DNA from: Candidatus Adamsella avium
Lineage (GTDB): Bacteria; Cyanobacteriota; Vampirovibrionia; Gastranaerophilales; CAJFVJ01
NCBI GenBank assembly: GCA_904420445.1
Contig: CAJFVJ010000002.1
Coordinates: 186,001 to 250,000, forward strand
Direction of reading: 5' to 3'
Length of the DNA stretch: 64,000 bases
The notes beneath the pieces were generated by a model that made no database searches, was not told where the DNA came from, and worked only from the letters and a program-made list of their open reading frames with translations. Positions 1 through 64,000 of the stretch are shown here, one piece after another. The translations under genes were made by a program, and so were the position numbers. Position 1 is the stretch's first letter; each line of letters begins with the position of its first letter.

Positions 1-1
1 T

Positions 2-853
2 GCAGAAACTTATCGATATGAAGAGGCGATTAATGAGTATCGTATGGCGTTGTGGTATGACCCTCTCAATTTGCAGGCATACAAATCTCTTGCTGCGATT
101 TATGAAGAAAGAGGGGATTATGACAACTCTTTGTTGATGTATAAGAAGTTAATCGAGCTAAATCCAAACAATCCTTCATATTACAGCAATCTTGCAGGGA
201 TTAAGTATATGAAAGGTGATGTTAAAGAGGCTATTTTGAATTATCATCATGCGATTATGCTCAATCCGAACAACGATTGGACGAGTGTTGTATCTCAGAC
301 TTTGGGGTATATTTTCTCAGAGGTTGAGAAAAATTATGATGCAGCGATATCTGCTTATCAGAATGCTTTTATTCTGACTCCGAAGAATATTGATATATAC
401 ATCAATCTCGGAAGTGCGTTTTATGACAAGGGTGATTTTGAGAGTGCTCTTGCTGTTTATAAACTTGCTTTGGATTTGGAGCCTGAGAATGCAAAGATAC
501 ACTGCAATCTTGGCTATCTTTACGGCGGAAAAGGGATGATTGATGAAGCTATTTCTGAATATGAACTGGCTATAAAATATGACCCTACATATGATATTGC
601 CTATAATAATCTCGGTGTTATTTATCTTGATGATAAAGGTATGGTGATGAATGCATTGACAATGTTTGATGAGGCAATCAAATGCAATCCTAATTATGCG
701 CTTGCTCACTACAACAAGGCTCGTGCTATCGTAATCAGAGGGGATTATATCGAAGCTGCAAGATATTATCAAATAGCTCTTGACTTAAATAAAATTACCA
801 ACGAGATGGATCCTGAAGAAATAAAAAATCGTCTTGATAATCTCTTTGATTAA
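2..853 (+). CDS. TPR-repeat protein, 5' end outside window
   Basis: The reading frame is open from the first bases of the window. The codons before the first ATG (position 44) already encode a TPR helix, so the true start lies upstream. The visible part is a run of about seven tetratricopeptide repeats of 34 residues with the usual spacing (for example A-x-x-x-Y/F-x-x-A-L-x-L-x-P-x-N). TPR arrays act as protein-interaction scaffolds; no enzymatic domain is seen. The protein ends in the acidic/polar stretch EMDPEEIKNRLDNLFD. It converges on the next gene with one base between the stop codons and no terminator hairpin. The specific partner is unknown. Confidence 0.85.
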   Translation, partial: AETYRYEEAINEYRMALWYDPLNLQAYKSLAAIYEERGDYDNSLLMYKKLIELNPNNPSYYSNLAGIKYMKGDVKEAILNYHHAIMLNPNNDWTSVVSQTLGYIFSEVEKNYDAAISAYQNAFILTPKNIDIYINLGSAFYDKGDFESALAVYKLALDLEPENAKIHCNLGYLYGGKGMIDEAISEYELAIKYDPTYDIAYNNLGVIYLDDKGMVMNALTMFDEAIKCNPNYALAHYNKARAIVIRGDYIEAARYYQIALDLNKITNEMDPEEIKNRLDNLFD

Positions 854-854
854 G

Positions 855-1781
855 TTATAACAACCCCATCAACAGAAATAGGAATATCATAGGAAGCATA
901 TCGTTTGATGAGGCTCTCCCTGATGACCTGCTTACTGTATGGTACGGGCTGTTGTATCCAAAACCTCTTGAGGGATAAGCATATTCATAGGTTCTAGGTT
1001 TCTGTGTTGCTTCGAGTGTTGTGACAATTCGCTCAAGCCTTGTATAAGTGCTGTCATCCTCATATGTTGTATTGTAGATATTTCTTTCAAGGCGTCTTAT
1101 TCTGTTCAGAGAGTTTTCCTGGGGATATGTTTGAGATAATACTGCTGTTTCAAGTTCACCGATTAAGGCTGATAGAGTTTGTTCGTTCATATCATATTCT
1201 TCTTCAGAAATTTCTCGAGGAGGTGCTTCTTTGAAGATAGTTGCGTTGAGGTTGTCGGTTCTCCATGCCAGATCTTTATCTTCAAAAGTCTTTTTGTAGA
1301 CGGCTTTTTCTAGTCTGTTCAGCCTCGGATAGATATCTTCCGTTTTATAAGTTGTTTTCAACACCTGCTGCTCCAATCTGTCAATAGCTGGATAATATCC
1401 TATATCCTGAGTTTTTTCCTGAGGAGTGGGAGGCAGTGTTATTTCTATTTGAGGTTGTTTTTGCATGGTTTGCTGCTTTTTTTTCTGTTTTTCTGGTTGA
1501 TGTGCAACAGCAGGAATTTGTGTATTTTTTTCTTCTTTCAACGTCGGAACTTTTTTGAGGTTGTTTATTCTTATGTTTGTTGAAAGGTTACTTTTTTCTT
1601 CGCCGTAGATGCTCTTTTCAAGGCGTGAGAGCCTTTTTGAAATTGTATTTTTTTGATATGTGGTATTGAACAGCTTTCTTTCCGCATTGTTGATGAAGGC
1701 TTCATCAGAGCTTATTGCTGAAGCCGTAATATTCAAAAACATCAATAAAGATAATAGCACTATTACGATTTTTCTTGACAT
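855..1781 (-). CDS. secreted protein with repeated RLxRLExxIY motifs
   Basis: 308 residues, not a family I can name. The first about 23 residues are a signal peptide (basic SRK, hydrophobic VLLSLLMFLNITA, then SAIS). The mature part holds three copies of a roughly 35-residue unit of the form LE-x-x-V/L-x-x-T-Y, then about ten residues, then RL-x-RLE-x-x-I/V-Y. They lie near residues 33-58, 130-165 and 210-250. A Lys/Gln-rich linker (about 80-120) separates copies one and two. The last 14 residues (MLPMIFLFLLMGLL) are hydrophobic and could anchor the C-terminus. The charged heptad-like units suggest helical or coiled-coil surfaces in the periplasm. The ribosome-binding site is weak. Confidence 0.75.
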   Translation of the reverse strand: MSRKIVIVLLSLLMFLNITASAISSDEAFINNAERKLFNTTYQKNTISKRLSRLEKSIYGEEKSNLSTNIRINNLKKVPTLKEEKNTQIPAVAHQPEKQKKKQQTMQKQPQIEITLPPTPQEKTQDIGYYPAIDRLEQQVLKTTYKTEDIYPRLNRLEKAVYKKTFEDKDLAWRTDNLNATIFKEAPPREISEEEYDMNEQTLSALIGELETAVLSQTYPQENSLNRIRRLERNIYNTTYEDDSTYTRLERIVTTLEATQKPRTYEYAYPSRGFGYNSPYHTVSRSSGRASSNDMLPMIFLFLLMGLL

Positions 1782-1823
1782 ACTTTAGTTATACAGAATT
1801 TTTCGGCTTATTTCAATAGATTA

Positions 1824-2678
1824 TTAATTTTCTACCAGTGTTGTGTAGGTTTTCTTTGTATCGAGTCGTTTTCCCATGATGAAATAATAACTCTTTCCAG
1901 GAGGAGTTTTTGATTTTTTCTTGTCGAGAAAACACAAGAGCTTTTTTGTTCTTCCATCTCGTCTTATCATCGAGTAGAGATTCGGGTAGAAATGTTCGTA
2001 AATAGAGAGAATTTCTACATTATGAAGAGTTGTTTTGGCACTTTGAGCAAGAGAATTTTTGAATAATGTCATCATTTCTGAATCAAATTCGCTTGAGATT
2101 GCAGATTCTTTTTGCAACGGGAGGTTATAGACAAGTTCGAGAGGAAGTTTGTTTTTGTATGGAATGAATCTTAGAAGTTCTTCTATTACAAAAGCTCTCT
2201 TTGGCAGTGTCAGTTCTGTTTTGTCAATGTTGTTTATGGCAAGCTCTTTGTTGAAGTCTGAAAGCTCCAGTTCCTCAGCACTGAATTTTGATGCGAGGTT
2301 TGTTTCGTAGAATCTGTTGACGATTAATGATTCAAGGTTTAGGGTAATCCATTTGATATTATAGTCAAAGTCGAGAGCTGATTTGAGAGTTACATGCGGT
2401 TTTTCACCGGTCATGTTCTCTGATGTTTTTGCTTCTTTTGGTAAAGTTGTTTCTCTTACGACAAGTTTCGGTTTCTGGAGAGTTTTTGATGTGATGTTTT
2501 CAAAGAGTTGTATCTCTTTTGAAAAAGGTCGTTGTTTTGGTAGAAAGCAAATTTTTATCTCAGGTTGTTTCAAGATTTTTTTCAGCATAAAAAAATACAA
2601 ATCTTTGAAATAAAATTTTTTCGACAGATTTGTTTTGATAGTTCTAAATATTTCTTTTATTGAATATCTTTTTGACAT
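1824..2678 (-). CDS. hypothetical protein, third gene of the sigma-factor operon
   Basis: 284 residues, unrecognised. It is lysine-rich at the N-terminus, lacks a signal peptide or membrane segment, and contains no motif I can assign. Its start lies 22 bases inside the end of the preceding gene and has no Shine-Dalgarno sequence, which suggests translational coupling. Its position behind a sigma factor and another unknown gene suggests a shared role, for instance controlling or responding to that sigma factor, but nothing in the sequence proves this. Confidence 0.7.
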   Translation of the reverse strand: MSKRYSIKEIFRTIKTNLSKKFYFKDLYFFMLKKILKQPEIKICFLPKQRPFSKEIQLFENITSKTLQKPKLVVRETTLPKEAKTSENMTGEKPHVTLKSALDFDYNIKWITLNLESLIVNRFYETNLASKFSAEELELSDFNKELAINNIDKTELTLPKRAFVIEELLRFIPYKNKLPLELVYNLPLQKESAISSEFDSEMMTLFKNSLAQSAKTTLHNVEILSIYEHFYPNLYSMIRRDGRTKKLLCFLDKKKSKTPPGKSYYFIMGKRLDTKKTYTTLVEN

Positions 2679-3223
2679 ATCAGGTCAATGCTTTGTTTCA
2701 CTCTTGAAAGCGGTTCATATACATCAATAAAATCGCTCATATTACATAAAAACTCAGCCATGTTGTTTATTGCATTTTCATCAGAGAGGTTTTTATCATC
2801 CTGTCTTAGCTGAACTCTTATCGGCGATTGTGATGAGGTTGTTTGAATGAGATATTCAGTGTCTTTTATTTTTGATAGTGCGCCTTTTTCTCCGATAATC
2901 GGTGATTTTGTCTGAGATATTCTCAAAACCGGAGCCGGAAGCTCTCCTTCATAACTCAGAAGTTCTTCGTCGCTGACTATCAACATCTCGTAGTTGTTTG
3001 ATAAAATTTTGAGCAAACTATCTAATATGACATCAACTTTCAAATATTTTTGTATTCCTTTTCCATAGAGAACTTTTTGAATTTTGGTCGGTGTAATTGG
3101 ATCCGTATATCTGAACTCTACCGGAAAACCTTTTTGATCTGTAATCAAAACCGCTCCGAGATATCCTCCGTTGTCGAGGATGATTATATCAGCGTATGCT
3201 AATTTTGTATTTTCCATGTTCAT
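2657..3223 (-). CDS. hypothetical protein coupled to sigma factor
   Basis: 188 residues, unrecognised. The start ATG overlaps the sigma-factor stop in an ATGA arrangement, so the two are very likely co-translated. The N-terminal half (ADIIILDNGGYLGAVLIT and following) looks like an alternating beta-strand/helix fold. No signal peptide, membrane helix or metal-binding motif is visible. An anti-sigma or accessory factor is possible from gene order alone. A second Met at codon 3 could also serve as start. Confidence 0.75.
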   Translation of the reverse strand: MNMENTKLAYADIIILDNGGYLGAVLITDQKGFPVEFRYTDPITPTKIQKVLYGKGIQKYLKVDVILDSLLKILSNNYEMLIVSDEELLSYEGELPAPVLRISQTKSPIIGEKGALSKIKDTEYLIQTTSSQSPIRVQLRQDDKNLSDENAINNMAEFLCNMSDFIDVYEPLSRVKQSIDLICQKDIQ

Positions 3224-4047
3224 ATTATGCTTCTTTTTAACCTCTGGCTGTTTGAGTTGAGCAAATTCTTTAATTTTACGATTGCCTGGGCATGGAGCTG
3301 GCAGACTCTTGATTCTGATACATCTATTGCTTCGCCTATTTCTTTGAGAGTCATGTTGTTGTGATAATAAAGAGTCAAAATAACCTTTTCTCTTTCAGGT
3401 AATCTTAAAAGAGCCTGTTGTAATTCTTTTTTGACATCCTGTTCTTCTAGTTTTTCGAGAGGTTCCGCTTTTCTTTCGTCTTTTATTGTATCAATAATCT
3501 CTACACCGTCTTCAGATGAGCCTTTTTTGTCATATAACGACATAAGTGAATTTTTGCTCATCTCTGCAATTGTTTCTTCTACTTTTTCAAGAGGCAGTTC
3601 CATCTGGTCTGCTATTTCTTGATTTGAAGGTTGCCTTCCGAGTTTTTCCTGAAGAAGCCTGCTTGTTTGCTGTATGTCTTTGAATCTTTTTCTTATACCC
3701 CTTGGAATCCAGTCTTGCGAACGAATTTTATCGATGATGGTTCCTCTTATTCTCGTAATCGCATATGTTTCAAATTTTGTGTTTTTATCATTAGAATATC
3801 TGTCTATTGCACTGATTAGTCCTTCAACACCGTAGCCTGCAATGTCTTCTGTCAGAATTGTTGATGGAAGATTTACCCTCATACGGCCTACGATATATTT
3901 TACAAGCGGCAGATATTGCATAATGAGAGCTTCTCTATTTTTTTTGTTTGTTTTATCGAGCAAAAATTCTTTCCAGAGATCTTGTATTTCGTTCTCTGAA
4001 AGTTTTCTTTGATTTTTTGTATGCTCAAGGTTTTGAAAAACGCTCAT
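3220..4047 (-). CDS. RNA polymerase sigma factor, WhiG/FliA type
   Basis: Alternative sigma-70 family factor that directs RNA polymerase to a special promoter set. Region 2 is clear (LVKYIVGRMRVNLP, then ETYAITRIRGTIIDKIRSQDW and IPRGIRKR), the classic WhiG/FliA signature. Region 3 (LGRQPSNQEIADQM) and region 4 helix-turn-helix (TLKEIGEAIDVSESRVCQL) follow. I chose the internal ATG that starts MSVFQNLEHTKN (275 residues) because the 24 codons upstream are unlike the family and cysteine-rich; the longer start would be at 4119. No flagellar or sporulation genes are near. It heads an operon with two unknown genes. Confidence 0.93.
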   Translation of the reverse strand: MSVFQNLEHTKNQRKLSENEIQDLWKEFLLDKTNKKNREALIMQYLPLVKYIVGRMRVNLPSTILTEDIAGYGVEGLISAIDRYSNDKNTKFETYAITRIRGTIIDKIRSQDWIPRGIRKRFKDIQQTSRLLQEKLGRQPSNQEIADQMELPLEKVEETIAEMSKNSLMSLYDKKGSSEDGVEIIDTIKDERKAEPLEKLEEQDVKKELQQALLRLPEREKVILTLYYHNNMTLKEIGEAIDVSESRVCQLHAQAIVKLKNLLNSNSQRLKRSII

Positions 4048-4181
4048 TAAAGTGTGTCTCTTTTTGCAACAACAAACTCCTATATATAATTTTAAAGTAC
4101 TGGGTTTAATAGTCATCATACATATAATGGAGCTTAGGGAAATTTAGACCATGTGGAATTTTTTTGTTAGAATTATCTTAG

Positions 4182-5486
<1,305 letters not shown>

Positions 5487-5500
5487 TTGTTTTTATTATT

Positions 5501-5531
5501 AAAAAGGCGGAGATTTATTCTCCGCCTTTTT
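5501..5531. terminator. bidirectional intrinsic terminator
   Basis: A perfect 13-bp stem (5501-5513 with 5519-5531) with a five-base loop and T-runs on both strands. It serves ahcY on the plus strand and radA on the minus strand. Confidence 0.95.
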
Positions 5532-5538
5532 TGTTCTT

Positions 5539-6933
5539 TTAGGCTTGGGATTTTTCCTGCTGCAGAGCTGATGAAACAGCTTCAATAAGCCTTGATACGC
5601 ATACTATTTTCAGGTTTTTCAGGTTCAAATTTGATGGAGCATTGCCCTTTGGTATAATTATTTTTTCAAATCCGAGTTTATATGCTTCTTTGATTCTTAT
5701 TTCAGCCTGAGTGCAGGAGCGGATTTCGCCTGTCAAACCTATTTCTCCGAAGACTGCTGTTTTGTGGTCTATTGATATATCTCTGAATGATGTCATAATC
5801 GCAAGAGCAACGCCTAAATCAGCTGCAGAATCATCGATGTCTATTCCGCCTACTACGTTTACATAGATATCATGTTTGCTGAGGTTGAGTCCTATTCTTT
5901 TTTCAAGAACAGCGATAATCTTCAGCACTCTGTTGTATTCTATGCCTGTAGATACTCTTCTTGGAGCGGGATAGAATGTTTGGCTGACAAGAGCCTGTAT
6001 TTCGACAAGAAGAGGACGGTTTCCTTCGTTTGCAACAACGATTATGCTTCCTGGTGCAGTGTCCTCGCTGCGTTCCGCTATGAAAATTTCTCCCGGATTT
6101 TTTACCTCTTTGAGTCCGTGCTCACCCATATTGAACAAACCTACTTCATTTGTTGATCCAAATCGGTTTTTGGTTGAACGCAGGATTCTATATTCCCTAT
6201 ATCTGTCGCCTTCAAAGCATATAACAGCGTCCACCATATGTTCTAAAATTTTGGGGCCTGCGATTGTCCCGTCTTTTGTGACATGCCCGATGATGACCGT
6301 TGTAATGTTCATATATTTTGCAAGATTCATCAGCGAATAGCAGCATTCTCTTACCTGCGAAACACTGCCTGATGAGCTTGTAATCTCTTGAGAATAGATT
6401 GCCTGAATACTGTCTATTACAAGGAAATCAGGCTTTAGGTCTTTGACTGTTTCAAAGATATTCTCAAGACAGGTTTCTGAGAGAATAAACAAATTGTCAG
6501 CATGTATATTCAGACGTTCAGCTCTGATTTTGAGCTGTTTTTCCGATTCTTCAGCAGAAACATAGAGAATTTTTTTGCCTTTTGATGAGAGGTATCCGCA
6601 GGATTGCAGAATAAGAGTTGATTTTCCTATCCCTGGTTCTCCAGCCGTTAAAATCAGAGAACCTTTCACAAAGCCGCCTCCTAGGACTCTGTCAAATTCT
6701 TCATATCCTGATGAGAAACGTTCTGATTTATCTGCCGTAATATCATTGAGCAGTGTCGGTTCGCTTTTTGAGGTTGTGACTTTGTTTTGTTTTTTGATTG
6801 ATGAAGCAGAGGCTGTTTCGTCAGTTTCTTCGATAAGGGTTCCCCAGCTGCTGCACTCAGGGCATTTACCGAGGTAAGCCGGCGATTCATAACCGCAGTT
6901 TTGACATACCCATTTTGTTTTTTTCTTTGCCAT
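5539..6933 (-). CDS. radA: DNA repair protein RadA
   Basis: RadA/Sms branch-migration ATPase that helps RecA in homologous recombination and fork repair. It has a four-cysteine zinc finger at the N-terminus (C10, C13, C24, C27), Walker A GEPGIGKST at about residues 98-106, the RadA-specific KNRFG motif near residue 255, and a C-terminal Lon-protease-like domain (DIYVNVVGGIDIDDSAADLGVALA). I start at the ATG giving MAKKKTKWVCQNCG because the 14 codons further upstream are not family-like. 464 residues, the normal length. Confidence 0.97.
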   Translation of the reverse strand: MAKKKTKWVCQNCGYESPAYLGKCPECSSWGTLIEETDETASASSIKKQNKVTTSKSEPTLLNDITADKSERFSSGYEEFDRVLGGGFVKGSLILTAGEPGIGKSTLILQSCGYLSSKGKKILYVSAEESEKQLKIRAERLNIHADNLFILSETCLENIFETVKDLKPDFLVIDSIQAIYSQEITSSSGSVSQVRECCYSLMNLAKYMNITTVIIGHVTKDGTIAGPKILEHMVDAVICFEGDRYREYRILRSTKNRFGSTNEVGLFNMGEHGLKEVKNPGEIFIAERSEDTAPGSIIVVANEGNRPLLVEIQALVSQTFYPAPRRVSTGIEYNRVLKIIAVLEKRIGLNLSKHDIYVNVVGGIDIDDSAADLGVALAIMTSFRDISIDHKTAVFGEIGLTGEIRSCTQAEIRIKEAYKLGFEKIIIPKGNAPSNLNLKNLKIVCVSRLIEAVSSALQQEKSQA

Positions 6934-7063
6934 AAAATTTCTCAAAATAACTCTATATGCATAATTATAAAACATTTTTTTTATATTTTTAAATAAAAAA
7001 AGTTTAAAATATATTGAAAAGAGGCATAATAATTGTTATTATAAAAATATATAAGTTTAACTC

Positions 7064-7094
7064 AAAAAAAATGAAATTCTTTTGGAATTTCATT
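7064..7094 (-). terminator. intrinsic terminator of small minus-strand gene
   Basis: A 10-bp perfect stem (7070-7079 with 7085-7094), loop TTTTG on the plus strand, followed on the minus strand by a run of T (A-run at 7064-7070). It lies downstream of the gene at 7134-7436. Confidence 0.8.
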
Positions 7095-7133
7095 CTTAGC
7101 CTATATCCTCTTGTAGAAATACAGGAGGTTTTT

Positions 7134-7436
7134 TTATTTTCCGATTAGTTTTGTGAAAAAGTTTTTGATGCCGTTTGAATTTTTTGCAACGAAACGAACA
7201 GCAGTGAATCCGACAACGACTCCGGCGAGGACTTTGAGTGCTGATAGGAGTTTTGAACTTTTTTTCTGCTTTGGTGCCACAAAGCAATCATTCACCGGTG
7301 CGTTGAGATAGTTTGCAAAGGGGTAGTAGTTTTGAAAATAAGGCGGTTGAACCATTTGATTTGATGTACATGGCTGAAATGACAGTCTTGGATTTCTTAC
7401 CTTTTTTTCAGGATTATTATTTGGAATAATATTCAT
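7134..7436 (-). CDS. small hypothetical protein with polar N-terminus and SFQP motif
   Basis: 100 residues. The N-terminus (MNIIPNNNPE...RLSFQP) is polar, asparagine- and proline-rich and ends in an aromatic S-F-Q-P at residues 19-22. That resembles the short N-terminal segments of the membrane proteins at 47.7-49.2 and 54.7 kb. A Lys-rich patch (KQKKSSKLLSALK) precedes one likely membrane helix (VLAGVVVGFTAVRFVA, about 69-84), and a short basic tail follows. The start has an AAGGT-type ribosome-binding site. It has its own terminator. Function unknown. Confidence 0.7.
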   Translation of the reverse strand: MNIIPNNNPEKKVRNPRLSFQPCTSNQMVQPPYFQNYYPFANYLNAPVNDCFVAPKQKKSSKLLSALKVLAGVVVGFTAVRFVAKNSNGIKNFFTKLIGK

Positions 7437-7620
7437 AGTTATAACCTTCTACCTTTTGTATTTATATAAAAACATTTTGTTTTTAAAAATTGATATATGA
7501 ATAAAAACGTATCTTAATATTTAGTTACAAAAAATTTTTTTGAAAAAAGCAATTTTTTTATATTGGTTGTTTTTATATTAATATGGAAGGTTAATTAATT
7601 CGGTTGGAAGGTTATACTAT

Positions 7621-7908
7621 ATGCAGTTTGAAAATGCTGTAGATATCGGTGATATAAAAACCAAAGAAGATGTTGATGAAAAAACAAAGATGATTTTATC
7701 AAAGCTTCCTTCTTCTCATCTCAACTCTTTTTTGCGGAAAATTTCTTTTTATATCAATCATATAGATATGGTGAACAGGAAGATTAACAGCTATGACTAT
7801 GACAAGCAGCTGTTTTTCCTGAAAAATCTGAAGAACGTGATAGAGGTAGAAGTTGAACATCGTGAAACTTCTGTTGCCAGAGTGGGGAAATATTATCAAA
7901 ATTTTTGA
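7621..7908 (+). CDS. small hypothetical protein
   Basis: 95 residues, unrecognised. Charged and helical in character, with a central stretch FLRKISFYINHIDMVNRKIN. No signal peptide or metal motif. It is supported by a clear GGAAGG ribosome-binding site and by a terminator hairpin just downstream, so it looks like a single-gene transcript. Confidence 0.7.
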   Translation: MQFENAVDIGDIKTKEDVDEKTKMILSKLPSSHLNSFLRKISFYINHIDMVNRKINSYDYDKQLFFLKNLKNVIEVEVEHRETSVARVGKYYQNF

Positions 7909-7956
7909 TTTATCCTATGAAAAAAATCTATAACTCTACATTAATTATTAATTTTT

Positions 7957-7987
7957 TGAAAATTGTGGTAACACAATTTTTTTTTTA
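7957..7987 (+). terminator. intrinsic terminator
   Basis: A 9-bp perfect inverted repeat (AAAATTGTG at 7959-7967, CACAATTTT at 7972-7980), four-base loop, then a long T-run. It separates the small gene upstream from aspS. Confidence 0.8.
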
Positions 7988-8041
7988 TTGCATAATAATA
8001 TAATGTAGTGTTAGTGAAGAAGAATAAGAATTGGAAAAAAT

Positions 8042-9820
8042 ATGAGTGAGTTAACCACAATGAAAACCCACTGGGCGGCTTCTTTGAGTGAAGATGATAT
8101 ATCAAAAGAGATTCAACTCTCAGGATGGGTTTCTATCGTTAGAGATTTAGGCGGCATAAAATTTGTTGAACTGCGTGATAGAAGCGGAGTATTTCAGGTT
8201 GTTTCTGACCCGAATATTAATCCTGAAGTTCACAGTGTTTTTCAAAAGCTCAGAAGCGAAGATGTTATTACCGTAAAAGGGGTTGTTTCAAAACGTCCTG
8301 AGGATACTTATAATGAATCATTGAAAACAGGTACGATTGAAATGTACCCTGTAAGTGTTGAAGTCCTTTCAAAAGCTGATGTCCTGCCTTTCCAGCTTGA
8401 TGATGAAACAGTCAGCGAAGATTTGAGATTGAAATACCGCTATTTGGACATAAGAAGAGGCAAAATTCTCAACAATCTTTCTCTTCGACATAAGATAACA
8501 AAAACTATCAGAGATTATCTTGATTCAATTGATTTTATGGAAGTTGAAACGCCAATCCTGATAAAGACAACACCTGAAGGAGCAAGAGATTATCTCGTTC
8601 CGAGCCGTGTTCATCCGAACAAATTCTATGCTCTTCCTCAATCACCGCAGATTTTCAAACAGCTGTTGATGGTTGGCGGAGTTGAAAGATATTTCCAGAT
8701 TGCAAGATGTTTCAGGGACGAAGACCTGAGAGCTGACAGACAGCCTGAGTTTACGCAGGTTGATATAGAAATGTCCTTTGTAAAACAGGATGATGTGCTT
8801 TCAATGATGGAAGGTCTTATCAAAAATATTTTTAAAACTGCGGGTGTTGAAGTGCAAACACCGATTAAGCGCATAAAATACAAAGAAGCAATGGACAGAT
8901 TCGGCTCTGATAAGCCTGATACACGTTTTGGCTTAGAACTTTTTGATGTATCTGATATTATGGAAAAGAGTTCGTTTGTTGCATTCTCCGATGTAATCAA
9001 AAACGGAGGAACGGCAAGAGCCATCAAAATCCCCGGAATTGCAGGCTATAGCAGAAAAGATATGGATGACATCAGAAACATGGCAATCTCTTTCGGAGCA
9101 AAAGGTCTTGCTTGGGTAACTTACTGCGAAGATGGCAGCGTCAAGTCACCTATTTTGAAATACCTCACTGAAGCAGAGATGGCAGAAATTCAGAAACGTG
9201 CCGATGCACAAAAGGGAGATATAGTCTTCTTTGTTGCTGATAAAGCAAGTGTTGTGTTCAATGTTCTTGGACGTTTCAGACTCTATTTCGGCAAAAAACT
9301 CAACCTGATTGATGAGTCAAGACATGATTTGCTCTGGGTTACCGACTTCCCGATGTTTGAATACAGCGAAGAAGAGGGACGCTTTATGGCTATGCACCAT
9401 CCGTTTACTTCTCCTAATCCTGAGGATGTTGACAAACTTGAAACTGATAAAGCAAACTGCCGTGCTCTTGCTTATGATATTATTTACAACGGCAATGAAA
9501 TCGGCGGCGGCAGTGTTAGAATACACACTCCAGAGATGCAGGAAAAAGTTTTCCATGCCCTCGGTTTGAAAGAGGAAGAAATTCAGGCTAAGTTTGGATT
9601 TATGATTAATGCATTCAGATACGGCACACCTCCGCATGCAGGTATTGCGCTAGGTTTAGACCGTGTTGTTGCTCTTTTGACAAACAGCGAGTCAATTCGT
9701 GATGTAATAGCATTCCCGAAAAACTCTCAGGCAAAATGTCTTATGACTGACGCTCCTGCTGAGGCTGATGAAGCACAGCTGCAAGAGTTAAGGCTGAAAC
9801 TTGTTCCTGTGAAAAAATAA
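8042..9820 (+). CDS. aspS: aspartyl-tRNA synthetase
   Basis: Class II aminoacyl-tRNA synthetase that charges tRNA-Asp (possibly also tRNA-Asn). It has the N-terminal OB-fold anticodon-binding domain (IQLSGWVSIVRDLGGIKFVELRDRSG), motif 2 (FRDEDLRADRQPEFTQVDIEMSF, near residues 220-242), the bacterial GAD insertion, and motif 3 (GIALGLDRVVALL near 535). 592 residues, normal for bacterial AspRS. The first ATG has GGA upstream; another ATG six codons later is also plausible. A TATAAT at 7999-8004 may be its -10 box. Confidence 0.98.
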   Translation: MSELTTMKTHWAASLSEDDISKEIQLSGWVSIVRDLGGIKFVELRDRSGVFQVVSDPNINPEVHSVFQKLRSEDVITVKGVVSKRPEDTYNESLKTGTIEMYPVSVEVLSKADVLPFQLDDETVSEDLRLKYRYLDIRRGKILNNLSLRHKITKTIRDYLDSIDFMEVETPILIKTTPEGARDYLVPSRVHPNKFYALPQSPQIFKQLLMVGGVERYFQIARCFRDEDLRADRQPEFTQVDIEMSFVKQDDVLSMMEGLIKNIFKTAGVEVQTPIKRIKYKEAMDRFGSDKPDTRFGLELFDVSDIMEKSSFVAFSDVIKNGGTARAIKIPGIAGYSRKDMDDIRNMAISFGAKGLAWVTYCEDGSVKSPILKYLTEAEMAEIQKRADAQKGDIVFFVADKASVVFNVLGRFRLYFGKKLNLIDESRHDLLWVTDFPMFEYSEEEGRFMAMHHPFTSPNPEDVDKLETDKANCRALAYDIIYNGNEIGGGSVRIHTPEMQEKVFHALGLKEEEIQAKFGFMINAFRYGTPPHAGIALGLDRVVALLTNSESIRDVIAFPKNSQAKCLMTDAPAEADEAQLQELRLKLVPVKK

Positions 9821-9838
9821 GTTGTAATAAATAAACAG

Positions 9839-9869
9839 AAAGAGAAGGATTTTTATCCTTCTCTTTTTT
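9839..9869 (+). terminator. intrinsic terminator of aspS
   Basis: A 12-bp perfect stem (9839-9850 with 9855-9866), TTTT loop, then T-run. Confidence 0.93.
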
Positions 9870-9878
9870 GCAATAAAA

Positions 9879-9904
9879 ATCCGTAAATACAATGATTTAC
9901 GGAT
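9879..9904. repeat. second hairpin directly after aspS terminator
   Basis: Perfect 10-bp inverted repeat (ATCCGTAAAT at 9879-9888, ATTTACGGAT at 9895-9904) with a six-base loop. There is no T-run on the plus strand; on the minus strand it is followed by TTTTTATTG. It could be a minus-strand terminator, an mRNA-protecting hairpin or an operator. No minus-strand gene ends here. Confidence 0.6.
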
Positions 9905-10098
9905 ATAAAGCGAGTAGCAAGCAGATTAAAGGGTTGAGGATTTAATATTATATTAAATTAATTTGCCGTGAGTTTAATGCCCGAAAAGTATAAAAAATAA
10001 AAATAGGCATAACTGTTAACTTTATTAATATTATGTTTAATTTTTTGAGGGATTTTACTATGCTGTTAGTATAATGGTTTTGGTATGGAGGATATTTT

Positions 10099-10503
10099 AT
10101 GAAGATAATTCCTGTCGGCAAGATGCAAAATGCGATATTGCAACAAGCTCCCTATGAGCAGCTTGAACTAAGAGAAACTCTAAGAAAAGCAGCTGATGAT
10201 GCCAGTTTGAATGTTACCGAGAGATGGGCTTTGAATAAGAAATTTTTTCCTGAAGGAGGAGGTTTCTCTCTTTTGAAAAAAGGAGAGGATGTTGCTGAGT
10301 TTTCTTTGTATTCTTCACCTGAAAAACATCATTATTTGAGTATGAGAACACATGTACCGGAGCGTATTGACAGTATTACCGATACTTTTTTGCGCACTCT
10401 TGATGATAATAAAAACATAAAAGATAACATAAAGGATACTTATGCCGGCAATTTGAAAAGCGCTCTGAAAAAACTGGGGGAAGTTCTGAAGGGTAAGATT
10501 TAA
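10099..10503 (+). CDS. small hypothetical protein
   Basis: 134 residues, unrecognised. The start MKIIPVGKMQNA resembles the openings of other lineage-type small proteins here, but the F-x-G motif is absent. The body is charged and mainly helical, ends in a lysine-rich tail, and has no membrane segment. A strong GGAGG site lies about eight bases upstream and a TATAAT at about 10068-10073 may be the -10 box. A bidirectional terminator follows. Confidence 0.7.
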   Translation: MKIIPVGKMQNAILQQAPYEQLELRETLRKAADDASLNVTERWALNKKFFPEGGGFSLLKKGEDVAEFSLYSSPEKHHYLSMRTHVPERIDSITDTFLRTLDDNKNIKDNIKDTYAGNLKSALKKLGEVLKGKI

Positions 10504-10520
10504 GATTAAAAAAAACATAC

Positions 10521-10553
10521 AAAAAGAGGTATCCAGATAGGATACCTCTTTTT
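10521..10553. terminator. bidirectional intrinsic terminator
   Basis: A 14-bp perfect stem (10521-10534 with 10540-10553) with a five-base loop and A/T-runs on both flanks. It serves the convergent genes on either side, including HU. Confidence 0.95.
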
Positions 10554-10568
10554 GTTGATAAAAATGAA

Positions 10569-10841
10569 TTAGTTAACCAATTCTTTGAATTTTTTACCAG
10601 CAGAGAAAGCAGGAACTGTCTTAGCAGGGATTTTGATTTCGCTGCCTGTTTGAGGGTTACGACCAGTTCTAGCTGCTCTTTTGCGAGCTTCGAAAGTACC
10701 GAAACCAACTAAAGTAACTTTTTTACCTTTAGCTACAGTTTTTTCGATAGTGTCCAAGATTGCTCCCAAAACTTCTGTTGCATCTTTTTGAGATACTTTT
10801 GCTTTTTTAGCTATCTCTTTTACTAATTCTTCTTTGTTCAT
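10569..10841 (-). CDS. hup: DNA-binding protein HU
   Basis: 90-residue histone-like protein that bends and compacts DNA and supports replication and recombination complexes. The full HU fold is present, with the DNA-arm signature GRNPQTG and the preceding GFGTFEARKRAARTGR. Its ribosome-binding site is AAGGAGG. A promoter with -10 TATAAT is visible upstream. Length and sequence fit HU rather than the longer IHF subunits. Confidence 0.97.
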   Translation of the reverse strand: MNKEELVKEIAKKAKVSQKDATEVLGAILDTIEKTVAKGKKVTLVGFGTFEARKRAARTGRNPQTGSEIKIPAKTVPAFSAGKKFKELVN

Positions 10842-10871
10842 AAATGAACCTCCTTACACTGAACAAGTTTA

Positions 10872-10899
10872 ATTATACATATTTTCGAGATTTACGCAA
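10872..10899 (-). promoter_or_regulatory. promoter of HU gene
   Basis: Read on the minus strand: -35 TTGCGT (10894-10899), 16-base spacer, -10 TATAAT (10872-10877), about 30 bases upstream of the HU start codon. Confidence 0.6.
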
Positions 10900-10982
10900 T
10901 ACCCTTTTTCAAAAAAGTACCATGCCTATTAGGTTGCAATCGGGTAAAACTCTCGAATATTACAGGTATAAGGCTTTTGAAA

Positions 10983-12356
10983 TTATTTGTTGCAAATGCT
11001 GTTTGCAGCGAGTATTCCTGATGCTGATGCCTGTATAAGTCCTCTTGTCAGTCCTGCACCGTCACCTATTGCATAAAGGTTTTTGACACCGCATGTTTCA
11101 AGGTTATTATCAATTTTTACTCTCGAGCTGTAGAATTTTACCTCTATTCCATACAAAAGCGTGTGTCTTGCAGCTACACCGGGGGCAATTTTATCAAGCG
11201 CAAGCAGCATCTCGATTATGCTGCTGAGATGTCTGTGAGGAAGTACGAGGCTCAAATCACCGGGAGTTGCCGATGTAAGTGTCGGAGTCAGTATGCTGTT
11301 TCTCATTCTCTCAGGTGTAGAACGTCTTCCATCAAGCAAATCTCCAAATCTCTGCACCAGTACACCGCCTGATAACATATTCGCAAGTCTTGCAACATGC
11401 TGACCGTATTGAATAGGTTCTTTGAACGGTTCTGTGAATCGTTTGCTTACAAGAAGTGCGAAGTTTGTGTTTTTTGTTTTCTTATCTGCATAGCTGTGTC
11501 CGTTCACAGTAGCAATACCATTGTAGTTTTCGCATACTACTTCTCCATGAGGATTCATGCAGAAGGTTCTGACTTCATCGCCGAATGTCGGTGAGTAATA
11601 TATCAGTTTTGATTCATACAATTTATCGGTAATATGCTCCATAACAGCAGCAGGAATTTCTACTCTCACTCCGACGTCTACGGCGTTGTTGACTAGTTCG
11701 GCGTCGGTATTAGCAAGCTCATGGCTCAACCAGTCGGCACCTTCTCTTCCCGGGGCAACTATTACATTTTCAGCATAATATGTGTTGCCCTTATCTGTTG
11801 TAAAGCCTCTTATTTCACCATTTTCGATGATAAGGTGTTTTGCCGCTTCATCAGTGATTATGTCTGTTTTTTCAGAAAGATAGTCTTGCATTGCTTTCAG
11901 GACAATCAGGCTTCTTTCTGTTCCAAGATGACGAACTGGAGAATAAACAAGCTTGAGTTCTGCGAGCGTTGCTGCTCTTTCTATTTCAGCAACGTCTTCC
12001 ATATTTGTGCCATGGACGACGTCTGTTGCACCAAATTCAAGATATATATCATCAGTGTATTTGATTAGTTCTTCAACTTTTTGTCTTGGCATATATTCTG
12101 AAAGATGACCTCCGACATCAGGGGTCAGTGTGAGTTTCCCATCTGAGAACGCACCTGCACCGCCCCATCCGCATAGCAGTCCGCATTTTTTGCATGGCGG
12201 GCAGCTCGGGGCTCCGTTTCTAATCATACATTTTCGTTTTTCTATTCTTGTTCCTTTTTCGAGAATCAAAATTTTCCACTCAGGATGTTTTTTGACTAGT
12301 TCAAGCGCAGAAAAAATCCCCGCAGGGCCTGCTCCGATGATTGCTACGTTGTACAA
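10983..12356 (-). CDS. NAD(P)/FAD-dependent oxidoreductase (COG2509 type)
   Basis: 457 residues. The N-terminal dinucleotide-binding motif GAGPAGIFSALEL binds FAD. A cysteine-rich segment (CMIRNGAPSCPPCKKCGLLCGWGGAGAFSDGK, in two halves) and a C-terminal second FAD contact (LYAIGDGAGLTRGLIQA) are typical of the uncharacterised FAD-dependent dehydrogenase group. The substrate is unknown. The start is TTG with an AGAGGG site seven bases upstream; no in-frame ATG fits. It lies alone between HU and a mobile repeat. Confidence 0.88.
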   Translation of the reverse strand: MYNVAIIGAGPAGIFSALELVKKHPEWKILILEKGTRIEKRKCMIRNGAPSCPPCKKCGLLCGWGGAGAFSDGKLTLTPDVGGHLSEYMPRQKVEELIKYTDDIYLEFGATDVVHGTNMEDVAEIERAATLAELKLVYSPVRHLGTERSLIVLKAMQDYLSEKTDIITDEAAKHLIIENGEIRGFTTDKGNTYYAENVIVAPGREGADWLSHELANTDAELVNNAVDVGVRVEIPAAVMEHITDKLYESKLIYYSPTFGDEVRTFCMNPHGEVVCENYNGIATVNGHSYADKKTKNTNFALLVSKRFTEPFKEPIQYGQHVARLANMLSGGVLVQRFGDLLDGRRSTPERMRNSILTPTLTSATPGDLSLVLPHRHLSSIIEMLLALDKIAPGVAARHTLLYGIEVKFYSSRVKIDNNLETCGVKNLYAIGDGAGLTRGLIQASASGILAANSICNK

Positions 12357-12450
12357 TTTTTTTCCCTCTTCTTCAAATCTTACAATTTATTATATTATGA
12401 TGAATTTTTGTAAGCTATTATTTGTAATTTTTCTCTTAACAAATCGGGAT

Positions 12451-12591
12451 TTATATAGCAAATACCACAGGAACTATTAAAGACCAGTCATTCTGAGGGC
12501 TTTAGCCTGAAGAATCTTTTTTTGTTTAGATACTTTGCTAACGCTTAGTATGACGTTGGTTTTGGAATTGTTGGCGGAATTTGCTATATAA
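12451..12591 (+). repeat. palindromic MITE-like repeat, copy A
   Basis: A 141-bp non-coding element bounded by inverted repeats TTATATAGCAAATACC (12451-12466) and GGAATTTGCTATATAA (12576-12591). Inner inverted segments (GTCATTCTGAG at 12487-12497 against CTTAGTATGAC at 12544-12554, and TTTAGCCTGAAG near 12500) let most of it fold into one long hairpin. An 11-base direct repeat TAACAAATCGG flanks it at 12437-12447 and 12596-12606. A second copy lies inverted at 47558-47679. No transposase gene is in the window. Confidence 0.85.
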
Positions 12592-12691
12592 GTTCTAACA
12601 AATCGGTATGCAAAAAAATTTTTTGTTTGATGTAGAATTTTATTAAAACTATATGGCATTAGAATAAAATTGTATGAAAAAGGAATAAATA

Positions 12692-15355
12692 ATGACACAG
12701 AAGAAGATGAGCGGAGCAGAGATAAGAAAGAAATTTTTGGAATTTTTCAAAAATAAGCATAATCATTTAATATACCCAAGTTCAAGCCTTATCCCGGATA
12801 ATCCGACGGTACTTTTGACAACAGCCGGCATGGCTCAGTTTATTCCTATTTTTCTGGGTTATGAAAAACCGCCGACACCACCGAGGGTTGCTACTGTTCA
12901 AAAATGTGCAAGAGCAGGCGGTAAAGATTCTGATATAGAAAATGTCGGAAGAACTCCAAGACACCATACATTTTTTGAGATGCTGGGGAATTTCAGCTTC
13001 GGGGATTATTTCAAAGAAGAAGTTATTCCATGGGCGTGGGATTTTATTACAAATGAACTTGGCATAGATAAGTCAAGATTGTGGATAACTATTTATGAAA
13101 CAGATGATGAGTCGTTCAAAATCTGGAGAGATAAGGTAGGTGTTCCTGAAGAAAGAATTATCAGAAAAGGGAAAAAAGATAACTTCTGGGGACCTGTCGG
13201 CGTAAGCGGTTCATGCGGACCTTGCAGTGAAATCCACTATGATTTGGGTGAGCAGTATGCCTGCGGTGATAACTGTTCTATAGCAACCTGTGAATGTGAT
13301 AGATATGTTGAAATCTGGAACCTTGTATTTACTGAATTATTTCAGGATGAAGAAGGCAACCATACTCCGCTTGCTCACAAGAATATTGATACTGGCATGG
13401 GCTTAGAGCGTATAACAATGGTTATGAACGGTGTTGCTTCCACATTTGAAACGGACTTGCTCAGACCAATTCTTGACGCTGTATGCAAAATGGCAGGTAA
13501 GACTTATAAAGCAAACGAGAAAGATGATATCAGCCTGCGTATAATCACAGACCATGTCCGCTGTGTATCTTTTATGATTGCTGATGGAATTACTCCCGGG
13601 AATGAAGGCAGAAGCTATGTTCTTCGTATGATTATGAGAAGGGCGCTGCGTCATGGAAAGATGCTCGGGTTAGAACTTCCGTTTTTGCATAAGCTTGTAG
13701 ATGTTGTTGTTGATAACTATAAGGAAGCTTATCCTGAGTTGGGAGAAAACAGGGATAAAATTGTTGCAACAATAAAGAATGAAGAAGAAAAATTCAAACA
13801 AACTCTTGATAGAGGTCAGGCGCTTCTTGATAATATGCTTGTTCAGGCTATCAAAAATAATGCAAACATAACAGGTGAAGATGTCTTCAAACTCTATGAT
13901 ACTTACGGCTTCCCTGTTGAGCTGACTACAGAGATAGCAAAAGAACGAAACATAGAAGTTGATAAAAAAGCTTTTGAAGCAGCGATGAAAGAGCAAAAAG
14001 AGCGTGCAAAGAAAGCTCAGGAAAAGATAAATCTTGCTGAAGAGCTGATTTATGTTGATTTGTTTGAAAAATACGGAAAAACAGAGTTTGTCGGTTATGA
14101 CAAACCATCAGAAGATGCAAAAGTTATTGCTATTTTGAAAAAGTCAAAAGAAGCTGATATCTTGAATGAAGGAGAAGAGGGTGAGATAGTCCTTGATAAA
14201 ACACCTTTCTATGCAGAATCAGGAGGTCAGGTCGGAGATACAGGTATTATTGAAATTAAGCAAAATGATAGTGTCGTTGCAGAGGCACATGTCTTTGATA
14301 CCGTGAAATCAAGCAATATATTTATTCATAAAGTTAAGATAGAAAAAGGCTCAATAAAACTCGGTGATAATGTTTTTGCCCTGATAAACAAAGAGAACAG
14401 AAAACGTATCACAGCCCATCACTCTGCTGCTCACCTATTGCAGGCAGCATTGAGAAAGGTCGTTGGTGATTCCGTTACGCAGGCTGGGTCTTATGTCGAT
14501 GATTCGAGGTTGAGATTTGACTTCAGTTTTGATAGGGCAATCACAAAAGAAGAACTGAAAGAAATAGAATGTCTGATTAATAAATGGATATCTATGAATT
14601 TGCTTCAGGTAACAAGAGTTATGGAGCTTGAAGAAGCAAAACATCAGGGAGCTATCGCTTTATTTGGAGAAAAATATGAAGATAAAGTCCGTGTTGTTTC
14701 TATTGCAGATGTAAGCAAAGAGCTTTGCGGCGGAACACATGTTCATACTACAGGTGATATTCGTTTAATAAAGATTGTTTCAGAGTCAGCTATTTCAGCT
14801 GGAACAAGACGTATTGAAGCAGTATGTTCTGATAGTGCCATAGAATATCTATCAGCACATGATTCATTATTGAATGAAATATCATCAATGATGAAAACAC
14901 CTGCTGCCGAAGTTGTTTCAAGAATTGAAAAACTTATGTCAGATAATAAAGACCAGCATAAGCAAATAAAAGAACTTGAGAACGAACTTGCAAAATATAA
15001 GATGAGTTCTATTGCAGAGAAAGCAGTCAACATTGAAGGCGGAAAACTTTTGTGTGAAAAAGTTTCAGGGGTCAGCACAGATGCGTTGAAGTCATCGATG
15101 GAAGATATTGCATCACGCTTGAAAGAAAGTGTTCTTGTTCTTGCATCTGTTGTTGATGATAAGGGAATAGTCCTTGTTAGAGTTTCTGATAATATGCAAA
15201 AACTCGGATATAATGCTTCGACAATTGTAAATGAAATAGCTTCTTTCTGCGGCGGAAAAGGCGGCGGGCGCCCGAATTTTGCTCAGGCAGGTATCAAAAA
15301 TACAGATAAAATAGATGAAGCTATTTGCAAATTTAGAGATAAAATTCTAAAATAA
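12692..15355 (+). CDS. alaS: alanyl-tRNA synthetase
   Basis: Class II synthetase charging tRNA-Ala, with proofreading. The catalytic core is at the N-terminus (IRKKFLEFFKNKHNHLIYPSSSLIP; VATVQKCARAGGKDSDIENVGRT split across the family motif). The editing domain has the zinc ligands HHSAAHLL (near residue 575) and CGGTH (near 675), and the C-terminal oligomerisation/C-Ala domain ends in GGKGGGRPNFAQAG. 887 residues, normal length. An AAGGA site precedes the start. No terminator separates it from the HD-GYP gene 38 bases downstream. Confidence 0.98.
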   Translation: MTQKKMSGAEIRKKFLEFFKNKHNHLIYPSSSLIPDNPTVLLTTAGMAQFIPIFLGYEKPPTPPRVATVQKCARAGGKDSDIENVGRTPRHHTFFEMLGNFSFGDYFKEEVIPWAWDFITNELGIDKSRLWITIYETDDESFKIWRDKVGVPEERIIRKGKKDNFWGPVGVSGSCGPCSEIHYDLGEQYACGDNCSIATCECDRYVEIWNLVFTELFQDEEGNHTPLAHKNIDTGMGLERITMVMNGVASTFETDLLRPILDAVCKMAGKTYKANEKDDISLRIITDHVRCVSFMIADGITPGNEGRSYVLRMIMRRALRHGKMLGLELPFLHKLVDVVVDNYKEAYPELGENRDKIVATIKNEEEKFKQTLDRGQALLDNMLVQAIKNNANITGEDVFKLYDTYGFPVELTTEIAKERNIEVDKKAFEAAMKEQKERAKKAQEKINLAEELIYVDLFEKYGKTEFVGYDKPSEDAKVIAILKKSKEADILNEGEEGEIVLDKTPFYAESGGQVGDTGIIEIKQNDSVVAEAHVFDTVKSSNIFIHKVKIEKGSIKLGDNVFALINKENRKRITAHHSAAHLLQAALRKVVGDSVTQAGSYVDDSRLRFDFSFDRAITKEELKEIECLINKWISMNLLQVTRVMELEEAKHQGAIALFGEKYEDKVRVVSIADVSKELCGGTHVHTTGDIRLIKIVSESAISAGTRRIEAVCSDSAIEYLSAHDSLLNEISSMMKTPAAEVVSRIEKLMSDNKDQHKQIKELENELAKYKMSSIAEKAVNIEGGKLLCEKVSGVSTDALKSSMEDIASRLKESVLVLASVVDDKGIVLVRVSDNMQKLGYNASTIVNEIASFCGGKGGGRPNFAQAGIKNTDKIDEAICKFRDKILK

Positions 15356-15393
15356 AATTATCTACAGCTAGAGAAGATGGAAAATATCTCGGA

Positions 15394-16530
15394 ATGTCAG
15401 TAAACAATCCATTAAAATCATGTTGTGTAAAAAAAGAAGTGTTTTATGCCTCTTTGGAAGAAAAATTTTCTTCTATTCAGAGTTATGAAAAGTCTTTTTA
15501 TTACTGCCAGATAGAATATGAAGTAGCGCCAAATAAAATTTTTAATTCAAAAACAAGGCAGCTTTTGGAAAATATTTTTCATAAGGTGTTGTCTATGCAT
15601 CTACTGGCGGACAAAGACTTGTTTACGATTGATGGTAATAAGTTTCTTATCCTATCTTTTCTTCAGGATGAGAAAAAGGTTATGGATATTATAAACCATC
15701 TTGCAATATCTGTTTATAATAAGTTCAAAGATAATATTTATATTAATTACAGTTATATTCGCTATCCTTTTGAAACAGCGGATTATTCGGAAGTTCCCTA
15801 TTTGTTGGAACGAAAAAAAACTACTTATCAAATAAATGATTCTTTGAAGTATACTTTTTCTCAAGAAGATGAAGATGAATCATTCTTTAATAAGAATGAA
15901 AATGACTTATTTGAGGCAATACATACGCTTCTCCAACGATTGAAACTGCATGACAAGTATCTTTTGAAACATTCTCTTGCCGTTGCTCAATGTGTAATTT
16001 ATTTTTCACAAGAGTTGAGCTTGCCTAAAATAGGTCAGAAGAATTTGATTATAGCTAGTTTAATTCATGATGTCGGGTATTTGAATCTTAACTTTGATAG
16101 AGAAAATACAGGCAAGCTGACGCCTGAAGAATGGATGCAGATAAAATGCCATCCATATATTGCAACAAATATTATATTGCCTCCATTTCCGGTGTTCAAT
16201 GATTGTCTTGATATTATCAAGGACCATCATGAATATATTGACGGCTCAGGATATCCTCTCGGAAAGAAAAGTACTGATATTTCAATTTATTCTCAGGTAT
16301 TGTCTATTTCTGATACATATACTGCTGTTAGAGAAGACAGGCCGCATAGAAGAGCGCTTCGTTTTGATGAGATTATAGATATCTTTATAAAGAGTGCAGG
16401 AATAAAGTGGAATGAGAATCTTGTGACCATGTTCCTTGCTACTATTGCCGATACTGAGTTCAGACATAAAATTAATGACCCGAACTTTGATGCAATTACC
16501 CAGTTTATAGACAACATAATCCAGTATTGA
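15394..16530 (+). CDS. HD-GYP domain protein, variant HD motif
   Basis: 378 residues. The C-terminal half is an HD-GYP domain, the family that hydrolyses cyclic di-GMP. It has HSLAVAQ, HDVGY, HPYIATNI, DHHEYIDGSGYP and a SDTYTAV segment. The metal-binding H-D pair and the GYP loop are intact, but the usual HDIGK is HDVGY and the usual D-A-x-T is T-Y-T-A, so activity is uncertain. The N-terminal about 180 residues are unrecognised and lack a signal peptide, suggesting a cytoplasmic sensor input. Probably co-transcribed with alaS. Confidence 0.85.
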   Translation: MSVNNPLKSCCVKKEVFYASLEEKFSSIQSYEKSFYYCQIEYEVAPNKIFNSKTRQLLENIFHKVLSMHLLADKDLFTIDGNKFLILSFLQDEKKVMDIINHLAISVYNKFKDNIYINYSYIRYPFETADYSEVPYLLERKKTTYQINDSLKYTFSQEDEDESFFNKNENDLFEAIHTLLQRLKLHDKYLLKHSLAVAQCVIYFSQELSLPKIGQKNLIIASLIHDVGYLNLNFDRENTGKLTPEEWMQIKCHPYIATNIILPPFPVFNDCLDIIKDHHEYIDGSGYPLGKKSTDISIYSQVLSISDTYTAVREDRPHRRALRFDEIIDIFIKSAGIKWNENLVTMFLATIADTEFRHKINDPNFDAITQFIDNIIQY

Positions 16531-16643
16531 TGCTGATTTTTACACAGATATAAAAAAAATGTAAGGAAAAACGGTTTTTGATTTTTTTGCATGTATAATA
16601 AACTTCGAAAGATAAATAAAAAAGTTAAGGAGTTATTATTCAA

Positions 16644-16985
16644 ATGCAAGCGGCAATAGAAAACGTTCAATTCTCAACAACATTCAATACTGTTAATACA
16701 ATAGATTATTTGTTGAAAAAAGTTGAAACATCAGATGCAAAGTTGAGAAACGAAATAGAAAACAAAATCGTGAGCTTGGGGCAAGCTGCCGTATCTGACT
16801 TGGTTAGAAATCTGGTTGATGCACAAGGTGTAAAAAGATCGGTCGTAGCAATGAGTTTGATTAGAATCGGCAGAGCATCTCTTCAAGCTCTCAAAAATGA
16901 ATTGTTATACGACAATGAAAACAACTGGGTTATTCGTTATGTAATCAACGAAATTCAGGGTTCAAACGAAGCTTTAGCAGTTTAA
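16644..16985 (+). CDS. small HEAT-like protein
   Basis: 113 residues. The central part (LGQAAVSDLVRNLVDAQGVKRSVVAMSLIRIGRASLQALKNEL) has the pattern of one or two HEAT-type helical pairs like those of phycobilisome-lyase repeat proteins. No enzyme motif. AAGGAG lies upstream, and TATAAT at 16594-16599 may be the -10 box. A terminator follows, so this is probably a single-gene transcript. Likely a small protein-interaction module. Confidence 0.7.
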   Translation: MQAAIENVQFSTTFNTVNTIDYLLKKVETSDAKLRNEIENKIVSLGQAAVSDLVRNLVDAQGVKRSVVAMSLIRIGRASLQALKNELLYDNENNWVIRYVINEIQGSNEALAV

Positions 16986-17028
16986 TTAAGTTAATTTTTA
17001 TTTATAATCCATAAAATATAAACTTTTG

Positions 17029-17055
17029 ATGACCGATGCAGTTCGGTCATTTTTA
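17029..17055 (+). terminator. intrinsic terminator
   Basis: An 8-bp perfect stem ATGACCGA (17029-17036) with TCGGTCAT (17043-17050), six-base loop, followed by a T-run. Confidence 0.85.
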
Positions 17056-17077
17056 TTATTTTTTATGCTGCGAGGCA

Positions 17078-17086
17078 TGGTATAAT
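17078..17086 (+). promoter_or_regulatory. extended -10 promoter
   Basis: TGGTATAAT, an extended -10 box (TGn-TATAAT) 36 bases upstream of the metallo-hydrolase start. No convincing -35 is seen, as expected for the extended type. Confidence 0.5.
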
Positions 17087-17121
17087 TTCTTTATGGTTAT
17101 TTTGGACAGAAGTGCGGAATT

Positions 17122-18054
17122 ATGAATGATTTTTATGTAACATTCAGAGGTGTCAGAGGAAGTTATCCTACACCCGAGAAAAATAAACTTAAATACGGCG
17201 GCAATACTGCATGCGTTGAAGTTAAAATAGGCAAGCAGCTTATTATAATAGATGCGGGGACGGGGATTATATCTCTCGGGGATAATCTTTTGAGGGAGCA
17301 TCTTCTTAGCGGCTCTGATGAATATTCAAGAAAGAAGATTAATGCAACAATCCTTCTCAGTCATACTCATCAGGATCATATACAGGGGCTGCCATTTTTT
17401 AATCCGATTTATATAGGGTCGACAAATTTGGATATATTCGGGTCTGATAATGAGAACAACAATCTCAAAAACACACTATCTCTTCTCACATTTGATAAGA
17501 TGTTTCCGCTTACTTTTGATGAGATGCCGGCTGATATAAATATCAGAAACTTTCATGAGAAAACTTTTTTATCTCTTGACCCTGATTCAGACAGACTTGC
17601 TGAAATAAAACAAATTACCTCTGAGGATATACAAAATCCGGATATGATAGAAATCAGATGCTTCAAATCCTATGCCCATCCGAAAGAAGGGGTGTTGATT
17701 TTCAAAATATCATACAAGAACAAAACACTGATTTATGCCAGCGATAAAGAAAGCTATATAGGCGGTGATAAAAAGCTTATACAATTCTGTCGAAATGCAG
17801 ATGTTTTGATACATGACGCCAACTATACAAAAGAGGACTATCTCAGTGCAACAAATCCAAAACAGGGCTTCGGGCACAGTACTCCTGATATGGCTGTAAA
17901 AGTCGCCCAGATGGCGAATGTTTCAAAACTTTATCTCTTCCACATCGGACCTTCTTATAACGATGAAACGGTAGATGAAATAGAAAAACAAACTCAGGAA
18001 CTCTTCAAAAACACACAGGTGGCTTATGAAGGACTTAGCGTTTCGCTTTTGTAA
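17122..18054 (+). CDS. metallo-beta-lactamase-fold hydrolase
   Basis: 310 residues. It carries the MBL-fold zinc motif SHTHQDHIQG (an H-x-H-x-D-H pattern) after strand IIIDAGTG. Further expected ligands follow: an Asp in YASDKES, HDANYT and a late FGHST/LFHIG. The N-terminus (VTFRGVRGSYPTPEKNKLKYGGNTACVEV) resembles RNase Z/PhnP-type members, so the substrate may be a phosphodiester or cyclic nucleotide. That choice is inference. The last 29 bases overlap the next gene. Confidence 0.88.
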   Translation: MNDFYVTFRGVRGSYPTPEKNKLKYGGNTACVEVKIGKQLIIIDAGTGIISLGDNLLREHLLSGSDEYSRKKINATILLSHTHQDHIQGLPFFNPIYIGSTNLDIFGSDNENNNLKNTLSLLTFDKMFPLTFDEMPADINIRNFHEKTFLSLDPDSDRLAEIKQITSEDIQNPDMIEIRCFKSYAHPKEGVLIFKISYKNKTLIYASDKESYIGGDKKLIQFCRNADVLIHDANYTKEDYLSATNPKQGFGHSTPDMAVKVAQMANVSKLYLFHIGPSYNDETVDEIEKQTQELFKNTQVAYEGLSVSLL

Positions 18055-18589
18055 AATTGCCTTTGTCGTAATTTTTTCTCTGTTTCTTCGAGGTGATGTA
18101 ATAAATCCCATTGACCCTAGGGAAAATGCTGTCTGGCATAATGACCGAGGTATTGATTATTTGCGCAAAGGCTTTTATTACGGAGCTGTTCAGGAGTTCA
18201 AACTTGCTATTTTGCTAAACGACAACAGCCCATCATCAGGTGTTTTCTACAACAATCTTGGAGAAACTTATATGAAACTCGGTCAATATTCATGGGCTGT
18301 TGATTGTTTTGAACAGTCGTTGAAGTATAACCCGAATTTTATATATTATTATGAAAACTATGCAAAAGCACTGAATAAATCAAATCGTCTGAATTCTCAA
18401 ATTCTGAAATACAAAAATCTGAGTTCAACATCGCCTAAAGTATCTTCAACCTGGCTTATGCTCGGTATTTTTTACAAAGAAAAAGGAAATAAAAAACAAG
18501 CGGTTGAGTGCTTTGACAGATTTCTTGAACTTGAACCGAAAATCATTCTTTCTCCCTCTGTTAGAAGAATACGTGATGATTTGAAATAA
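18026..18589 (+). CDS. membrane-anchored TPR protein
   Basis: 187 residues. An N-terminal hydrophobic segment (IAFVVIFSLFL, about 11-21) suggests a signal peptide or anchor. It is followed by three to four TPR units (DYLRKGFYYGAVQEFKLAI; NLGETYMKLGQYSWAVDCFEQSL; LGIFYKEKGNKKQAVECFDRFL). An AGGTGG site sits in the end of the preceding gene, so the two are coupled. Probably an extracytoplasmic interaction protein. Confidence 0.8.
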   Translation: MKDLAFRFCKIAFVVIFSLFLRGDVINPIDPRENAVWHNDRGIDYLRKGFYYGAVQEFKLAILLNDNSPSSGVFYNNLGETYMKLGQYSWAVDCFEQSLKYNPNFIYYYENYAKALNKSNRLNSQILKYKNLSSTSPKVSSTWLMLGIFYKEKGNKKQAVECFDRFLELEPKIILSPSVRRIRDDLK

Positions 18590-18745
18590 ATAAGTTTTTC
18601 TACATTAAATTATGTACTACGGTTGTAATAAAATTAAAAAAATGATAAAATATTCTCTATGCAGAAAAAGGAGGTATTTGAATTTTTTACAAAAATATTA
18701 GTGCGATGCGCTTGTTTAGTTTGTTTTTAATGTGGAGAAAATCGG

Positions 18746-18889
18746 ATGAAAAAATTTCAAAAAGCACGTGAAGACCTTTCTATGGCAAATTTTTATTCTT
18801 CAAAGATGAAGAAAAATTCAAAAAAATGGAGGATGAGATTGGACTTTATCGACGATTACATAAATTATATGAAAGATTTTGAAGACTAA
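18746..18889 (+). CDS. 47-residue small protein
   Basis: A short, highly charged protein (starts MKKFQKARED, ends YMKDFED). A GGAG site lies eight bases upstream, and a perfect terminator starts six bases after the stop. That pairing supports a real gene. No family recognised. Confidence 0.6.
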   Translation: MKKFQKAREDLSMANFYSSKMKKNSKKWRMRLDFIDDYINYMKDFED

Positions 18890-18894
18890 AAAAT

Positions 18895-18922
18895 AAAGCA
18901 GGACATAAGCTCCTGCTTTTTG
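18895..18922 (+). terminator. intrinsic terminator
   Basis: A 9-bp perfect stem AAAGCAGGA (18895-18903) with TCCTGCTTT (18911-18919), seven-base loop and T-run. Its T-run abuts the TATAAT of the next gene. Confidence 0.9.
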
Positions 18923-18928
18923 TATAAT
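18923..18928 (+). promoter_or_regulatory. -10 box immediately before kinase start
   Basis: TATAAT preceded by TG, seven bases from the ATG at 18935. Transcription from it would begin at or next to the start codon, giving a leaderless mRNA. No Shine-Dalgarno sequence precedes that ATG. Confidence 0.45.
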
Positions 18929-18934
18929 ATTCTT

Positions 18935-20506
18935 ATGAACAAATTTGATGCGACATTTCTTGATGAATTGGACTCTTTTGTCTTTCTATGTGATAAGAAG
19001 GGGGCATTTTATTTTGCCAACAGATGTTTTTTGAAAAAATTCGGAAAAGTATCAAACATCAGAGAGATAAAACACCTCTTCTCAGTTGATATATGCGTGT
19101 TGGATGATTCTGATATATTGCAGTATTCTCCCGTTGAATCGGCTCTTTTATCAAAAGAACAATATTTTGCGGTTGTTGACTTTGAAGAATCATACAGACA
19201 GTTCAGAAAAGTTATCCTCAAAGTCTTGAACAGGGAGGATGATAAAAAACTCTTCATAATTTCTTATGCAGATGATCTCTCAACAATCAAAGAAGAACTG
19301 AATGAGCTGAAGACTCAGGCAAATTTGTATAAATTTATGAAAAAAGAAGCGGAAAATCAAACCATAAAAGCTTCTTTGCTTAATCGTGTTTCTGCTTCAA
19401 TCAGGGATACAATAGATAAGAATGAAATTATAGAAAAATCAATAGAAGAAACAATCTATACTCTCGGTGCTTCTTCTGCAAAATTTTATGAAAATAAAAC
19501 AAACAAAACTTTTTCTTTTGGCTTAAAAGAAGATACAGCTTTGTTCGGGAATGCAGAGGAGTTGATGACAAAAGAATTTGCCCTCAGTACTGACAGACAA
19601 AAACTCTTTGTTTCAGTAAAATACCGTGAAAAATCAATCGGTTATCTTCTGATTGAATATTCTCAGAAAAATAAACTCTGGCGGGATGAGGAAATACAGC
19701 TTGTTGTGAATATATGCTCTCAGCTTGCGATAGCAATTAATCAGGCTTATTTGTTTGAAGAACTTGATAATACATTGAAAGAACTTAGAGATACACAACT
19801 TCAGTTGGTTCAGAGTGAAAAAATGGCATCCCTCGGACATCTTGTTGCCGGCATAGCTCATGAAATAAACACTCCGATAGGAGTTATAAACAGCAATAAT
19901 GATTTGATAAAAAAATGTGTATTATCTCTCGGGCACAATGAAGAAAATGCAGCTAAGTTCGGGGTTATTGAGAATTCTCTTGATATTGTCTCAAAAGCCG
20001 TCGATAGAATAAATAAAGTGGTTAAATCCTTGAAAAACTTTGCCCGCCTTGATGAAGCAGATATGCAGGAGGCAGATATAAATGAAGGAATTTTGAGTAC
20101 TCTCGAACTCCTAAACCATGAATTCAAGAACAGAATAGAAGTTGAAACTCATCTCGGAGATATCCCGAGGATTAAGTGTCATCCTAACCTTTTAAATCAG
20201 GTTTTCATGAATTTGTTGATAAACTCATCACAAAGTATCGAAAAAAAAGGAAAAATAATCATATCCTCTTATCTTGAAAATAATACGCTTGTTTTGAGCT
20301 TCAAAGATAACGGTTCAGGCATCAAAGAGGAAAATCTCTCAAAAATATTTGACCCCGGTTTTACAACAAAGGGTGTCGGAGTCGGAACTGGCCTTGGACT
20401 TTCTATTTGTTTCAAAATAATCGAAAAACACGGCGGTATCATAGATGTGAAGAGTACATATGGAGAAGGAAGCGAGTTTTTGATAAAAATTCCTGTAAAA
20501 AATTAA
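18935..20506 (+). CDS. sensor histidine kinase (PAS-GAF-HisKA-HATPase)
   Basis: 523 residues without a signal peptide or membrane helix, so a cytoplasmic sensor. A PAS-like N-terminus (LDELDSFVFLCDKKGAFYFANRCFLKKFG) is followed by a GAF-like middle (about 150-280) and a short coiled linker. The phospho-acceptor histidine lies in MASLGHLVAGIAHEINTP, and the ATPase boxes are NLLINSSQS (N), DNGSGI (G1), FDPGFTTK (F) and GTGLGLSI (G2). No response regulator is adjacent. I chose the ATG at 18935; an upstream TTG would sit in the terminator. Confidence 0.93.
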   Translation: MNKFDATFLDELDSFVFLCDKKGAFYFANRCFLKKFGKVSNIREIKHLFSVDICVLDDSDILQYSPVESALLSKEQYFAVVDFEESYRQFRKVILKVLNREDDKKLFIISYADDLSTIKEELNELKTQANLYKFMKKEAENQTIKASLLNRVSASIRDTIDKNEIIEKSIEETIYTLGASSAKFYENKTNKTFSFGLKEDTALFGNAEELMTKEFALSTDRQKLFVSVKYREKSIGYLLIEYSQKNKLWRDEEIQLVVNICSQLAIAINQAYLFEELDNTLKELRDTQLQLVQSEKMASLGHLVAGIAHEINTPIGVINSNNDLIKKCVLSLGHNEENAAKFGVIENSLDIVSKAVDRINKVVKSLKNFARLDEADMQEADINEGILSTLELLNHEFKNRIEVETHLGDIPRIKCHPNLLNQVFMNLLINSSQSIEKKGKIIISSYLENNTLVLSFKDNGSGIKEENLSKIFDPGFTTKGVGVGTGLGLSICFKIIEKHGGIIDVKSTYGEGSEFLIKIPVKN

Positions 20507-20837
20507 AAAAAATTAATAAATTTTTTATGAAATAAGCTAAAACACAGATAAAAATAAAAAAACAATTATCTTAATGACTAATATAACTATAGACAATTTC
20601 TCAAAATATGTTATTATATAATATACAGACACATTAAGTGTTCATTCTACGTTTAATCACTCTACAGAAAAAGTTAACAAAATTTAAAAAAACAAAAAAA
20701 ATATGGCAATAAAATCAAAAAAAAATACTTTATAGATATGAAGGTATAGTGAAGGTTGATGAATGTTTTATGAGTTTTTTACTCTAATGTTTGTCGGCTG
20801 TTGTTAATGGATAACAAATGTCGGAGGAAAATTTTTA
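20507..20837 (+). promoter_or_regulatory. long A-rich intergenic region with possible promoter
   Basis: 331 bases without a gene. Very A/T-rich with many A-tracts. A candidate promoter is TAGACA (20590-20595), 16-base spacer, TATTAT (20612-20617), with TATAAT also nearby. That would leave a leader of about 210 bases before the HEAT-repeat gene. I see no strong stem structure or riboswitch signature in that leader. Confidence 0.35.
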
Positions 20838-21698
20838 ATGACAATTAGTGTTAATAGCAGAAAAAAACAAGTAAAAAAATCATTTGAAGACTTAATTAAA
20901 GAATTGCAAACAAGCAACTCTGAAAAAGTTAGATACAATGCAGCAAGAATCCTCGGTGAAATGGGTGATTCAAGAGCTGTTGAACCACTAATTGATGTTT
21001 TAAAAAATGACAAAAACGGATCTGTCAGATTATATGCAGCAAGAGCTCTCGGCGAACTCGGAGATGAAACAGCTACATGGCCGTTGATTACATCTCTTCG
21101 TGAAGACCGCAACGTAGATGTTCGTGTTCGTGCTGCAAGAGCTTTGGGTAAACTCGGCGGTGCTGAAGTCGTTGAACCTCTTGTTGAGGCTTTGAATGAT
21201 GAAAACTCTCAGGTTTGCATTACAGCTACAGATGCGTTGATTGAAATCGGTGATGTTGCTACGGATGCATTGATTGCTTCTCTTTCTCACGAAAAAGTTA
21301 ACGTAAGATGCGATGCAACAAGAGCGCTCGGCGAGTTGAACAATAAAAAAGCCGTTGAACCTGTTATCGAAATGCTTAAAGATGAATGGGTAAACGTCAG
21401 AATTTATGCTGTTACTTCATTGGGCAAATTAGGCGATCAAAGAGCCGTTCCTGCATTGATTGAAGTTATGCAGAAAGAAAACGAAAACGAACTCGTTAGA
21501 GCCGGTGCTGCAGCTGCTCTCGGACTTCTCCGTGACCAAAGAGCATTGCTCCCTCTTAGAGAATTGATTATGAAAGCTGATGAACTCGGTGAACTCGAAG
21601 ATACAGCTCTCAAGGCATTCAAGAAAATTATGTCTGCTAACTGGCAGAATATTCCTGGTGCTGTAGCAAAAAAACAAAATTCTATCGTTAATAAATAG
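20838..21698 (+). CDS. HEAT/PBS-lyase repeat protein
   Basis: 286 residues made of about seven tandem HEAT repeats of 31 residues with the phycobilisome-lyase-type consensus (VR-x-x-AARALGELGD-x-x-AVEPLI-x-x-L). In Cyanobacteria such proteins include chromophore lyases (CpcE) and NblB. With no phycobilisome genes here it is more likely a general protein-interaction scaffold. A strong GGAGG ribosome-binding site precedes it and a strong terminator follows, suggesting a well-expressed single gene. Confidence 0.9.
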   Translation: MTISVNSRKKQVKKSFEDLIKELQTSNSEKVRYNAARILGEMGDSRAVEPLIDVLKNDKNGSVRLYAARALGELGDETATWPLITSLREDRNVDVRVRAARALGKLGGAEVVEPLVEALNDENSQVCITATDALIEIGDVATDALIASLSHEKVNVRCDATRALGELNNKKAVEPVIEMLKDEWVNVRIYAVTSLGKLGDQRAVPALIEVMQKENENELVRAGAAAALGLLRDQRALLPLRELIMKADELGELEDTALKAFKKIMSANWQNIPGAVAKKQNSIVNK

Positions 21699-21715
21699 AA
21701 TTTTAATAAGTTATA

Positions 21716-21752
21716 AAATAGAGCGTTTATAGGATAAACGCTCTATTTTTTT
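21716..21752 (+). terminator. intrinsic terminator
   Basis: A 15-bp perfect stem (21716-21730 with 21734-21748), three-base loop, T-run. Confidence 0.95.
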
Positions 21753-21820
21753 GTATTATGCTTTTAAATTTTTGAAAAATCGTATAAAATGATACTTGGC
21801 TACATATTCAGGTAAAACAA

Positions 21821-22102
21821 ATGAGCGAAGAAGAGAACAAAGTAGTTTCTTTGAGCGGAGCAAGAGACAAGAAAGAAGAAGTTCATCATAGGGAAGACTC
21901 TGTACAGAGTGAGCCACCTGTTTATTGCTCTTTTTGCGGAAGACCTAATACTTCTGTATTGAAGATGATTAAAGGTCCCGGGGTTAATATCTGCTCTGAG
22001 TGTACTTTGATTTGTGTTCAGTACCTGATTATAGAAGGAAGTGCTTTATCTGAAGATGCAAAAAAACTTTTACAGATTTTCTGGCAGGGCAAAAAATCAT
22101 GA
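21821..22102 (+). CDS. stand-alone ClpX-type zinc-finger protein
   Basis: 93 residues. Residues about 35-70 (YCSFCGRPNTSVLKMIKGP, then GVNICSECTLICVQYLI) match the N-terminal zinc-binding domain of ClpX: two C-x-x-C pairs separated by about 19 residues with the K-x-I/x-G-P-G-V-x-I-C-x-E-C core. In ClpX this domain dimerises and binds substrates and adaptors. No AAA ATPase follows here. It overlaps the next gene by ATGA, so the two are coupled. A similar protein lies at 51408. Confidence 0.87.
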   Translation: MSEEENKVVSLSGARDKKEEVHHREDSVQSEPPVYCSFCGRPNTSVLKMIKGPGVNICSECTLICVQYLIIEGSALSEDAKKLLQIFWQGKKS

Positions 22103-23769
22103 GTCTGTCAAAACTTGAACTCCGGGCAAAGGTCATAGATATTATAGACAGGCTGAATATTGATATATCTGATATACAGCATCAAATGGAGTTGACAAAA
22201 GAGCTGAAAAATCTTGGAAATCTTGAACTTGTCGTTCATACCCTCCTGAAAGAGCTGAATACGGATGATGAGAACAAAATTCAAAAAGTTTCTTTTTTGC
22301 TCCTTGAGATGAACTCTCTTGAATATTCAAAAGATATTCTCTGGGAATATATAAAATCCTCAGACTCTTCTGACAGACTCAAGGAGGCGTCCTGTATCCT
22401 TCTGAAATCTCTTGGAGAGCATATTACGGCAGAAGACTTGCTTGATTATATGGATGACCCGCAAAAGCTTATTGATTCAGAAACTCAAAAATTGATGGAA
22501 ACAGCATTAAGCAATCCTGAAGCACAGGTTGATTTAATTGATTTTATGTTTGCTGTAAGCAAAGAAGAACAAATTTCTCTTATAAAATCTCTTGTATATG
22601 ATTATCCAGGCGATAGTCTTGCTAATATCTTGAGTACTGTGGCTGAGTCGATAGAAGATGAAAGCGTTAAAGAGTTGTGCATCAATATTTTGAGCGAAAC
22701 GAAGTCACATAATGCTCTTGGATGTCTTGAAGATATTTTGACTTATTCGACAAATGCAAACTTGCGTAAGCAAGCTTCTCTTGCTTTGAAAAAGCTTAAG
22801 CTGCTCGGTATTTCATCAGAAGAAGGAAACTATGGGAACAGAGGCGAAAGAATGTGCGAGGATTCAAAACCGTACAAATTTTTCACGACTTATCCTGATG
22901 GTGTAGGAAGTCAGTGCGTTGTTTGCTCCCGTGTTGACTCAAACGGGCTTTTATCAGTTGTTAACACTATTGTTGATGATATAGACGGTGTTATTGACTG
23001 CTTTGGCTTTTTTTGTATAACAGAGTTTGATTTTAACAAAATTTTGGACCGGCTTAATAATCAGTCAGTTACTATTGAAATTACTCCTGAATATGCAAAG
23101 AAGATACTCTCTGAGGCTGAACTTTTGACAAAGAAGCTTCAATATCCAATACCTTATGAATACAGCTGCTGGAAGCACACACTTTATGATATACAGACGC
23201 TTGAGGCGGATATTGACGGATGTGTGAAAAAATGGGCTGATGAAATAGTCTTTCCTGATTATAAATCAATAGAGCAGAGCAATATATTCTCAAGCTGGTT
23301 TTTTGAAGAAGCAGATAATGAATATTCAAAGAATATGATAGAGGATATTTTTTCGGCTCTTGAGAAAGAAGAAAGTTTGTCTGTTGTTGAAATAGATAAT
23401 AAAATTGATGAATATTTCCTCAAAATATTTGATGAAAAACAGCTTGGCATATTATTAAATCGAATGAATATATGTGCATATCTTGCTGATATTCAGGAGG
23501 ATATTGCTCTTCGAAACAGTGTTTCATTTGTTGCAGAAGAAATCAAGAACACAGAAAAAGACTCGTTGAAGGATATTCGTTTTTTGCTTAATATCTTGAG
23601 AAAAACAGTGCTGGAAGCATTTTTGCGTGAGTTGAATAAACATAAGACCAATAAAAATTCACCTGCAAATATATTTACAAATTACAAGAAAAATACAGAA
23701 AAACTAATTCCTGAAGATAAACTCAACTTCATGATAGACTTGATGATAGAGAAATGGAGCAGTTATTAA
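22099..23769 (+). CDS. large hypothetical protein coupled to zinc-finger protein
   Basis: 556 residues, unrecognised. The first about 240 residues are helical and read like degenerate HEAT repeats (CLEDILTYSTNANLRKQASLALKKLKLLG). A central part with scattered cysteines (QCVVCSR; CFGFFC) and an all-helical acidic C-terminal half follow. No signal peptide or membrane helix. ATGA overlap with the zinc-finger gene and TAATG overlap with ruvX place it in a four-gene operon. A scaffold or adaptor role is possible but unproven. Confidence 0.75.
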   Translation: MSLSKLELRAKVIDIIDRLNIDISDIQHQMELTKELKNLGNLELVVHTLLKELNTDDENKIQKVSFLLLEMNSLEYSKDILWEYIKSSDSSDRLKEASCILLKSLGEHITAEDLLDYMDDPQKLIDSETQKLMETALSNPEAQVDLIDFMFAVSKEEQISLIKSLVYDYPGDSLANILSTVAESIEDESVKELCINILSETKSHNALGCLEDILTYSTNANLRKQASLALKKLKLLGISSEEGNYGNRGERMCEDSKPYKFFTTYPDGVGSQCVVCSRVDSNGLLSVVNTIVDDIDGVIDCFGFFCITEFDFNKILDRLNNQSVTIEITPEYAKKILSEAELLTKKLQYPIPYEYSCWKHTLYDIQTLEADIDGCVKKWADEIVFPDYKSIEQSNIFSSWFFEEADNEYSKNMIEDIFSALEKEESLSVVEIDNKIDEYFLKIFDEKQLGILLNRMNICAYLADIQEDIALRNSVSFVAEEIKNTEKDSLKDIRFLLNILRKTVLEAFLRELNKHKTNKNSPANIFTNYKKNTEKLIPEDKLNFMIDLMIEKWSSY

Positions 23770-24182
23770 TGAGGCGGTATATAGGACTAGATGTCGGAAC
23801 AAAAAGAATAGGCGTTGCTTTGAGTGACCCTCTTTTGATTACCGCTCAGCCTCTTGAAGCAATTGCCCGTGAACCTGAGGAACAATCACTTTCCCGTATT
23901 TCTTCTCTCTGCAAAGAATATGATGTGTTGGGTATTGTTGTCGGTTTTCCAAAGAATATGAACGGTACTGTTGGTCCTCAAGCAGAGGATTGCAAGAACT
24001 TTGGTGATAAGATAAAAAATATTACAGGTCTTGAAGTCTTTTTTGAGGATGAACGCCTTACTTCAAAGCAGGCCGAGCAGGCACTTGCTATGCAGGGGAA
24101 AAAATATACAAAAAATAAATCTCTTGTTGATATAACATCAGCGGTATTAATATTGCAGCAATTTTTAGATAGAAGGAGTTGA
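23769..24182 (+). CDS. ruvX: Holliday junction resolvase-like / pre-16S rRNA nuclease
   Basis: YqgF/RuvX family RNase-H-like nuclease that processes the 5' end of pre-16S rRNA and was earlier proposed as a Holliday junction resolvase. The motifs are GLDVGTKRIGVALSDP (first catalytic Asp), VGFPKNMNGTVGPQ, FEDERLTSKQAE and a late VDITSAVLILQ. I use the ATG in the TAATG overlap, giving 137 residues; an ATG five codons earlier is the alternative. The neighbour downstream is a DUF1292 protein, a pairing also known from Firmicutes (yrrK-yrzB). Confidence 0.93.
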   Translation: MRRYIGLDVGTKRIGVALSDPLLITAQPLEAIAREPEEQSLSRISSLCKEYDVLGIVVGFPKNMNGTVGPQAEDCKNFGDKIKNITGLEVFFEDERLTSKQAEQALAMQGKKYTKNKSLVDITSAVLILQQFLDRRS

Positions 24183-24185
24183 AAC

Positions 24186-24509
24186 ATGTCAGAAGAAAAA
24201 TTGAATGAACTTGAATCAAACATTATCAAAACAGAAGATGAAGACGGGAACATCCACAGCTTTGAGTTGATAGATGTTGTCGCTATGGGCGATCAAGAAT
24301 ACGGTGTGTTGATTTATCTTGATGAAGAAGGCGAACATGACGAAGATGAAGAACAGGAAATTGTGATTATGAAGCTCATCAAAGAGGATGACGGTTATGT
24401 CTTTGAGTCGATTGATGATGATGATGAATTCAACAGAGTTGCTATGTTCATCGAAGAAGAATTAAATTCTGATGCCCTTGATGATGAAGATGACGACGAA
24501 GAAGAATAA
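24186..24509 (+). CDS. DUF1292 (YrzB-like) acidic protein
   Basis: 107 residues, strongly acidic. The pattern EDGNIHSFELIDVVAMGDQEYGVLIYLDEEG, then EIVIMKLIKEDDGYVFESIDDDDEF matches DUF1292, a widespread family of unknown function found next to ruvX in Firmicutes. The C-terminus is nearly all Asp/Glu (DALDDEDDDEEE). The AAGGAG ribosome-binding site lies in the three-base gap after ruvX, and a terminator closes the operon. Confidence 0.9.
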   Translation: MSEEKLNELESNIIKTEDEDGNIHSFELIDVVAMGDQEYGVLIYLDEEGEHDEDEEQEIVIMKLIKEDDGYVFESIDDDDEFNRVAMFIEEELNSDALDDEDDDEEE

Positions 24510-24527
24510 AATATAATTTAGACAAAA

Positions 24528-24563
24528 TAAAAAAGAGAGAAGAAAAATCTTCTCTCTTTTTTG
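24528..24563. terminator. bidirectional intrinsic terminator
   Basis: A 13-bp perfect stem (24531-24543 with 24548-24560), AAAA loop, T-run on the plus strand and matching run on the minus strand. It lies between the DUF1292 gene and pgk, which converge. Confidence 0.93.
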
Positions 24564-24581
24564 TAATTTTATTTTCGAAAA

Positions 24582-25781
24582 TTACTTGTCATCAAGAGCT
24601 GCAACACCCGGCAGTTCTTTTCCTTCGATAAATTCCAAGCTAGCTCCGCCGCCTGTTGAGATGTGAGAGTAATTAGCTTTATCCATATGGAATTTTTCGA
24701 TAGAAGCAACTGTATCGCCGCCGCCTAGGACGCTTACAGCACCTTTCTTTGTAGCTTCTGCTACATATTGAGCAACTGCTTTTGTTCCTTCTGCGAATTT
24801 GTCTATTTCAAATACGCCGACAGGACCATTCCAGAGGATAGTTTTTGCTTGAAGAAGAATTTCTCCGATTTCTTTGTTTGTTTCTTCTCCTGAGTCAACA
24901 CCCAACCATCCGTCAGGTATGTCGCCCAATTTGATTGTTTTGACGTTTGCAGAAGCATCAAATTTATCGGCAATAAGAATATCTTTGACAAGAACGAGTT
25001 TTACGCCTTTTTCTTCTGCTTTTTTGAGAAGATCTTTTGCTACATCGAGTTTGTCATCTTCGACAAGAGAATTTCCGATTTTATAACCCTGAGCTTTGAG
25101 GAATGTGAAGACCATACCGCCGCCTACGATAAGAGTATCAACTTTATCAAGCAGGTTATCTAGTACTCCGATTTTTGTAGAAACTTTGCTTCCGCCGACT
25201 ATTGCAACAAAAGGATGCTGCGGATTTTCAAGCAGACTTCCGAGAGCAGTAAGTTCTTTTTCCATCAAAAGACCTGATACGCAAGGTGATAAATATTTTG
25301 TAACGCCTTCTGTTGATGCGTGAGCTCTATGAGCAGCGCCGAAAGCATCGTTTACATAGAAATCAGCCAAACTTGCCAATTTTTGAGCAAATTCAGGATT
25401 GTTCTTTGTTTCTTCCGGGTAAAATCTGATGTTTTCAAGAAGTGCAACTTCGCCGTCTTTGAGCGTGTCGACTTTTGCTTTAACTTCGTCGCCTATTGAA
25501 TCATTCAATTTCATAACAGGACATCCGAGCAGTTCTGATAATCTTTTTGCAACAGGGTCGAGAGTCAAATCAGCGTTGTTGTCGCCTTTTGGTCTTCCAA
25601 GGTGAGCTACCAGGATGATTTTTGCTCCCTTTTCCTGCAAGTATTTTACTGTAGGCAAAATAGCTCTGATTCTTGTATCATCAGTAACATTTTTTTGAGC
25701 ATCCAAAGGAACGTTCATATCAACTCTGACAAGAGCTTTCTTTCCTTTGATATCTCCTAAATCTTTAATGGATTTTTTCAT
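24582..25781 (-). CDS. pgk: phosphoglycerate kinase
   Basis: Glycolytic enzyme interconverting 1,3-bisphosphoglycerate + ADP and 3-phosphoglycerate + ATP. The motifs are [53 protein letters not shown], and C-terminal GGGDTVASI / [10 protein letters not shown]. The upstream ATG (25790) directly abuts AGAGG, too close to use. The ATG at 25781 has it nine bases upstream, so I start there (399 residues). Confidence 0.97.
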
Positions 25782-25814
25782 ATCAAACATCCTCTATTTA
25801 TCTTATGCATAATA

Positions 25815-25843
25815 ATTGTACGAAAAGAACATTTATTATTCAA
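25815..25843 (-). promoter_or_regulatory. promoter of pgk
   Basis: On the minus strand: -35 TTGAAT (25838-25843), 17-base spacer, -10 TACAAT (25815-25820), 33 bases upstream of the pgk start. Confidence 0.55.
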
Positions 25844-25849
25844 TATCTA

Positions 25850-28438
25850 TTATTTTTCGCTCAGAGTATAGAGTTTGTCGAAGTTTTCAATCAGGAGATT
25901 TTCGATTACGCTTCTTTGGTCTGCTTTTTTGGTCATTGCATCATAAAGATTTTTGATTGAATATTTTGAAAAATATTCTCCCTGTTCTGTTTTCAGAGAT
26001 ATATTATAAGCAGAAAGCAGAATATCAAGGATTTTATCCAAAGATAGAGAGAAAAACACATCAACCAGAGCAGGATCAAAGTGAGAGCCTCTGTTTTTTT
26101 TGAATAAATTCAAGGCTTCATAAATCGGCATTCTACTACGGTAATAACGCTCTGAAGTGATTGCGTCAAACACGTCTGCTATAGCGAGAATTCTTCCGCC
26201 AAGAGGAATTTCTTCTCCTTTTAGTCCTTGATAATATCCCGTGCCGTCGAACTTTTCATGGTGAGATGCTGCAATAACAGGAACATCTTTCATTGATTTT
26301 TGGAAGTACATTTTTTCGAGAATATCATGTGTTATTCTTACATGCTGCTGGATATGGGCGTATTCTTCTTCCGTCAGTTTTCCCTGTTTGAATAAGACAT
26401 TATCCTGTACGCCGATTTTGCCTATATCATGCAATATTGCTGAGTACTCTATAAGTTCAATTTTTTCCTGAGGCAGATTCATCTCTTCTGCGATAGCCTT
26501 TGAATAAAGGCGGACTCTGTTTGAATGACCTGCCGTTATACTGTCACGGGCATCTATAGAGGCGGCAAGCGTATCAATGAAGCTTATGAGAGATTTTTTT
26601 TGCTCCTCTAAAAGCATTTTTTGCTCTTCGAACAATCTTGCATTCTCTAATGCAATCCCTGCATTTGAACCTATTGTGAGAAGAAGGTCTTCGTCTTTTT
26701 CAGAGAAAATTTTATCGCCCTTTTTGCCTAGCATCTGGAAGACACCGACTATTTCATGGTTTATGTTTCTGAATGGCATACACAGGATGGTTTTTGTTTT
26801 GTAGCCTGTTTGTTTGTCGATTTCTTTGTTAAAACGGTCATCTTCATAGGCATTTCTAATGTTGACGGTTTCGCCCGTTGTTGCTACATATCCTGCAAGA
26901 CCTTTATTTGCAGGAAATCTGAGTTCTTTTGACTCTATGCCGAGAGCGATTTTTGAGTAGAGTTCATTTTTTTCTTTGTCGTACATAAAAATAGTACATC
27001 TCTCTGCGTCAAGAGCTATTTTTGTTTCTTCTGCTATTCTTTCAAGCAGTTCATCTATGTTTGTTGCAGCAGAGATAAATCTTCCTATTCTCAAGAGCGC
27101 AAAGAGAGAGTCTTTGTAAGTTATATCAGACTGCGTAAGAGAACCGAGCAGATTCATTGTTTCGAGAAATGCCATATCTTCGCTCGAAGATTGTTCTTTG
27201 TTTGAATTTTTATTTATTATATTCGCCCACTCATCTTTATCCGTTTCAAAAATCAGGTCTTCTATTTTTTGAGCAAGAATTTGCAGGTCATAAATCTTTG
27301 CAACCTCAAGAGCTTCTTCAAGACTTGATAGTGCCATTTGGTGGTTATCTGAGGCTCTATATACATCTGAAAGATCCGTATAACATTTTATCAATTCGAT
27401 GTTGTTGTCGATTTTTTTGTATAACTCGATTGCCTGATGCAGGTATTGCAAAGATTTTTCGTAATCTTTCAGGCAGCCGTAAATCTTTCCATAGAGCCTG
27501 TATGTAATTGCATGTTCTCTATCCGTTGTGAAAAACGGCTCTATATCCTGTTTGAGGATATTCATTGCTTCGTTGTATTTTTTTTCGATAATAAAGAGTT
27601 CTATCTGGGTGCAGCAGTTATAAGCTCTGAGTTTTGGATTCATTTTATCGTTAAATTCTGCGAGAGCCTTTTGATGTAAAACCATTGCATTTGTTGTATC
27701 TTTCATTGAAAGATAAACATTTGCCATCTCATCATATATTCTGCTTTTCAATGCATTGTCATTGAAACACTCAGCTGCCTCAAGAGCCATATTCAAATAC
27801 TCAATAGCTTCTTCATTATTTTCGATATTTGCAAAATATCTTCCAAGCATAACAGCTGTTTTTGCTATTTGAAACGGATTTGTTTCATGATTTTTTTTAA
27901 TTTTTATTGAGGAGATGAGTTGTTTTTCAGCTACTTGATACTTTTTCTGGCGAAGGTTATACAAAGCAAAGTCATCAAGAAGTTTTGCATATTCGCATGT
28001 ATCTTTTTGAGTAATCAGCTCTTCTGCTTTTTTGAACAGTTCAAGAGCTTCTGTCTGATGATTTTCCTGAAATTCTATAATTCCGTTGTAATGCAGCAGC
28101 ATTGCCGTGAGTTCTTTTTTATCAGCGGATGGAGTTGTTTCAATAAGATATTTTGCATCGTTTATAAGCGTCAGCGCTCTAATTATTCTGTCAGGATATT
28201 TTTTGTAGTTCAATAAAGCCAGCTCAAGCAGGCATTTTATTGTTTCGTTGATGTTGTTTATTTTTGAATAAATTTTTTGAGCCTCTTCTACTGCTTTGAT
28301 TGCACTGTCATAGTCTTTTGTGTTTCTGTATATCTGCGCACAAAGCATAAGATTGTCGGCTTTTTTTACCGAATCTGTTTCCTGTTGATTATTGTTTATT
28401 ATATCTTCCAACACCAAATTTTGCATGACCTGGGGCAT
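25850..28438 (-). CDS. TPR-GAF-HD-GYP signalling protein
   Basis: 862 residues, cytoplasmic. Residues 1 to about 400 form a long array of TPR-like repeats. A GAF domain follows (about 445-600; TKIALDAERCTIFMYDKEK, GLAGYVATTGETVNI). After a coiled linker the C-terminal third is an HD-GYP phosphodiesterase domain: AGHSNRVRLYS, LHDIGKIGVQD, ASHHEKFDGTGYYQGL, IADVFDAITSERYYR. The catalytic HD and downstream His are intact; the GYP motif is GYY. Predicted to hydrolyse cyclic di-GMP under control of ligand and protein partners. A second Met at codon 5 is an alternative start. Confidence 0.92.
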   Translation of the reverse strand: MPQVMQNLVLEDIINNNQQETDSVKKADNLMLCAQIYRNTKDYDSAIKAVEEAQKIYSKINNINETIKCLLELALLNYKKYPDRIIRALTLINDAKYLIETTPSADKKELTAMLLHYNGIIEFQENHQTEALELFKKAEELITQKDTCEYAKLLDDFALYNLRQKKYQVAEKQLISSIKIKKNHETNPFQIAKTAVMLGRYFANIENNEEAIEYLNMALEAAECFNDNALKSRIYDEMANVYLSMKDTTNAMVLHQKALAEFNDKMNPKLRAYNCCTQIELFIIEKKYNEAMNILKQDIEPFFTTDREHAITYRLYGKIYGCLKDYEKSLQYLHQAIELYKKIDNNIELIKCYTDLSDVYRASDNHQMALSSLEEALEVAKIYDLQILAQKIEDLIFETDKDEWANIINKNSNKEQSSSEDMAFLETMNLLGSLTQSDITYKDSLFALLRIGRFISAATNIDELLERIAEETKIALDAERCTIFMYDKEKNELYSKIALGIESKELRFPANKGLAGYVATTGETVNIRNAYEDDRFNKEIDKQTGYKTKTILCMPFRNINHEIVGVFQMLGKKGDKIFSEKDEDLLLTIGSNAGIALENARLFEEQKMLLEEQKKSLISFIDTLAASIDARDSITAGHSNRVRLYSKAIAEEMNLPQEKIELIEYSAILHDIGKIGVQDNVLFKQGKLTEEEYAHIQQHVRITHDILEKMYFQKSMKDVPVIAASHHEKFDGTGYYQGLKGEEIPLGGRILAIADVFDAITSERYYRSRMPIYEALNLFKKNRGSHFDPALVDVFFSLSLDKILDILLSAYNISLKTEQGEYFSKYSIKNLYDAMTKKADQRSVIENLLIENFDKLYTLSEK

Positions 28439-28637
28439 ATTACTCGCTCTATAAAAAGGACTCCTGACTCATATTATACAATATTTCTTTAAGAGTTGTA
28501 TAGTTAAAATAACAGAAAATATTCAAAACCTATTCCACATAATGGTTGATATTCTCAAATTTTTTTGTCATATGCTATGATAAATAAGTTTTTTCGTTTA
28601 TAATAAAATAACGGAAACATACAAGCTCGGGGTTGTT

Positions 28638-28865
28638 ATGAATATCTGGAAATCGTTTGAAATATTCAATTCTCAGGCTATAGATTTTATTAAAAAGAAA
28701 ATAGTTCAATTTATATATGTCGAAGGGTCTAATTTTATTACCGACGGATTTTTTATGCAGGCTCATATAAACAACAAAGAAGACAAAGTCCAGATGTATG
28801 TTTATGATAATAAACTATATGGTTTTTTGACTTCGAGCTGGCAGAGGCTTACAAAAAAGAAATAG
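28638..28865 (+). CDS. small hypothetical protein upstream of engB
   Basis: 75 residues, unrecognised. Mixed charged and aromatic composition (QFIYVEGSNFITDGFFMQAH) without a membrane helix. A GGGG-containing site lies near the start, and the stop is three bases before engB, so the two probably form an operon. Confidence 0.6.
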   Translation: MNIWKSFEIFNSQAIDFIKKKIVQFIYVEGSNFITDGFFMQAHINNKEDKVQMYVYDNKLYGFLTSSWQRLTKKK

Positions 28866-28868
28866 TCA

Positions 28869-29438
28869 ATGAAAATTACATCAGCGGAATACATAAAAAG
28901 TTCTCCGGATATAAAGAGTGCTTTTGTTCATAATTTGCCTGAGATAGCTCTCATCGGACGCTCAAATGTCGGTAAATCGTCATTTATCAACTGCTTGTGC
29001 TCAAGAAAAAGTCTTGCAAAAACGAGCAACACCCCGGGCAAAACAAGGCTTTTGAACTATTATCTTATTAATAACTCTCTTGTTATAACCGATATGCCGG
29101 GGTATGGATATGCAAAAGTTTCTCAATCAGAGCAAGAAAGATGGCGGAAGAATTTTGAAATTTATCTGACGAAAAGAGAGCAGTTGAGATTTGTTTTCCA
29201 TCTTGTTGACGGGAGATATGAAATCCAGAAGAATGACCTCCAGATGCATGACTGGCTTGTTTATCATGAAATTCCGTGTTTTGTTGTGGTGAACAAAACT
29301 GACGGGGTGAAAAATTCTGATTTGAGCAAACATCTGAAAATCATCAAAACGGAGTTTGATTCTGAACCGATAGTATTCTCTTCAAAGACCGGAGTCGGGA
29401 AAGATAAAGTATTTTCTCTTATTCAAGAGATATTATAA
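28869..29438 (+). CDS. engB: ribosome biogenesis GTPase EngB/YsxC
   Basis: TRAFAC-class GTPase needed for assembly of the 50S ribosomal subunit. 189 residues. G1 is GRSNVGKSS, G2 lies near TSNTPGKTR, G3 is DMPGYG, G4 is NKTD and G5 is SSKTGVG. Length and motif order are typical. It follows a small unknown gene by three bases. Confidence 0.96.
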   Translation: MKITSAEYIKSSPDIKSAFVHNLPEIALIGRSNVGKSSFINCLCSRKSLAKTSNTPGKTRLLNYYLINNSLVITDMPGYGYAKVSQSEQERWRKNFEIYLTKREQLRFVFHLVDGRYEIQKNDLQMHDWLVYHEIPCFVVVNKTDGVKNSDLSKHLKIIKTEFDSEPIVFSSKTGVGKDKVFSLIQEIL

Positions 29439-29514
29439 AATATACAACATTTAGATGAGCAACATTTGAATATAATAATATACAATATATCAATAACTTA
29501 CAGCAGGTGAAGAT

Positions 29515-29787
29515 ATGTTTAGAAGATCTTTGCGTAGAGAGAAAATAGAGGACCTCGGACTTTTTCTTCCTCAAAATGAGGGGATATCCGATTCTATTTC
29601 GAAAAATTGGACAGAGCAGGCTGTTTTTTGCTATCAAATAAACGGCAACTGCGATATGTGCGATATTGGCAGAGGAAATTATTCTTTTGTCTGCCAGATG
29701 CATAAAGTTGTGAAAAAACTTGTCAAAGAGGTAGGGCCTCCGCCTTCTGAGCTTGATAATCAGCAGGCCGATTATATGAGTGCTTAG
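29515..29787 (+). CDS. small cysteine-containing hypothetical protein
   Basis: 90 residues. The cysteines are in a compact order: CYQINGNCDMCDIG, then CQMH about ten residues on. That gives four Cys and one His, which could bind a metal or iron-sulfur cluster. The N-terminus is basic (MFRRSLRREK). The AGGTGA ribosome-binding site is good. Unrecognised; the metal idea is inference from spacing only. Confidence 0.65.
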   Translation: MFRRSLRREKIEDLGLFLPQNEGISDSISKNWTEQAVFCYQINGNCDMCDIGRGNYSFVCQMHKVVKKLVKEVGPPPSELDNQQADYMSA

Positions 29788-29801
29788 TTTTTATAAAATT
29801 T

Positions 29802-30563
29802 TTATGCTGCTGTTTTACCAGGGAACAGTACTGCCGGGATGGTTCTGAAGAGAATTGATATATCAAGACCGATGTTCCAGTTGTTGATATACTGGTAATC
29901 AAGACTTACTGCTTTATCAAAATCTTTGATTGAAGAACGTCCGCTGACCTGCCAGAGTCCTGTAAGTCCCGGGAGGGTGGCAAATCTGACGTAGTGCCAG
30001 TTTTTATAAGATTTTAACTCTCTGCTCAGACATGGTCTTGGACCGATGAGAGACATTTCGCCTTTGATGACGTTTATGAGCTGTGGAAGTTCATCGATTG
30101 AGTATTTTCTGATGAATTTTCCGACTTTTGTAACTCTCGGGTCATCAGCCATTTTGAACATGCCTTCGTTTGTTTCATTATATTTGAGCAGGTCTTTGAG
30201 TCTGTCTTCTGCATTCAAATCCATGCTTCTGAACTTGTACATATAAAATTCTTTTCCGAATCTGCCTACTCTTTTTTGTTTGAAGAGAGCCGGTCCTTTT
30301 GATTCGAGTTTTATTGCAATTGCTACAATTGCAAGGAATGGAAGAATAGCCAGCAACCCCAAAGATGCGCATGTGATATCAAAAAGTCTTTTAACTATCC
30401 ACTGGAAAGGTTTTTCGCTCTTCGGACAGAAATGTGTTGATAACCAGAACGGTTGGTCTTGAAGATGGTTTTTGTTAATTTCAATCCAATTAATTACTTC
30501 TCTGATAGAAGATAAACTGTTTTTTTTGTTTCTTTTCAGTTTTTTAATAAGCAGTTTTTCCAA
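29802..30563 (-). CDS. priming sugar-phosphate transferase (polyisoprenyl-phosphate)
   Basis: Bacterial sugar transferase of the PglC/WcaJ type that moves a sugar phosphate from a nucleotide sugar onto undecaprenyl phosphate, the first step of surface glycan building. It has a re-entrant membrane helix (KRLFDITCASLGLLAILPFLAIVAIAIKLES), then the catalytic QKRVGRFGKEFYMYKFRSM, DELPQL, SLIGPRP and PGLTGLWQVSGR motifs. 253 residues, so only the minimal catalytic domain. The start is TTG with AAGGA upstream; no in-frame ATG is available. Divergent from the rest of the locus. Confidence 0.92.
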   Translation of the reverse strand: MEKLLIKKLKRNKKNSLSSIREVINWIEINKNHLQDQPFWLSTHFCPKSEKPFQWIVKRLFDITCASLGLLAILPFLAIVAIAIKLESKGPALFKQKRVGRFGKEFYMYKFRSMDLNAEDRLKDLLKYNETNEGMFKMADDPRVTKVGKFIRKYSIDELPQLINVIKGEMSLIGPRPCLSRELKSYKNWHYVRFATLPGLTGLWQVSGRSSIKDFDKAVSLDYQYINNWNIGLDISILFRTIPAVLFPGKTAA

Positions 30564-30675
30564 TTTCTCAAGTTCCTTGTGGTTATCATTGCTAATCTCT
30601 TCTTATATATATAAAAACCGCAAAGATAGAATTATTCACAGTTTATGGGTAAAATATTAAAGAATTTTTACAAAA

Positions 30676-30703
30676 GTTTATAAAAAATCGAATAGTGTTA
30701 GAA
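30676..30703 (+). promoter_or_regulatory. possible promoter of the polysaccharide locus
   Basis: A TTTATA element, 16-base spacer and TAGAAT, ending near 30703 and about 40 bases upstream of the export-protein start. Weak match to consensus. Confidence 0.35.
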
Positions 30704-30744
30704 TGTATATTAACTGGGGAAAAGTGTGGGTGAAAAAGGTTATT

Positions 30745-31884
30745 ATGAAAGCATTTTTTAGAATATTATTTTTATTGTTTATATTGATGATGTCATCTGC
30801 TTCAGATGTTTTTGCAATAGAAGATTTACGTCCTGCCGTTGATTTCAAAACCGTAAATTTGAAAGGCGGGGTATCTCTAGATAAAAACTTTGTTTCAAGA
30901 AAATATATTCTCGGACCTAATGATGTAATTTCTATAAGTGTAATTGATGCAGAAGAGTATGATGCAAAGTCGATAGTCATACCTCCTGACGGGATAATCA
31001 CTTATGGACCTATCGGAGAGATAAATGTCGCCGGGAAAACAATAAGCGAAGTAAATGATATTATAACCGCAGCACTTGTTTATTATTTGAGGGATCCTAA
31101 AGTTACCATAACGCTTTCTGATACAAAATCTTTTATGATTTATGTCAGCGGGGCTGTTATGAACCCCGGAAGCTATGAAATGAACACGAACACCCAGCGT
31201 CAGGCATCATATAATACTGACAGACAAATCAGGTTGGAAAGGTCTTCTCCGCTTTTATCAAACGTTCTTGTCGCAGCAGGCGGTGTTCGATATGATGCTG
31301 ATTTGGAGCATATAAAAATCAAAAATTCTTCTGATGGTTCAGAGTTTGAGGTAAACTTATTTGATTTGTTGGAGGGAAATACAAATCAGGATATTTACCT
31401 TATGGCAGGGGATTCTGTCATTGTTCCGAGTGTAAGCACTCCTCTTGCAGTGACTGATGCCGCTTATAAAAAGTTTGCCGCTGCGTCTTTTTCACCGGGC
31501 TCTATTCCTGTTAAGGTTTATGGTTATGTTAACAACCCCGGGTTGGTTATGTTGAATTCAAATTTATCTTTGAATATCAATTCTGCTATTACACAAGCAG
31601 GCGGGTATTTGACAGATATAGCTTATGCTCCGAAATATGTCTTTTTGAGCAGAGTTGATGAGAATGGTATTCTTACAACCATCAAAGTTGACCCGAAACA
31701 CAGGGATTTCATGCTCCGTCCTAATGACATTGTATATGTTCCTGAAAAACCTCGTCCGCTTGTTGGAAAAGCATTTGACTATGCTACAAGAATTTTGACG
31801 CCTATCAGTATGTTTGCTTCAATGTACAATGGATGGGCCATGATGTTTAATCCTACTCGTTTTTACAATGTGGTATCTCCTTAG
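30745..31884 (+). CDS. polysaccharide export protein (Wza-like)
   Basis: Outer-membrane or periplasmic channel family for capsule/exopolysaccharide export. A signal peptide (MKAFFRILFLLFILMMSSASDVFA) is followed by the poly-export domain (YILGPNDVISISVIDAEEYD; IPPDGIITYGPIGEINVAGKTISE) and two SLBB-type beta-grasp segments (VYGYVNNPGLVML; YVSGAVMNPGSYEM). I start at the ATG preceded by AAAAGG; the ATG 14 codons upstream would spoil the signal peptide. No lipobox cysteine is seen. Confidence 0.92.
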   Translation: MKAFFRILFLLFILMMSSASDVFAIEDLRPAVDFKTVNLKGGVSLDKNFVSRKYILGPNDVISISVIDAEEYDAKSIVIPPDGIITYGPIGEINVAGKTISEVNDIITAALVYYLRDPKVTITLSDTKSFMIYVSGAVMNPGSYEMNTNTQRQASYNTDRQIRLERSSPLLSNVLVAAGGVRYDADLEHIKIKNSSDGSEFEVNLFDLLEGNTNQDIYLMAGDSVIVPSVSTPLAVTDAAYKKFAAASFSPGSIPVKVYGYVNNPGLVMLNSNLSLNINSAITQAGGYLTDIAYAPKYVFLSRVDENGILTTIKVDPKHRDFMLRPNDIVYVPEKPRPLVGKAFDYATRILTPISMFASMYNGWAMMFNPTRFYNVVSP

Positions 31885-31886
31885 TC

Positions 31887-32633
31887 ATGAAAAGCAGGCT
31901 GTTGAATATAGACATAGACTTATTTGATGACGAGGAAGAGGTTTTAGCTCTGTTATCAAAAGATATAGACAGCGGGCGAAGTATTGAGTTGTTTTTTCTG
32001 AATGCTCATTGTTTCAACTTGGCGCAGAAAGACAGAGAGTATTTTGATATTCTGAACTCATGCGATTATCTGCTTAATGACGGCATCGGTATAAAAATTG
32101 CCTCGAAGATAGAGAAACTTGTTTTGAAAAAAAATCTGAACGGAACTGATTTTATTCCGGAGATAGCAGAGATGGCAGCAAAAAAGGGTTACAAAATATT
32201 TCTTCTCGGTGCTAAAGATGGGATAGCTGAAGAAGCAGCAGTGAAGCTCAAAGAAAAATTTGAAGGGCTTCAAATTGCAGGAGTACATTCAGGTTATGGT
32301 CTTGATGAGAGTGTTCTTGAGATGATAAACAACTCGAAAGCGGATATTCTGATTGCAGGCATGGGGGTGCCTATGCAGGAGAAGTGGATAAGAGAAAATA
32401 AATCAAAGCTTGGCAGCGTGAAGTTGTTTGTCGGAGGAGGAGCTATACTTGACTTTTTATCACAGAGGATAAGGCGTGCTCCTTTGTTTATGCGTAAATT
32501 TGGTCTTGAGTGGGTATTCAGGTTATGTTTGGAACCAGGGCGTTTGTGGAGGCGTTATCTGGTCGGGAATTTTTTGTTTTTTTATTATATTTTGGTGTTG
32601 AAGCTCGGATTTAAAACATGGAGTATGCGTTGA
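31887..32633 (+). CDS. WecG/TagA/CpsF family glycosyltransferase
   Basis: Family GT26 enzyme that adds a sugar such as N-acetylmannosamine(-uronate) to a lipid-linked primer at the inner membrane. 248 residues. The signatures are FFLNAHCFNLAQKDREYFDI, LLNDGIGIKIA, KIFLLGAKDG and AGMGVPMQEKWI. The C-terminus RRAPLFMRKFGLEWVFRL is basic and amphipathic, typical of the membrane-binding tail. Starts two bases after the export gene. Confidence 0.93.
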   Translation: MKSRLLNIDIDLFDDEEEVLALLSKDIDSGRSIELFFLNAHCFNLAQKDREYFDILNSCDYLLNDGIGIKIASKIEKLVLKKNLNGTDFIPEIAEMAAKKGYKIFLLGAKDGIAEEAAVKLKEKFEGLQIAGVHSGYGLDESVLEMINNSKADILIAGMGVPMQEKWIRENKSKLGSVKLFVGGGAILDFLSQRIRRAPLFMRKFGLEWVFRLCLEPGRLWRRYLVGNFLFFYYILVLKLGFKTWSMR

Positions 32634-32634
32634 T

Positions 32635-33573
32635 ATGTTGCTGAGTGTGGTTGTTTGTACTTACAATCGGGAAGATTATTTGAAGAGGTGTCTTGAGAAT
32701 ATTGTTAACAGCACGCTTGATAAGACTCTGTATGAAGTTCTTGTTATAGATAACAACTCTGTTGATAAAACGAAGGAGATTGTAGAGTCTTTTCAAAAAC
32801 TAGCCGGGAATATATCTTATTTTCAGGAACATCAACAGGGGTTATCTTTTGCAAGAAACAGAGCTATCAGGGAAGCAAAAGGGAAGTACCTGTTGTATCT
32901 TGATGATGATGCACTTGTAAATGCAGAAGGTCTTGAGGAGCTGAATACATTTCTTTCTGAGAATGCAGGTGTTGCAGTTGTCGGGGGGCGGAGTTATATA
33001 GAATATGAAAGTGCGAAACCTGATTGGCTGACAAAAAAAAGTGAAGACTGGATAGGGGCATATGATTTTGGAGAAGAAATTCTTGTTGTAAATAAAAATT
33101 ACAGAAAGAAGCTTGTTCGCTATCCAATAGGGGCATGCTTCTGTGTTGAAAAAGAATTTTTATCATCAATCGGCGGATTTGATTCGAAACTCGGAAGAAT
33201 AGGCAAAAAGATGCTTGCAGGAGAAGAAACCCTTGTGAACTTCTGGGCTGAGAAAAAACAGCGTTTGATAATATATTTCCCTAATATTTTTGTCAGACAT
33301 CTCATTCAGCCTGAGAGGCTCAGCGTCAAGGCGTTTTTTGTCATGACTTTCTACAACGGGGTGTCTGATTATTTAATCAGGACGAAGGTGCATTCTTTTT
33401 TGAGAAGATTTGGATTTTCTCTCTTCCGTGTTGCCTTTTTGTTCAAGAATATTCTTGAATATTGTTTTTATTCTCTTGTCAGAAACAAAGACAGGGCATT
33501 TGATTCGAGATTTTTGATGAATTTTAATTTCGGTTATGTAGTTGCGTTGTTCGGATTTTGCAAAAATGGATAA
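32635..33573 (+). CDS. family 2 glycosyltransferase
   Basis: GT-A fold family 2 transferase. SVVVCTYNREDYLKRCL opens the fold, and LLYLDDDALV contains the metal-binding DDD. ARNRAIREAKGKYLL precedes it, and CFCVEKEFLSSIGGFDSKLGR is a typical acceptor-region signature. Starts one base after the preceding stop. Likely adds one sugar of the repeat unit; donor unknown. Confidence 0.9.
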   Translation: MLLSVVVCTYNREDYLKRCLENIVNSTLDKTLYEVLVIDNNSVDKTKEIVESFQKLAGNISYFQEHQQGLSFARNRAIREAKGKYLLYLDDDALVNAEGLEELNTFLSENAGVAVVGGRSYIEYESAKPDWLTKKSEDWIGAYDFGEEILVVNKNYRKKLVRYPIGACFCVEKEFLSSIGGFDSKLGRIGKKMLAGEETLVNFWAEKKQRLIIYFPNIFVRHLIQPERLSVKAFFVMTFYNGVSDYLIRTKVHSFLRRFGFSLFRVAFLFKNILEYCFYSLVRNKDRAFDSRFLMNFNFGYVVALFGFCKNG

Positions 33574-34465
33574 TATTGATATTTCTTTTGTAATACCTGC
33601 TTATAATTGTGCAGATTATATTGAAGAGGCTGTTTTTTCGATAATTAACCTCGGGTTGGAAAACTATGAGATAGTTGTTGTTGATGATGCTTCGACTGAT
33701 AATACGGTAGAAGTTCTCAAGAAGATGCAGGTTGATGCTGTTAGAATATTGTCTTCTGAGAAGAAGGGGGTATCTTCTGCAAGAAACACCGGAATAAAAA
33801 ATGCAAGAGGGCGTTTTATTTCTTTTATGGACGGTGATGATGAATGTTTGAAAAAGTCATTCAAAACAGCATATAATCTGTTGTTAAGCAATGATATGGA
33901 CGGGATTTATATTGGTATTCCTGAGTTTTGCGACAGTTCTATGGTTCCGTTCAAAAAACAGCCGAAATTGAATTTCAATGTTCAAAATAAGGTGTATTCT
34001 CTTTTTGCATCTGAAATTTTTGCGACTGTTCAGTCTTTGATTGTCAAAAGAGAGGTCTTTGATAAGGTCGGGTATTTTTCAGAGGATTTGGATATTGCTG
34101 AAGATTTTGATTTGTATGTCAGATTATTTTCAGAATGCAGTATAGAAGTTTTGAACAATCAATACGGTTTCAGATACAGACAAAATCCAAACAGTCTGAT
34201 GAATTCAAAAGACAGTGAAGAAAAGCTGATAAGAGGCAGCAGGTTTATTGTTGAAAAAATAAACGGCTATGATTTTCATGATAAGAAACTTAACAAAAAA
34301 AGGGAGATTCTTGCGTCGTTGAAGTTTTTGGATTTGATTGCAAACATTGCCAAAAACGGGAATAAGATAGGAGCAAGAAAGCTTTTAGGGGAGTTTTGTT
34401 TTTCAACGCCGAGGATTAATTTTAAGATACTTAAAAGAGTTGCCAAAATTATTACAATCATATGA
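33566..34465 (+). CDS. family 2 glycosyltransferase
   Basis: 299 residues after choosing the ATG (MDNIDISFVIPAYN); an earlier in-frame TTG lies deep in the previous gene. GT-A motifs are VVVDDASTDNT, SSARNTGIKNARGRFISFMDGDDE (DGDD is the metal site) and a later GYFSEDLDIAEDFDLYVRL (the ED catalytic-base region). It overlaps the previous gene by eight bases. Confidence 0.9.
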   Translation: MDNIDISFVIPAYNCADYIEEAVFSIINLGLENYEIVVVDDASTDNTVEVLKKMQVDAVRILSSEKKGVSSARNTGIKNARGRFISFMDGDDECLKKSFKTAYNLLLSNDMDGIYIGIPEFCDSSMVPFKKQPKLNFNVQNKVYSLFASEIFATVQSLIVKREVFDKVGYFSEDLDIAEDFDLYVRLFSECSIEVLNNQYGFRYRQNPNSLMNSKDSEEKLIRGSRFIVEKINGYDFHDKKLNKKREILASLKFLDLIANIAKNGNKIGARKLLGEFCFSTPRINFKILKRVAKIITII

Positions 34466-34497
34466 TAATACCATTAGATATATTGGGGTGAGTACAG

Positions 34498-36579
34498 TTG
34501 GACAGTTTTAAGAAATTATTATCAATAATAAATAAAGGGAAGGGGATAATCATATTATTCGTGATAATCTCCTTAATCTGGTCAGGGGTATATGTTACGT
34601 TTTTCTACACTCCGAACTATATTTCGAAGTCAAGATTGTGGGTAAAAAAAGCTACTTCAAAGAATTTTATAACAGACAGCAACTTTGAAAATTTCAACAA
34701 CGTAGACCCTCTGTCCATGACCGGTAATCCTATTTTGACACAGATTGAAATCTTGAAATCAAGCCAGATGAATGACAGATTGACAAAGTTTGTTGATGCT
34801 CATTATCCGGAGTTAAATCCTGAGAAGAAAATACTTGATTTCAGCAGCAGTTTGAAGATAAAAAACAAAATCGGTACTGATATTATTGAGCTGTATTTCA
34901 CGTGGAATGACCCCGAGGTTGCTCAGGCTCTGTTGAAGGAGATAGTTTTTCAGTACAAGGATATAGTTACCGAAACAAACAGAAACAACATCAAGAAAAG
35001 ACGGAAATACATCGATGTCCGTGTTGATGAAATAGAACAGGAGCTTGATAAGGTAAGATTTCAGATAAAACAATATAAAGAAGCAAACAAGGTTATTATT
35101 GTTGATAAAGAAGCAGAAGAACTTGTTGTCAACAAAAATGAACTTTTGATTTTGCTCACAAAAGCTCAGATGGAAAAAGACGGTTTATCAAGAGAAATTT
35201 ATTCTCTGCAGAAACAGCTCGGTGTCAAAAATGCTGATGTTAAGGATATGCTTATCGGCTATGATAACAAGATTTTGATAGACTTGCAGGCAGAGTTGAA
35301 CAGAGCTATGCAGGAAAAGATAGAAAAACAATCTATCTGGGCTGATACAAACCCGAAACTCATTGCTATAAATGAAAAAGTTGATTATCTTACAGAAAGA
35401 ATAGCTGATATAAACGGGAAAACAATTCAGGGTGCTTTGAAAGTTTTTGACCCCGTTAAATCAGAAGTTGTCAGAAACCTTGCGGCAAGGCAGGCTGAAT
35501 ATCAATCTCTTGTAGCGCAGGAGAAGGCTGTTCGTTATTCTCTCGAGAATGTAGCTTCAACTTATGATAAATTGCCTGAGGTTGAATACACTTTGAATAA
35601 TCTGATGCAGAAAGAGAAAAATTTGAGTCTTGCTTTTGATGAGATGAAGCTTAAGCAGATGGAAGCCGCATTGAGTGAAGCTGATGTGACAAGCAACATC
35701 TTTGATATAGATCCTCCTACATTTTCAAAAGAACCGATTCCGCCTACCAGAGTGCAGTATGTAATTTTATCCGTAATATTGGGATTGTTCTTCGGATTTG
35801 CGTTTGCTATGTTGAAAAATGAGTTGAATGATGAGTGTGACAGCATAGAAGACATTGAGGATATTACAAAGAAACCGATAATCGGTTCTATCCCATGGAT
35901 AAATGCAATGGTTTCAGAGCAGGAGCGAGCCGATTTGCTTGCAATATCTTATCGCAACATTGTGAACAATTTGTTGTTCGGAACGCTCAAAAACAACACG
36001 AAAGTGATTGCTTTCACATCTCCTTTTGTTAGGTTTAATACAAGCGGGACAATATTTGACCTTGCTCAAATTCTTGCTATGCAGAATTATCGGGTGGCTT
36101 TTCTTGATAATAACTTTAGAAACCCGAGTGTTGCAAATACGAGAGGAATTGAGCTGACAGAGAATTTCTCTGATACTCTAATCAGGATTGAAGCAGCTCT
36201 AAGCAAGAAACTGCCTGATGAAGATATCAAAGTTGATGTGAAAAAATTTGCAACCCAGCTCAATAACAATTTGTTTGTTTATGCTAATAAAGATTTGGTT
36301 GATGACCCTTATGCGTTCTTTTCTTCTGATGCTTATGCATTTTTTATCAACAAAATCAGGAAGGAGTTTGACTGGGTTATTGTTGATACGCCATCAGGCA
36401 TGCTTCCTGTTGAGTTTCCGATTATTGCGAGATTGAGTGACGGTGTAATCTTCCTGCATTCGAAAAAGATAAAACAATCAAAACTCAAATTCATAACCAA
36501 GATGTTATCGAGTTATTCAATTAATTTGATAGGTTCTATCATCAGAGAAGATGAAAAATCGTTTGTTTCAAAGATGTAA
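34498..36579 (+). CDS. Wzc/Wzz-like polysaccharide co-polymerase with degenerate kinase domain
   Basis: 693 residues. The N-terminal Wzz-type chain-length domain has a first membrane helix at about 17-36 (IIILFVIISLIWSGVYVTFF), long coiled coils (about 160-400) and a second helix (VQYVILSVILGLFFGFAFAML, about 420-440). The C-terminal part resembles the bacterial tyrosine-kinase/ParA-like ATPase, but the Walker A loop is lost: TSPFVRFNTSGTIFD stands where SxxPGEGKST is expected. Walker A' is FLDNNFRNP instead of an acidic DADLR. No tyrosine-rich tail is present. The start is TTG with GGTGAG five bases upstream. Confidence 0.88.
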   Translation: MDSFKKLLSIINKGKGIIILFVIISLIWSGVYVTFFYTPNYISKSRLWVKKATSKNFITDSNFENFNNVDPLSMTGNPILTQIEILKSSQMNDRLTKFVDAHYPELNPEKKILDFSSSLKIKNKIGTDIIELYFTWNDPEVAQALLKEIVFQYKDIVTETNRNNIKKRRKYIDVRVDEIEQELDKVRFQIKQYKEANKVIIVDKEAEELVVNKNELLILLTKAQMEKDGLSREIYSLQKQLGVKNADVKDMLIGYDNKILIDLQAELNRAMQEKIEKQSIWADTNPKLIAINEKVDYLTERIADINGKTIQGALKVFDPVKSEVVRNLAARQAEYQSLVAQEKAVRYSLENVASTYDKLPEVEYTLNNLMQKEKNLSLAFDEMKLKQMEAALSEADVTSNIFDIDPPTFSKEPIPPTRVQYVILSVILGLFFGFAFAMLKNELNDECDSIEDIEDITKKPIIGSIPWINAMVSEQERADLLAISYRNIVNNLLFGTLKNNTKVIAFTSPFVRFNTSGTIFDLAQILAMQNYRVAFLDNNFRNPSVANTRGIELTENFSDTLIRIEAALSKKLPDEDIKVDVKKFATQLNNNLFVYANKDLVDDPYAFFSSDAYAFFINKIRKEFDWVIVDTPSGMLPVEFPIIARLSDGVIFLHSKKIKQSKLKFITKMLSSYSINLIGSIIREDEKSFVSKM

Positions 36580-36584
36580 GAAAT

Positions 36585-38084
36585 ATGTTTCAAAACAGAT
36601 ATATTAGAATATTGCTGATTTTGGTGTTGGGAATTATTATTCCGAGTGTTTTATTCGTTGTTTTTCCTGATGCCATAACTGATGCCGGAGGATTTATTAC
36701 TGCTGATAATCTGATAAAAGCTGTTGTGGGAGTTTTATTTCTGTGCGTTTATTTTTATATTTGTATGCTCGGTGCGTACAAGTTTCCTATACTGCCATTG
36801 GGGGTATTGTTTTTCTATCAGATATTTCAGTATTTATTGAACAAGTTTTCACCGATTACGTTTAATTATCGTGTTCTTGTTTTGTTGTTTATTATCCCTG
36901 TAATATTGATTGTTTGGAATCGGGAACATTTGAAGAATTATTTATATCCTTTTTTAGGAGTAGCGTTATTTTATTTGCTGAATGTTGTTTATGCCGTTAT
37001 CAATTATGCTCATTCTCCGAATTTTACGTACAATTTGAATTTATATTTGCAGAAGCGGGATCCTCTTTTGCCGACGATTTATTCTATAGATATTTTCATC
37101 TTTTTGACCTTTTTGATAATAGGAGTTTATTTGAGTGTGAATCTTGCAATGAAAGAGTCGAAGAAGATAAATTATCAGCTTGCTGTTATTCTTTTGTATT
37201 TCTTTATTGTTGCAGCTTTTGTGTCTATTCTCGGATATGTTTCATCAGACCTGCGTTTTGTTGAGGTTGTTTCAGGCATCAAGAGGCTCAAGGGGATTTC
37301 TTCGAACTCAAACCTGCTCGGTTTTTTGAATGTTTGTGTTTCGCTGTTTTTGCTTAGATTTTTCTATTTTTCGAAGGATGAATTTTTGAAAAATCTGACA
37401 AAAATCTCGCTTTTTTTGATTTATATAACAACTATTTTAACTTTCTCCCGTACGAATATTGCGTTTTTGTCGATGGTTTATTTATTCAATTTTGTAGTGT
37501 TATCAAAAGACATTCTTCACACAGCTTTCAGGGTATTTGGTTTTGTATGTGTGCTTGGTGTTTTGTTTTTTACGATGGATTTTGTTTTTTCATGGGGGAT
37601 TGTTGATAGGATGCTTACCCGTTTTGCTGACCAGGAGAGCAGCAACTACCGTCCAATGCTGCTTGAATATCTGTTTTCGCAGCAGGGATTTGATTTATCC
37701 ATAATTTTCGGGCATGGCATAGGCGCATCGAGCAGCACGTTATTCACGCTGTTTTCTCAGCGGTTTGATATAGCCAATTCTCCGATAATTTATCACCCGC
37801 ACAACTCCTATGTTCAGATTTTCTTTGACTACGGGTTGTTAGGGGTCGTTTTTTATTTTTCGACGCTTTTTTCTATTGGGTGGAGAGCCTTCAAAAATAC
37901 TCTAAATTCACGCTTTATGGATATTAATTCATTGCTTTTGCTTGAGCTTGTAACTTTTTCGCTGGCTGCGTCGTTAGTTGACAGTTATTTGCTGAATGTT
38001 GAGATTATTCCGTTTTGGATAATTTTGGGTATAATGTATGTAAATTCGCTGATTGTTGTGAGAAAAGAACATGCCAAAGCTTAG
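36585..38084 (+). CDS. O-antigen polymerase/ligase-like membrane protein
   Basis: 499 residues with about 11-12 membrane helices. A Wzy_C/O-antigen ligase-like core is visible: [29 protein letters not shown] and [20 protein letters not shown], the last in the large periplasmic loop. Such proteins join repeat units (Wzy) or attach polymers (WaaL); with a Wzc/Wzz protein next door, polymerase is more likely. Starts five bases after the co-polymerase. Confidence 0.87.
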
Positions 38085-38718
38085 TTATTTGTGTCCTTTG
38101 AACATATTGAGAGCGCTTTATTTGAATTTAAAATTCAACAAAAACGTTGATTTAAGCAGATTGATTTTGACAAACAAAGATGTAGAGCTGTCTTTAGCAA
38201 GTTCTTCGAAGATTGTTTTGGAAAAAGGCGCCCGTTTGAATTTTGGTTTTTTTACGCATATTTTTTCGAAGAGAAGAAACTCCAAACTTATTCTTGAAGA
38301 AGATGCTTCTTTTGTCTTGACAGGTAAGGCGATGATACAATCAGGAGCAATGATTTTTGTCGGAAGAGGAAAAACTCTCAAGATTGGCAGGAGTACTTTT
38401 ACGTCTAATATTAAAATTCTTGCGCATGATGATATAACTATTGGGGATAATTGTATTTTCGGGTGGGAGTGTCAGATTTTTTCAGGCGACGGGCATCCGA
38501 TTTATCAGGAAGAGAGCATAATTAATAAAGACGTGCCTGTTGTGATAGAAGATAATGTTTGGGTCGGGTCAAGAGCTTTAATTTTGAAGGGAGTAAGAGT
38601 AGGTAAAGGTTCAATAGTAGCAGCCGGGGCTGTTGTTACCAAAGATGTCCCGCCGAATTGCATTGTAGCAGGCAATCCTGCAAAAGTTGTGAAGGAAAAT
38701 ATTTCATGGAAAGAGTAG
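38071..38718 (+). CDS. hexapeptide-repeat acyltransferase
   Basis: 215 residues with left-handed beta-helix hexapeptide repeats (INI-type turns in [20 protein letters not shown] and [36 protein letters not shown]). Ends in the classic [11 protein letters not shown]. The conserved catalytic His of the family is probably in GDGHP. It likely O- or N-acetylates a glycan sugar. Starts inside the end of the polymerase gene (14-base overlap). Confidence 0.92.
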
Positions 38719-39728
38719 ACAATCCGAAGATATCTGTTATAACTCCTTTGTTCAACGCCCGAAAGACAATCAAAAAGACAATGTTGTCAGTGCTCGGGCA
38801 GACATTCAAAGAGTTTGAGTTTATTATTGTTGATGATGGGTCGACAGATGACTCGGTAAGTATTGTGAAATCTTTTGATGATGATAGGATAGTGCTTTTG
38901 CAGCAAAAAAATGCCGGCGCTTCAGCAGCCCGCAACCATGGTATAAGAAATGCGAGAGCTGATGTTATCGCATTCATTGACTCTGATGATTTATGGCACC
39001 CTAACAGGCTTGAGCATGATTATGAATTGTTTGTTAACTCGGAGTTTGATGAGAAAGTTTTGCTCACGAATTTTTATATGATGAATCCAGACTATGAGAT
39101 TGTTCACTTCCCGCCTGAGCAGAATTTCAACGGGCTGTTGAGAGAAGTGAAGTACTTTCACCCGTATTTTTATAACCCCGGTGCTTCGATGATGAACAAG
39201 TCAGTGATAGAAAAAGTCGGATATTTCAATGATAAATCAATGCATCATGAGGATTATGAGTTTGCACTCAGACTGATAGATAATTTCCCGTTTATCTATT
39301 CAAAAGAGAGGCTGTTTTATTATCTGTATGATATGAACTCGAAGAGCAAGCGTTCGTTTGATGAATATGATTATTCAAAGTCGCACCTTGCTATTTTGGA
39401 TAAATTTTTTGCAACAACAAAAAATGAGTATTCTCAAGAGTTTATTGAACAGGCTCGTGAGCAGTGTCTGCGAACACAGATTTTTTCTCTCTTATCTTTG
39501 AAGAATAATATCAAAGATTCGAAAAAGTTGTATGAAGAAGAATTGCATAATAAAAAAGCCTTTGCATGTTCTGCAAGAGGCTTGTGTTCAATTTTGTCTT
39601 TTGTTTTAGGGATTAATCTTGTTTTGTTTTCAAGGTTGGTTATTCAAAATTTGTATCGGATTTATTTCAAATATATCAGGAGAATTAGGATTAACGAGCT
39701 GGTGAAGGGACTCTTTGAGGAAGATTAG
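38706..39728 (+). CDS. family 2 glycosyltransferase
   Basis: 340 residues from the ATG at [22 protein letters not shown]; an earlier in-frame TTG lies in the previous gene. GT-A motifs are VDDGSTDDS and [25 protein letters not shown] (DSDD metal site), with [11 protein letters not shown] as the later ED motif. A C-terminal hydrophobic/basic region ([27 protein letters not shown]) may bind the membrane. Its last 38 bases overlap the convergent gene. Last gene of the polysaccharide locus. Confidence 0.9.
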
Positions 39729-40281
39729 CATAGCTGCTGTTTGATGCAACCATTGTTTGAATAGCGTCTCTGCCTTGATTTCCGAATCTTTCAGCAAGAG
39801 TATTTTCTCTGACTACAAGCGGATGAGGATTGTTTTTGAGAGCAGGGTTGCTTGCTGTAACTTTTATCCAGAATTTAGCTTCATTGCAGTGAGCCTGTGT
39901 TTCTTCATCAATAGAGGCACCGTATACAACGTTCTGGTGAGTTGCTTCATGAGCGAGAAGTGCAGCCAGTGCTTCAACAGGAGCGCTTTTGTGTTTGTTA
40001 TCGATGAAGATATACTGGTTGTTTCTGCTATCTTTTGCAGCAAGCGCATTATATCTCATATAAGCTGGTGACATCATAGCCAGGTCAGTAAATTTGATTT
40101 GGATGTTTTTTCTTACCAAAGTTCTGACTGTAGCGCCTTCGCCGTGTGCATCAAGAACCATAAGAGCTTTTTGAATTTTGTAATCAGATGTGATTGATTC
40201 ATAAGCAGCTTGAGCTACATTACCAAAAGAAGCCAGAATGACAACAGCCAAAACAACCAGACTAAACATAACCTTTTGCAT
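39691..40281 (-). CDS. secreted HExxH protein, possible zinc protease
   Basis: 196 residues with a signal peptide (FSLVVLAVVILASFGNVAQA). The motif ALLAHEATHQ has the H-E-x-x-H of zinc metalloproteases, followed by DEETQAHCNE, which could supply the third ligand. I know no exact family; short secreted zincins of this kind are common hypothetical proteins. AAGGA lies upstream of the ATG. The 3' end overlaps the glycosyltransferase gene on the other strand by 38 bases. Confidence 0.8.
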   Translation of the reverse strand: MQKVMFSLVVLAVVILASFGNVAQAAYESITSDYKIQKALMVLDAHGEGATVRTLVRKNIQIKFTDLAMMSPAYMRYNALAAKDSRNNQYIFIDNKHKSAPVEALAALLAHEATHQNVVYGASIDEETQAHCNEAKFWIKVTASNPALKNNPHPLVVRENTLAERFGNQGRDAIQTMVASNSSYANLPQRVPSPAR

Positions 40282-40481
40282 TTTAATAATCCTTATAAGA
40301 CAACAGACAATTGAAAAGTGAATTTTTTAATTCGTATGTTTTTTTTATCGGACGTATTTTTGTTAACTTTAGTGCTGTTTACAATAAAAAAATAAAATCC
40401 TTGCTATCAGAGGGTTTGAGTGTTTTACAAATCGTAATATACTGTTTTTATCCTCATAGGGATATATCTGAAAAGATTTTT

Positions 40482-40490
40482 TGATATAAT
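40482..40490 (+). promoter_or_regulatory. extended -10 promoter before the membrane protein-miaA-mnmG operon
   Basis: TGATATAAT, an extended -10 (TGn-TATAAT) 28 bases before the start of the membrane-protein gene. Confidence 0.5.
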
Positions 40491-40518
40491 CAAAAGAGGA
40501 GTTTTCGAGGATATTAAG

Positions 40519-41367
40519 ATGATAAAAATATTGAAAGATTCATGGGGGCTGACGAAGAATAATCTGGTTCTTGCGTATCCTCTTATATTTTTCTTCTGGA
40601 TAATCTCCATGCTTATTCCTTCAATAGGCGGGGCAGAAATCAGATCTTTGAAGTTTGGAATTATTTTTGCGAATATAATCGGGCTTGTCGTTGTGTTCTG
40701 GAGCGGGTGGTTTGAGATGTTTGCCAAAATTGCCGTTTCATACAAGCAGGATAATAAGACAGCAGAAAAAAAAGAATACTCTTTTGCTTTGATGAAAGAG
40801 TTTTTACCAGGTGTCGGCAAGAATTTTCTGCCTTATCTCGGCGGATTATTTTTGTATTTTTTGTTGTTTTGTTTGATATTTTTATGCGCCGGTCTTATAG
40901 GGGTGAAGTTGTTTGGCATTCCTCAGGTTCCTGAAAATCTGACGGCTGTTTTCTCTGATAAGCAGGCTTTGTATAAGTTCTTATCTTCTCTATCTGAAAC
41001 CGATAAATTAATTTATCTGAAATGGAATATGCTCACAGTGTCTGCAGGTGCTTTCTTTTCTCTTATTACTATGCTCTGGGCGCCGATGATTGCTTTGTGT
41101 TCTCTCAATCCTTTGAAAGCTTTCTTTTTAAATTTGAAACTTATGTTCAAAAAGCCGCTGCAGGTAATTTTGTTGTATTTGATTTATCTCGGTGCAAATA
41201 TGATTTTGAGCATTATATCCTCTATAGCGGGGAATAATCTTCTGCTTCAGCTGATTGCAATTACGGTTATGTTTTTGTTTATTCTTTATTATCTGATGCT
41301 TTTGTTCGTGTTTGTAGAGGAAAACAATGAAAGTTCTTGCGATAGTAGGTTCGACTGCGTCGGGTAA
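40519..41367 (+). CDS. integral membrane protein upstream of miaA
   Basis: 282 residues with about six membrane helices, the first at about 19-35 and others at 50-66, 106-131, 170-190, 210-235 and 245-270. No transporter signature is recognised. The final about 14 residues ([14 protein letters not shown]) are polar and read over the start of miaA, with which it overlaps by 41 bases. GAGGA precedes the ATG. Function unknown. Confidence 0.75.
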   Translation: MIKILKDSWGLTKNNLVLAYPLIFFFWIISMLIPSIGGAEIRSLKFGIIFANIIGLVVVFWSGWFEMFAKIAVSYKQDNKTAEKKEYSFALMKEFLPGVGKNFLPYLGGLFLYFLLFCLIFLCAGLIGVKLFGIPQVPENLTAVFSDKQALYKFLSSLSETDKLIYLKWNMLTVSAGAFFSLITMLWAPMIALCSLNPLKAFFLNLKLMFKKPLQVILLYLIYLGANMILSIISSIAGNNLLLQLIAITVMFLFILYYLMLLFVFVEENNESSCDSRFDCVG

Positions 41368-42238
41368 GACGGCTGTTTCTGTCGAGCTTGCAAAAAAAAT
41401 AGGAGGAGAGATAGTTTCAGCTGATTCAAGGCTGATTTATCGTGATTTTGACATTGGTACAGCGAAACCTACAGCTGAGGAGCGATGCGGAATACCTCAT
41501 TATATGATTGATATAATCCCTCCGGAGCGGCTTTACAGTGCCGGAGATTACAAAAAAGATGCCTCTGAGGCGGTTGAAAAAATTATCTCAAAGGGAAGAA
41601 TACCGATAGTTGTCGGAGGAACTGGGTTTTATGTCCGTTCTCTCTTAGGAGGACTTGATATTCCTGATGTGCCTGCTGATGAAAATTTTCGGGCGGAGAT
41701 GGATAAATTTGTTGAAGATTACGGCAGACAGGCTCTTTATGACAAGCTTGCCGCAATAGACAAAACAACTGCCGATAAACTTCATTATAACGATAATGTT
41801 CGTGTGACGAGAGCTTTAGAGATTTTCCATGCGACAGGGAAGACCATGTCAGAGATTAGTTCAATGTCAAAGCCGCCTTATGAAGTTTTTTATGCAGGAT
41901 TGAATGCCCGTGATAGAGCTTATTTGTATGATAGGGCGAACAGGCGAGTTGATAAGATGATTGACTCAGGGCTTGTTGACGAGGTTCACAGGCTTGTGCA
42001 AAAATACGGTCGGACTCTTCCGATTTTAAAAACTTTAGGTTATAAAGAAATTTGTGAATATTTTGATGGTAAAATATCCTTAGAGGAAGCTGTCGGGTTA
42101 ATAAAAAAACATACAAGAAATTATGCCAAAAGACAGCTGACATGGTTCAGAGCAAATCCTGAAATTCACTGGTATTATATCGATGAGATGACTCAGGAAG
42201 AGATAGTCGAGAAAATAATAAGAGAATACAATGTTTGA
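41327..42238 (+). CDS. miaA: tRNA dimethylallyltransferase
   Basis: Adds a dimethylallyl group to A37 of tRNAs reading UNN codons. 303 residues. P-loop GSTASGKT at the N-terminus, [16 protein letters not shown] and [21 protein letters not shown] for tRNA and substrate binding, [12 protein letters not shown], and [12 protein letters not shown] near the C-terminus. Strong AGAGGA ribosome-binding site. Overlaps mnmG by eight bases. Confidence 0.97.
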
Positions 42239-44105
42239 ATATGATGTGATTGTGGTCGGCGGCGGGCATGCCGGGTGTGAAGCTGCGATAGCTGCAAGCA
42301 GGCTCGGAGCTAAAACGCTTTTGATTAGTTTGAATATAGAGAATCTTGCGATGATGCCATGCAATCCTGCGATAGGCGGACCTGCAAAATCAAATCTTGT
42401 CAGAGAAATTGATGCTTTAGGCGGTGTTATGGGGATAGCAGCCGATGCGACTTATGTCCAGCTGAAGATGTTGAACTCTTCAAAAGGTCCTGCTGTTCGT
42501 GCTCTTCGAGCACAATCAGACAAGAAAGAGTATATGGCTTATATGCGGAATGTTCTAGAAAAAGAACAGAACTTGAGTTTGAAACAGTGTATGGCAACGA
42601 AGCTTCTTTCAAAAGACGGGCATGTCTGCGGGGTTGTTGACGAGCTGGGGCTTGAATATTATGCGCCTGCTGTTATTTTGACAACGGGTACATCATTGAA
42701 CGGGAAAATTTTTATCGGGTTCAAGTCTTTTTCTGCTGGGCGTCTTGGAGAGTTTGCTGCGGTCGGATTATCAGAGAGTTTGATAGAGCATGGTTTTGTT
42801 GTCAAGAAGCTTAAGACAGGAACACCTCCTAGGGTTGATTCAAGGACAATTGATTATGACAAAATGACTGTCCAACCGGGAGATGAGAATCCTAGTTTCT
42901 TTTCTTTTGAACCAAACAGACCGATTCGACCGCAGGTACCGTGTTATCTGACAAGAACGAACGAAAAAACTCATGAGATTATAAAAAGCAATCTTGATAA
43001 ATCACCTATGTATGCAGGGTTGATAAAAGGTGTCGGACCCAGATATTGTCCGTCGATTGAAGATAAAGTTGTTCGATTTGCGTCAAATCCTTCCCATCAT
43101 ATTTTTATAGAGCCTGAGGGTAAGAATACCTATGAAACTTATGTTCAGGGATTTTCGTCGAGTTTGCCTGCTGAGGTTCAGCTTCAGATGATAAAGACTC
43201 TCCCGGGATTAGAGCATGTGCATGTTCTGAAACCTGCCTATGCCGTTGAATATGATTATATGCCTGCCGTGCAGCTTGAGCATACGCTTATGACAAAGAG
43301 GATGAAGGGGTTGTTTTGTGCGGGGCAAATTAATGGAACCAGCGGATATGAAGAAGCCGCTGCACAGGGGCTTCTTGCCGGGATAAACGCTGTCAGGTTT
43401 CTCGGGAATCAGGAGATGATTACTCTCTCCCGTGATAGTTCTTATATCGGGACACTTGTTGATGATTTGGTAACAAAAGATATTGAAGACCCTTATCGAA
43501 TGCTTACTTCACGTTCAGAGTACAGGCTTATTTTGAGGCAGGATAATGCTGATTTGCGCCTTACTCATATTGGACGGGAGGTCGGGTTGATTTCTGATGA
43601 GAGATGGCAGAGGTTTTTGGATAAGAAAGATAGTATAGAAAAAGAAAAACAGCGTTTTTTGACACAAAAGATTTCTCCTGATGAGGAAGTTAACTCCGTT
43701 CTTGCAAAATACGGCGAGAACATAGACAGGGGTGTCAGACTCTCAGAGATAATCAAGCGTCCGAATATAACTTATGATGTGTTGAAAGAACTCGATTTTG
43801 AAACGAAAAGGCTAAATCTTTCAAAAGAAATTGCTGAGCAGGTTGAAATTGAGTTCAAATATGAGGGATATATAAAAAGGCAGTCATTGCAGGTTGAGCA
43901 GCTCTCGAAGATGGAAAAAATAAAAATACCCAAAAACTTTGATTTTCAGTCTTTAGAGCATGTTTCTCAGGAAACAAAAGATAAGTTATCAAAGATTAAC
44001 CCTGTGACACTGGCTCAAGCTGCCCGTATCGGCGGGGTAAAACCTGCTGATATTTCTGTGCTTGCAGTGATGATAGAAACTCATCGGTATAAGCTGAAAG
44101 TTTAG
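42231..44105 (+). CDS. mnmG: tRNA uridine 5-carboxymethylaminomethyl modification enzyme
   Basis: FAD protein that with MnmE makes the cmnm5 group on U34 of certain tRNAs. 624 residues. FAD-binding [17 protein letters not shown] at the start, [34 protein letters not shown] and [23 protein letters not shown]. The C-terminus ends in the helical MnmE-contact region. Converges on recN with four shared bases. Confidence 0.98.
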
Positions 44106-45787
44106 TTATATTGTTCTTTGAACTCACGAGCCTGCTCGAGAAGTTTTTGAGCAAAGTTTTTGCTGTCCTCGCTGAGGTTTCCGCCTGCAAGCCATGAGAG
44201 TGTTTTGACCCTGCCTTCTTCGCTCAGTGTCGAAACTTCTACGGTTGTTGTATTTTCTTCCTGAATTTTTTGGACATAAAAATGTTTGTGCCCCATAGCT
44301 GCGATAATTGGCTGGTGAGTAATGCAGAGGATTTGGTGGTCTGAGGATAGTTTTACCAGTTCTTCTGCAACAGCCTGAGATGCTTTTCCGCTTATACCTG
44401 TGTCTATTTCATCGAAGATAACAGTATTTATTTTATCGCTTTTTGCAAATATGCTCTTGAGAGCAAGCATTATTCTTGAGATTTCGCCTCCGCTTGCGAT
44501 TTTTGAGAGAGGTTTGAAGGGTTCGCCTGGGTTTGTGATTATTAGAAATTCAACCTCATCAGCTCCGTTTTGATTTTTCTCTGTTTTGTTTACTTCTATT
44601 TTGAAATCGGCTCTTGGCATCTCAAGTGAGTGGATTTCCTGTTTGACAAGCTTAGAGAGGTGCATGGCAAGAGTCTGTCTGTTTTCTGATATTTTTTGAG
44701 CCAGTTTGTCTGTTTCTTCTTCTGTTTGTTTGATGTGTTTTTCTAACTCAAGAATTTTTTCATCAGAGATTTCTATTTCATCGAGCTGGGATTTGTATTT
44801 TTCATAGTTCTCGAGTATTTGCTCAAGCGTTGAACCGTATTTTCTGCGGAGTTTATCGAGGAGATTGATGCGTTCTTCGATTTCTTCAAGCAGTTGATCG
44901 TTTGTTTCCAAATTTTCAGAATAACTCCTAAGCTCGTCAGCTGTTTCTTTCAGGGATATTGAGCTGTTTGCTATGTTTTCCGCAAGAGGGGCAAGTCTTT
45001 CATCAAGATTAGAAGCTTTGGTAAGATTTCTTTCGATTGAATCTAGCAGGCTTATTATGCTGTTTTCGCTGTCATATAGCGCATAATATCCTCCGTAGCT
45101 GACTTCTTTGAGTGATTCCGTATTGACGATAACCTCACGCTGTTTTTTGAGTTCATCATACTCGTTGATGTCCGTAATTTTTGCGTTTTCGATTTCATCT
45201 ATTTGAAATTTGAGAAAATCTATCTGTGACCTTGTTGCTTCTAAGTTTTCTGTTTTATTTTTGTAATCATTTCTCAGCTTCAAGAGTTGAGAGTATTTTT
45301 CTTTATAGTCTTCTACGAGCTGTTGATGCCCTGAATCTCCGTAGTTATCAAGTAGATGGATGTGAGTTTTCGGGTTTAGATATTTGTAGGTTTGATGCTG
45401 GGAGTGGATATCGATGAGCATGTGCCTCAGCTCCTGCATAAAACTCTGCGTGACAAGAACTCCGTTGATACGTGTTTTTGTCGCATTTTGGGTTATTTCT
45501 CTTGATATTATTATTTCATTGTCGAACTCAAGGTCTATATCATTATTTTTGATGAAGTTGAGAATATTTTTATCATCGACTTCGAGAACCATTTCGATGA
45601 AAGCTTTTTCTTCGCCTGTTTTGATGACCTCTTTTGATGCCCGTTCACCAAGAACTATATCAACTGCGCCGATGATAATACTTTTCCCTGAGCCCGTTTC
45701 TCCAGTGATAACATTAAGACGTTTATCAAAGTTGAGATGCAGTTTGTCGATGAGGGTAAAGTTTTTGATGAAGATTGATTTAATCAT
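44102..45787 (-). CDS. recN: DNA repair protein RecN
   Basis: SMC-like ATPase for double-strand break repair. 561 residues. Walker A GETGSGKS at about 29-36, long coiled coils in the middle (about 150-370), and C-terminal [15 protein letters not shown] (signature) and [16 protein letters not shown] (Walker B). ATGA overlap with nadK upstream. The order tlyA-nadK-recN is a known conserved cluster in Gram-positives and relatives. Confidence 0.97.
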
Positions 45788-46677
45788 ACACTTCCCTCCC
45801 TCGGTGATACCCCCCAGTGGAGTTTCTGGCGCAATACCGAATAAAAACTGTTGTTTTTTCTATCGATTATAATCAGTTTTGCTTTTTTGGGGTGTTTTTT
45901 TATTTCTATTACGTTTTTCTTATCGAGTTCGTAGTTCTTTTGCCCGTCTGCGGTAATATAGAGTTCTGACCAGTGAGAGTCTGTTTTTACCGTAATTTTT
46001 TCATCGCCAGGGATAACAAGTGGTCGTGTACTCAGAGAGTGAGGGCAAATAGGCACTATAACCATGACATCAAGGCATGGGGTGACTATAGGTCCTCCAG
46101 CTGATAGAGTGTAAGCTGTCGAGCCTGTCGGGGTGGATACAATCAGTCCATCAGCAAGGTAGTCACAGACATGTCTGTCATTCAGATAGAGATAGAGTTT
46201 TTCCGTTCTTGCGAGTGCTCCGCCTTTGATTACTACGTCGTTGAGCGCATTGAAGTTGAAACTTTCATTCGGGCTGTCAAATACATTCAGCATCAGTCTT
46301 TCTTCTATTTGAAAGTTTCCGTTGAACAGGCTGTCAAAGCCTTCTTTAATATTATCTTTTGAGAGCTGAGAGAGAAAACCCAGTCTGCCGTGGTTTATTC
46401 CAAGGACGGGTATATCAAATTGAGCATAGAATCTGGCTATGCTGATGAGTGTTCCATCTCCGCCTATTGCTATGGCAAGGGAGATATCTCGTGAAAATTC
46501 TTTTGTTTTCTTGGTTTTTGATGGGTAAAGAGCTTGCAGCTCAACATTAACATCCCTTGATAGCAAATCTTTTTCCGCTTCCTGCGCAATGGTCAAAGAT
46601 TGTGGGATTTCTGCGTTGTATATTACGCTGATTTTTTCTATGTTAACAAAGTCATTATTTTCTGATTTTATAATCAA
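45784..46677 (-). CDS. nadK: NAD kinase
   Basis: Phosphorylates NAD to NADP. 297 residues. The family core GGDGT lies in AIAIGGDGTLISIAR, then GINHGRLGFLSQL, NDVVIKGGALARTEKL and DGLIVSTPTGSTAYTLSAGGPIV. The start is a TTG that overlaps the tlyA stop as TTGA, with GAG about nine bases upstream; no in-frame ATG fits. Confidence 0.96.
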   Translation of the reverse strand: MIIKSENNDFVNIEKISVIYNAEIPQSLTIAQEAEKDLLSRDVNVELQALYPSKTKKTKEFSRDISLAIAIGGDGTLISIARFYAQFDIPVLGINHGRLGFLSQLSKDNIKEGFDSLFNGNFQIEERLMLNVFDSPNESFNFNALNDVVIKGGALARTEKLYLYLNDRHVCDYLADGLIVSTPTGSTAYTLSAGGPIVTPCLDVMVIVPICPHSLSTRPLVIPGDEKITVKTDSHWSELYITADGQKNYELDKKNVIEIKKHPKKAKLIIIDRKNNSFYSVLRQKLHWGVSPREGSV

Positions 46678-47480
46678 TTTAGTATCTCGAACGCTTCATC
46701 TGCTACACTTTGTATTTTATCATCATCAAGATAATTTGGCTCATCTGTTAAGTAAATCAAATATTCTATATTTCCGGCAGGTCCTTTGATTGAAGAATAG
46801 GTGAGATTTTTGGGAAACAGATTGATGGTTTTGGCGTAAGAGATTACCGATTTTATTACTTCGATGTGTACTTTTTTATCAGTGACAACACCGTTTTTGC
46901 CGATTTGTTCTCTGCCTGCCTCAAACTGAGGTTTGATTAGTGCGACCATTTGTTGTTTTGAGAGCATTTTTTTTATGTTCGGAAGAACTTTTGTGATAGA
47001 GATAAAAGACAAATCCATGACAGCAAATTCTGCTTTTTCATCTGTATTGTCATAGATATCTTCAGGCTGGCAGTTTTTTATGTTTGTTTTTTCGATAACT
47101 TTTACCCTCGGGTCTTCTCTCAGTTTCCAGGCTATTTGTCCGTATCCGACATCAACGGCATAAATCTTTGACGCTCCGTTTTGCAGAAGGCAGTCCGTAA
47201 AACCTCCCGTTGAGGCGCCTGCATCAAGGCAAATTTTGTTTGAAAAGTCTATGTTGAATGATTTGATAGCTTTTTCGAGTTTAAATCCTCCTCTGCTCAC
47301 ATATGGCATGGTTTGGATTTCGATGTTCAAATCTTCTGTATCTTTGATTTGGAAGCCCGCTTTAGTAATTTTTTCTCCGTTAATTTTGACATCCCCTGCC
47401 ATGATTGCCGCTTGAGCTTTGCTTTTTGTTTCAAAAAGCCCTCTTTCAATCAGCAGGTTGTCGAGTCGTTTTTTTTCCAT
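46674..47480 (-). CDS. tlyA: TlyA-family rRNA 2'-O-methyltransferase
   Basis: Ribose methyltransferase that in known members modifies cytidines of 16S and/or 23S rRNA. 268 residues: an N-terminal S4 RNA-binding domain (RLDNLLIERGLFETKSKAQAAIMAGDVKINGE split), PYVSRGGFKLEKAI linker, then the SAM domain LDAGASTGGFTDCLLQNGA and AVMDLSFIS. It heads the tlyA-nadK-recN operon, and a mobile repeat copy lies 78 bases upstream. Confidence 0.95.
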   Translation of the reverse strand: MEKKRLDNLLIERGLFETKSKAQAAIMAGDVKINGEKITKAGFQIKDTEDLNIEIQTMPYVSRGGFKLEKAIKSFNIDFSNKICLDAGASTGGFTDCLLQNGASKIYAVDVGYGQIAWKLREDPRVKVIEKTNIKNCQPEDIYDNTDEKAEFAVMDLSFISITKVLPNIKKMLSKQQMVALIKPQFEAGREQIGKNGVVTDKKVHIEVIKSVISYAKTINLFPKNLTYSSIKGPAGNIEYLIYLTDEPNYLDDDKIQSVADEAFEILN

Positions 47481-47557
47481 AGCAATTTTGATATAAATTT
47501 TTTACATCGAAATTATACCAAAAATAACGTTGAAAGAGTAAAGCAAAAATTAGGAAC

Positions 47558-47679
47558 TTATATAGCAAATTCCTCCAAAAATTTCCAAAACAACGTCATA
47601 CTTAGCGTTAGCGAAGTTCTTCAGGCTAAACCCTCAGAATGACAAACTTTTAATAGTATCTGTGGAATTTTCTATATAA
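47558..47679 (-). repeat. palindromic MITE-like repeat, copy B (inverted)
   Basis: 122-bp element between tlyA and the membrane-protein genes. Ends are TTATATAGCAAATTCC (47558-47573) and GGAATTTTCTATATAA (47664-47679). Inner inverted segments GTCATACTTAG (47595-47605) and CTCAGAATGAC (47633-47643) pair. It is the reverse complement of copy A, with about 19 fewer bases at the hairpin tip. Outside the core, GGGAT on one side and AGTTC on the other also match copy A, so the true ends may lie a few bases further out. Confidence 0.85.
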
Positions 47680-47689
47680 ATCCCAAAAA

Positions 47690-48436
47690 TTACTTCAGGA
47701 AGCTTTTGAAAGTGCTCATAGCCTGAGCATTTTTTGTTCTGCTCAGCTGACCTGCTCTGACAAGTTGTTCTTGAGGGTTTACGCTTATTTTCTGAACGGC
47801 AGGTTGTTTAGCCATTTCTTTTTCTTCTTTTCTTTTCTGTATTTTTGCTGTTATTTTCTTTGTCAGAGGAGTTGCAATTACCGGAGTAATGTATCTGTAC
47901 ATAAATGCGAAGCACAGACCAGTTGCTGCGTTTCTTGCAACACCTTTTTTGAGAGCGGCGAAATCACCGTCTTTATAATGTTTTGCTGCCCAATCCAGAT
48001 ATTTTTTGCCTTTTCCGCCTTCATTTGCTTTTTCGAAGGCGTCACCGAGTTTCCCGAACAATTTCAGAATAGGCTTATCAAGGGCGATAGCTCCTGCTGT
48101 CGGGATAGCCCAGGTTATGGCGTTGTTTATGGCGAGAGGTTTTTTGTTCTTTTCTTCTATATTTTTATTCGCAAGTGTTTGTATAATATAGAAAGAGCTG
48201 AGAACGGTGCTTACACCTATGATACACCCCTGTCTGAGCCAGCCGGATTTTCCTGCGTCGGTAACTTTTTTGATAAATTTTTCGATGCCTTTTGATTTTG
48301 CAACTTTTTCCAAACCGAGTTCTACAGTGTCGCTTAGTTTATCGCTGGCTTGTGATAGAACTTTTGGTACTCCTGTGAAGGTTACGTTGCTCTTGTTTCG
48401 AGCAGACATGTTAGGTTGAACTCTATTTACTTGCAT
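47690..48436 (-). CDS. lineage-type membrane protein with N-terminal TFTG motif
   Basis: 248 residues, no known family. The N-terminus MQVNRVQPNMSARNKSNVTFTG is polar and ends with T-F-T-G at 19-22, a pattern shared with neighbouring proteins. Hydrophobic helices lie near 70-88 (CIIGVSTVLSSFYIIQ), 105-125 (AITWAIPTAGAIAL) and 168-190 (AATGLCFAFMYRYITPVIATP). The C-terminal region is Lys/Gln-rich. AAGGAGC ribosome-binding site; overlaps the upstream gene by 14 bases. Not a typical signal peptide. Confidence 0.78.
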   Translation of the reverse strand: MQVNRVQPNMSARNKSNVTFTGVPKVLSQASDKLSDTVELGLEKVAKSKGIEKFIKKVTDAGKSGWLRQGCIIGVSTVLSSFYIIQTLANKNIEEKNKKPLAINNAITWAIPTAGAIALDKPILKLFGKLGDAFEKANEGGKGKKYLDWAAKHYKDGDFAALKKGVARNAATGLCFAFMYRYITPVIATPLTKKITAKIQKRKEEKEMAKQPAVQKISVNPQEQLVRAGQLSRTKNAQAMSTFKSFLK

Positions 48437-49151
48437 TAGCCTGCTCCTTTACTTGATTTTGTGCTGTTTGTGCCTGTTTTTCTTCAGCTTTTTGAGTTTT
48501 TTTATGGTTCGGGAAAAGAACCTTCATAATCGGAGGAATCAAAGCGACCGTAAGAGCAGCTCTGAACGGAACCAACACCATCTGTGGAGCATATTCAGCA
48601 ACCAGTTTGAAGTTGTCTGCATATTTTGCCGCTTTTTCCGCTACCTCTTCTGAGGCGTCTTTTCCTGCTTTGAGATAACTTCCTTTCATAAAATCAGGAT
48701 TATCTTTGAGTTTTTTCATTAATTTTTCTGCGCCTTTTTTGATTGGCGAGGTAATGGCAACAGTGAAGGCATAACCTATAGATGCTGATGCAATGCCATG
48801 AACTGCCGCATACTGTGTATCTTTGTCGTCTTTTCCTTTCCCTGTTGCGAGTATTGTTGCGGGTCTAAGGACACCTGCAAGAATCAGAGCTGAAAATGCT
48901 TCGACCATTGCCTGACTTTTTGACATCTTTGCAAAGCTTAAAAACGGTTTGCTGGTCAATATTTTTTGACCGATATTTCCTTGAAAGCTTGTTGTGTCAG
49001 CATTTGTTGTATTTTTTGCACTAAAAAATCCGCTCGTACTCACACTTGCGGATTTATTATTATTTTGCACACTCTTATTTTCAGCTCGCTTAATCACACT
49101 CTTAGGGCGATGCTTATAAAATTCTGATTGATGTAGCCTCGTAGTCTGCAT
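48423..49151 (-). CDS. lineage-type membrane protein with N-terminal SFQG motif
   Basis: 242 residues, no known family. A long polar, disordered-looking N-terminus ends with SFQG at 55-58. Two hydrophobic segments follow (FSALILAGVLRPATILA, about 86-102; GIASASIGYAFTVAITSP, about 119-136), and another near 196-215 (VLVPFRAALTVALIPPIM). The tail is Gln/Ala/Lys-rich. The next gene down overlaps its end, so both are translated together. Architecture matches the 248-residue neighbour. Confidence 0.78.
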   Translation of the reverse strand: MQTTRLHQSEFYKHRPKSVIKRAENKSVQNNNKSASVSTSGFFSAKNTTNADTTSFQGNIGQKILTSKPFLSFAKMSKSQAMVEAFSALILAGVLRPATILATGKGKDDKDTQYAAVHGIASASIGYAFTVAITSPIKKGAEKLMKKLKDNPDFMKGSYLKAGKDASEEVAEKAAKYADNFKLVAEYAPQMVLVPFRAALTVALIPPIMKVLFPNHKKTQKAEEKQAQTAQNQVKEQANASK

Positions 49152-49257
49152 ATTTTTTATCCACCAACTTTATTCCCTACTACTATTTTAATATCAAACA
49201 AGGAAAAATATTGTTAGTTTTGCAAAATAGCTTTACAAAACTTAATAAAACGGCGTT

Positions 49258-50295
49258 TTACGGTTCTATCAAGACTTTTAGCGTTTTACCCGCTTCTTGC
49301 ATTTCGAGGGCTTTTTGTGCATCACAAAGGGGCATTTTGGCTGTAATTAGAGGTTTTAAGTCGATTTCTCCAGAGGAGATGAGGTCGAGTGATTTTTTGA
49401 AGTACTCTGGAGTATGGTGAAATACACTTATGACGCTGATTTCATCATAGTGTATTCTTCTTGTGTCAACAGTAACGGTGCTGCCTGACTTGCAACCTCC
49501 AAAGAGGTGTACGGTTCCGCCTTTCCGGACAAGAGAAAAAACCTGTTCCCATATTTCTGGTAAACCAACTGCTTCTATTACAAAATCAAGCCCTTTTCCT
49601 TCTTTGCTGAAGTTTTTGACAAGTTCTTGAGGATTCGGGTTTTCTCTGAGGTTTATAACTTCGTCAGCTCCTGCAAATTCTTTTGCCATCTTGAGTTTGA
49701 GAGGATTTCTTCCTGCTGCGATAACTCTTGCTCCTTTTGCTTTTGCCAGTTTTATGAACATGAGTCCGATAGGTCCTATGCCTACGATGCCTACAGTATC
49801 TCCTTTATTTATTCCAGTTCTTTCAAATCCATGAACAACATTTGCAAACGGTTCTGTGAGTGCCGCTTCTGCAAAACTTAGAGTATCCGGGATTTTGTAG
49901 GTGTTATACTTTGCTATTTGTGCTGGGACAAGCACATATTCAGCGTAAGCGCCGTTCAGAAATTCGAGGTTTTCGCACAGGTTGTATTTGCCTATTCTAC
50001 AATAATAGCAGTCGTAGCATGGCGCTGAGTTGGCACATACGACTCTGTCCCCCGGTTTCAGGTGAGTTATATTTTTTCCTGTTTTTTCAACTATTCCTGA
50101 AAACTCATGCCCGAAGCCTGATGGGATTTCTTTAATTAGGACGGGGTGCCCTCTTCTGAAGGTTTTTATGTCTGTACCGCAGGTGAGAGCCGCTTTGACT
50201 TTGACAAGAATTTCGTCGTCGTTTGGTTCTTTTATGTCGACCTGTTCGTATTTCAGGTTATTTGGTCCGTAGAATCTAATTGCATTCATTTTCAT
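49258..50295 (-). CDS. zinc-dependent alcohol dehydrogenase (MDR family)
   Basis: 345 residues. Catalytic zinc site in LTCGTDIKTFRRG and GFGHEFSG, and structural zinc cysteines in CANSAPCYDCYYCRIGKYNLC. The Rossmann motif is GIVGIGPIGLMFIKLAKAKGA. Resembles sorbitol/threonine-type dehydrogenases; the substrate is unknown. Starts with an ATGA overlap to the second dehydrogenase, so both may act in one pathway or as a complex. Confidence 0.92.
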   Translation of the reverse strand: MKMNAIRFYGPNNLKYEQVDIKEPNDDEILVKVKAALTCGTDIKTFRRGHPVLIKEIPSGFGHEFSGIVEKTGKNITHLKPGDRVVCANSAPCYDCYYCRIGKYNLCENLEFLNGAYAEYVLVPAQIAKYNTYKIPDTLSFAEAALTEPFANVVHGFERTGINKGDTVGIVGIGPIGLMFIKLAKAKGARVIAAGRNPLKLKMAKEFAGADEVINLRENPNPQELVKNFSKEGKGLDFVIEAVGLPEIWEQVFSLVRKGGTVHLFGGCKSGSTVTVDTRRIHYDEISVISVFHHTPEYFKKSLDLISSGEIDLKPLITAKMPLCDAQKALEMQEAGKTLKVLIEP

Positions 50296-51302
50296 ATTTT
50301 TATGTACGCCTTTAGTATTTTTTTATTCAGTGTATCAGATATTGCATTGTTTATCTTATCGAGAGAATAGTCTTTTGTGAAGCCGGTCACATTAATTTTA
50401 CCATATTTTAAAAGGGTTAAGGCTTCTTCAAGATCGGAGCATGCCGGAGAATAGCTGCCGAGAACAGTCAGCTCGCGATAATAAATCTGGTTGTTAGCAA
50501 ACCCTAGGTCGTCATCGGATATGCTTGCAAAGACGAGTATGACTCCGCCGTTTCTAACGCATTTCAAAGCAAGAGAGATTGAGCTTTTGCTTCCTGATGT
50601 CAGGAATATTATGTCTGCGCCGGTTTCTTTTGTTTTTGATTTGAATTCAGATGAAGTTTTCTCATCAGAGTCTGATTTGAAGACATTGTCAAATCCGACT
50701 TTTTGTGCCAGAGCAATTCTTTCATCGAGAATATCGCATCCGCTGACTTTGGCGCCGTAGCATTTTGCTGCCTGTCCCATAAGAAGTCCTATAGAGCCTA
50801 AGCCTATGACCATGACGTTGTCATTTTTCTCTGTATTTGCTCTTTTGACAGCTCTAAGGCAGCAGGCAAGAGGTTCCATGAAGACAGAAGTTGAGTCGTT
50901 TAAATTATGCGGTGCGTGGAATACAGTATTCTTGAGGTGGTCTTCCGTTATATAGATATATTCAGCAAAGCCGCCAGGTGTAATATTCGTTTTTTTGAAT
51001 TTCTCGCACATGGAGTAGTTGTGTTTTCTGCAGTAATCACAGTTAAAACACGGGATGTGATGAGCTAGAATCACTTTATCTCCTTTGTTGAAGGAGGTAT
51101 CAGAGTTTATTTCTTCGATAATTCCAATAACTTCATGCCCGAGGACTTTGTTTATGTGGGTACCATGCAGGAGTTTTACTATATCAGAGCCGCACAGTCC
51201 GCAGCCAATGACTTTTATTATTGCTCCCTTGTCTTTAAGAGTTGGTTTTTGAAGGTCTTTTATGTCAAATTCTTTCAGGTTTTTTACAAGAGCTGCTCTC
51301 AT
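50292..51302 (-). CDS. zinc-dependent alcohol dehydrogenase (MDR family)
   Basis: 336 residues. Catalytic zinc in GCGLCGSDIVKLLHG and LGHEVIG, structural zinc cysteines in HIPCFNCDYCRKHNYSMC, and Rossmann VIGLGSIGLLMGQAAKCYGA. Typical of threonine/sorbitol-dehydrogenase-like members. A strong GAGGAG site precedes it. First gene of a two-dehydrogenase operon; substrate unknown. Confidence 0.92.
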   Translation of the reverse strand: MRAALVKNLKEFDIKDLQKPTLKDKGAIIKVIGCGLCGSDIVKLLHGTHINKVLGHEVIGIIEEINSDTSFNKGDKVILAHHIPCFNCDYCRKHNYSMCEKFKKTNITPGGFAEYIYITEDHLKNTVFHAPHNLNDSTSVFMEPLACCLRAVKRANTEKNDNVMVIGLGSIGLLMGQAAKCYGAKVSGCDILDERIALAQKVGFDNVFKSDSDEKTSSEFKSKTKETGADIIFLTSGSKSSISLALKCVRNGGVILVFASISDDDLGFANNQIYYRELTVLGSYSPACSDLEEALTLLKYGKINVTGFTKDYSLDKINNAISDTLNKKILKAYIKI

Positions 51303-51407
51303 TTTTTTTACTCCTCAAACAAAGATATTTTATTTTAAATAAAAATTTTAATCAATTTATATTAAAATGAAAAATAGAATATGGTTACCCTTTTTGAGGA
51401 AAAATTT

Positions 51408-51731
51408 ATGGATAAAGAAGAACAGATGAAAATAGTCGAGGAGATGCAGAAGGTTGTTGCCCAGATGAAGCAGGATGATATAGATGATAATCCCGCATCT
51501 GCCGATGAATATTTTGTGTGCACATGCTGCGGAGAAGAGAAGTCTGTTGCAGGGTCTGTTATGTATGGTGACGGAGTTGTTTTATGCAATGATTGTGTTC
51601 TCCTTGCCGAAGTAGGGCTTGCTCTCGGGAAAATTAAGGATGTTCAAGGTATTCTTGACTCGATGGAAGATGTTCGTTTAGAGAAGATGTGCGAGTTTAT
51701 TAAACAAGACCAAAAAACTCATGAGAATTGA
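51408..51731 (+). CDS. ClpX-like zinc-finger protein
   Basis: 107 residues. The middle (VCTCCGEEKSVAGSVMYGD, then GVVLCNDCVLLAEVGLALG) has the C-x-x-C, about 19 residues, C-x-x-C order and G-x-G-V-x-x-C-x-x-C core of the ClpX N-terminal zinc domain, as in the protein at 21821. The rest is helical and acidic. I start at the ATG behind TTGAGGAAAAA because the one nine codons earlier has no ribosome-binding site. Confidence 0.8.
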   Translation: MDKEEQMKIVEEMQKVVAQMKQDDIDDNPASADEYFVCTCCGEEKSVAGSVMYGDGVVLCNDCVLLAEVGLALGKIKDVQGILDSMEDVRLEKMCEFIKQDQKTHEN

Positions 51732-51817
51732 TTTCTTAAAAACTCTTTAAACGAAGTATATGTTTTGATTAGAGAAGAGTGTATAATAATACAGAGATTA
51801 TGTATTGGAGTTGAGCC

Positions 51818-52960
51818 GTGCAACTTGTTTCCGTAAATGAACTGGCTGATCAAAAAATTTTCTCTGTTGATTTGTATAATGAAGATGGCGAGAAATTGTT
51901 TAGTGCAGGAGAAATTATTACTCCTGGTAAGCTTATGCAGCTGAGGTCATTGGATGCTGTTTATTCAAAAGTTGACGGTGAAGAGGAGAAAAAAACGCTC
52001 AAGTCTGCCGGAGAGAATACAGATGATTTGAGTATTCAAGAAAAGGAGAATAAACCTTCTGATACTCTTAAAACCGGCACAAAAAAACAAGAATCATTGC
52101 CTGAAGCCGAAGAAGAGGATGAAACTTTTTCAAAAGATGAGTTTTCAACGGAAGAAGATGACGATGATGATGTATCAGATAATGTGTTGGAAATAGAAAT
52201 AGATGAGCAGCTGTTTAATAAACAAATAAATCTTTATTCGATTATTACTCCTGAAAATCAAATAAAGATGAAAAAAAGTTTCAAACGGGCAATGAATGAT
52301 TTCAAAAGGAAAACCTCTGTAAAAAAAGTTGATTTATTTTTGAAAACTAGAGATTTAATCCTCGAAACAATAATCCCCGTATTAGATACAATGATTTATA
52401 AGTCACAGTTGAAGATAATAGGTGATTATGATGATATTCACGGTTTGAATGTGGCGATTATGGCTGCTGCTCTGACAATAAAGATGAAAATGACAGAGTC
52501 GGAGGTGAATGATATTGTTCTTGCTGCTCTTTTGCATGACATTGGAAAAACCCGTATTGATGAGAGCATATTGAAGAAGACAAACCTTTCAACTCAGGAT
52601 GTGAACTTGCTCAACCTGCATACTCAAATAGGTTATAAGATTTTGCACAAGGATTTTCATCTTTCGGAACCGATATGCAAAGTTGCTCTTGAACACCATG
52701 AGAATAACGATGGTTCCGGATATCCTTACGGGATATCAGGGGATCTTATCGGTTTGCCGAGTCAGATTGTCAACATTTGCAACTTCTATGATAACCTGAC
52801 TTCTGAACGACTAAATTATCCCGTTAAGAATACCAAAGATGCGTTGAAGATTATACTTGAGATAGGATCCAAAAATTTCTTGTCTGGAATTTTGTATACA
52901 TTCATAAATATGACAAATTATAATGACTCAAGACCCTTCAAGAGTTTTACGGAAGAGTGA
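51818..52960 (+). CDS. HD-GYP domain protein with acidic linker
   Basis: 380 residues. N-terminal about 50 residues (VDLYNEDGEKLFSAGEIITPGKL) form a small domain, then a very acidic, unstructured linker (about 60-125, with runs of E and D). The HD-GYP domain has LLHDIGKTRIDE and EHHENNDGSGYPYG, all key residues intact, so cyclic di-GMP hydrolysis is likely. The GTG start has GGAG seven bases upstream, and the stop lies one base before the trmFO start. Confidence 0.9.
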   Translation: MQLVSVNELADQKIFSVDLYNEDGEKLFSAGEIITPGKLMQLRSLDAVYSKVDGEEEKKTLKSAGENTDDLSIQEKENKPSDTLKTGTKKQESLPEAEEEDETFSKDEFSTEEDDDDDVSDNVLEIEIDEQLFNKQINLYSIITPENQIKMKKSFKRAMNDFKRKTSVKKVDLFLKTRDLILETIIPVLDTMIYKSQLKIIGDYDDIHGLNVAIMAAALTIKMKMTESEVNDIVLAALLHDIGKTRIDESILKKTNLSTQDVNLLNLHTQIGYKILHKDFHLSEPICKVALEHHENNDGSGYPYGISGDLIGLPSQIVNICNFYDNLTSERLNYPVKNTKDALKIILEIGSKNFLSGILYTFINMTNYNDSRPFKSFTEE

Positions 52961-52961
52961 T

Positions 52962-54272
52962 ATGAAAGTTGTTGTAATCGGTGCGGGATTAGCGGGGAGT
53001 GAAGCTGCTCTTCAACTGGCAAAAAAGGGGATTGAAGTTGACTTATACGAAATGCGCCCTGAAAATACAACAGGTGCTCATAAGACAGAGAAACCTGCAG
53101 AGCTGGTTTGCTCAAACAGTCTTGGGTCAAATGATGTTCTTGTGGCAAGCGGTTTGCTAAAACAAGAATTGAGAGTTCTTGACTCAGAGTTAATAAAAAC
53201 AGCTGATGAAACGGCTGTACCTGCAGGCAATGCCCTCGCTATAGATAGAGAGCTTTTTTCTTCAAAAATAGAAGAGAAAATAAAATTAAATCCAAAGATA
53301 AACTTTATAAGAAAAGAGATAAAAAAAATCCCTGATTCAACTACTCCTGTGATTATTGCCGCAGGTCCTTTATGCTCTGAAGAGCTTTCAGAAGATATTA
53401 AGAATTTTGTTGATAGCGAATATTTATCTTTTTATGATGCTATAGCGCCGATTGTCGAAAAGGAGAGTCTTGATTTTTCAAAAGCTTTTTATGCAAACAG
53501 GTATAATAAGGGAGATGCTTCTTATATCAACTGTCCTATGAATAAGGAACAGTATTTGAAGTTTTATGATATTTTGATTAATTCCCCTAAAATAGAGCTG
53601 AAAGATTTTGAAAAAAAAGCAAAATTTTTTGAATCATGCCTGCCGATAGAAGTTCTTGCCTCAAGAGGCGTTGATACTTTGAGATATGGCCCGTTGAAAC
53701 CTGTAGGTTTGGTTGATGACAGGACAGGGGAAAAAAATTATGCTGTTGTCCAACTCAGACAGGATAATTTGTGCGCAAGTCTTTACAACCTTGTCGGCTT
53801 TCAGACCAATTTGAAATGGAGTGCCCAGAAAGAACTTTTGCAATCAATTCCGGGCATGGAGCATGTGAATATTGTCAGATACGGAGTTATGCATAAGAAT
53901 ACGTTTTTGTTTTCTCCGAAAGTGCTGAGAAGGACTCTTCAATCAAAGAAGAGAGAGAATTTGTTTTTCTGCGGTCAGATGACAGGCACTGAGGGCTACA
54001 CGGAGGCTATAGCGTCAGGACTTGTCGCCGGGGTAAATATGGCAAGATATTTGTCATCAGAAACGTTGATGGAGTTTCCTTCAATGACCATGATAGGAGC
54101 TCTTTTGAAATATATAACATATGAAGGGCATGCAACCCTAAACCCCATAAACAGTAACTGGGGTATCATCAAACAGGATGAAGAAGTGAATAAAAAATTC
54201 AGAAAAGATAAAAAATTAAAAAATGAATTTTATGCAAAAAGGTCTTTAGAATGTCTGAAAACAATAAAATAG
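52962..54272 (+). CDS. trmFO: methylenetetrahydrofolate-tRNA uracil-54 methyltransferase
   Basis: FAD/folate-dependent enzyme making ribothymidine at position 54 of tRNA. 436 residues from the internal ATG (MKVVVIGAGLAGSEAA); the GGAAGAG site and family start support it over an ATG 13 codons upstream. Further motifs are LYEMRPENTTGAHKT, ELVCSNSLGSN, PKVLRRTLQSKKRENLFFCGQMTGTEGY (split) and AIASGLVAGVNMARY. Confidence 0.96.
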   Translation: MKVVVIGAGLAGSEAALQLAKKGIEVDLYEMRPENTTGAHKTEKPAELVCSNSLGSNDVLVASGLLKQELRVLDSELIKTADETAVPAGNALAIDRELFSSKIEEKIKLNPKINFIRKEIKKIPDSTTPVIIAAGPLCSEELSEDIKNFVDSEYLSFYDAIAPIVEKESLDFSKAFYANRYNKGDASYINCPMNKEQYLKFYDILINSPKIELKDFEKKAKFFESCLPIEVLASRGVDTLRYGPLKPVGLVDDRTGEKNYAVVQLRQDNLCASLYNLVGFQTNLKWSAQKELLQSIPGMEHVNIVRYGVMHKNTFLFSPKVLRRTLQSKKRENLFFCGQMTGTEGYTEAIASGLVAGVNMARYLSSETLMEFPSMTMIGALLKYITYEGHATLNPINSNWGIIKQDEEVNKKFRKDKKLKNEFYAKRSLECLKTIK

Positions 54273-54274
54273 AC

Positions 54275-54460
54275 CTATTCTAAAATTTGTTTGAGTTTTA
54301 CTTTATTTTTTGAGATATTAATATTTGCTTTTATTTTTTGGTATTTATCATTCAATAACCATGATGAAAGGAGGTTTTCCTTTTTATCTTCTTTTGAAAA
54401 GTCAAAAGAAGAAATGTTTTCCCAACTTTGAAAAAGAAAATTCAGAGCAGTTTCATCCAT
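54275..54460 (-). CDS. small hypothetical protein
   Basis: 61 residues, Lys/Asn-rich and helical, with no known motif. The start has GGAT upstream on the minus strand, and the stop lies two bases from the trmFO stop in a convergent arrangement. Composition fits a real gene, but it is short. Confidence 0.45.
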   Translation of the reverse strand: MDETALNFLFQSWENISSFDFSKEDKKENLLSSWLLNDKYQKIKANINISKNKVKLKQILE

Positions 54461-54493
54461 AAAATATCCAATATAAAACTATATTTAAATAAT

Positions 54494-54517
54494 AATGTTT
54501 TTTTGAGAAAAAACATT
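54494..54517. repeat. inverted repeat in intergenic region
   Basis: A 10-bp perfect inverted repeat AATGTTTTTT / AAAAAACATT with a four-base loop in the 250-base gap before the GH13/membrane-protein operon. It has no T-run for termination; it could be an operator or RNA hairpin. Confidence 0.4.
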
Positions 54518-54664
54518 GCTCTATATGGAGTATTTCTGAAATAAATAATTCGGTAAATTAGTTTGTTATTAGTGTATTGTATACGGTTGAAATCCGATGG
54601 AAAATAATGAGAAATTAACTGTCAGATAGTTTTTTGTAAAAAAATCTTAATAATATATCTATTT

Positions 54665-54696
54665 TTGACAAATTTTTTTTTGAGGATTTTTATATA
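54665..54696 (+). promoter_or_regulatory. promoter of the membrane-protein/GH13 operon
   Basis: A perfect -35 TTGACA (54665-54670), then a T-rich spacer and TATATA-like -10 (54690-54696), about 28 bases before the first start codon. The exact -10 is ambiguous. Confidence 0.5.
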
Positions 54697-54723
54697 TAAA
54701 TGTAGGTTAGGTATAGGTTGTAT

Positions 54724-55848
54724 ATGCAAGTAAGTTCTATAAATAACAATTTGGGAGCAGTTAGAAATCAGTCCAAATCCACATTTGGAGAAAGTTTAAC
54801 TGAAGTATATCCGGAGTTGAAAGAACATCAAAAAGATGAGCTTTTACCGGATACTTTTTCAGAAAAAATGAGGCTAAAGAAAGAACAGCTTAAACAGCTT
54901 CCCGGATACGTATCACGTGGTTTGCAGGGCGATCCTGATGCAAACTTTTTTGAGTTTTTGAAAATAACAAAAATCCCGTATTTTATAGGCGGTCCTGTTC
55001 TTGCGCTTATGTTTCTGGCAGGAAAAAACGGAAATAATATTACTGCAAGAAATGCAACAAATGCGGTTACAAAAAGAATAGCTCTCGGCGTTGCAATGTA
55101 TTATATTGCGGCAACAGCAGCAAAAGCAGTCATTGATATTCCTCTGAAATCTTTCAGAAATATCGATATGAACCAAAAATATAAACATATGGTCGATTTG
55201 AGAGCAGATACTCCTCTGAAATTGCCTGATAACCAGAAAGTTGAATATCATAACTGGTTAGAAAGCAAAGATTTTACAAACTTGGGACTTGCCTACAATT
55301 ACCACAAACCTGAGGCAGAAAAAATTAATTCTCAATTTGATGAAATAGCCAAAAGCTTCGGTGTAGACAGCAAAACAAAATTAAACGATTCAGACACTGT
55401 TGTAGGTGAAAAAATCAAAGAAACCATTGCTATGGCAAACGGATGGAAATATATTATTACAGCTCCTTTTGTTATGACCGGTCTTGGACTTTCTTCTCAG
55501 AAGAGTTTCCAAAAAATAGGCGGTGATATGAAAGGACACGGCATCTGGAGTGCAATAAAAGGACTCGGTAATAAAAATAAGAAACTAAAAATAAGATTTT
55601 TAGAGCTTAAAGCTTCTCTTTCAGAAAACTTGAAAAAACCTATAATCGACTCATTTAAGGAATTATGGGGTGCAAAAGATATAAATGAAGGTGTTTCAAG
55701 AACATCAAAAATTCTTGGAAGAACGGCTATTTTATCATCTTTGATTCTTCCTGCCGTTGCTGTTTCAACTATTCTTGCAAAAACCTCTCTGAAAAATCAT
55801 AAATTCCAGGAACATTCCTCTGATAATAACGGAGGTGTTCAAAAATGA
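54724..55848 (+). CDS. lineage-type membrane protein with N-terminal STFG motif
   Basis: 374 residues, no family recognised. N-terminus MQVSSINNNLGAVRNQSKST ends in S-T-F-G at 19-22. Two membrane helices are likely at about 83-100 (IPYFIGGPVLALMFLAG) and 118-135 (LGVAMYYIAATAAKAV), with others near 240-260 and at the C-terminus (AILSSLILPAVAVSTILA). The segment FRNIDMNQKY (144-153) has a counterpart in the next protein. I start at the ATG, not the TTG two codons earlier. Overlaps the next gene by ATGA. Confidence 0.78.
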   Translation: MQVSSINNNLGAVRNQSKSTFGESLTEVYPELKEHQKDELLPDTFSEKMRLKKEQLKQLPGYVSRGLQGDPDANFFEFLKITKIPYFIGGPVLALMFLAGKNGNNITARNATNAVTKRIALGVAMYYIAATAAKAVIDIPLKSFRNIDMNQKYKHMVDLRADTPLKLPDNQKVEYHNWLESKDFTNLGLAYNYHKPEAEKINSQFDEIAKSFGVDSKTKLNDSDTVVGEKIKETIAMANGWKYIITAPFVMTGLGLSSQKSFQKIGGDMKGHGIWSAIKGLGNKNKKLKIRFLELKASLSENLKKPIIDSFKELWGAKDINEGVSRTSKILGRTAILSSLILPAVAVSTILAKTSLKNHKFQEHSSDNNGGVQK

Positions 55849-58514
55849 GCAATATGATTATTCAAAATTATACAGCTGATATAATCAGTCAGAGAAAAGC
55901 GGCTGCAAGTTCAAATGACCCTTCTATAGCAGCTTTGAGAGTCGGCGCAAAACCTCTCCAGCCAAAAGGCAGATTGATACCTTCAAATATGTGGGAATCA
56001 ACAAAATATGCAGTGAAGAAACCATTTCAGGAAGCAAAGTTCTTTGTTGAAGCCGCTCAGGGAAAAGGTAATGATTATTCAATAGGAAGAATAAACGACC
56101 TTGGTCTGAAACTGGGAAGTCTTGGAATTGCTGCAATTCTTGCTGCCAGCGCAGCATCTCCGTTCAAAAAAGGAATGGAGTTCGTAGGATTTGCTACATG
56201 GTTCGGTTCTATGGCTCTTTGGCCGAAGTTAGTCGGTTCAGCTGTTAAATTGACAAAGGGGTTTGACCCCAATCAAAAATATGAAGACAGCTACGGCAGA
56301 GTAAAGCCCTTCTTCCAGGATCCTCAATATATTTGCTGGGAACTCTATGATAACGATAAGCTGAATGAAGTAGGTGATAAACTAGGTATTCCGACAAATA
56401 TAGAAAACAGAGAAGGTGCAATCAGAAGCAAAATGCAGCAAATTGCAACTCAAAGCAATACATGGACTATGTTAACTGCCGGTTTTGCAACGCCTATTCT
56501 CTCAAGTTTGCTTGCTGATCAACTCGGCAGCAGAGTTTTTGATCCTGCAGTAGAAAAATTTATGATAGCAAAAGCAAGAAGAGGTTTTGAAAAAGAACCG
56601 TCTTTAAACAAAGATTTTCTCTCTGATATAGATGTGACATTGAAAAATACTCAATATATTACAGAGGGTACAAAAGATAATCTTATCAAGAAAATATCCT
56701 CATCTATGTTGGGAGTAAAACTTAATGATGAAGTAGGAAAAGAACTTGATCATCTCTTTGACGGTGCTTCAGACAGAATTAAAATTACAAAAGATTTGTA
56801 TGAGAAAGTAGATAATCTTCTTGGCGTTACAGCTAACAATGAAACTAAAAAAATGCTGGTAGGCTTTATAAACGATCAATTAGCAGGCGAAACAGAAGCA
56901 TTCATGCCAAAGAAAGAGTTTTCTCGTTTCCTCAAAAAAGTAGTTATTCAATCTACGCCTGTCAAAGATATTGATAAAAGCGTTCTTCTCAGAACTATTG
57001 CGGATGAGGTATTTACAGAAAGCAGAGAAATAAAGATTCCTGAAAATCTGTATGATGATTTTAGAAATCTATATGCTGTATCCGGTACATATTATGATAG
57101 AAAGAAACGTCTTTTAAAATTCTTATCTGCAACACTTAATGATGTAGACGGCTCAGCTACTGCAAACAATTGGAAGAAGGCATCTTCTCCGTTGGTGAAA
57201 GCTCTCGGATTCAGCAATGATGAGCTTCAAATTTTGGCTAATCAAAAAACACCGGCCAAAACAGCTGATGATATTGTGACAAGAAGAATGAAAAAAATTG
57301 TTTCTTCTCCTGAACAATCAGCAGAAGCAATCAAAGGCATTGTCAAATTCTATTCTTCTTCAACAGCAAAAGATATGAAACTTGCTCAAGAAGCTTTGAG
57401 ATATATAGACGGAATGGAAAATATGACATTAAAACAGCTTGGAGAACTCGAACAGCATTCAGGCAAACGCTTTACAACTCTTGCAGGCGGCTTATCAAGA
57501 TCGTTGAACAGCGATAGAACTCTTGTCGCAAATAAAGTGTTCAATACTCACCTTTCTTTCTCAAGACCGATTACTGCGATGAACATTTTATCAAAGATTT
57601 CTGACGGTTCAGATCCTGATATAATGAATCTTGTGAAAGAAGTTTATTCTCCGGTTGATCTGGCTGATAAACAAAAAGTGGCAAATGTCTCAAGAATGCT
57701 GAAAGATATTGTCTTCAACAACGAAGATGCTAGTTCTTTCTTCAATAAGTTTGAACAATACGATTTATTAAAACCTAAAGATAAAGAAGGTTTGGCAAGA
57801 TTGATGGATGTCCTTTTTGCTCCGCTTAAACCTGAAATAAGACAGCAGCTTTCATCAGAAGTTGCTGATCAGATAGATGATTCAAATCTCATAATGAAGG
57901 TATTGTACTCATCTCTTGAAAATCCGATTAAACCAGAGTTGAATATGACTTCATTTGATGAATTGAAAAAGGTTAAGAATGTTAAACTTCTTGAGATGGC
58001 TAAAAATTACATAGGCCTTGAATTTAGAAATGATTCAGATGACACTATTAAAAAATTCTGGCAATATCTCTCAGATAATGGCAAATTTAAAGACTTCTTT
58101 GTTTTATTAAAACAGGAAGCCTCAGATGTCGGCGAGCTCGAAAAACACTCGGATAAATTTGTTGAATTCTTCAAGAAGAACGCAACAAGACTCTGGTGGC
58201 AGACAGGTCAAAAGGTAGAAGGTAATACAGAGATGGTTAAAGAATTAACACAAACAGTAAATTCTTCAATGAGCGGATTCAAACGCTTTACTATCAATGA
58301 TGCTACTATGTCTGCTGGTTTGGGCTTTGTTGATTTTGTCAAAAAGGCAGCAAGTGACACTGTATCATATAAAATATGGTTAAAACGTGCCGGCATGGCT
58401 GCTGCGGTATTAACTGGAGTTACAGCAATAGGTATAGCTCTGATGGGAAGAAAAAATAAATTTAATACTGATGTATATGAATATAAAAGGGAAGGAGTAA
58501 ACAATGCTAAATAA
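55845..58514 (+). CDS. large hypothetical membrane-associated protein
   Basis: 889 residues, no family recognised. The N-terminal about 180 residues carry two membrane helices (about 88-105 and 112-130) and a segment GFDPNQKYEDSY near 139-150 that aligns with the preceding protein, so the two probably share a paralogous N-terminal module. The next about 680 residues are hydrophilic and helical. A membrane helix near the C-terminus (AGMAAAVLTGVTAIGIALMG) is followed by a short basic tail. Strong GGAGG ribosome-binding site. Coupled at both ends. Confidence 0.78.
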   Translation: MSNMIIQNYTADIISQRKAAASSNDPSIAALRVGAKPLQPKGRLIPSNMWESTKYAVKKPFQEAKFFVEAAQGKGNDYSIGRINDLGLKLGSLGIAAILAASAASPFKKGMEFVGFATWFGSMALWPKLVGSAVKLTKGFDPNQKYEDSYGRVKPFFQDPQYICWELYDNDKLNEVGDKLGIPTNIENREGAIRSKMQQIATQSNTWTMLTAGFATPILSSLLADQLGSRVFDPAVEKFMIAKARRGFEKEPSLNKDFLSDIDVTLKNTQYITEGTKDNLIKKISSSMLGVKLNDEVGKELDHLFDGASDRIKITKDLYEKVDNLLGVTANNETKKMLVGFINDQLAGETEAFMPKKEFSRFLKKVVIQSTPVKDIDKSVLLRTIADEVFTESREIKIPENLYDDFRNLYAVSGTYYDRKKRLLKFLSATLNDVDGSATANNWKKASSPLVKALGFSNDELQILANQKTPAKTADDIVTRRMKKIVSSPEQSAEAIKGIVKFYSSSTAKDMKLAQEALRYIDGMENMTLKQLGELEQHSGKRFTTLAGGLSRSLNSDRTLVANKVFNTHLSFSRPITAMNILSKISDGSDPDIMNLVKEVYSPVDLADKQKVANVSRMLKDIVFNNEDASSFFNKFEQYDLLKPKDKEGLARLMDVLFAPLKPEIRQQLSSEVADQIDDSNLIMKVLYSSLENPIKPELNMTSFDELKKVKNVKLLEMAKNYIGLEFRNDSDDTIKKFWQYLSDNGKFKDFFVLLKQEASDVGELEKHSDKFVEFFKKNATRLWWQTGQKVEGNTEMVKELTQTVNSSMSGFKRFTINDATMSAGLGFVDFVKKAASDTVSYKIWLKRAGMAAAVLTGVTAIGIALMGRKNKFNTDVYEYKREGVNNAK

Positions 58515-60384
58515 TATCTCTTATATTCCTTCTTATTATTCAGGCAATATGTTTCAGAGCAATCTGCAAACAACGGCTCCATCATATCAGACTGTTAGTA
58601 TGACAAGTCCTCAAACACAGGCATTCTATTCAATTCCTGCCATTACATCATACTATCAACCTCCTGTTCTTGCTGAACAATATAATAAACAGGTTGCAAG
58701 TAATGCTTATTCGAATACAGTGCAGCCTGCCGCTGCAACATCTGTTACACCTCAAAAAAAGATGTCACCACTGTTGGAGAATTTTATGAAAACACAAAGA
58801 CCTGACGGCGTTTCTCAGGTTACTCTCGAACCTCAAAAAACGTCAGCAACTCCATATAAAAATCATCTGAGAACACTCTTCCAGAATAACGAAGCCGTTA
58901 TTTATGCAATGATACCAAGAACTTTCAACGCAAAAGATACAAACGGTGATGATATAATCGACGGAGGAGAAGAATCGGGAACGTTCCTGAATGCAATAGA
59001 ACGTCTTGATGAACTGGTAGGATATGGCGTTAATACAATTCATATGCTTCCGATTCATGAACCCGGGATGGAAGTTGCTCTTGGAACAGCAGGTTCTATT
59101 TATGCGCCGAAGGATTATCTCGGAATAGACCCGAAACTGGATGACCCGAATGATCCTCGCAGCGTAAAAGAAGAGGCAAAACAGTTTATAGATGAATGCC
59201 ATAAACGCGGTATAGCCGTAATGATTGACTTACCGAGCTGCGCTTCTGTTGATATGTACAAGGCAAAACCGGAACTGATGGCAACAGATGAGAAAGGAAA
59301 CCCGAAAACACCGCAGGGATGGGATGACATCAGAATGTTTGACCCTTGGCAGGATGAAGCCAAGAGAACCCTGAATAAAGAACTCGTTGATTATCACAAA
59401 CGAGTCATCGATCTCTATCAGGAACTCGGCATCGATGGTATCAGAGCCGACGTTGCAAGGGCGAAACCGGTAGAATTCTGGGATGAAATCATTCCTTATG
59501 CAAGAAGCAAAGACCCTGAATTTGCATTCCTGGCAGAATCTTATACTTATGAAGATGCATCTCCGATGCTGAATATGCCGAAAGACAGACCGGAAGATTT
59601 GCTTGCCGCAGGCTTTGACTCTTATTACGGTCAGTATCACATATTCAACGAATGGAAAACAGGCAAGGAATTGAATGATTATGTCATTGAAAACCTTGAG
59701 ATGTCAAAGCGTCTTCCGAAGGATAAGTCGTTAATCGGCTCATTTGCAACACATGATGATAAGAGTCCGATGACAAACGGAGGAGCACCTTATTGCAATA
59801 TGACAACAGGGCTTCAGATGACGCTTCCGATGACAAATCCGTATTTTGTAACAGGATTTGAATCAGGTGACCGTTATGTATATAAATTCAGAGATAAAAT
59901 CGCAAGAGAATCTGATACGGGCAATCTGAAATACTTTGTACACAACGAAAAACTCGATTTGTTCAACAAATCAAGAAGACCGGGTGGAGAAAATCCTGAA
60001 ATCGGTGAGTTTATGACTGCTATGTCAAAAGTCAGAAAACAATATAATGATATTATCACCAAAGGGTCTTTCATTCCTCTTGATGAAAAAAGAGGAGATG
60101 GAGAAAAAATTATCTCTTATGCAAGAAGTTTGAATGGAAAAACTCTCTTGATAGTAGCAAACAAAGACGTAAATGCCGCTCATAAAGCAAGTGTTACAGT
60201 TCCCGGCTTAAGACCGGATCAACAGCTTAATGATTTGGCTCCTGTTTATACAAAAGGTGATAATATTTCAGCCGCAGAAAACAGAGTAGAGTTGGAATTG
60301 GCGCCAGCCAGTTTCCATGTGTTTGAAATAAATACTCCAAACATAGAAAAAGAAGCTAAAGGTGTTTATAAACAAAATTTATAG
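58504..60384 (+). CDS. glycoside hydrolase family 13 enzyme
   Basis: 626 residues: a polar Ser/Thr/Gln/Tyr-rich N-terminus of about 125 residues, then a GH13 (alpha-amylase superfamily) barrel. Nucleophile D316 is in GIDGIRADVARAKP, acid/base E345 in FLAESYTYED, and the third acid D418 in FATHDDKSP (H417 present, N replaced by T). Region I MIDLPSCAS (D242) lacks the usual His five residues on. The overall order resembles the GlgE-like maltosyltransferase group, which is inference. No signal peptide, so probably cytoplasmic. GGAAGGAG site; overlaps the preceding gene by 11 bases. Confidence 0.88.
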   Translation: MLNNISYIPSYYSGNMFQSNLQTTAPSYQTVSMTSPQTQAFYSIPAITSYYQPPVLAEQYNKQVASNAYSNTVQPAAATSVTPQKKMSPLLENFMKTQRPDGVSQVTLEPQKTSATPYKNHLRTLFQNNEAVIYAMIPRTFNAKDTNGDDIIDGGEESGTFLNAIERLDELVGYGVNTIHMLPIHEPGMEVALGTAGSIYAPKDYLGIDPKLDDPNDPRSVKEEAKQFIDECHKRGIAVMIDLPSCASVDMYKAKPELMATDEKGNPKTPQGWDDIRMFDPWQDEAKRTLNKELVDYHKRVIDLYQELGIDGIRADVARAKPVEFWDEIIPYARSKDPEFAFLAESYTYEDASPMLNMPKDRPEDLLAAGFDSYYGQYHIFNEWKTGKELNDYVIENLEMSKRLPKDKSLIGSFATHDDKSPMTNGGAPYCNMTTGLQMTLPMTNPYFVTGFESGDRYVYKFRDKIARESDTGNLKYFVHNEKLDLFNKSRRPGGENPEIGEFMTAMSKVRKQYNDIITKGSFIPLDEKRGDGEKIISYARSLNGKTLLIVANKDVNAAHKASVTVPGLRPDQQLNDLAPVYTKGDNISAAENRVELELAPASFHVFEINTPNIEKEAKGVYKQNL

Positions 60385-60485
60385 AAATTAATAATAAAAT
60401 GTAATAATTTCTTTAAAAAACGGCAATTTTTTTTCATGTTTTACGTTATCACAATTATAGGGAAGTGTATAAAAAGGGAAGCTCT

Positions 60486-63400
60486 ATGTTTTATGTATCA
60501 TCAATAAACGCTGTAAATCCAAATAAAAATAAATCTTTAGCAACAACAAGACCTGATAAAAGACAGTCAATAGGGTTTAGCGGTCATAAGATTGTAGAAA
60601 ACGACCATGGAGAACGTTTATATAACTTCTATCTTCCTAATGCAAGATATAATGATGCAAAAGTAGAGCTTGTAAGACTTCTTAAAGATAAAAACGGAAA
60701 TATAATTGATGTCGAAAATATCAATGAAGACGGCACAGGCAGAAAATATCAAATTCCGCTTGATAGAAACAATAAAGCCGTATTCAATCCGAAAGACAGT
60801 GATGTTTATCTCGGTTCTGAAGATGACGATTTTATTCTCGGATATAGATTTATCGTAGATGGCAAACCATATACGGATAATCTCCAAAATGCTACTGTTG
60901 ACGGAGAAACGTACAATATAGCTCAGGGACTTTATGCATCTTCTCTCAAGGGACCTCAAACGATGTATCACGTTGTTCCCTATAATATGAATCCGAAAGG
61001 TGAAAATAAAAAGGTCAGAAGACTTGGTGAAGATGACTTTATAGAATTTAACACGAACAACTGGCGTTCTACTCATTATACAAACTACGGCGGTACAATC
61101 AGAGATATAGCAGATGCTGTTCCATATATTAAATCAGTCGGAGCAAAAAATATCATGACAACTCCGCTGTTTGCATCAGGTCCTCTTCCTATAGGATATT
61201 GGACAAATAATGCTTATCAGCTGAAACCGTCGCTCGGTACCGAAAAAGATTATAAAGACCTTGTCGTTGATTTGTATAAAAACGGAATGGGTTTGATTCT
61301 TGACGGTGCTTTTGTCAATGAAGGTTTGGAAGGAATACACCTTATTGACGTTCATAAATATGGTGCAAATTCTCCGTATTATAACTGGTTTGAATTTTTT
61401 GGCAACGAAAATGAACCTATAGGATATGGAGTTTTACCTCTTGATGAAACAGCTAAAGATAACTGGGATATAAGAATTATCAACAGTCCTCGAGTTTGGA
61501 ATGTTGATGAAAACGGTATGCCAAGAGCAACACATGGTGCAAAAAACGAAAGCTATGACCCGACACAACCGACTTATATTCAGCTCTTTGACAGAAGATT
61601 GACCTCTGTAGAACAACTCGACAGACAAAAATTATTTGATAAATATGATATTGCAAATGTTGAAGATCCGAATGAAATAAAAGACTATATGGATGGAGTA
61701 CAACCATATAAATTTCAGGTCTCAGCAGAGGAATTGGAACAGAAATTCAGAAAATATGAAGATGCTGATGAGTTCAAATATTCTCTTCTCGATTGGGATA
61801 AATTCTCATTGACAACTTCAAATAAAGATAGAAAAGCCAATCTTTGGGTCGGCAACAAGGATATTGCAAAATTAAGATTTATGACTCCTCAAGATAAACT
61901 TGCCGAGATATATGAAAATGCTGGCGGAGGAGAATCAGGTGCTCTGAAAGTTGCAGCCGTCAAAAAAGCTGAAAAAGAAGTTCAGGATTATATTGTCGGT
62001 ATAGGCGAATATTGGACAAGAAAAACTTCAAATATTATTAATTCTTATAATGCCCAACAACTGCAGGGCGCAAAGACGGTTGATGAGTATAAAGCGAAAA
62101 TCAAGGAAGCTGTAGAAAAAGGAAAACTTCCTCAAAGTGTTTTATCTCTCTCAAATCCATCAGATAAAACTCTTGAGAACTATATGACCGGTGATTATGA
62201 TTATTACAATATTCCGGCTCCTGTTGCTTCTATCGAAGAAGGTCTAAAAGCCTTTCCACTTGAATCTATAGAATTTTCTCCTGAATTGACATCAATTCTC
62301 GGTTCACCTGTCTTTAAAAAACTTGCTGAAGATAGAATTTATAACGGTGCACTTAAAGCAAAAACAATAGAAGTACTGGGGATGCTTGACCGTTCAGATA
62401 AAACAGGACGCAGACTATTATCAGGTGATAGACTGAATTATAATAACGCAGAAGTCTATGATTTGATTTCTGATGATATTACAAAATTTCTTATCGTTAA
62501 TGCGTTGACTGATTCATATTTTGATAATGATGACCATCAGGATGTACAGAGATTGAATCAAATAAGTCTCAATAGTCTTGATATTAAAGGTTCTTCTCAT
62601 GAAGAAGTCGCAAGAAAACTTGTCGCTAGATTGGAAGAAGGTTTAAATTCAATAAATATAAACAAACTCCAGCCTTATGTCGAATATCTTGAAAAAGATG
62701 TTATTAAAGGTGCTAGTGCCGAGGATTTGAGAGTAGCAAAACTTCTTTCTGATAAAGCTCAGGCAGGTCTAAACTGGCGTATTGACGCAGCAAAAGATAT
62801 TGCTGATATAGAAAGTATCGGAACTAAAGCAAATTCAGAAGAATGTATGGATGCAATAATCAGCTTCTGGAATAAATTTAACAAAGGCGTTGATAAATAC
62901 AATAAACATGCTTACAAAATCGGTGAATTTACAGATGCAGGCATATTGGCTTCAGGCTCACCCAAATATCCTAACGCAGGAACTGTCGAAGAAAAATTTG
63001 TAGAGGATTCCGGATTTACTACTCAAACAAACTACAACTATCAATATTCGATTCTGCATGGTATATACGGCGGATTCCCTGAACTTGGAAGCGGTGAAGG
63101 CGGATACAATGCTCCTATTGGTAAGTTGACTGAAAAACTCCTTTACGCATGGAATGGTTCACCAGGCTTCTTATTCAGCGGACCGAAATACAATGTCAAT
63201 AACTCACACGTCGCTGGTGGCAACCATGACAAACCTAGAATTCATCATGGGTTTGCTCTGAATTCCAAACTTGCTTATGCAAGTTATATGGGCAGCAAGC
63301 TTGAACCATCAGTTACCGATGAACTCAAAGATATGATGGAAGGTTCTGAGTTCTATACTCCTTATATCGAAGAAGCTGTCAGAATTAATGATGAAATATC

Positions 63401-64000
63401 AAAACTATACGAAAAAGAAAAAGAAGGAGAACTGACAGGCGAACAAAGAGCTCACCTTGTTAACCTTAAAGAACAGGAACGTCTTTCAGTCGGAAACAGA
63501 TTGTTCAAAATTGTATCTCCGGAAGCGCTTGCAATGGAAGCAGCAATCTTGGATGCAGTAAAACAAACACTGCCTGAAAACACTCCTGAAAAATATATGA
63601 CACAGTTTATACAAACTGTTGATGATATGGCAAAAATAAGAAATAATGGTGAATATTTCGCTGTTAGAGGATTCCAGGATAACTGGAAAGATATTCTTAA
63701 TGCAATGCCTGAGGGTGCAGCAAAAGAATTTTTCTCAACAAAAGTGAAAGAAGCCGATGTAGAAGAAGCATTCTTGAAACCTGCTATGATAAAAGGCGAT
63801 GCAATGTATTTCTTAAAAGCTCTTCTCCCCGGTACTCCTACCTTGTTCTCAGGTGATGAACTAGGACTGACAGGTTTTGAATCAAAATCCAAAAACCAGT
63901 ATCTTCAAAACAGAGGAAGAGGTCGCTTTGAATATATAGGCGGAATGGTTGAGGCCGAAAACAGAAACAGAAAAAATCCTGAATATAGAAAATATGCTGA
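60486..64000 (+). CDS. large GH13 enzyme, 3' end outside window
   Basis: At least 1171 codons with no stop before the window edge. The polar N-terminus MFYVSSINAVNPNKNKSLAT ends in F-S-G at 31-33. A beta-rich module (about 45-150, like a carbohydrate-binding/CBM48 domain) precedes the barrel. GH13 regions: I at D273 (LILDGAFVNEG), II nucleophile D767 (LNWRIDAAKD), III E814 (IGEFTDAG), IV N913-H914-D915 (GGNHDKPR), and a late GTPTLFSGDELG. About 390 extra residues lie between regions I and II. No signal peptide. GGGAAG ribosome-binding site; about 100 bases after the previous stop. Confidence 0.88.
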   Translation, partial: MFYVSSINAVNPNKNKSLATTRPDKRQSIGFSGHKIVENDHGERLYNFYLPNARYNDAKVELVRLLKDKNGNIIDVENINEDGTGRKYQIPLDRNNKAVFNPKDSDVYLGSEDDDFILGYRFIVDGKPYTDNLQNATVDGETYNIAQGLYASSLKGPQTMYHVVPYNMNPKGENKKVRRLGEDDFIEFNTNNWRSTHYTNYGGTIRDIADAVPYIKSVGAKNIMTTPLFASGPLPIGYWTNNAYQLKPSLGTEKDYKDLVVDLYKNGMGLILDGAFVNEGLEGIHLIDVHKYGANSPYYNWFEFFGNENEPIGYGVLPLDETAKDNWDIRIINSPRVWNVDENGMPRATHGAKNESYDPTQPTYIQLFDRRLTSVEQLDRQKLFDKYDIANVEDPNEIKDYMDGVQPYKFQVSAEELEQKFRKYEDADEFKYSLLDWDKFSLTTSNKDRKANLWVGNKDIAKLRFMTPQDKLAEIYENAGGGESGALKVAAVKKAEKEVQDYIVGIGEYWTRKTSNIINSYNAQQLQGAKTVDEYKAKIKEAVEKGKLPQSVLSLSNPSDKTLENYMTGDYDYYNIPAPVASIEEGLKAFPLESIEFSPELTSILGSPVFKKLAEDRIYNGALKAKTIEVLGMLDRSDKTGRRLLSGDRLNYNNAEVYDLISDDITKFLIVNALTDSYFDNDDHQDVQRLNQISLNSLDIKGSSHEEVARKLVARLEEGLNSININKLQPYVEYLEKDVIKGASAEDLRVAKLLSDKAQAGLNWRIDAAKDIADIESIGTKANSEECMDAIISFWNKFNKGVDKYNKHAYKIGEFTDAGILASGSPKYPNAGTVEEKFVEDSGFTTQTNYNYQYSILHGIYGGFPELGSGEGGYNAPIGKLTEKLLYAWNGSPGFLFSGPKYNVNNSHVAGGNHDKPRIHHGFALNSKLAYASYMGSKLEPSVTDELKDMMEGSEFYTPYIEEAVRINDEISKLYEKEKEGELTGEQRAHLVNLKEQERLSVGNRLFKIVSPEALAMEAAILDAVKQTLPENTPEKYMTQFIQTVDDMAKIRNNGEYFAVRGFQDNWKDILNAMPEGAAKEFFSTKVKEADVEEAFLKPAMIKGDAMYFLKALLPGTPTLFSGDELGLTGFESKSKNQYLQNRGRGRFEYIGGMVEAENRNRKNPEYRKYA

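Follow-up and report, generated by a model that had tools for sequence, protein, structure and literature searches.

An element of 151 bp in the window (the whole 64,000-nt stretch of DNA that was analysed) is very probably a miniature inverted-repeat transposable element (MITE) of the IS1595 family, which is moved by the transposase of cargo-carrying transposons, is targeted to promoters and has a pair of REP-like palindromes as its passenger. According to this model, IS1595-type cargo transposons of 8-12 kb in related gut Gastranaerophilales supply a transposase that would recognise the 21-bp ends of the MITE and would insert the MITE while duplicating 8 bp of AT-rich target. Its favoured site would be a sigma-70 promoter, used in either orientation, with a -35 box that begins 4 bp past the duplicated 8 bp, that is, 12 bp from the end of the element. 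The promoter would stay intact and the MITE would occupy the place of an UP element or of the binding of an upstream regulator, with the inner CGTC-REP-like palindromes carried along. We consider it fairly likely, in addition, that a lineage of IS1595-family transposases independently evolved targeting to a fixed point upstream of sigma-70 promoters and that the MITE disperses CGTC-REP dimers beside promoters throughout the order, using an enzyme from defence-gene transposons.

Boundaries, copies and empty sites

The copy from which the analysis started, copy A, spans 12446..12596 on the plus strand (the family median is 150 bp). Its terminal inverted repeats are 21 bp long (GGRAYTTATATAGCAAATTCC, starting with GG), with the left repeat (GGGATTTATATAGCAAATACC) at 12446..12466 on the plus strand and the right one at 12576..12596 on the minus strand, and they are flanked by 8-bp target-site duplications of AACAAATC at 12438..12445 and 12597..12604. 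The original prediction had recognised inverted repeats at the ends, but had drawn them as 16 bp with the outer limits at 12451 and 12591. The inner inverted repeats that it described are present as two palindromes in opposite orientation, the first a CGTC-REP-like palindrome (GTCATTCTGAGGGCTTTAGCCTGAAGAATC) at 12487..12516 on the plus strand and the second, also REP-like, at 12529..12554 on the minus strand. The 11-base direct repeat TAACAAATCGG that it saw on either side of the element is also there; however, its interpretation as a duplication of unusual length had to be given up, because the true target duplication is the 8-bp AACAAATC, to which three coincidentally matching bases are added. 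Part of the extra matches arises from the target's own GG being the same as the terminal GG of the element, and a further one arises because the last base of copy A on the right, a T (GTTCT, where the family has GTTCC), equals the T that precedes the target. The second, inverted copy proposed for the window was confirmed as copy B, at 47553..47684 on the minus strand, which is 132 bp long with an internal deletion and has a perfect 8-bp duplication of AAAAATTA at 47545..47552 and 47685-47692.

Across the family, identity between left and right flanks peaked solely at 8 bp when lengths from 4 to 14 were compared, in an analysis that started from 108 copies, 20 of them without a recognisable end, and in which copies with lost ends were not used. 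At 8 bp the identity was 0.84 for 49 copies in the genome of the window (G000; 2.1 Mb in three contigs), 19 of which were perfect, versus 0.36 for mismatched pairs; it was 0.83 for 17 copies in the same-genus genome G001, 0.81 for 22 copies from other genera and, with lengths 6 to 10 compared, 0.73 for 51 further copies. An IS4-type element with a duplication of 10-13 bp, considered at first, was dropped in view of the 8-bp peak.

A whole-genome count gave at least 55 non-overlapping copies in the fetched loci of G000, at least 40 of them from the first search and the others reached via unpaired terminal repeats, so the family is not limited to the two copies of the window. The inverted-repeat core had 110 matches in the same genome as against none for a reversed-pattern control. 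Evidence for insertion was provided by G001, in which the site of copy A is empty (contig CALUSR010000002.1, BRZ_CV__bin38) and holds a single TAACAAATCGG; the empty site is exact and makes the insertion evident. Usable flanks were available for 48 copies in G000, and for 16 of them the flanks were adjacent to one of the fetched loci in G001: 15 are insertion sites common to both genomes and the 16th is copy A facing its empty site. For 14 of the 32 remaining copies, which were found in G000 only, the two flanks were joined and used as a query, and they were contiguous in G001 for at least nine of the 14 among the best 40 of 147 candidates, the other five being unmatched among the matches listed. 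The junction was continuous, within one base, in eight of the nine aligned G001 empty sites; among the nine, the left end of L018 was eroded and L019 had an indel outside the junction.

The element therefore has the properties by which MITEs are recognised, being short and non-coding, with terminal inverted repeats, many copies, empty sites and a target duplication, and no transposase was found within it or nearby. Judged from these sequence comparisons, it is real and mobile. It resembles other bacterial MITEs, such as Nezha and MITEAba12, in the general features of short length, lack of coding capacity, terminal repeats and many copies. A literature search returned no paper combining Gastranaerophilales with miniature inverted-repeat transposable elements.

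Candidate partner transposons with an IS1595-type transposase

The original prediction held that the element, if a MITE, would need a transposase in trans, and its many copies, its exact empty sites and the existence of end-sharing autonomous elements in relatives all agree with this. The transposase sharing the MITE ends that was sought proved to be of the IS1595 type and to be encoded in transposons of related genomes. Two pairs of outward-facing terminal repeats lying kilobases apart delimited complete transposons, and together with later loci there are six of these: L214 (7,953 bp), L215 (11,672 bp), L364 (11,626 bp), L368 (8,217 bp), L371 (10,951 bp) and L372 (9,499 bp). Each has matching ends and a perfect 8-bp target-site duplication, the terminal repeats of L368, L371 and L372 having 2-3 mismatches. 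An IS1595-type transposase is encoded by all six; that of L214 matches the profiles PF12762 (4.6e-32) and NF033547 (2.4e-41), and those of the other five are 59-73% identical to it. In Pfam and NCBIfam scans at E 0.001, the L214 and L215 transposases matched IS1595 models and no Mutator model. Beside the transposase gene lies a gene of ~183 aa without a profile match, and at the opposite end of the transposons a DUF2130-like gene, which was identified by profile in L214 and L371 and by eye in the others. The cargo comprises AbiTii in L214, a type IIG restriction-modification protein and a PLD-SNF2 helicase in L215 (with same-looking genes in L364), an Eco57I-type methylase and a ResIII-type protein in L371, and a cytosine methylase, Vsr and an NgoFVII-type endonuclease in L372. 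By their predicted genes, these elements are a Gastranaerophilales family of 8-12-kb IS1595-type transposons in which a constant backbone (transposase, ~183-aa gene and DUF2130) is combined with exchangeable cargo. A tyrosine-integrase-like gene adjoins the cargo in several of them (L371:15171-15737, L215:9337-9942).

The passages of PMC8101967 and PMC5704250 that bear on the IS1595 family give GG ends, 8-bp duplications and passenger genes as its features, and the IS1595 insertion sequences and tIS that they cover (MTnSag1, tISCpe8) are like the present elements in having a DDE transposase, GG ends, an 8-bp duplication and possible passengers. In contrast to those, the partners described here are 8-12 kb long, carry DUF2130 together with restriction or abortive-infection cargo and are associated with a fixed promoter distance, while the window MITE carries no gene. 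The MITE has the GG ends and 8-bp duplication of an IS1595 derivative, and its ends are common to an element encoding an IS1595 transposase. These sequence features give good support to its assignment as an IS1595-type MITE.

The right terminal repeat was found, with 0-1 mismatch, in all eight loci that have a transposase at least 71% identical (those in which the transposase was unbroken or cut by the contig and had enough flank). Among relatives with 56-64% identity the terminal repeat was found with 3-4 mismatches in seven of eight loci, L244 ending too early, and it was absent at 12 loci of more distant transposases. The end found with L241, a broken 72% copy of the transposase in G076, has 4 mismatches; for L242 (71%) the contig stops before any end appears. 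The ends of the transposons extend to about 33 bp (ACTAAATAGGTT), of which the MITE matches the outer 21 alone.

At E 0.001, 43 of the 383 genomes had a match to the transposase. The partner transposase was not found in G000 or G001 in a genome search at the same threshold, PF01609 and PF12762 were each present in 0 of these 2 genomes, and the unpaired terminal repeats of G000 were mostly further MITE copies, with no transposon among them. Ten genomes have at least 10 terminal repeats (G000, G118, G052, G076, G001, G266, G044, G039, G310 and G073), and a transposase match is lacking in eight of them, the exceptions being G076 with its broken copy and G310 with a 63% relative. Conversely, terminal repeats are few (1-5 per genome) in the eight genomes whose transposase is unbroken and at least 71% identical. 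Since the repeat-rich genomes are poor in transposase, the MITE survives for the most part in genomes in which no enzyme was detected, and MITE and partner transposon rarely co-occur in these assemblies. We infer that the IS1595 transposase mobilises the MITE, and that it was probably lost from the G000 lineage after use. The rarity of co-occurrence, and the fact that the subterminal sequences differ, could instead point to another, unseen transposase (for example from a plasmid or an unsampled relative), with the IS1595 transposons only sharing its ends. This is quite unlikely, however, given that the terminal repeat closely tracks the IS1595 transposase lineage, that the duplication length and GG ends fit IS1595, and that there was no MITE match in phage or plasmid collections and no PF01609 in G000 and G001.

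Insertion at a fixed distance from promoters

As read from the sequences flanking the copies, insertions tend to one fixed distance upstream of sigma-70 promoters. With a strict promoter defined by at least 4/6 matches in the -35 box, a spacer of 16-18 and at least 5/6 matches in the -10 box, a first set of 71 unique sites included 21 in which a promoter began precisely 12 nt from the end of the element; these 71 remained after L025, L266 and L281 had been dropped as repeats, followed by sites with flanks shorter than 110 nt and sites with similar flanks. The offset prediction was written beforehand for a held-out set from G052, G076, G044 and G118 (60 new copies, 51 with both ends, 49 kept), and it held in these 49 unseen sites: a -10 box at offset 35 occurred 16 times versus a mean of 2.2, a -35 box at offset 12 occurred 11 times versus 0.7, and a promoter at offset 12 gave 13 orientation-hits versus 0.42. 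In the combined data, 34 of 120 sites (28%) have a strict promoter at offset 12, as against a mean of 0.94 and a maximum of 4 at other offsets, and a lenient test was passed by 54 of 120 (45%), as against a mean of 4.2 and a maximum of 13. Both orientations were used equally (17 and 18). The promoters appear to predate the insertions, because their boxes are readable in the G001 empty sites for several copies. A test of downstream genes gave no distinction between promoter sides (17/22) and opposite sides (16/22). The outward flanks of the transposons themselves, although few, pointed in the same direction, with a strict promoter in 2 of 23 cases versus 0.09 and a lenient one in 5 of 23 versus 0.38; at a third threshold the number was 4, equal to the maximum elsewhere.

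The target logos display an AT-rich 8-bp core within a symmetric CAA...TTG, which could explain part of the -35 signal if the transposase recognised an AT-rich palindrome, CAA-N4-W8-N4-TTG, and struck promoters merely through the TTG of their -35 boxes. At sites without a -10 box, TTG at offset 12 was still enriched (11 of 116 versus 2.6), which would favour this explanation, and enrichment of the -35 box itself at that offset was weak (11 versus 6.3). Against it are the approximately 36-fold enrichment of full promoters and the excess of -10 boxes at exactly 35 where the -35 box matched at 3/6 or fewer positions (18 of 174 versus a mean of 3.9, with one other offset also reaching 18, perhaps as a mirror effect). 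A palindrome preference is therefore rather unlikely, although by no means negligible, and targeting probably acts through promoter DNA or promoter-bound RNA polymerase and not through plain sequence preference.

In the window, copy A has a flavoprotein-like gene (minus strand) on one side and an alaS-like gene on the other, both named by eye. A candidate promoter of the alaS-like gene lies at 12609..12638 on the plus strand (-35 TGCAAA, -10 TAGAAT), with the -35 box matching at 3/6 positions at offset 12, the -10 box at 5/6 and a spacer of 18, which places it below the strict threshold; it is also present in the G001 empty site. Beside copy B, a candidate promoter at 47512..47540 on the minus strand combines a weak -35 box (TACTCT) with a perfect TATAAT at a distance of exactly 35 nt from the end of the element. 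The terminal repeat itself contains TTTGCTATATAA (12580-12591), which resembles an outward-facing extended -10 box (TGnTATAAT-like), and the MITE might by this means supply a promoter of its own.

Mutator-like transposases target promoters at 13-17 bp, according to passages of PMC3942029, a paper in which IS1595 is named in the reference list alone. The TnGBS / ISLre2 and ISKra4 elements treated in those passages likewise keep a constant distance to the -35 box when they insert upstream of it, which holds for both sides if their ends are symmetric, but the present elements have a transposase of another superfamily, as judged by the lack of a Mutator profile match, and a distance of 12 bp, not 13-17. 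Promoter targeting by IS1595 was not found in a literature search that did not cover the founding IS1595 paper (Siguier 2009), nor is it described in the passages of PMC12561309 and PMC10214660. Among bacterial DDE transposases, those of the Mutator superfamily had been reported earlier to target promoters at a fixed distance. Should an IS1595 lineage also target promoters, then targeting evolved more than once, and the two lineages would be mechanistically comparable with regard to RNA polymerase contact versus sequence preference.

The REP-like core and spread of the family

The core of the MITE has the consensus CGTCATTCTGAGGGC-TTTA-GCCCGAAGAATCC, with a CGTC tag, AT pairs and a 4-nt loop; its stem is broken by a GA/AG mismatch and its tail is partly like the CCA of CGTC REPs. 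The latter are described in passages of PMC3733652 as having a CGTC tag, a stem of 8-9 bp starting with AT pairs, a loop of 4-5 nt and a CCA tail, and are said there to lack a dedicated transposase. The CGTC tag and dimers in opposite orientation are common to both, and the CGTC-1 dimers of H. neapolitanus also lie within a longer palindrome (same passages); here, by contrast, the surrounding palindrome is itself mobile, is flanked by target duplications and has a candidate transposase. If the MITE does spread such dimers, CGTC REPs gain a route of dispersal and an orphan REP class becomes tied to mobile DNA whose enzyme family is known by name. MITEs would then place palindromes that fold close upstream of promoters in gut bacteria that have not been cultured.

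The original prediction had allowed for a REP/RNA-type element, and it was right in so far as the core is a REP-like dimer, but the mobile unit is the entire 150-bp element with its target duplication. That the core itself might be mobile, moved by a tyrosine transposase (RAYT) with the outer repeats incidental, could be suggested by the same 30-nt REP or a close variant at 12 examined loci without MITE ends in G011, G012, G015 and G018, and by the 4 of 57 matches to the REP pattern in G000 that lie outside the MITE. The other 53, counting degenerate elements, are inside it, and it is the outer repeats, not the REPs, that mark the boundaries of insertion and adjoin the 8-bp duplication; the empty sites also contradict a mobile core, making this explanation extremely unlikely. 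Free-standing CGTC-REP-like dimers without MITE ends were also seen at L123, L124, L129 and L130 (G011 and G018), in other families of the order.

A family of structured regulatory RNAs or attenuators under selection would be in keeping with the strong predicted fold (-50.1 kcal/mol, z -5.9) and with the frequent position of the element next to promoters. However, there was no Rfam match in the window, occupancy of the sites is polymorphic, and the number of pairing changes is near the shuffled expectation (438 versus 430, sd 5.2; compensatory changes 77 versus 63, sd 6.5). Because the covariation is unconvincing and orthologous copies at shared sites diverge faster than their flanks (91% versus 95% identity; 15 pairs, one skipped), there is no sign of a fold kept by selection, and we regard an RNA family as very unlikely. 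REP unit 2 (12529-12554) is the most conserved part of the family alignment (0.96 versus 0.83-0.91 elsewhere). The reading that we favour is still that of a REP pair riding within an IS1595-type MITE.

With up to 2 mismatches, the terminal repeat was found in 88 of the 383 genomes of the order and in 26 of its 52 genera, and a reversed control had almost no matches among the same 383 genomes. Full-length copies occur in genera of another family of the order, the best being 92% identical to the consensus. Gut Gastranaerophilales MAGs supply the best relatives of the alaS-like gene, and outside G001 its protein is about 60% identical in the relatives. Since full-length MITE copies this similar exist despite the low alaS identity, the MITE has probably moved between families of the order. 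Twelve exact matches to the terminal-repeat core in viral contigs were read as chance, because the two inspected in detail (L188 and L193) occupy one position in a shared coding sequence and there was no MITE around any of the 12. With regard to other neighbours, the insertion sites of L015, L033 and L166 adjoin apparent tRNA genes (by eye), and some insertion flanks are terminator-like.

Follow-up and report, generated by a model that had tools for sequence, protein, structure and literature searches.

A probable four-gene unit of Gastranaerophilales pairs two putative membrane proteins outside known families with two GH13 enzymes

Introduction

To our knowledge, the known bacterial glycogen operons are not organised at the membrane. 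The accessible text of a 2024 review of prokaryotic alpha-glucan enzymes nowhere mentions membrane-bound or transmembrane components, and a literature search found no paper describing the operon reported here, which is weak evidence of absence. Among the enzymes that resemble those of the operon, members of GH13_48 and GH13_49 (Haloarcula alpha-amylase type) end region I with NH and close region VII with GQ, and 81% of them have a Cys directly before the nucleophile; GH13_49 also has [WY]-[GA] at the end of region II and an Asp before the acid/base (PMC11239784). In GlgE (GH13_3, alpha-1,4-glucan:maltose-1-phosphate maltosyltransferase), the phosphate-binding residues are N395, K355, N352 and Y357 in S. 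coelicolor numbering (PMC4526890).

The locus lies in a 64,000-nucleotide stretch of Candidatus Adamsella avium, hereafter the window. The Gastranaerophilales, to which this organism belongs, live in the gut, have been seen almost exclusively in metagenomes, and fall in a class of non-photosynthetic relatives of the cyanobacteria. The unit (P1-P4) possibly has its substrate in common with the classical glg glycogen operon, but it contains none of GlgA, GlgB, GlgC and GlgP and has two membrane proteins instead. The enzymes belong to a known family; as far as tested, neither the membrane pair nor the four-part arrangement has been described before. Our preferred reading, to which we give somewhat better than an even chance, is that P1 and P2 build a scaffold in the inner membrane on which P3 is held, that P4 is a partner, and that the assembly remodels alpha-glucan there.

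Results and discussion

Gene layout and transcription unit

Open reading frames were called mechanically, and the flanking DNA beyond the window was read to obtain the 3′ end of P4, which the window cuts at residue 1178 of 1340. This listing recovered the coordinates of the four open reading frames given in a preliminary description of this DNA, which had also placed the start of P4 about 100 bases after P3, a distance that holds when counted from ATG 60486. The unit and its borders comprise the following features.

54387..54412 (L003 387-412), + strand: terminator-like hairpin between the upstream gene (52923-54272) and P1; consensus match only
54724..55848, + strand: P1, membrane protein of no known family with four hydrophobic segments; 374 aa from ATG 54724, or 376 aa from the in-frame TTG 54718
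55845..58514, + strand: P2, membrane protein of 889 aa with no known family or fold (ORF and homologue profile)
58504..60384, + strand: P3, GH13 enzyme of 626 aa without signal peptide (ORF and family scans)
60465..64000, + strand: P4, GH13 enzyme of 1340 aa starting at GTG 60465 or ATG 60486; continues to 64487, 487 bases beyond the window
64489-64530 (L003 10489-10530): strong terminator-like hairpin with T-tract, 2 bases 3′ of the P4 stop

P1 and P2 overlap by 4 bases (ATGA), and P2 and P3 by 11 bases. The upstream hairpin, about 300 bases 5′ of P1, sets the upstream limit of the unit, as a consensus match only. Since hairpins lie both 5′ of P1 and 3′ of P4, the transcription unit is probably exactly P1-P4. 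The overlaps and flanking terminator-like hairpins, together with the conserved order reported below, agree with the earlier view of the four genes as one unit.

Beyond the P4 terminator lie P5, a third GH13 gene (784 aa, TreZ/GlgB-like), and a thioredoxin-like gene. P5 was not accepted as a further member, since it is cut off from P4 by a strong terminator-like hairpin and adjoins the P1-P2-P3 trio only within the same genus. A second DNA match, of 34 bases at L002, was chance-like and was set aside.

Membrane proteins P1 and P2

Averaged over 53 P1 and 60 P2 homologues, each protein showed four hydrophobic peaks, and the segments were only moderately hydrophobic (mean Kyte-Doolittle 1.07-1.72). 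Three of the hydrophobic segments of P2 are N-terminal and the fourth is C-terminal, with a long all-helical domain between them; P1 differs in having no such helical domain between the third and fourth segments. Profile alignment identifies P1 and P2 as paralogues (hhalign probability 96.4%, E 1.2e-9, 195 columns), with the homologous module placed as follows.

54826..55530, + strand: P1 module homologous to P2, residues 37-271 counted from TTG; paired hydrophobic helices, DMNQKY loop and third hydrophobic helix
55959..56561, + strand: P2 module homologous to P1, residues 39-239; has DPNQKY

The preliminary description had defined a shared module by its D-x-NQKY string. The module itself is common to both proteins, but the literal string is that of the window's genome, and the relatives mostly have D-x-N-x-x-Y in P1 and N-x-x-Q-x-Y-E-D in P2.

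Neither P1 nor P2 matched any family in Pfam or NCBIfam, and the 53 P1 and 60 P2 homologues searched one by one against Pfam gave only single stray matches (E of at least 0.002). The AlphaFold2 models had mean pLDDT values of 76 (P1) and 73 (P2) with the same helix order in both, and neither had a Foldseek match in the PDB at E<=0.001, a search in which the moderate model quality may have caused a fold to be missed. The first reading of the two membrane proteins as lying outside recognised families is thus upheld, with no known unrelated family matched. A BAR-domain likeness of P1, which recurs among the weak fold matches, was discarded as consisting of long-helix matches only, with E above 0.5. 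Positive-inside comparison did not fix the orientation of P1 or P2 by the charge balance around the segments; with an even number of segments, both termini would lie on one side of the membrane, and the N-terminus has no signal peptide.

The main rival to a scaffold is that P1 and P2 are a new carrier or channel for malto-oligosaccharides, with P3 (and P4) processing the incoming sugar. A homologous multi-segment pair that is fixed together could be a heterodimeric carrier, an enzyme fused to P2 (see below) would fit a coupling of transport to processing, and the secreted P3 paralogue of family f2 points to activity of a P3-type enzyme outside the cytoplasm as well. However, P1 and P2 have only four moderate hydrophobic segments each, no transporter or ATPase family and no transporter fold (E<=0.001) was matched, and P2 is dominated by its long helical domain; we regard a carrier as unlikely. 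Under the reading we prefer, P1 and P2 together would form a scaffold or platform in the inner membrane.

Enzyme P3

Family scans assigned both P3 and P4 to GH13, and neither protein has a signal peptide, as the preliminary description had proposed. P3 begins with a polar, variable N-terminus of about 110 aa, followed by a strongly conserved catalytic domain that matches PF00128 above the cut-off; the identity of P3 across the order, outside its own genus, is 49-61%. The catalytic residues are located as follows.

59449..59451, + strand: P3 catalytic nucleophile D316 (GIRADVAR), invariant in alignment A1
59536..59538, + strand: P3 general acid/base E345 (FLAESY), invariant
59755..59757, + strand: P3 transition-state Asp D418 (THDD), H417-D418 invariant

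R314, D316, E345, H417 and D418 were invariant in 15 sequences, and the GxR and HD (region IV) features of GH13 are present. Region I reads DLPSCA, with D242, P244, S245 and C246 invariant, so that D-L-P-S-C replaces D-x-x-x-N-H and the near-universal GH13 region I His is missing. By this alignment, P3 seems to represent a GH13 clade in which the customary His of region I is absent.

Among solved structures, P3 is closest to PDB 4GKL, a GH13_48 maltogenic amylase from Thermotoga neapolitana (E 6e-26); the other nearest ones are the maltosyltransferase 1GJU and GlgE, and the best NCBIfam match is the haloarchaeal MalA model (E 1.7e-16). P3 has the same GxR...D, E and HD frame as GH13_48 and GH13_49, but it has no NH at the end of region I, has a membrane partner, and carries an invariant Ala315 (Val or Ala in fused homologues) in place of the pre-nucleophile Cys. 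The end of its region VII, an alignment placement made by eye, appears to be NPYFVTGFE as against GQ, and it differs from GH13_49 in having GIRADVARA in region II and LAE before the acid/base. Assignment to GH13_48 or GH13_49, the nearest by score, was rejected, both the region I NH and the pre-nucleophile Cys being absent. GlgE was considered for its similar stretch from nucleophile to acid/base (regions II-III), in which AKPVEFWDEIIPYARSKDPEFAFLAESYT of P3 aligns with 29 residues of GlgE, and was likewise rejected: none of the four phosphate-binding residues is kept, with V317 in place of N395, Q271 in place of K355, K at or next to the position of N352, and W273 in place of Y357.

Genomes of family f2 encode a second P3-like GH13 protein of ~515 aa that has a signal peptide and is unlinked to the trio (L208 7221-8768, L209 6561-8108). 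It is probably an exported counterpart.

Enzyme P4

P4 was compared with 17 homologues drawn from several families of the class, and it also matches PF00128 above the cut-off.

62784..62786, + strand: P4 nucleophile D774 (NWRIDAAKD), invariant in the 17 homologues
62925..62927, + strand: P4 acid/base E821, invariant in the 17 homologues
63228..63230, + strand: P4 transition-state Asp D922 (NHD), H921-D922 invariant in the 17 homologues

Its nearest families and solved relatives belong to the cyclomaltodextrinase/neopullulanase group of GH13, with the likeness at the barrel start. P4 shares the intact triad of this group but is over twice as long, with large insertions; ~490 residues, mostly without any match, lie between region I and the nucleophile.

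The GH13 proteins might act on something other than an alpha-glucan, for example in glycosyl transfer to a lipid or protein at the membrane, which would suit a P3 that has no region I His and falls outside the described subfamilies tested. Against this, the triads of P3 and P4 are intact, and the nearest solved relatives of P3 (maltogenic amylase, maltosyltransferase, GlgE) use alpha-1,4-glucan or maltosyl donors; we judge such a substrate very unlikely. We return to alpha-glucan as the favoured substrate below.

Conserved order and P2-P3 fusion

We inspected the neighbourhoods of 20 diverse relatives and 80 named loci; P2 was found in 54 of 60 relatives. P1-P2-P3 were contiguous in the same order and on the same strand at 71 of the 80 loci, and seven more ended at a contig edge. 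One of the remaining loci was rearranged to P3-P1-P2 (Candidatus Caenarcanum), and at L150 P3 was found by tblastn, being absent from the ORF list. The gap between P1 and P2 was at most 2 bases in all 71, and P2 and P3 overlapped in 48. The order first described for a single genome is thus conserved in relatives. Flanking genes vary between families, and the trio is therefore a unit in itself and does not belong to a longer conserved block.

A class-wide search detected P3 in two further families, f9 and f15, placed outside the order, and P1-P2-P3 were present in 11 of the 11 loci fetched from them. In a draw of 194 genomes across the phylum, all 85 P1-bearing genomes belonged to the same order (f9 and f15 not being among the genomes listed). 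P4 adjoins the trio in families f1, f4 and f6 and at six f9 loci, and its linkage therefore spans the class.

P2 and P3 form one ORF in three f9 genomes (L211, 986 aa; L213, 1030 aa; L217, 1082 aa), in which a P2 match in the first half is followed by a hydrophobic segment and then the full GH13 domain. These fusions argue strongly that P2 and P3 act together, with P3 next to the membrane, and they supply the physical link between membrane protein and enzyme that the preliminary description had supposed. At the level of predicted proteins, the P2-P3 link is well supported, and the fusion lends indirect support to P3 being bound to the membrane through P2. P2 would anchor P3 on the cytoplasmic side, its C-terminal hydrophobic segment being the one that directly precedes P3 in the fused homologues. 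The natural fusion also makes the physical link directly testable. One f9 genome (G081) has two P1-P2-P3 copies, one fused (L211) and one unfused (L210).

Joint presence and absence

P2 was missing from six genomes of the order, drawn from three families (G004, G010, G012, G015, G021 and G023), one of them 99% complete. Sensitive alignment searches, with E-values of the whole-genome searches calculated per genome, showed that P1 and P3 were missing from the same six and found in controls; P1 was not found by alignment search in one control genome (G019, 66% complete). Same-genus relatives (g5, g13) differ, so several losses of the system were probably independent.

The alignment search of the 60 genomes found P4 in none of the six P2-less genomes and in 51 of the 54 P2-bearing ones; the two trio-bearing genomes in which it was not found are G025 (88% complete) and G044 (99% complete). 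The co-occurrence of P4 and P2 had a Fisher p of 1.7e-6 overall and 2.2e-5 in genomes at least 90% complete, both values being optimistic owing to shared ancestry. In the largest family, the P4 gene is not linked to the trio. This joint retention and loss, which the window alone could not reveal, makes it very probable, together with the P2-P3 fusion, that the four proteins work together; P4 is counted in the system because it shares the pattern of P1-P3, and P5 is not.

A chance gene order, in which the membrane proteins would have nothing to do with the enzymes, is contradicted by the class-wide order, the overlaps, the fusion and the joint absence even of an unlinked P4, and is extremely improbable.

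Alpha-glucan context and proposed function

MalQ-type GH77 is nearly universal in the relatives and GlgA is present in most of them, which supports an alpha-glucan as the substrate; full-length phosphorylase is rare among the relatives. A search of the window's genome found no canonical GlgA and no full-length phosphorylase, and the link to stored glycogen is therefore not direct. The same genome encodes a divergent protein of 754 aa that resembles starch synthases and begins with a long polar stretch (L090 7661-9925; G000:C3:515891-516886). At the relative's locus L050, the neighbours include a glgC-like gene (by its N-terminal sequence) and a thioredoxin-like gene.

The system could alternatively make or trim a cell-envelope or exported alpha-glucan and not an internal one. 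In f2 the gene upstream of the trio is undecaprenyl-diphosphatase-like (by its N-terminal sequence), and the membrane placement and the large extra regions of P4 would be in keeping with such a role; yet this neighbour is limited to f2, with other neighbours elsewhere, and P3 and P4 have no export signal. We rate an envelope role as distinctly unlikely.

To return to the preferred scaffold, P4, as a second active-looking GH13 enzyme, would work in the same pathway as P3, and the complex would cut or transfer alpha-1,4-linked glucan or maltodextrin at the membrane. We infer the action on alpha-glucan, the cytoplasmic facing and the scaffolding by P1 and P2 from the genes and their relatives. 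Of the membrane complex for glucan storage or remodelling suggested in the preliminary description, the unit and the membrane-enzyme link are supported, and the stored-glucan substrate and the choice between storage and transport are still conjecture. More tentatively, and with less than even confidence, we suggest that P1 and P2 may found a new membrane-protein family, a dedicated alpha-glucan platform unlike the described glycogen, starch and Sus-type systems and inherited across the class as a four-part module. The system is near-universal in Gastranaerophilales, and the proposal gives two conserved membrane families of unknown fold a testable role; if true, an alpha-glucan pathway would be organised at the membrane.

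Additional observations

In the window's genome, several polar N-termini end in [ILVT]-x-F-x-[GA] (VTFTG, TSFQG, IGFSG, INFRG, LNFGG, LSFTG, VNFGA), a tag carried by P1, P4, P5 and others. N-termini of this F-x-G type occur in the window at 47690-48436 (-), 48423-49151 (-), 54718-55848 and 60465-64000, and at L090 3208-9925; the F and G of the P4 tag are invariant in its 17 homologues. Genome statistics were computed on stretches: 12 of 103 polar N-termini of the window's genome carried the tag against a shuffle mean of 2.0, for a pattern picked after inspection and with one stretch chosen for another reason, and it occurred in none of 65 polar N-termini from three other genomes. As a post hoc pattern absent from those three genomes, the tag was not accepted as a sorting signal and is a lead only; it is possibly a lineage-specific sorting signal, or a selection effect.

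A long polar N-terminus with an F-x-G motif is also found on a 1059-aa FtsH-like protein (AAA and M41 peptidase; L185 10740-13919), and likewise on a 797-aa DHH-family protein (L186 303-2696). Two adjacent proteins (L090 3208-4023 and 4041-4967) weakly resemble the PARP catalytic domain, both scoring below the cut-off (E 2.6e-4 and 1e-3). At L004 4722-11879, four of five consecutive genes encode glycosyltransferases that share a near-identical start (SVIVPVYNVEKYLSKCLESIINQTYQNLEIICVDDGSTDSSPKILEEYAKKD) and diverge afterwards, and their N-terminal parts may reflect recent duplication or conversion.
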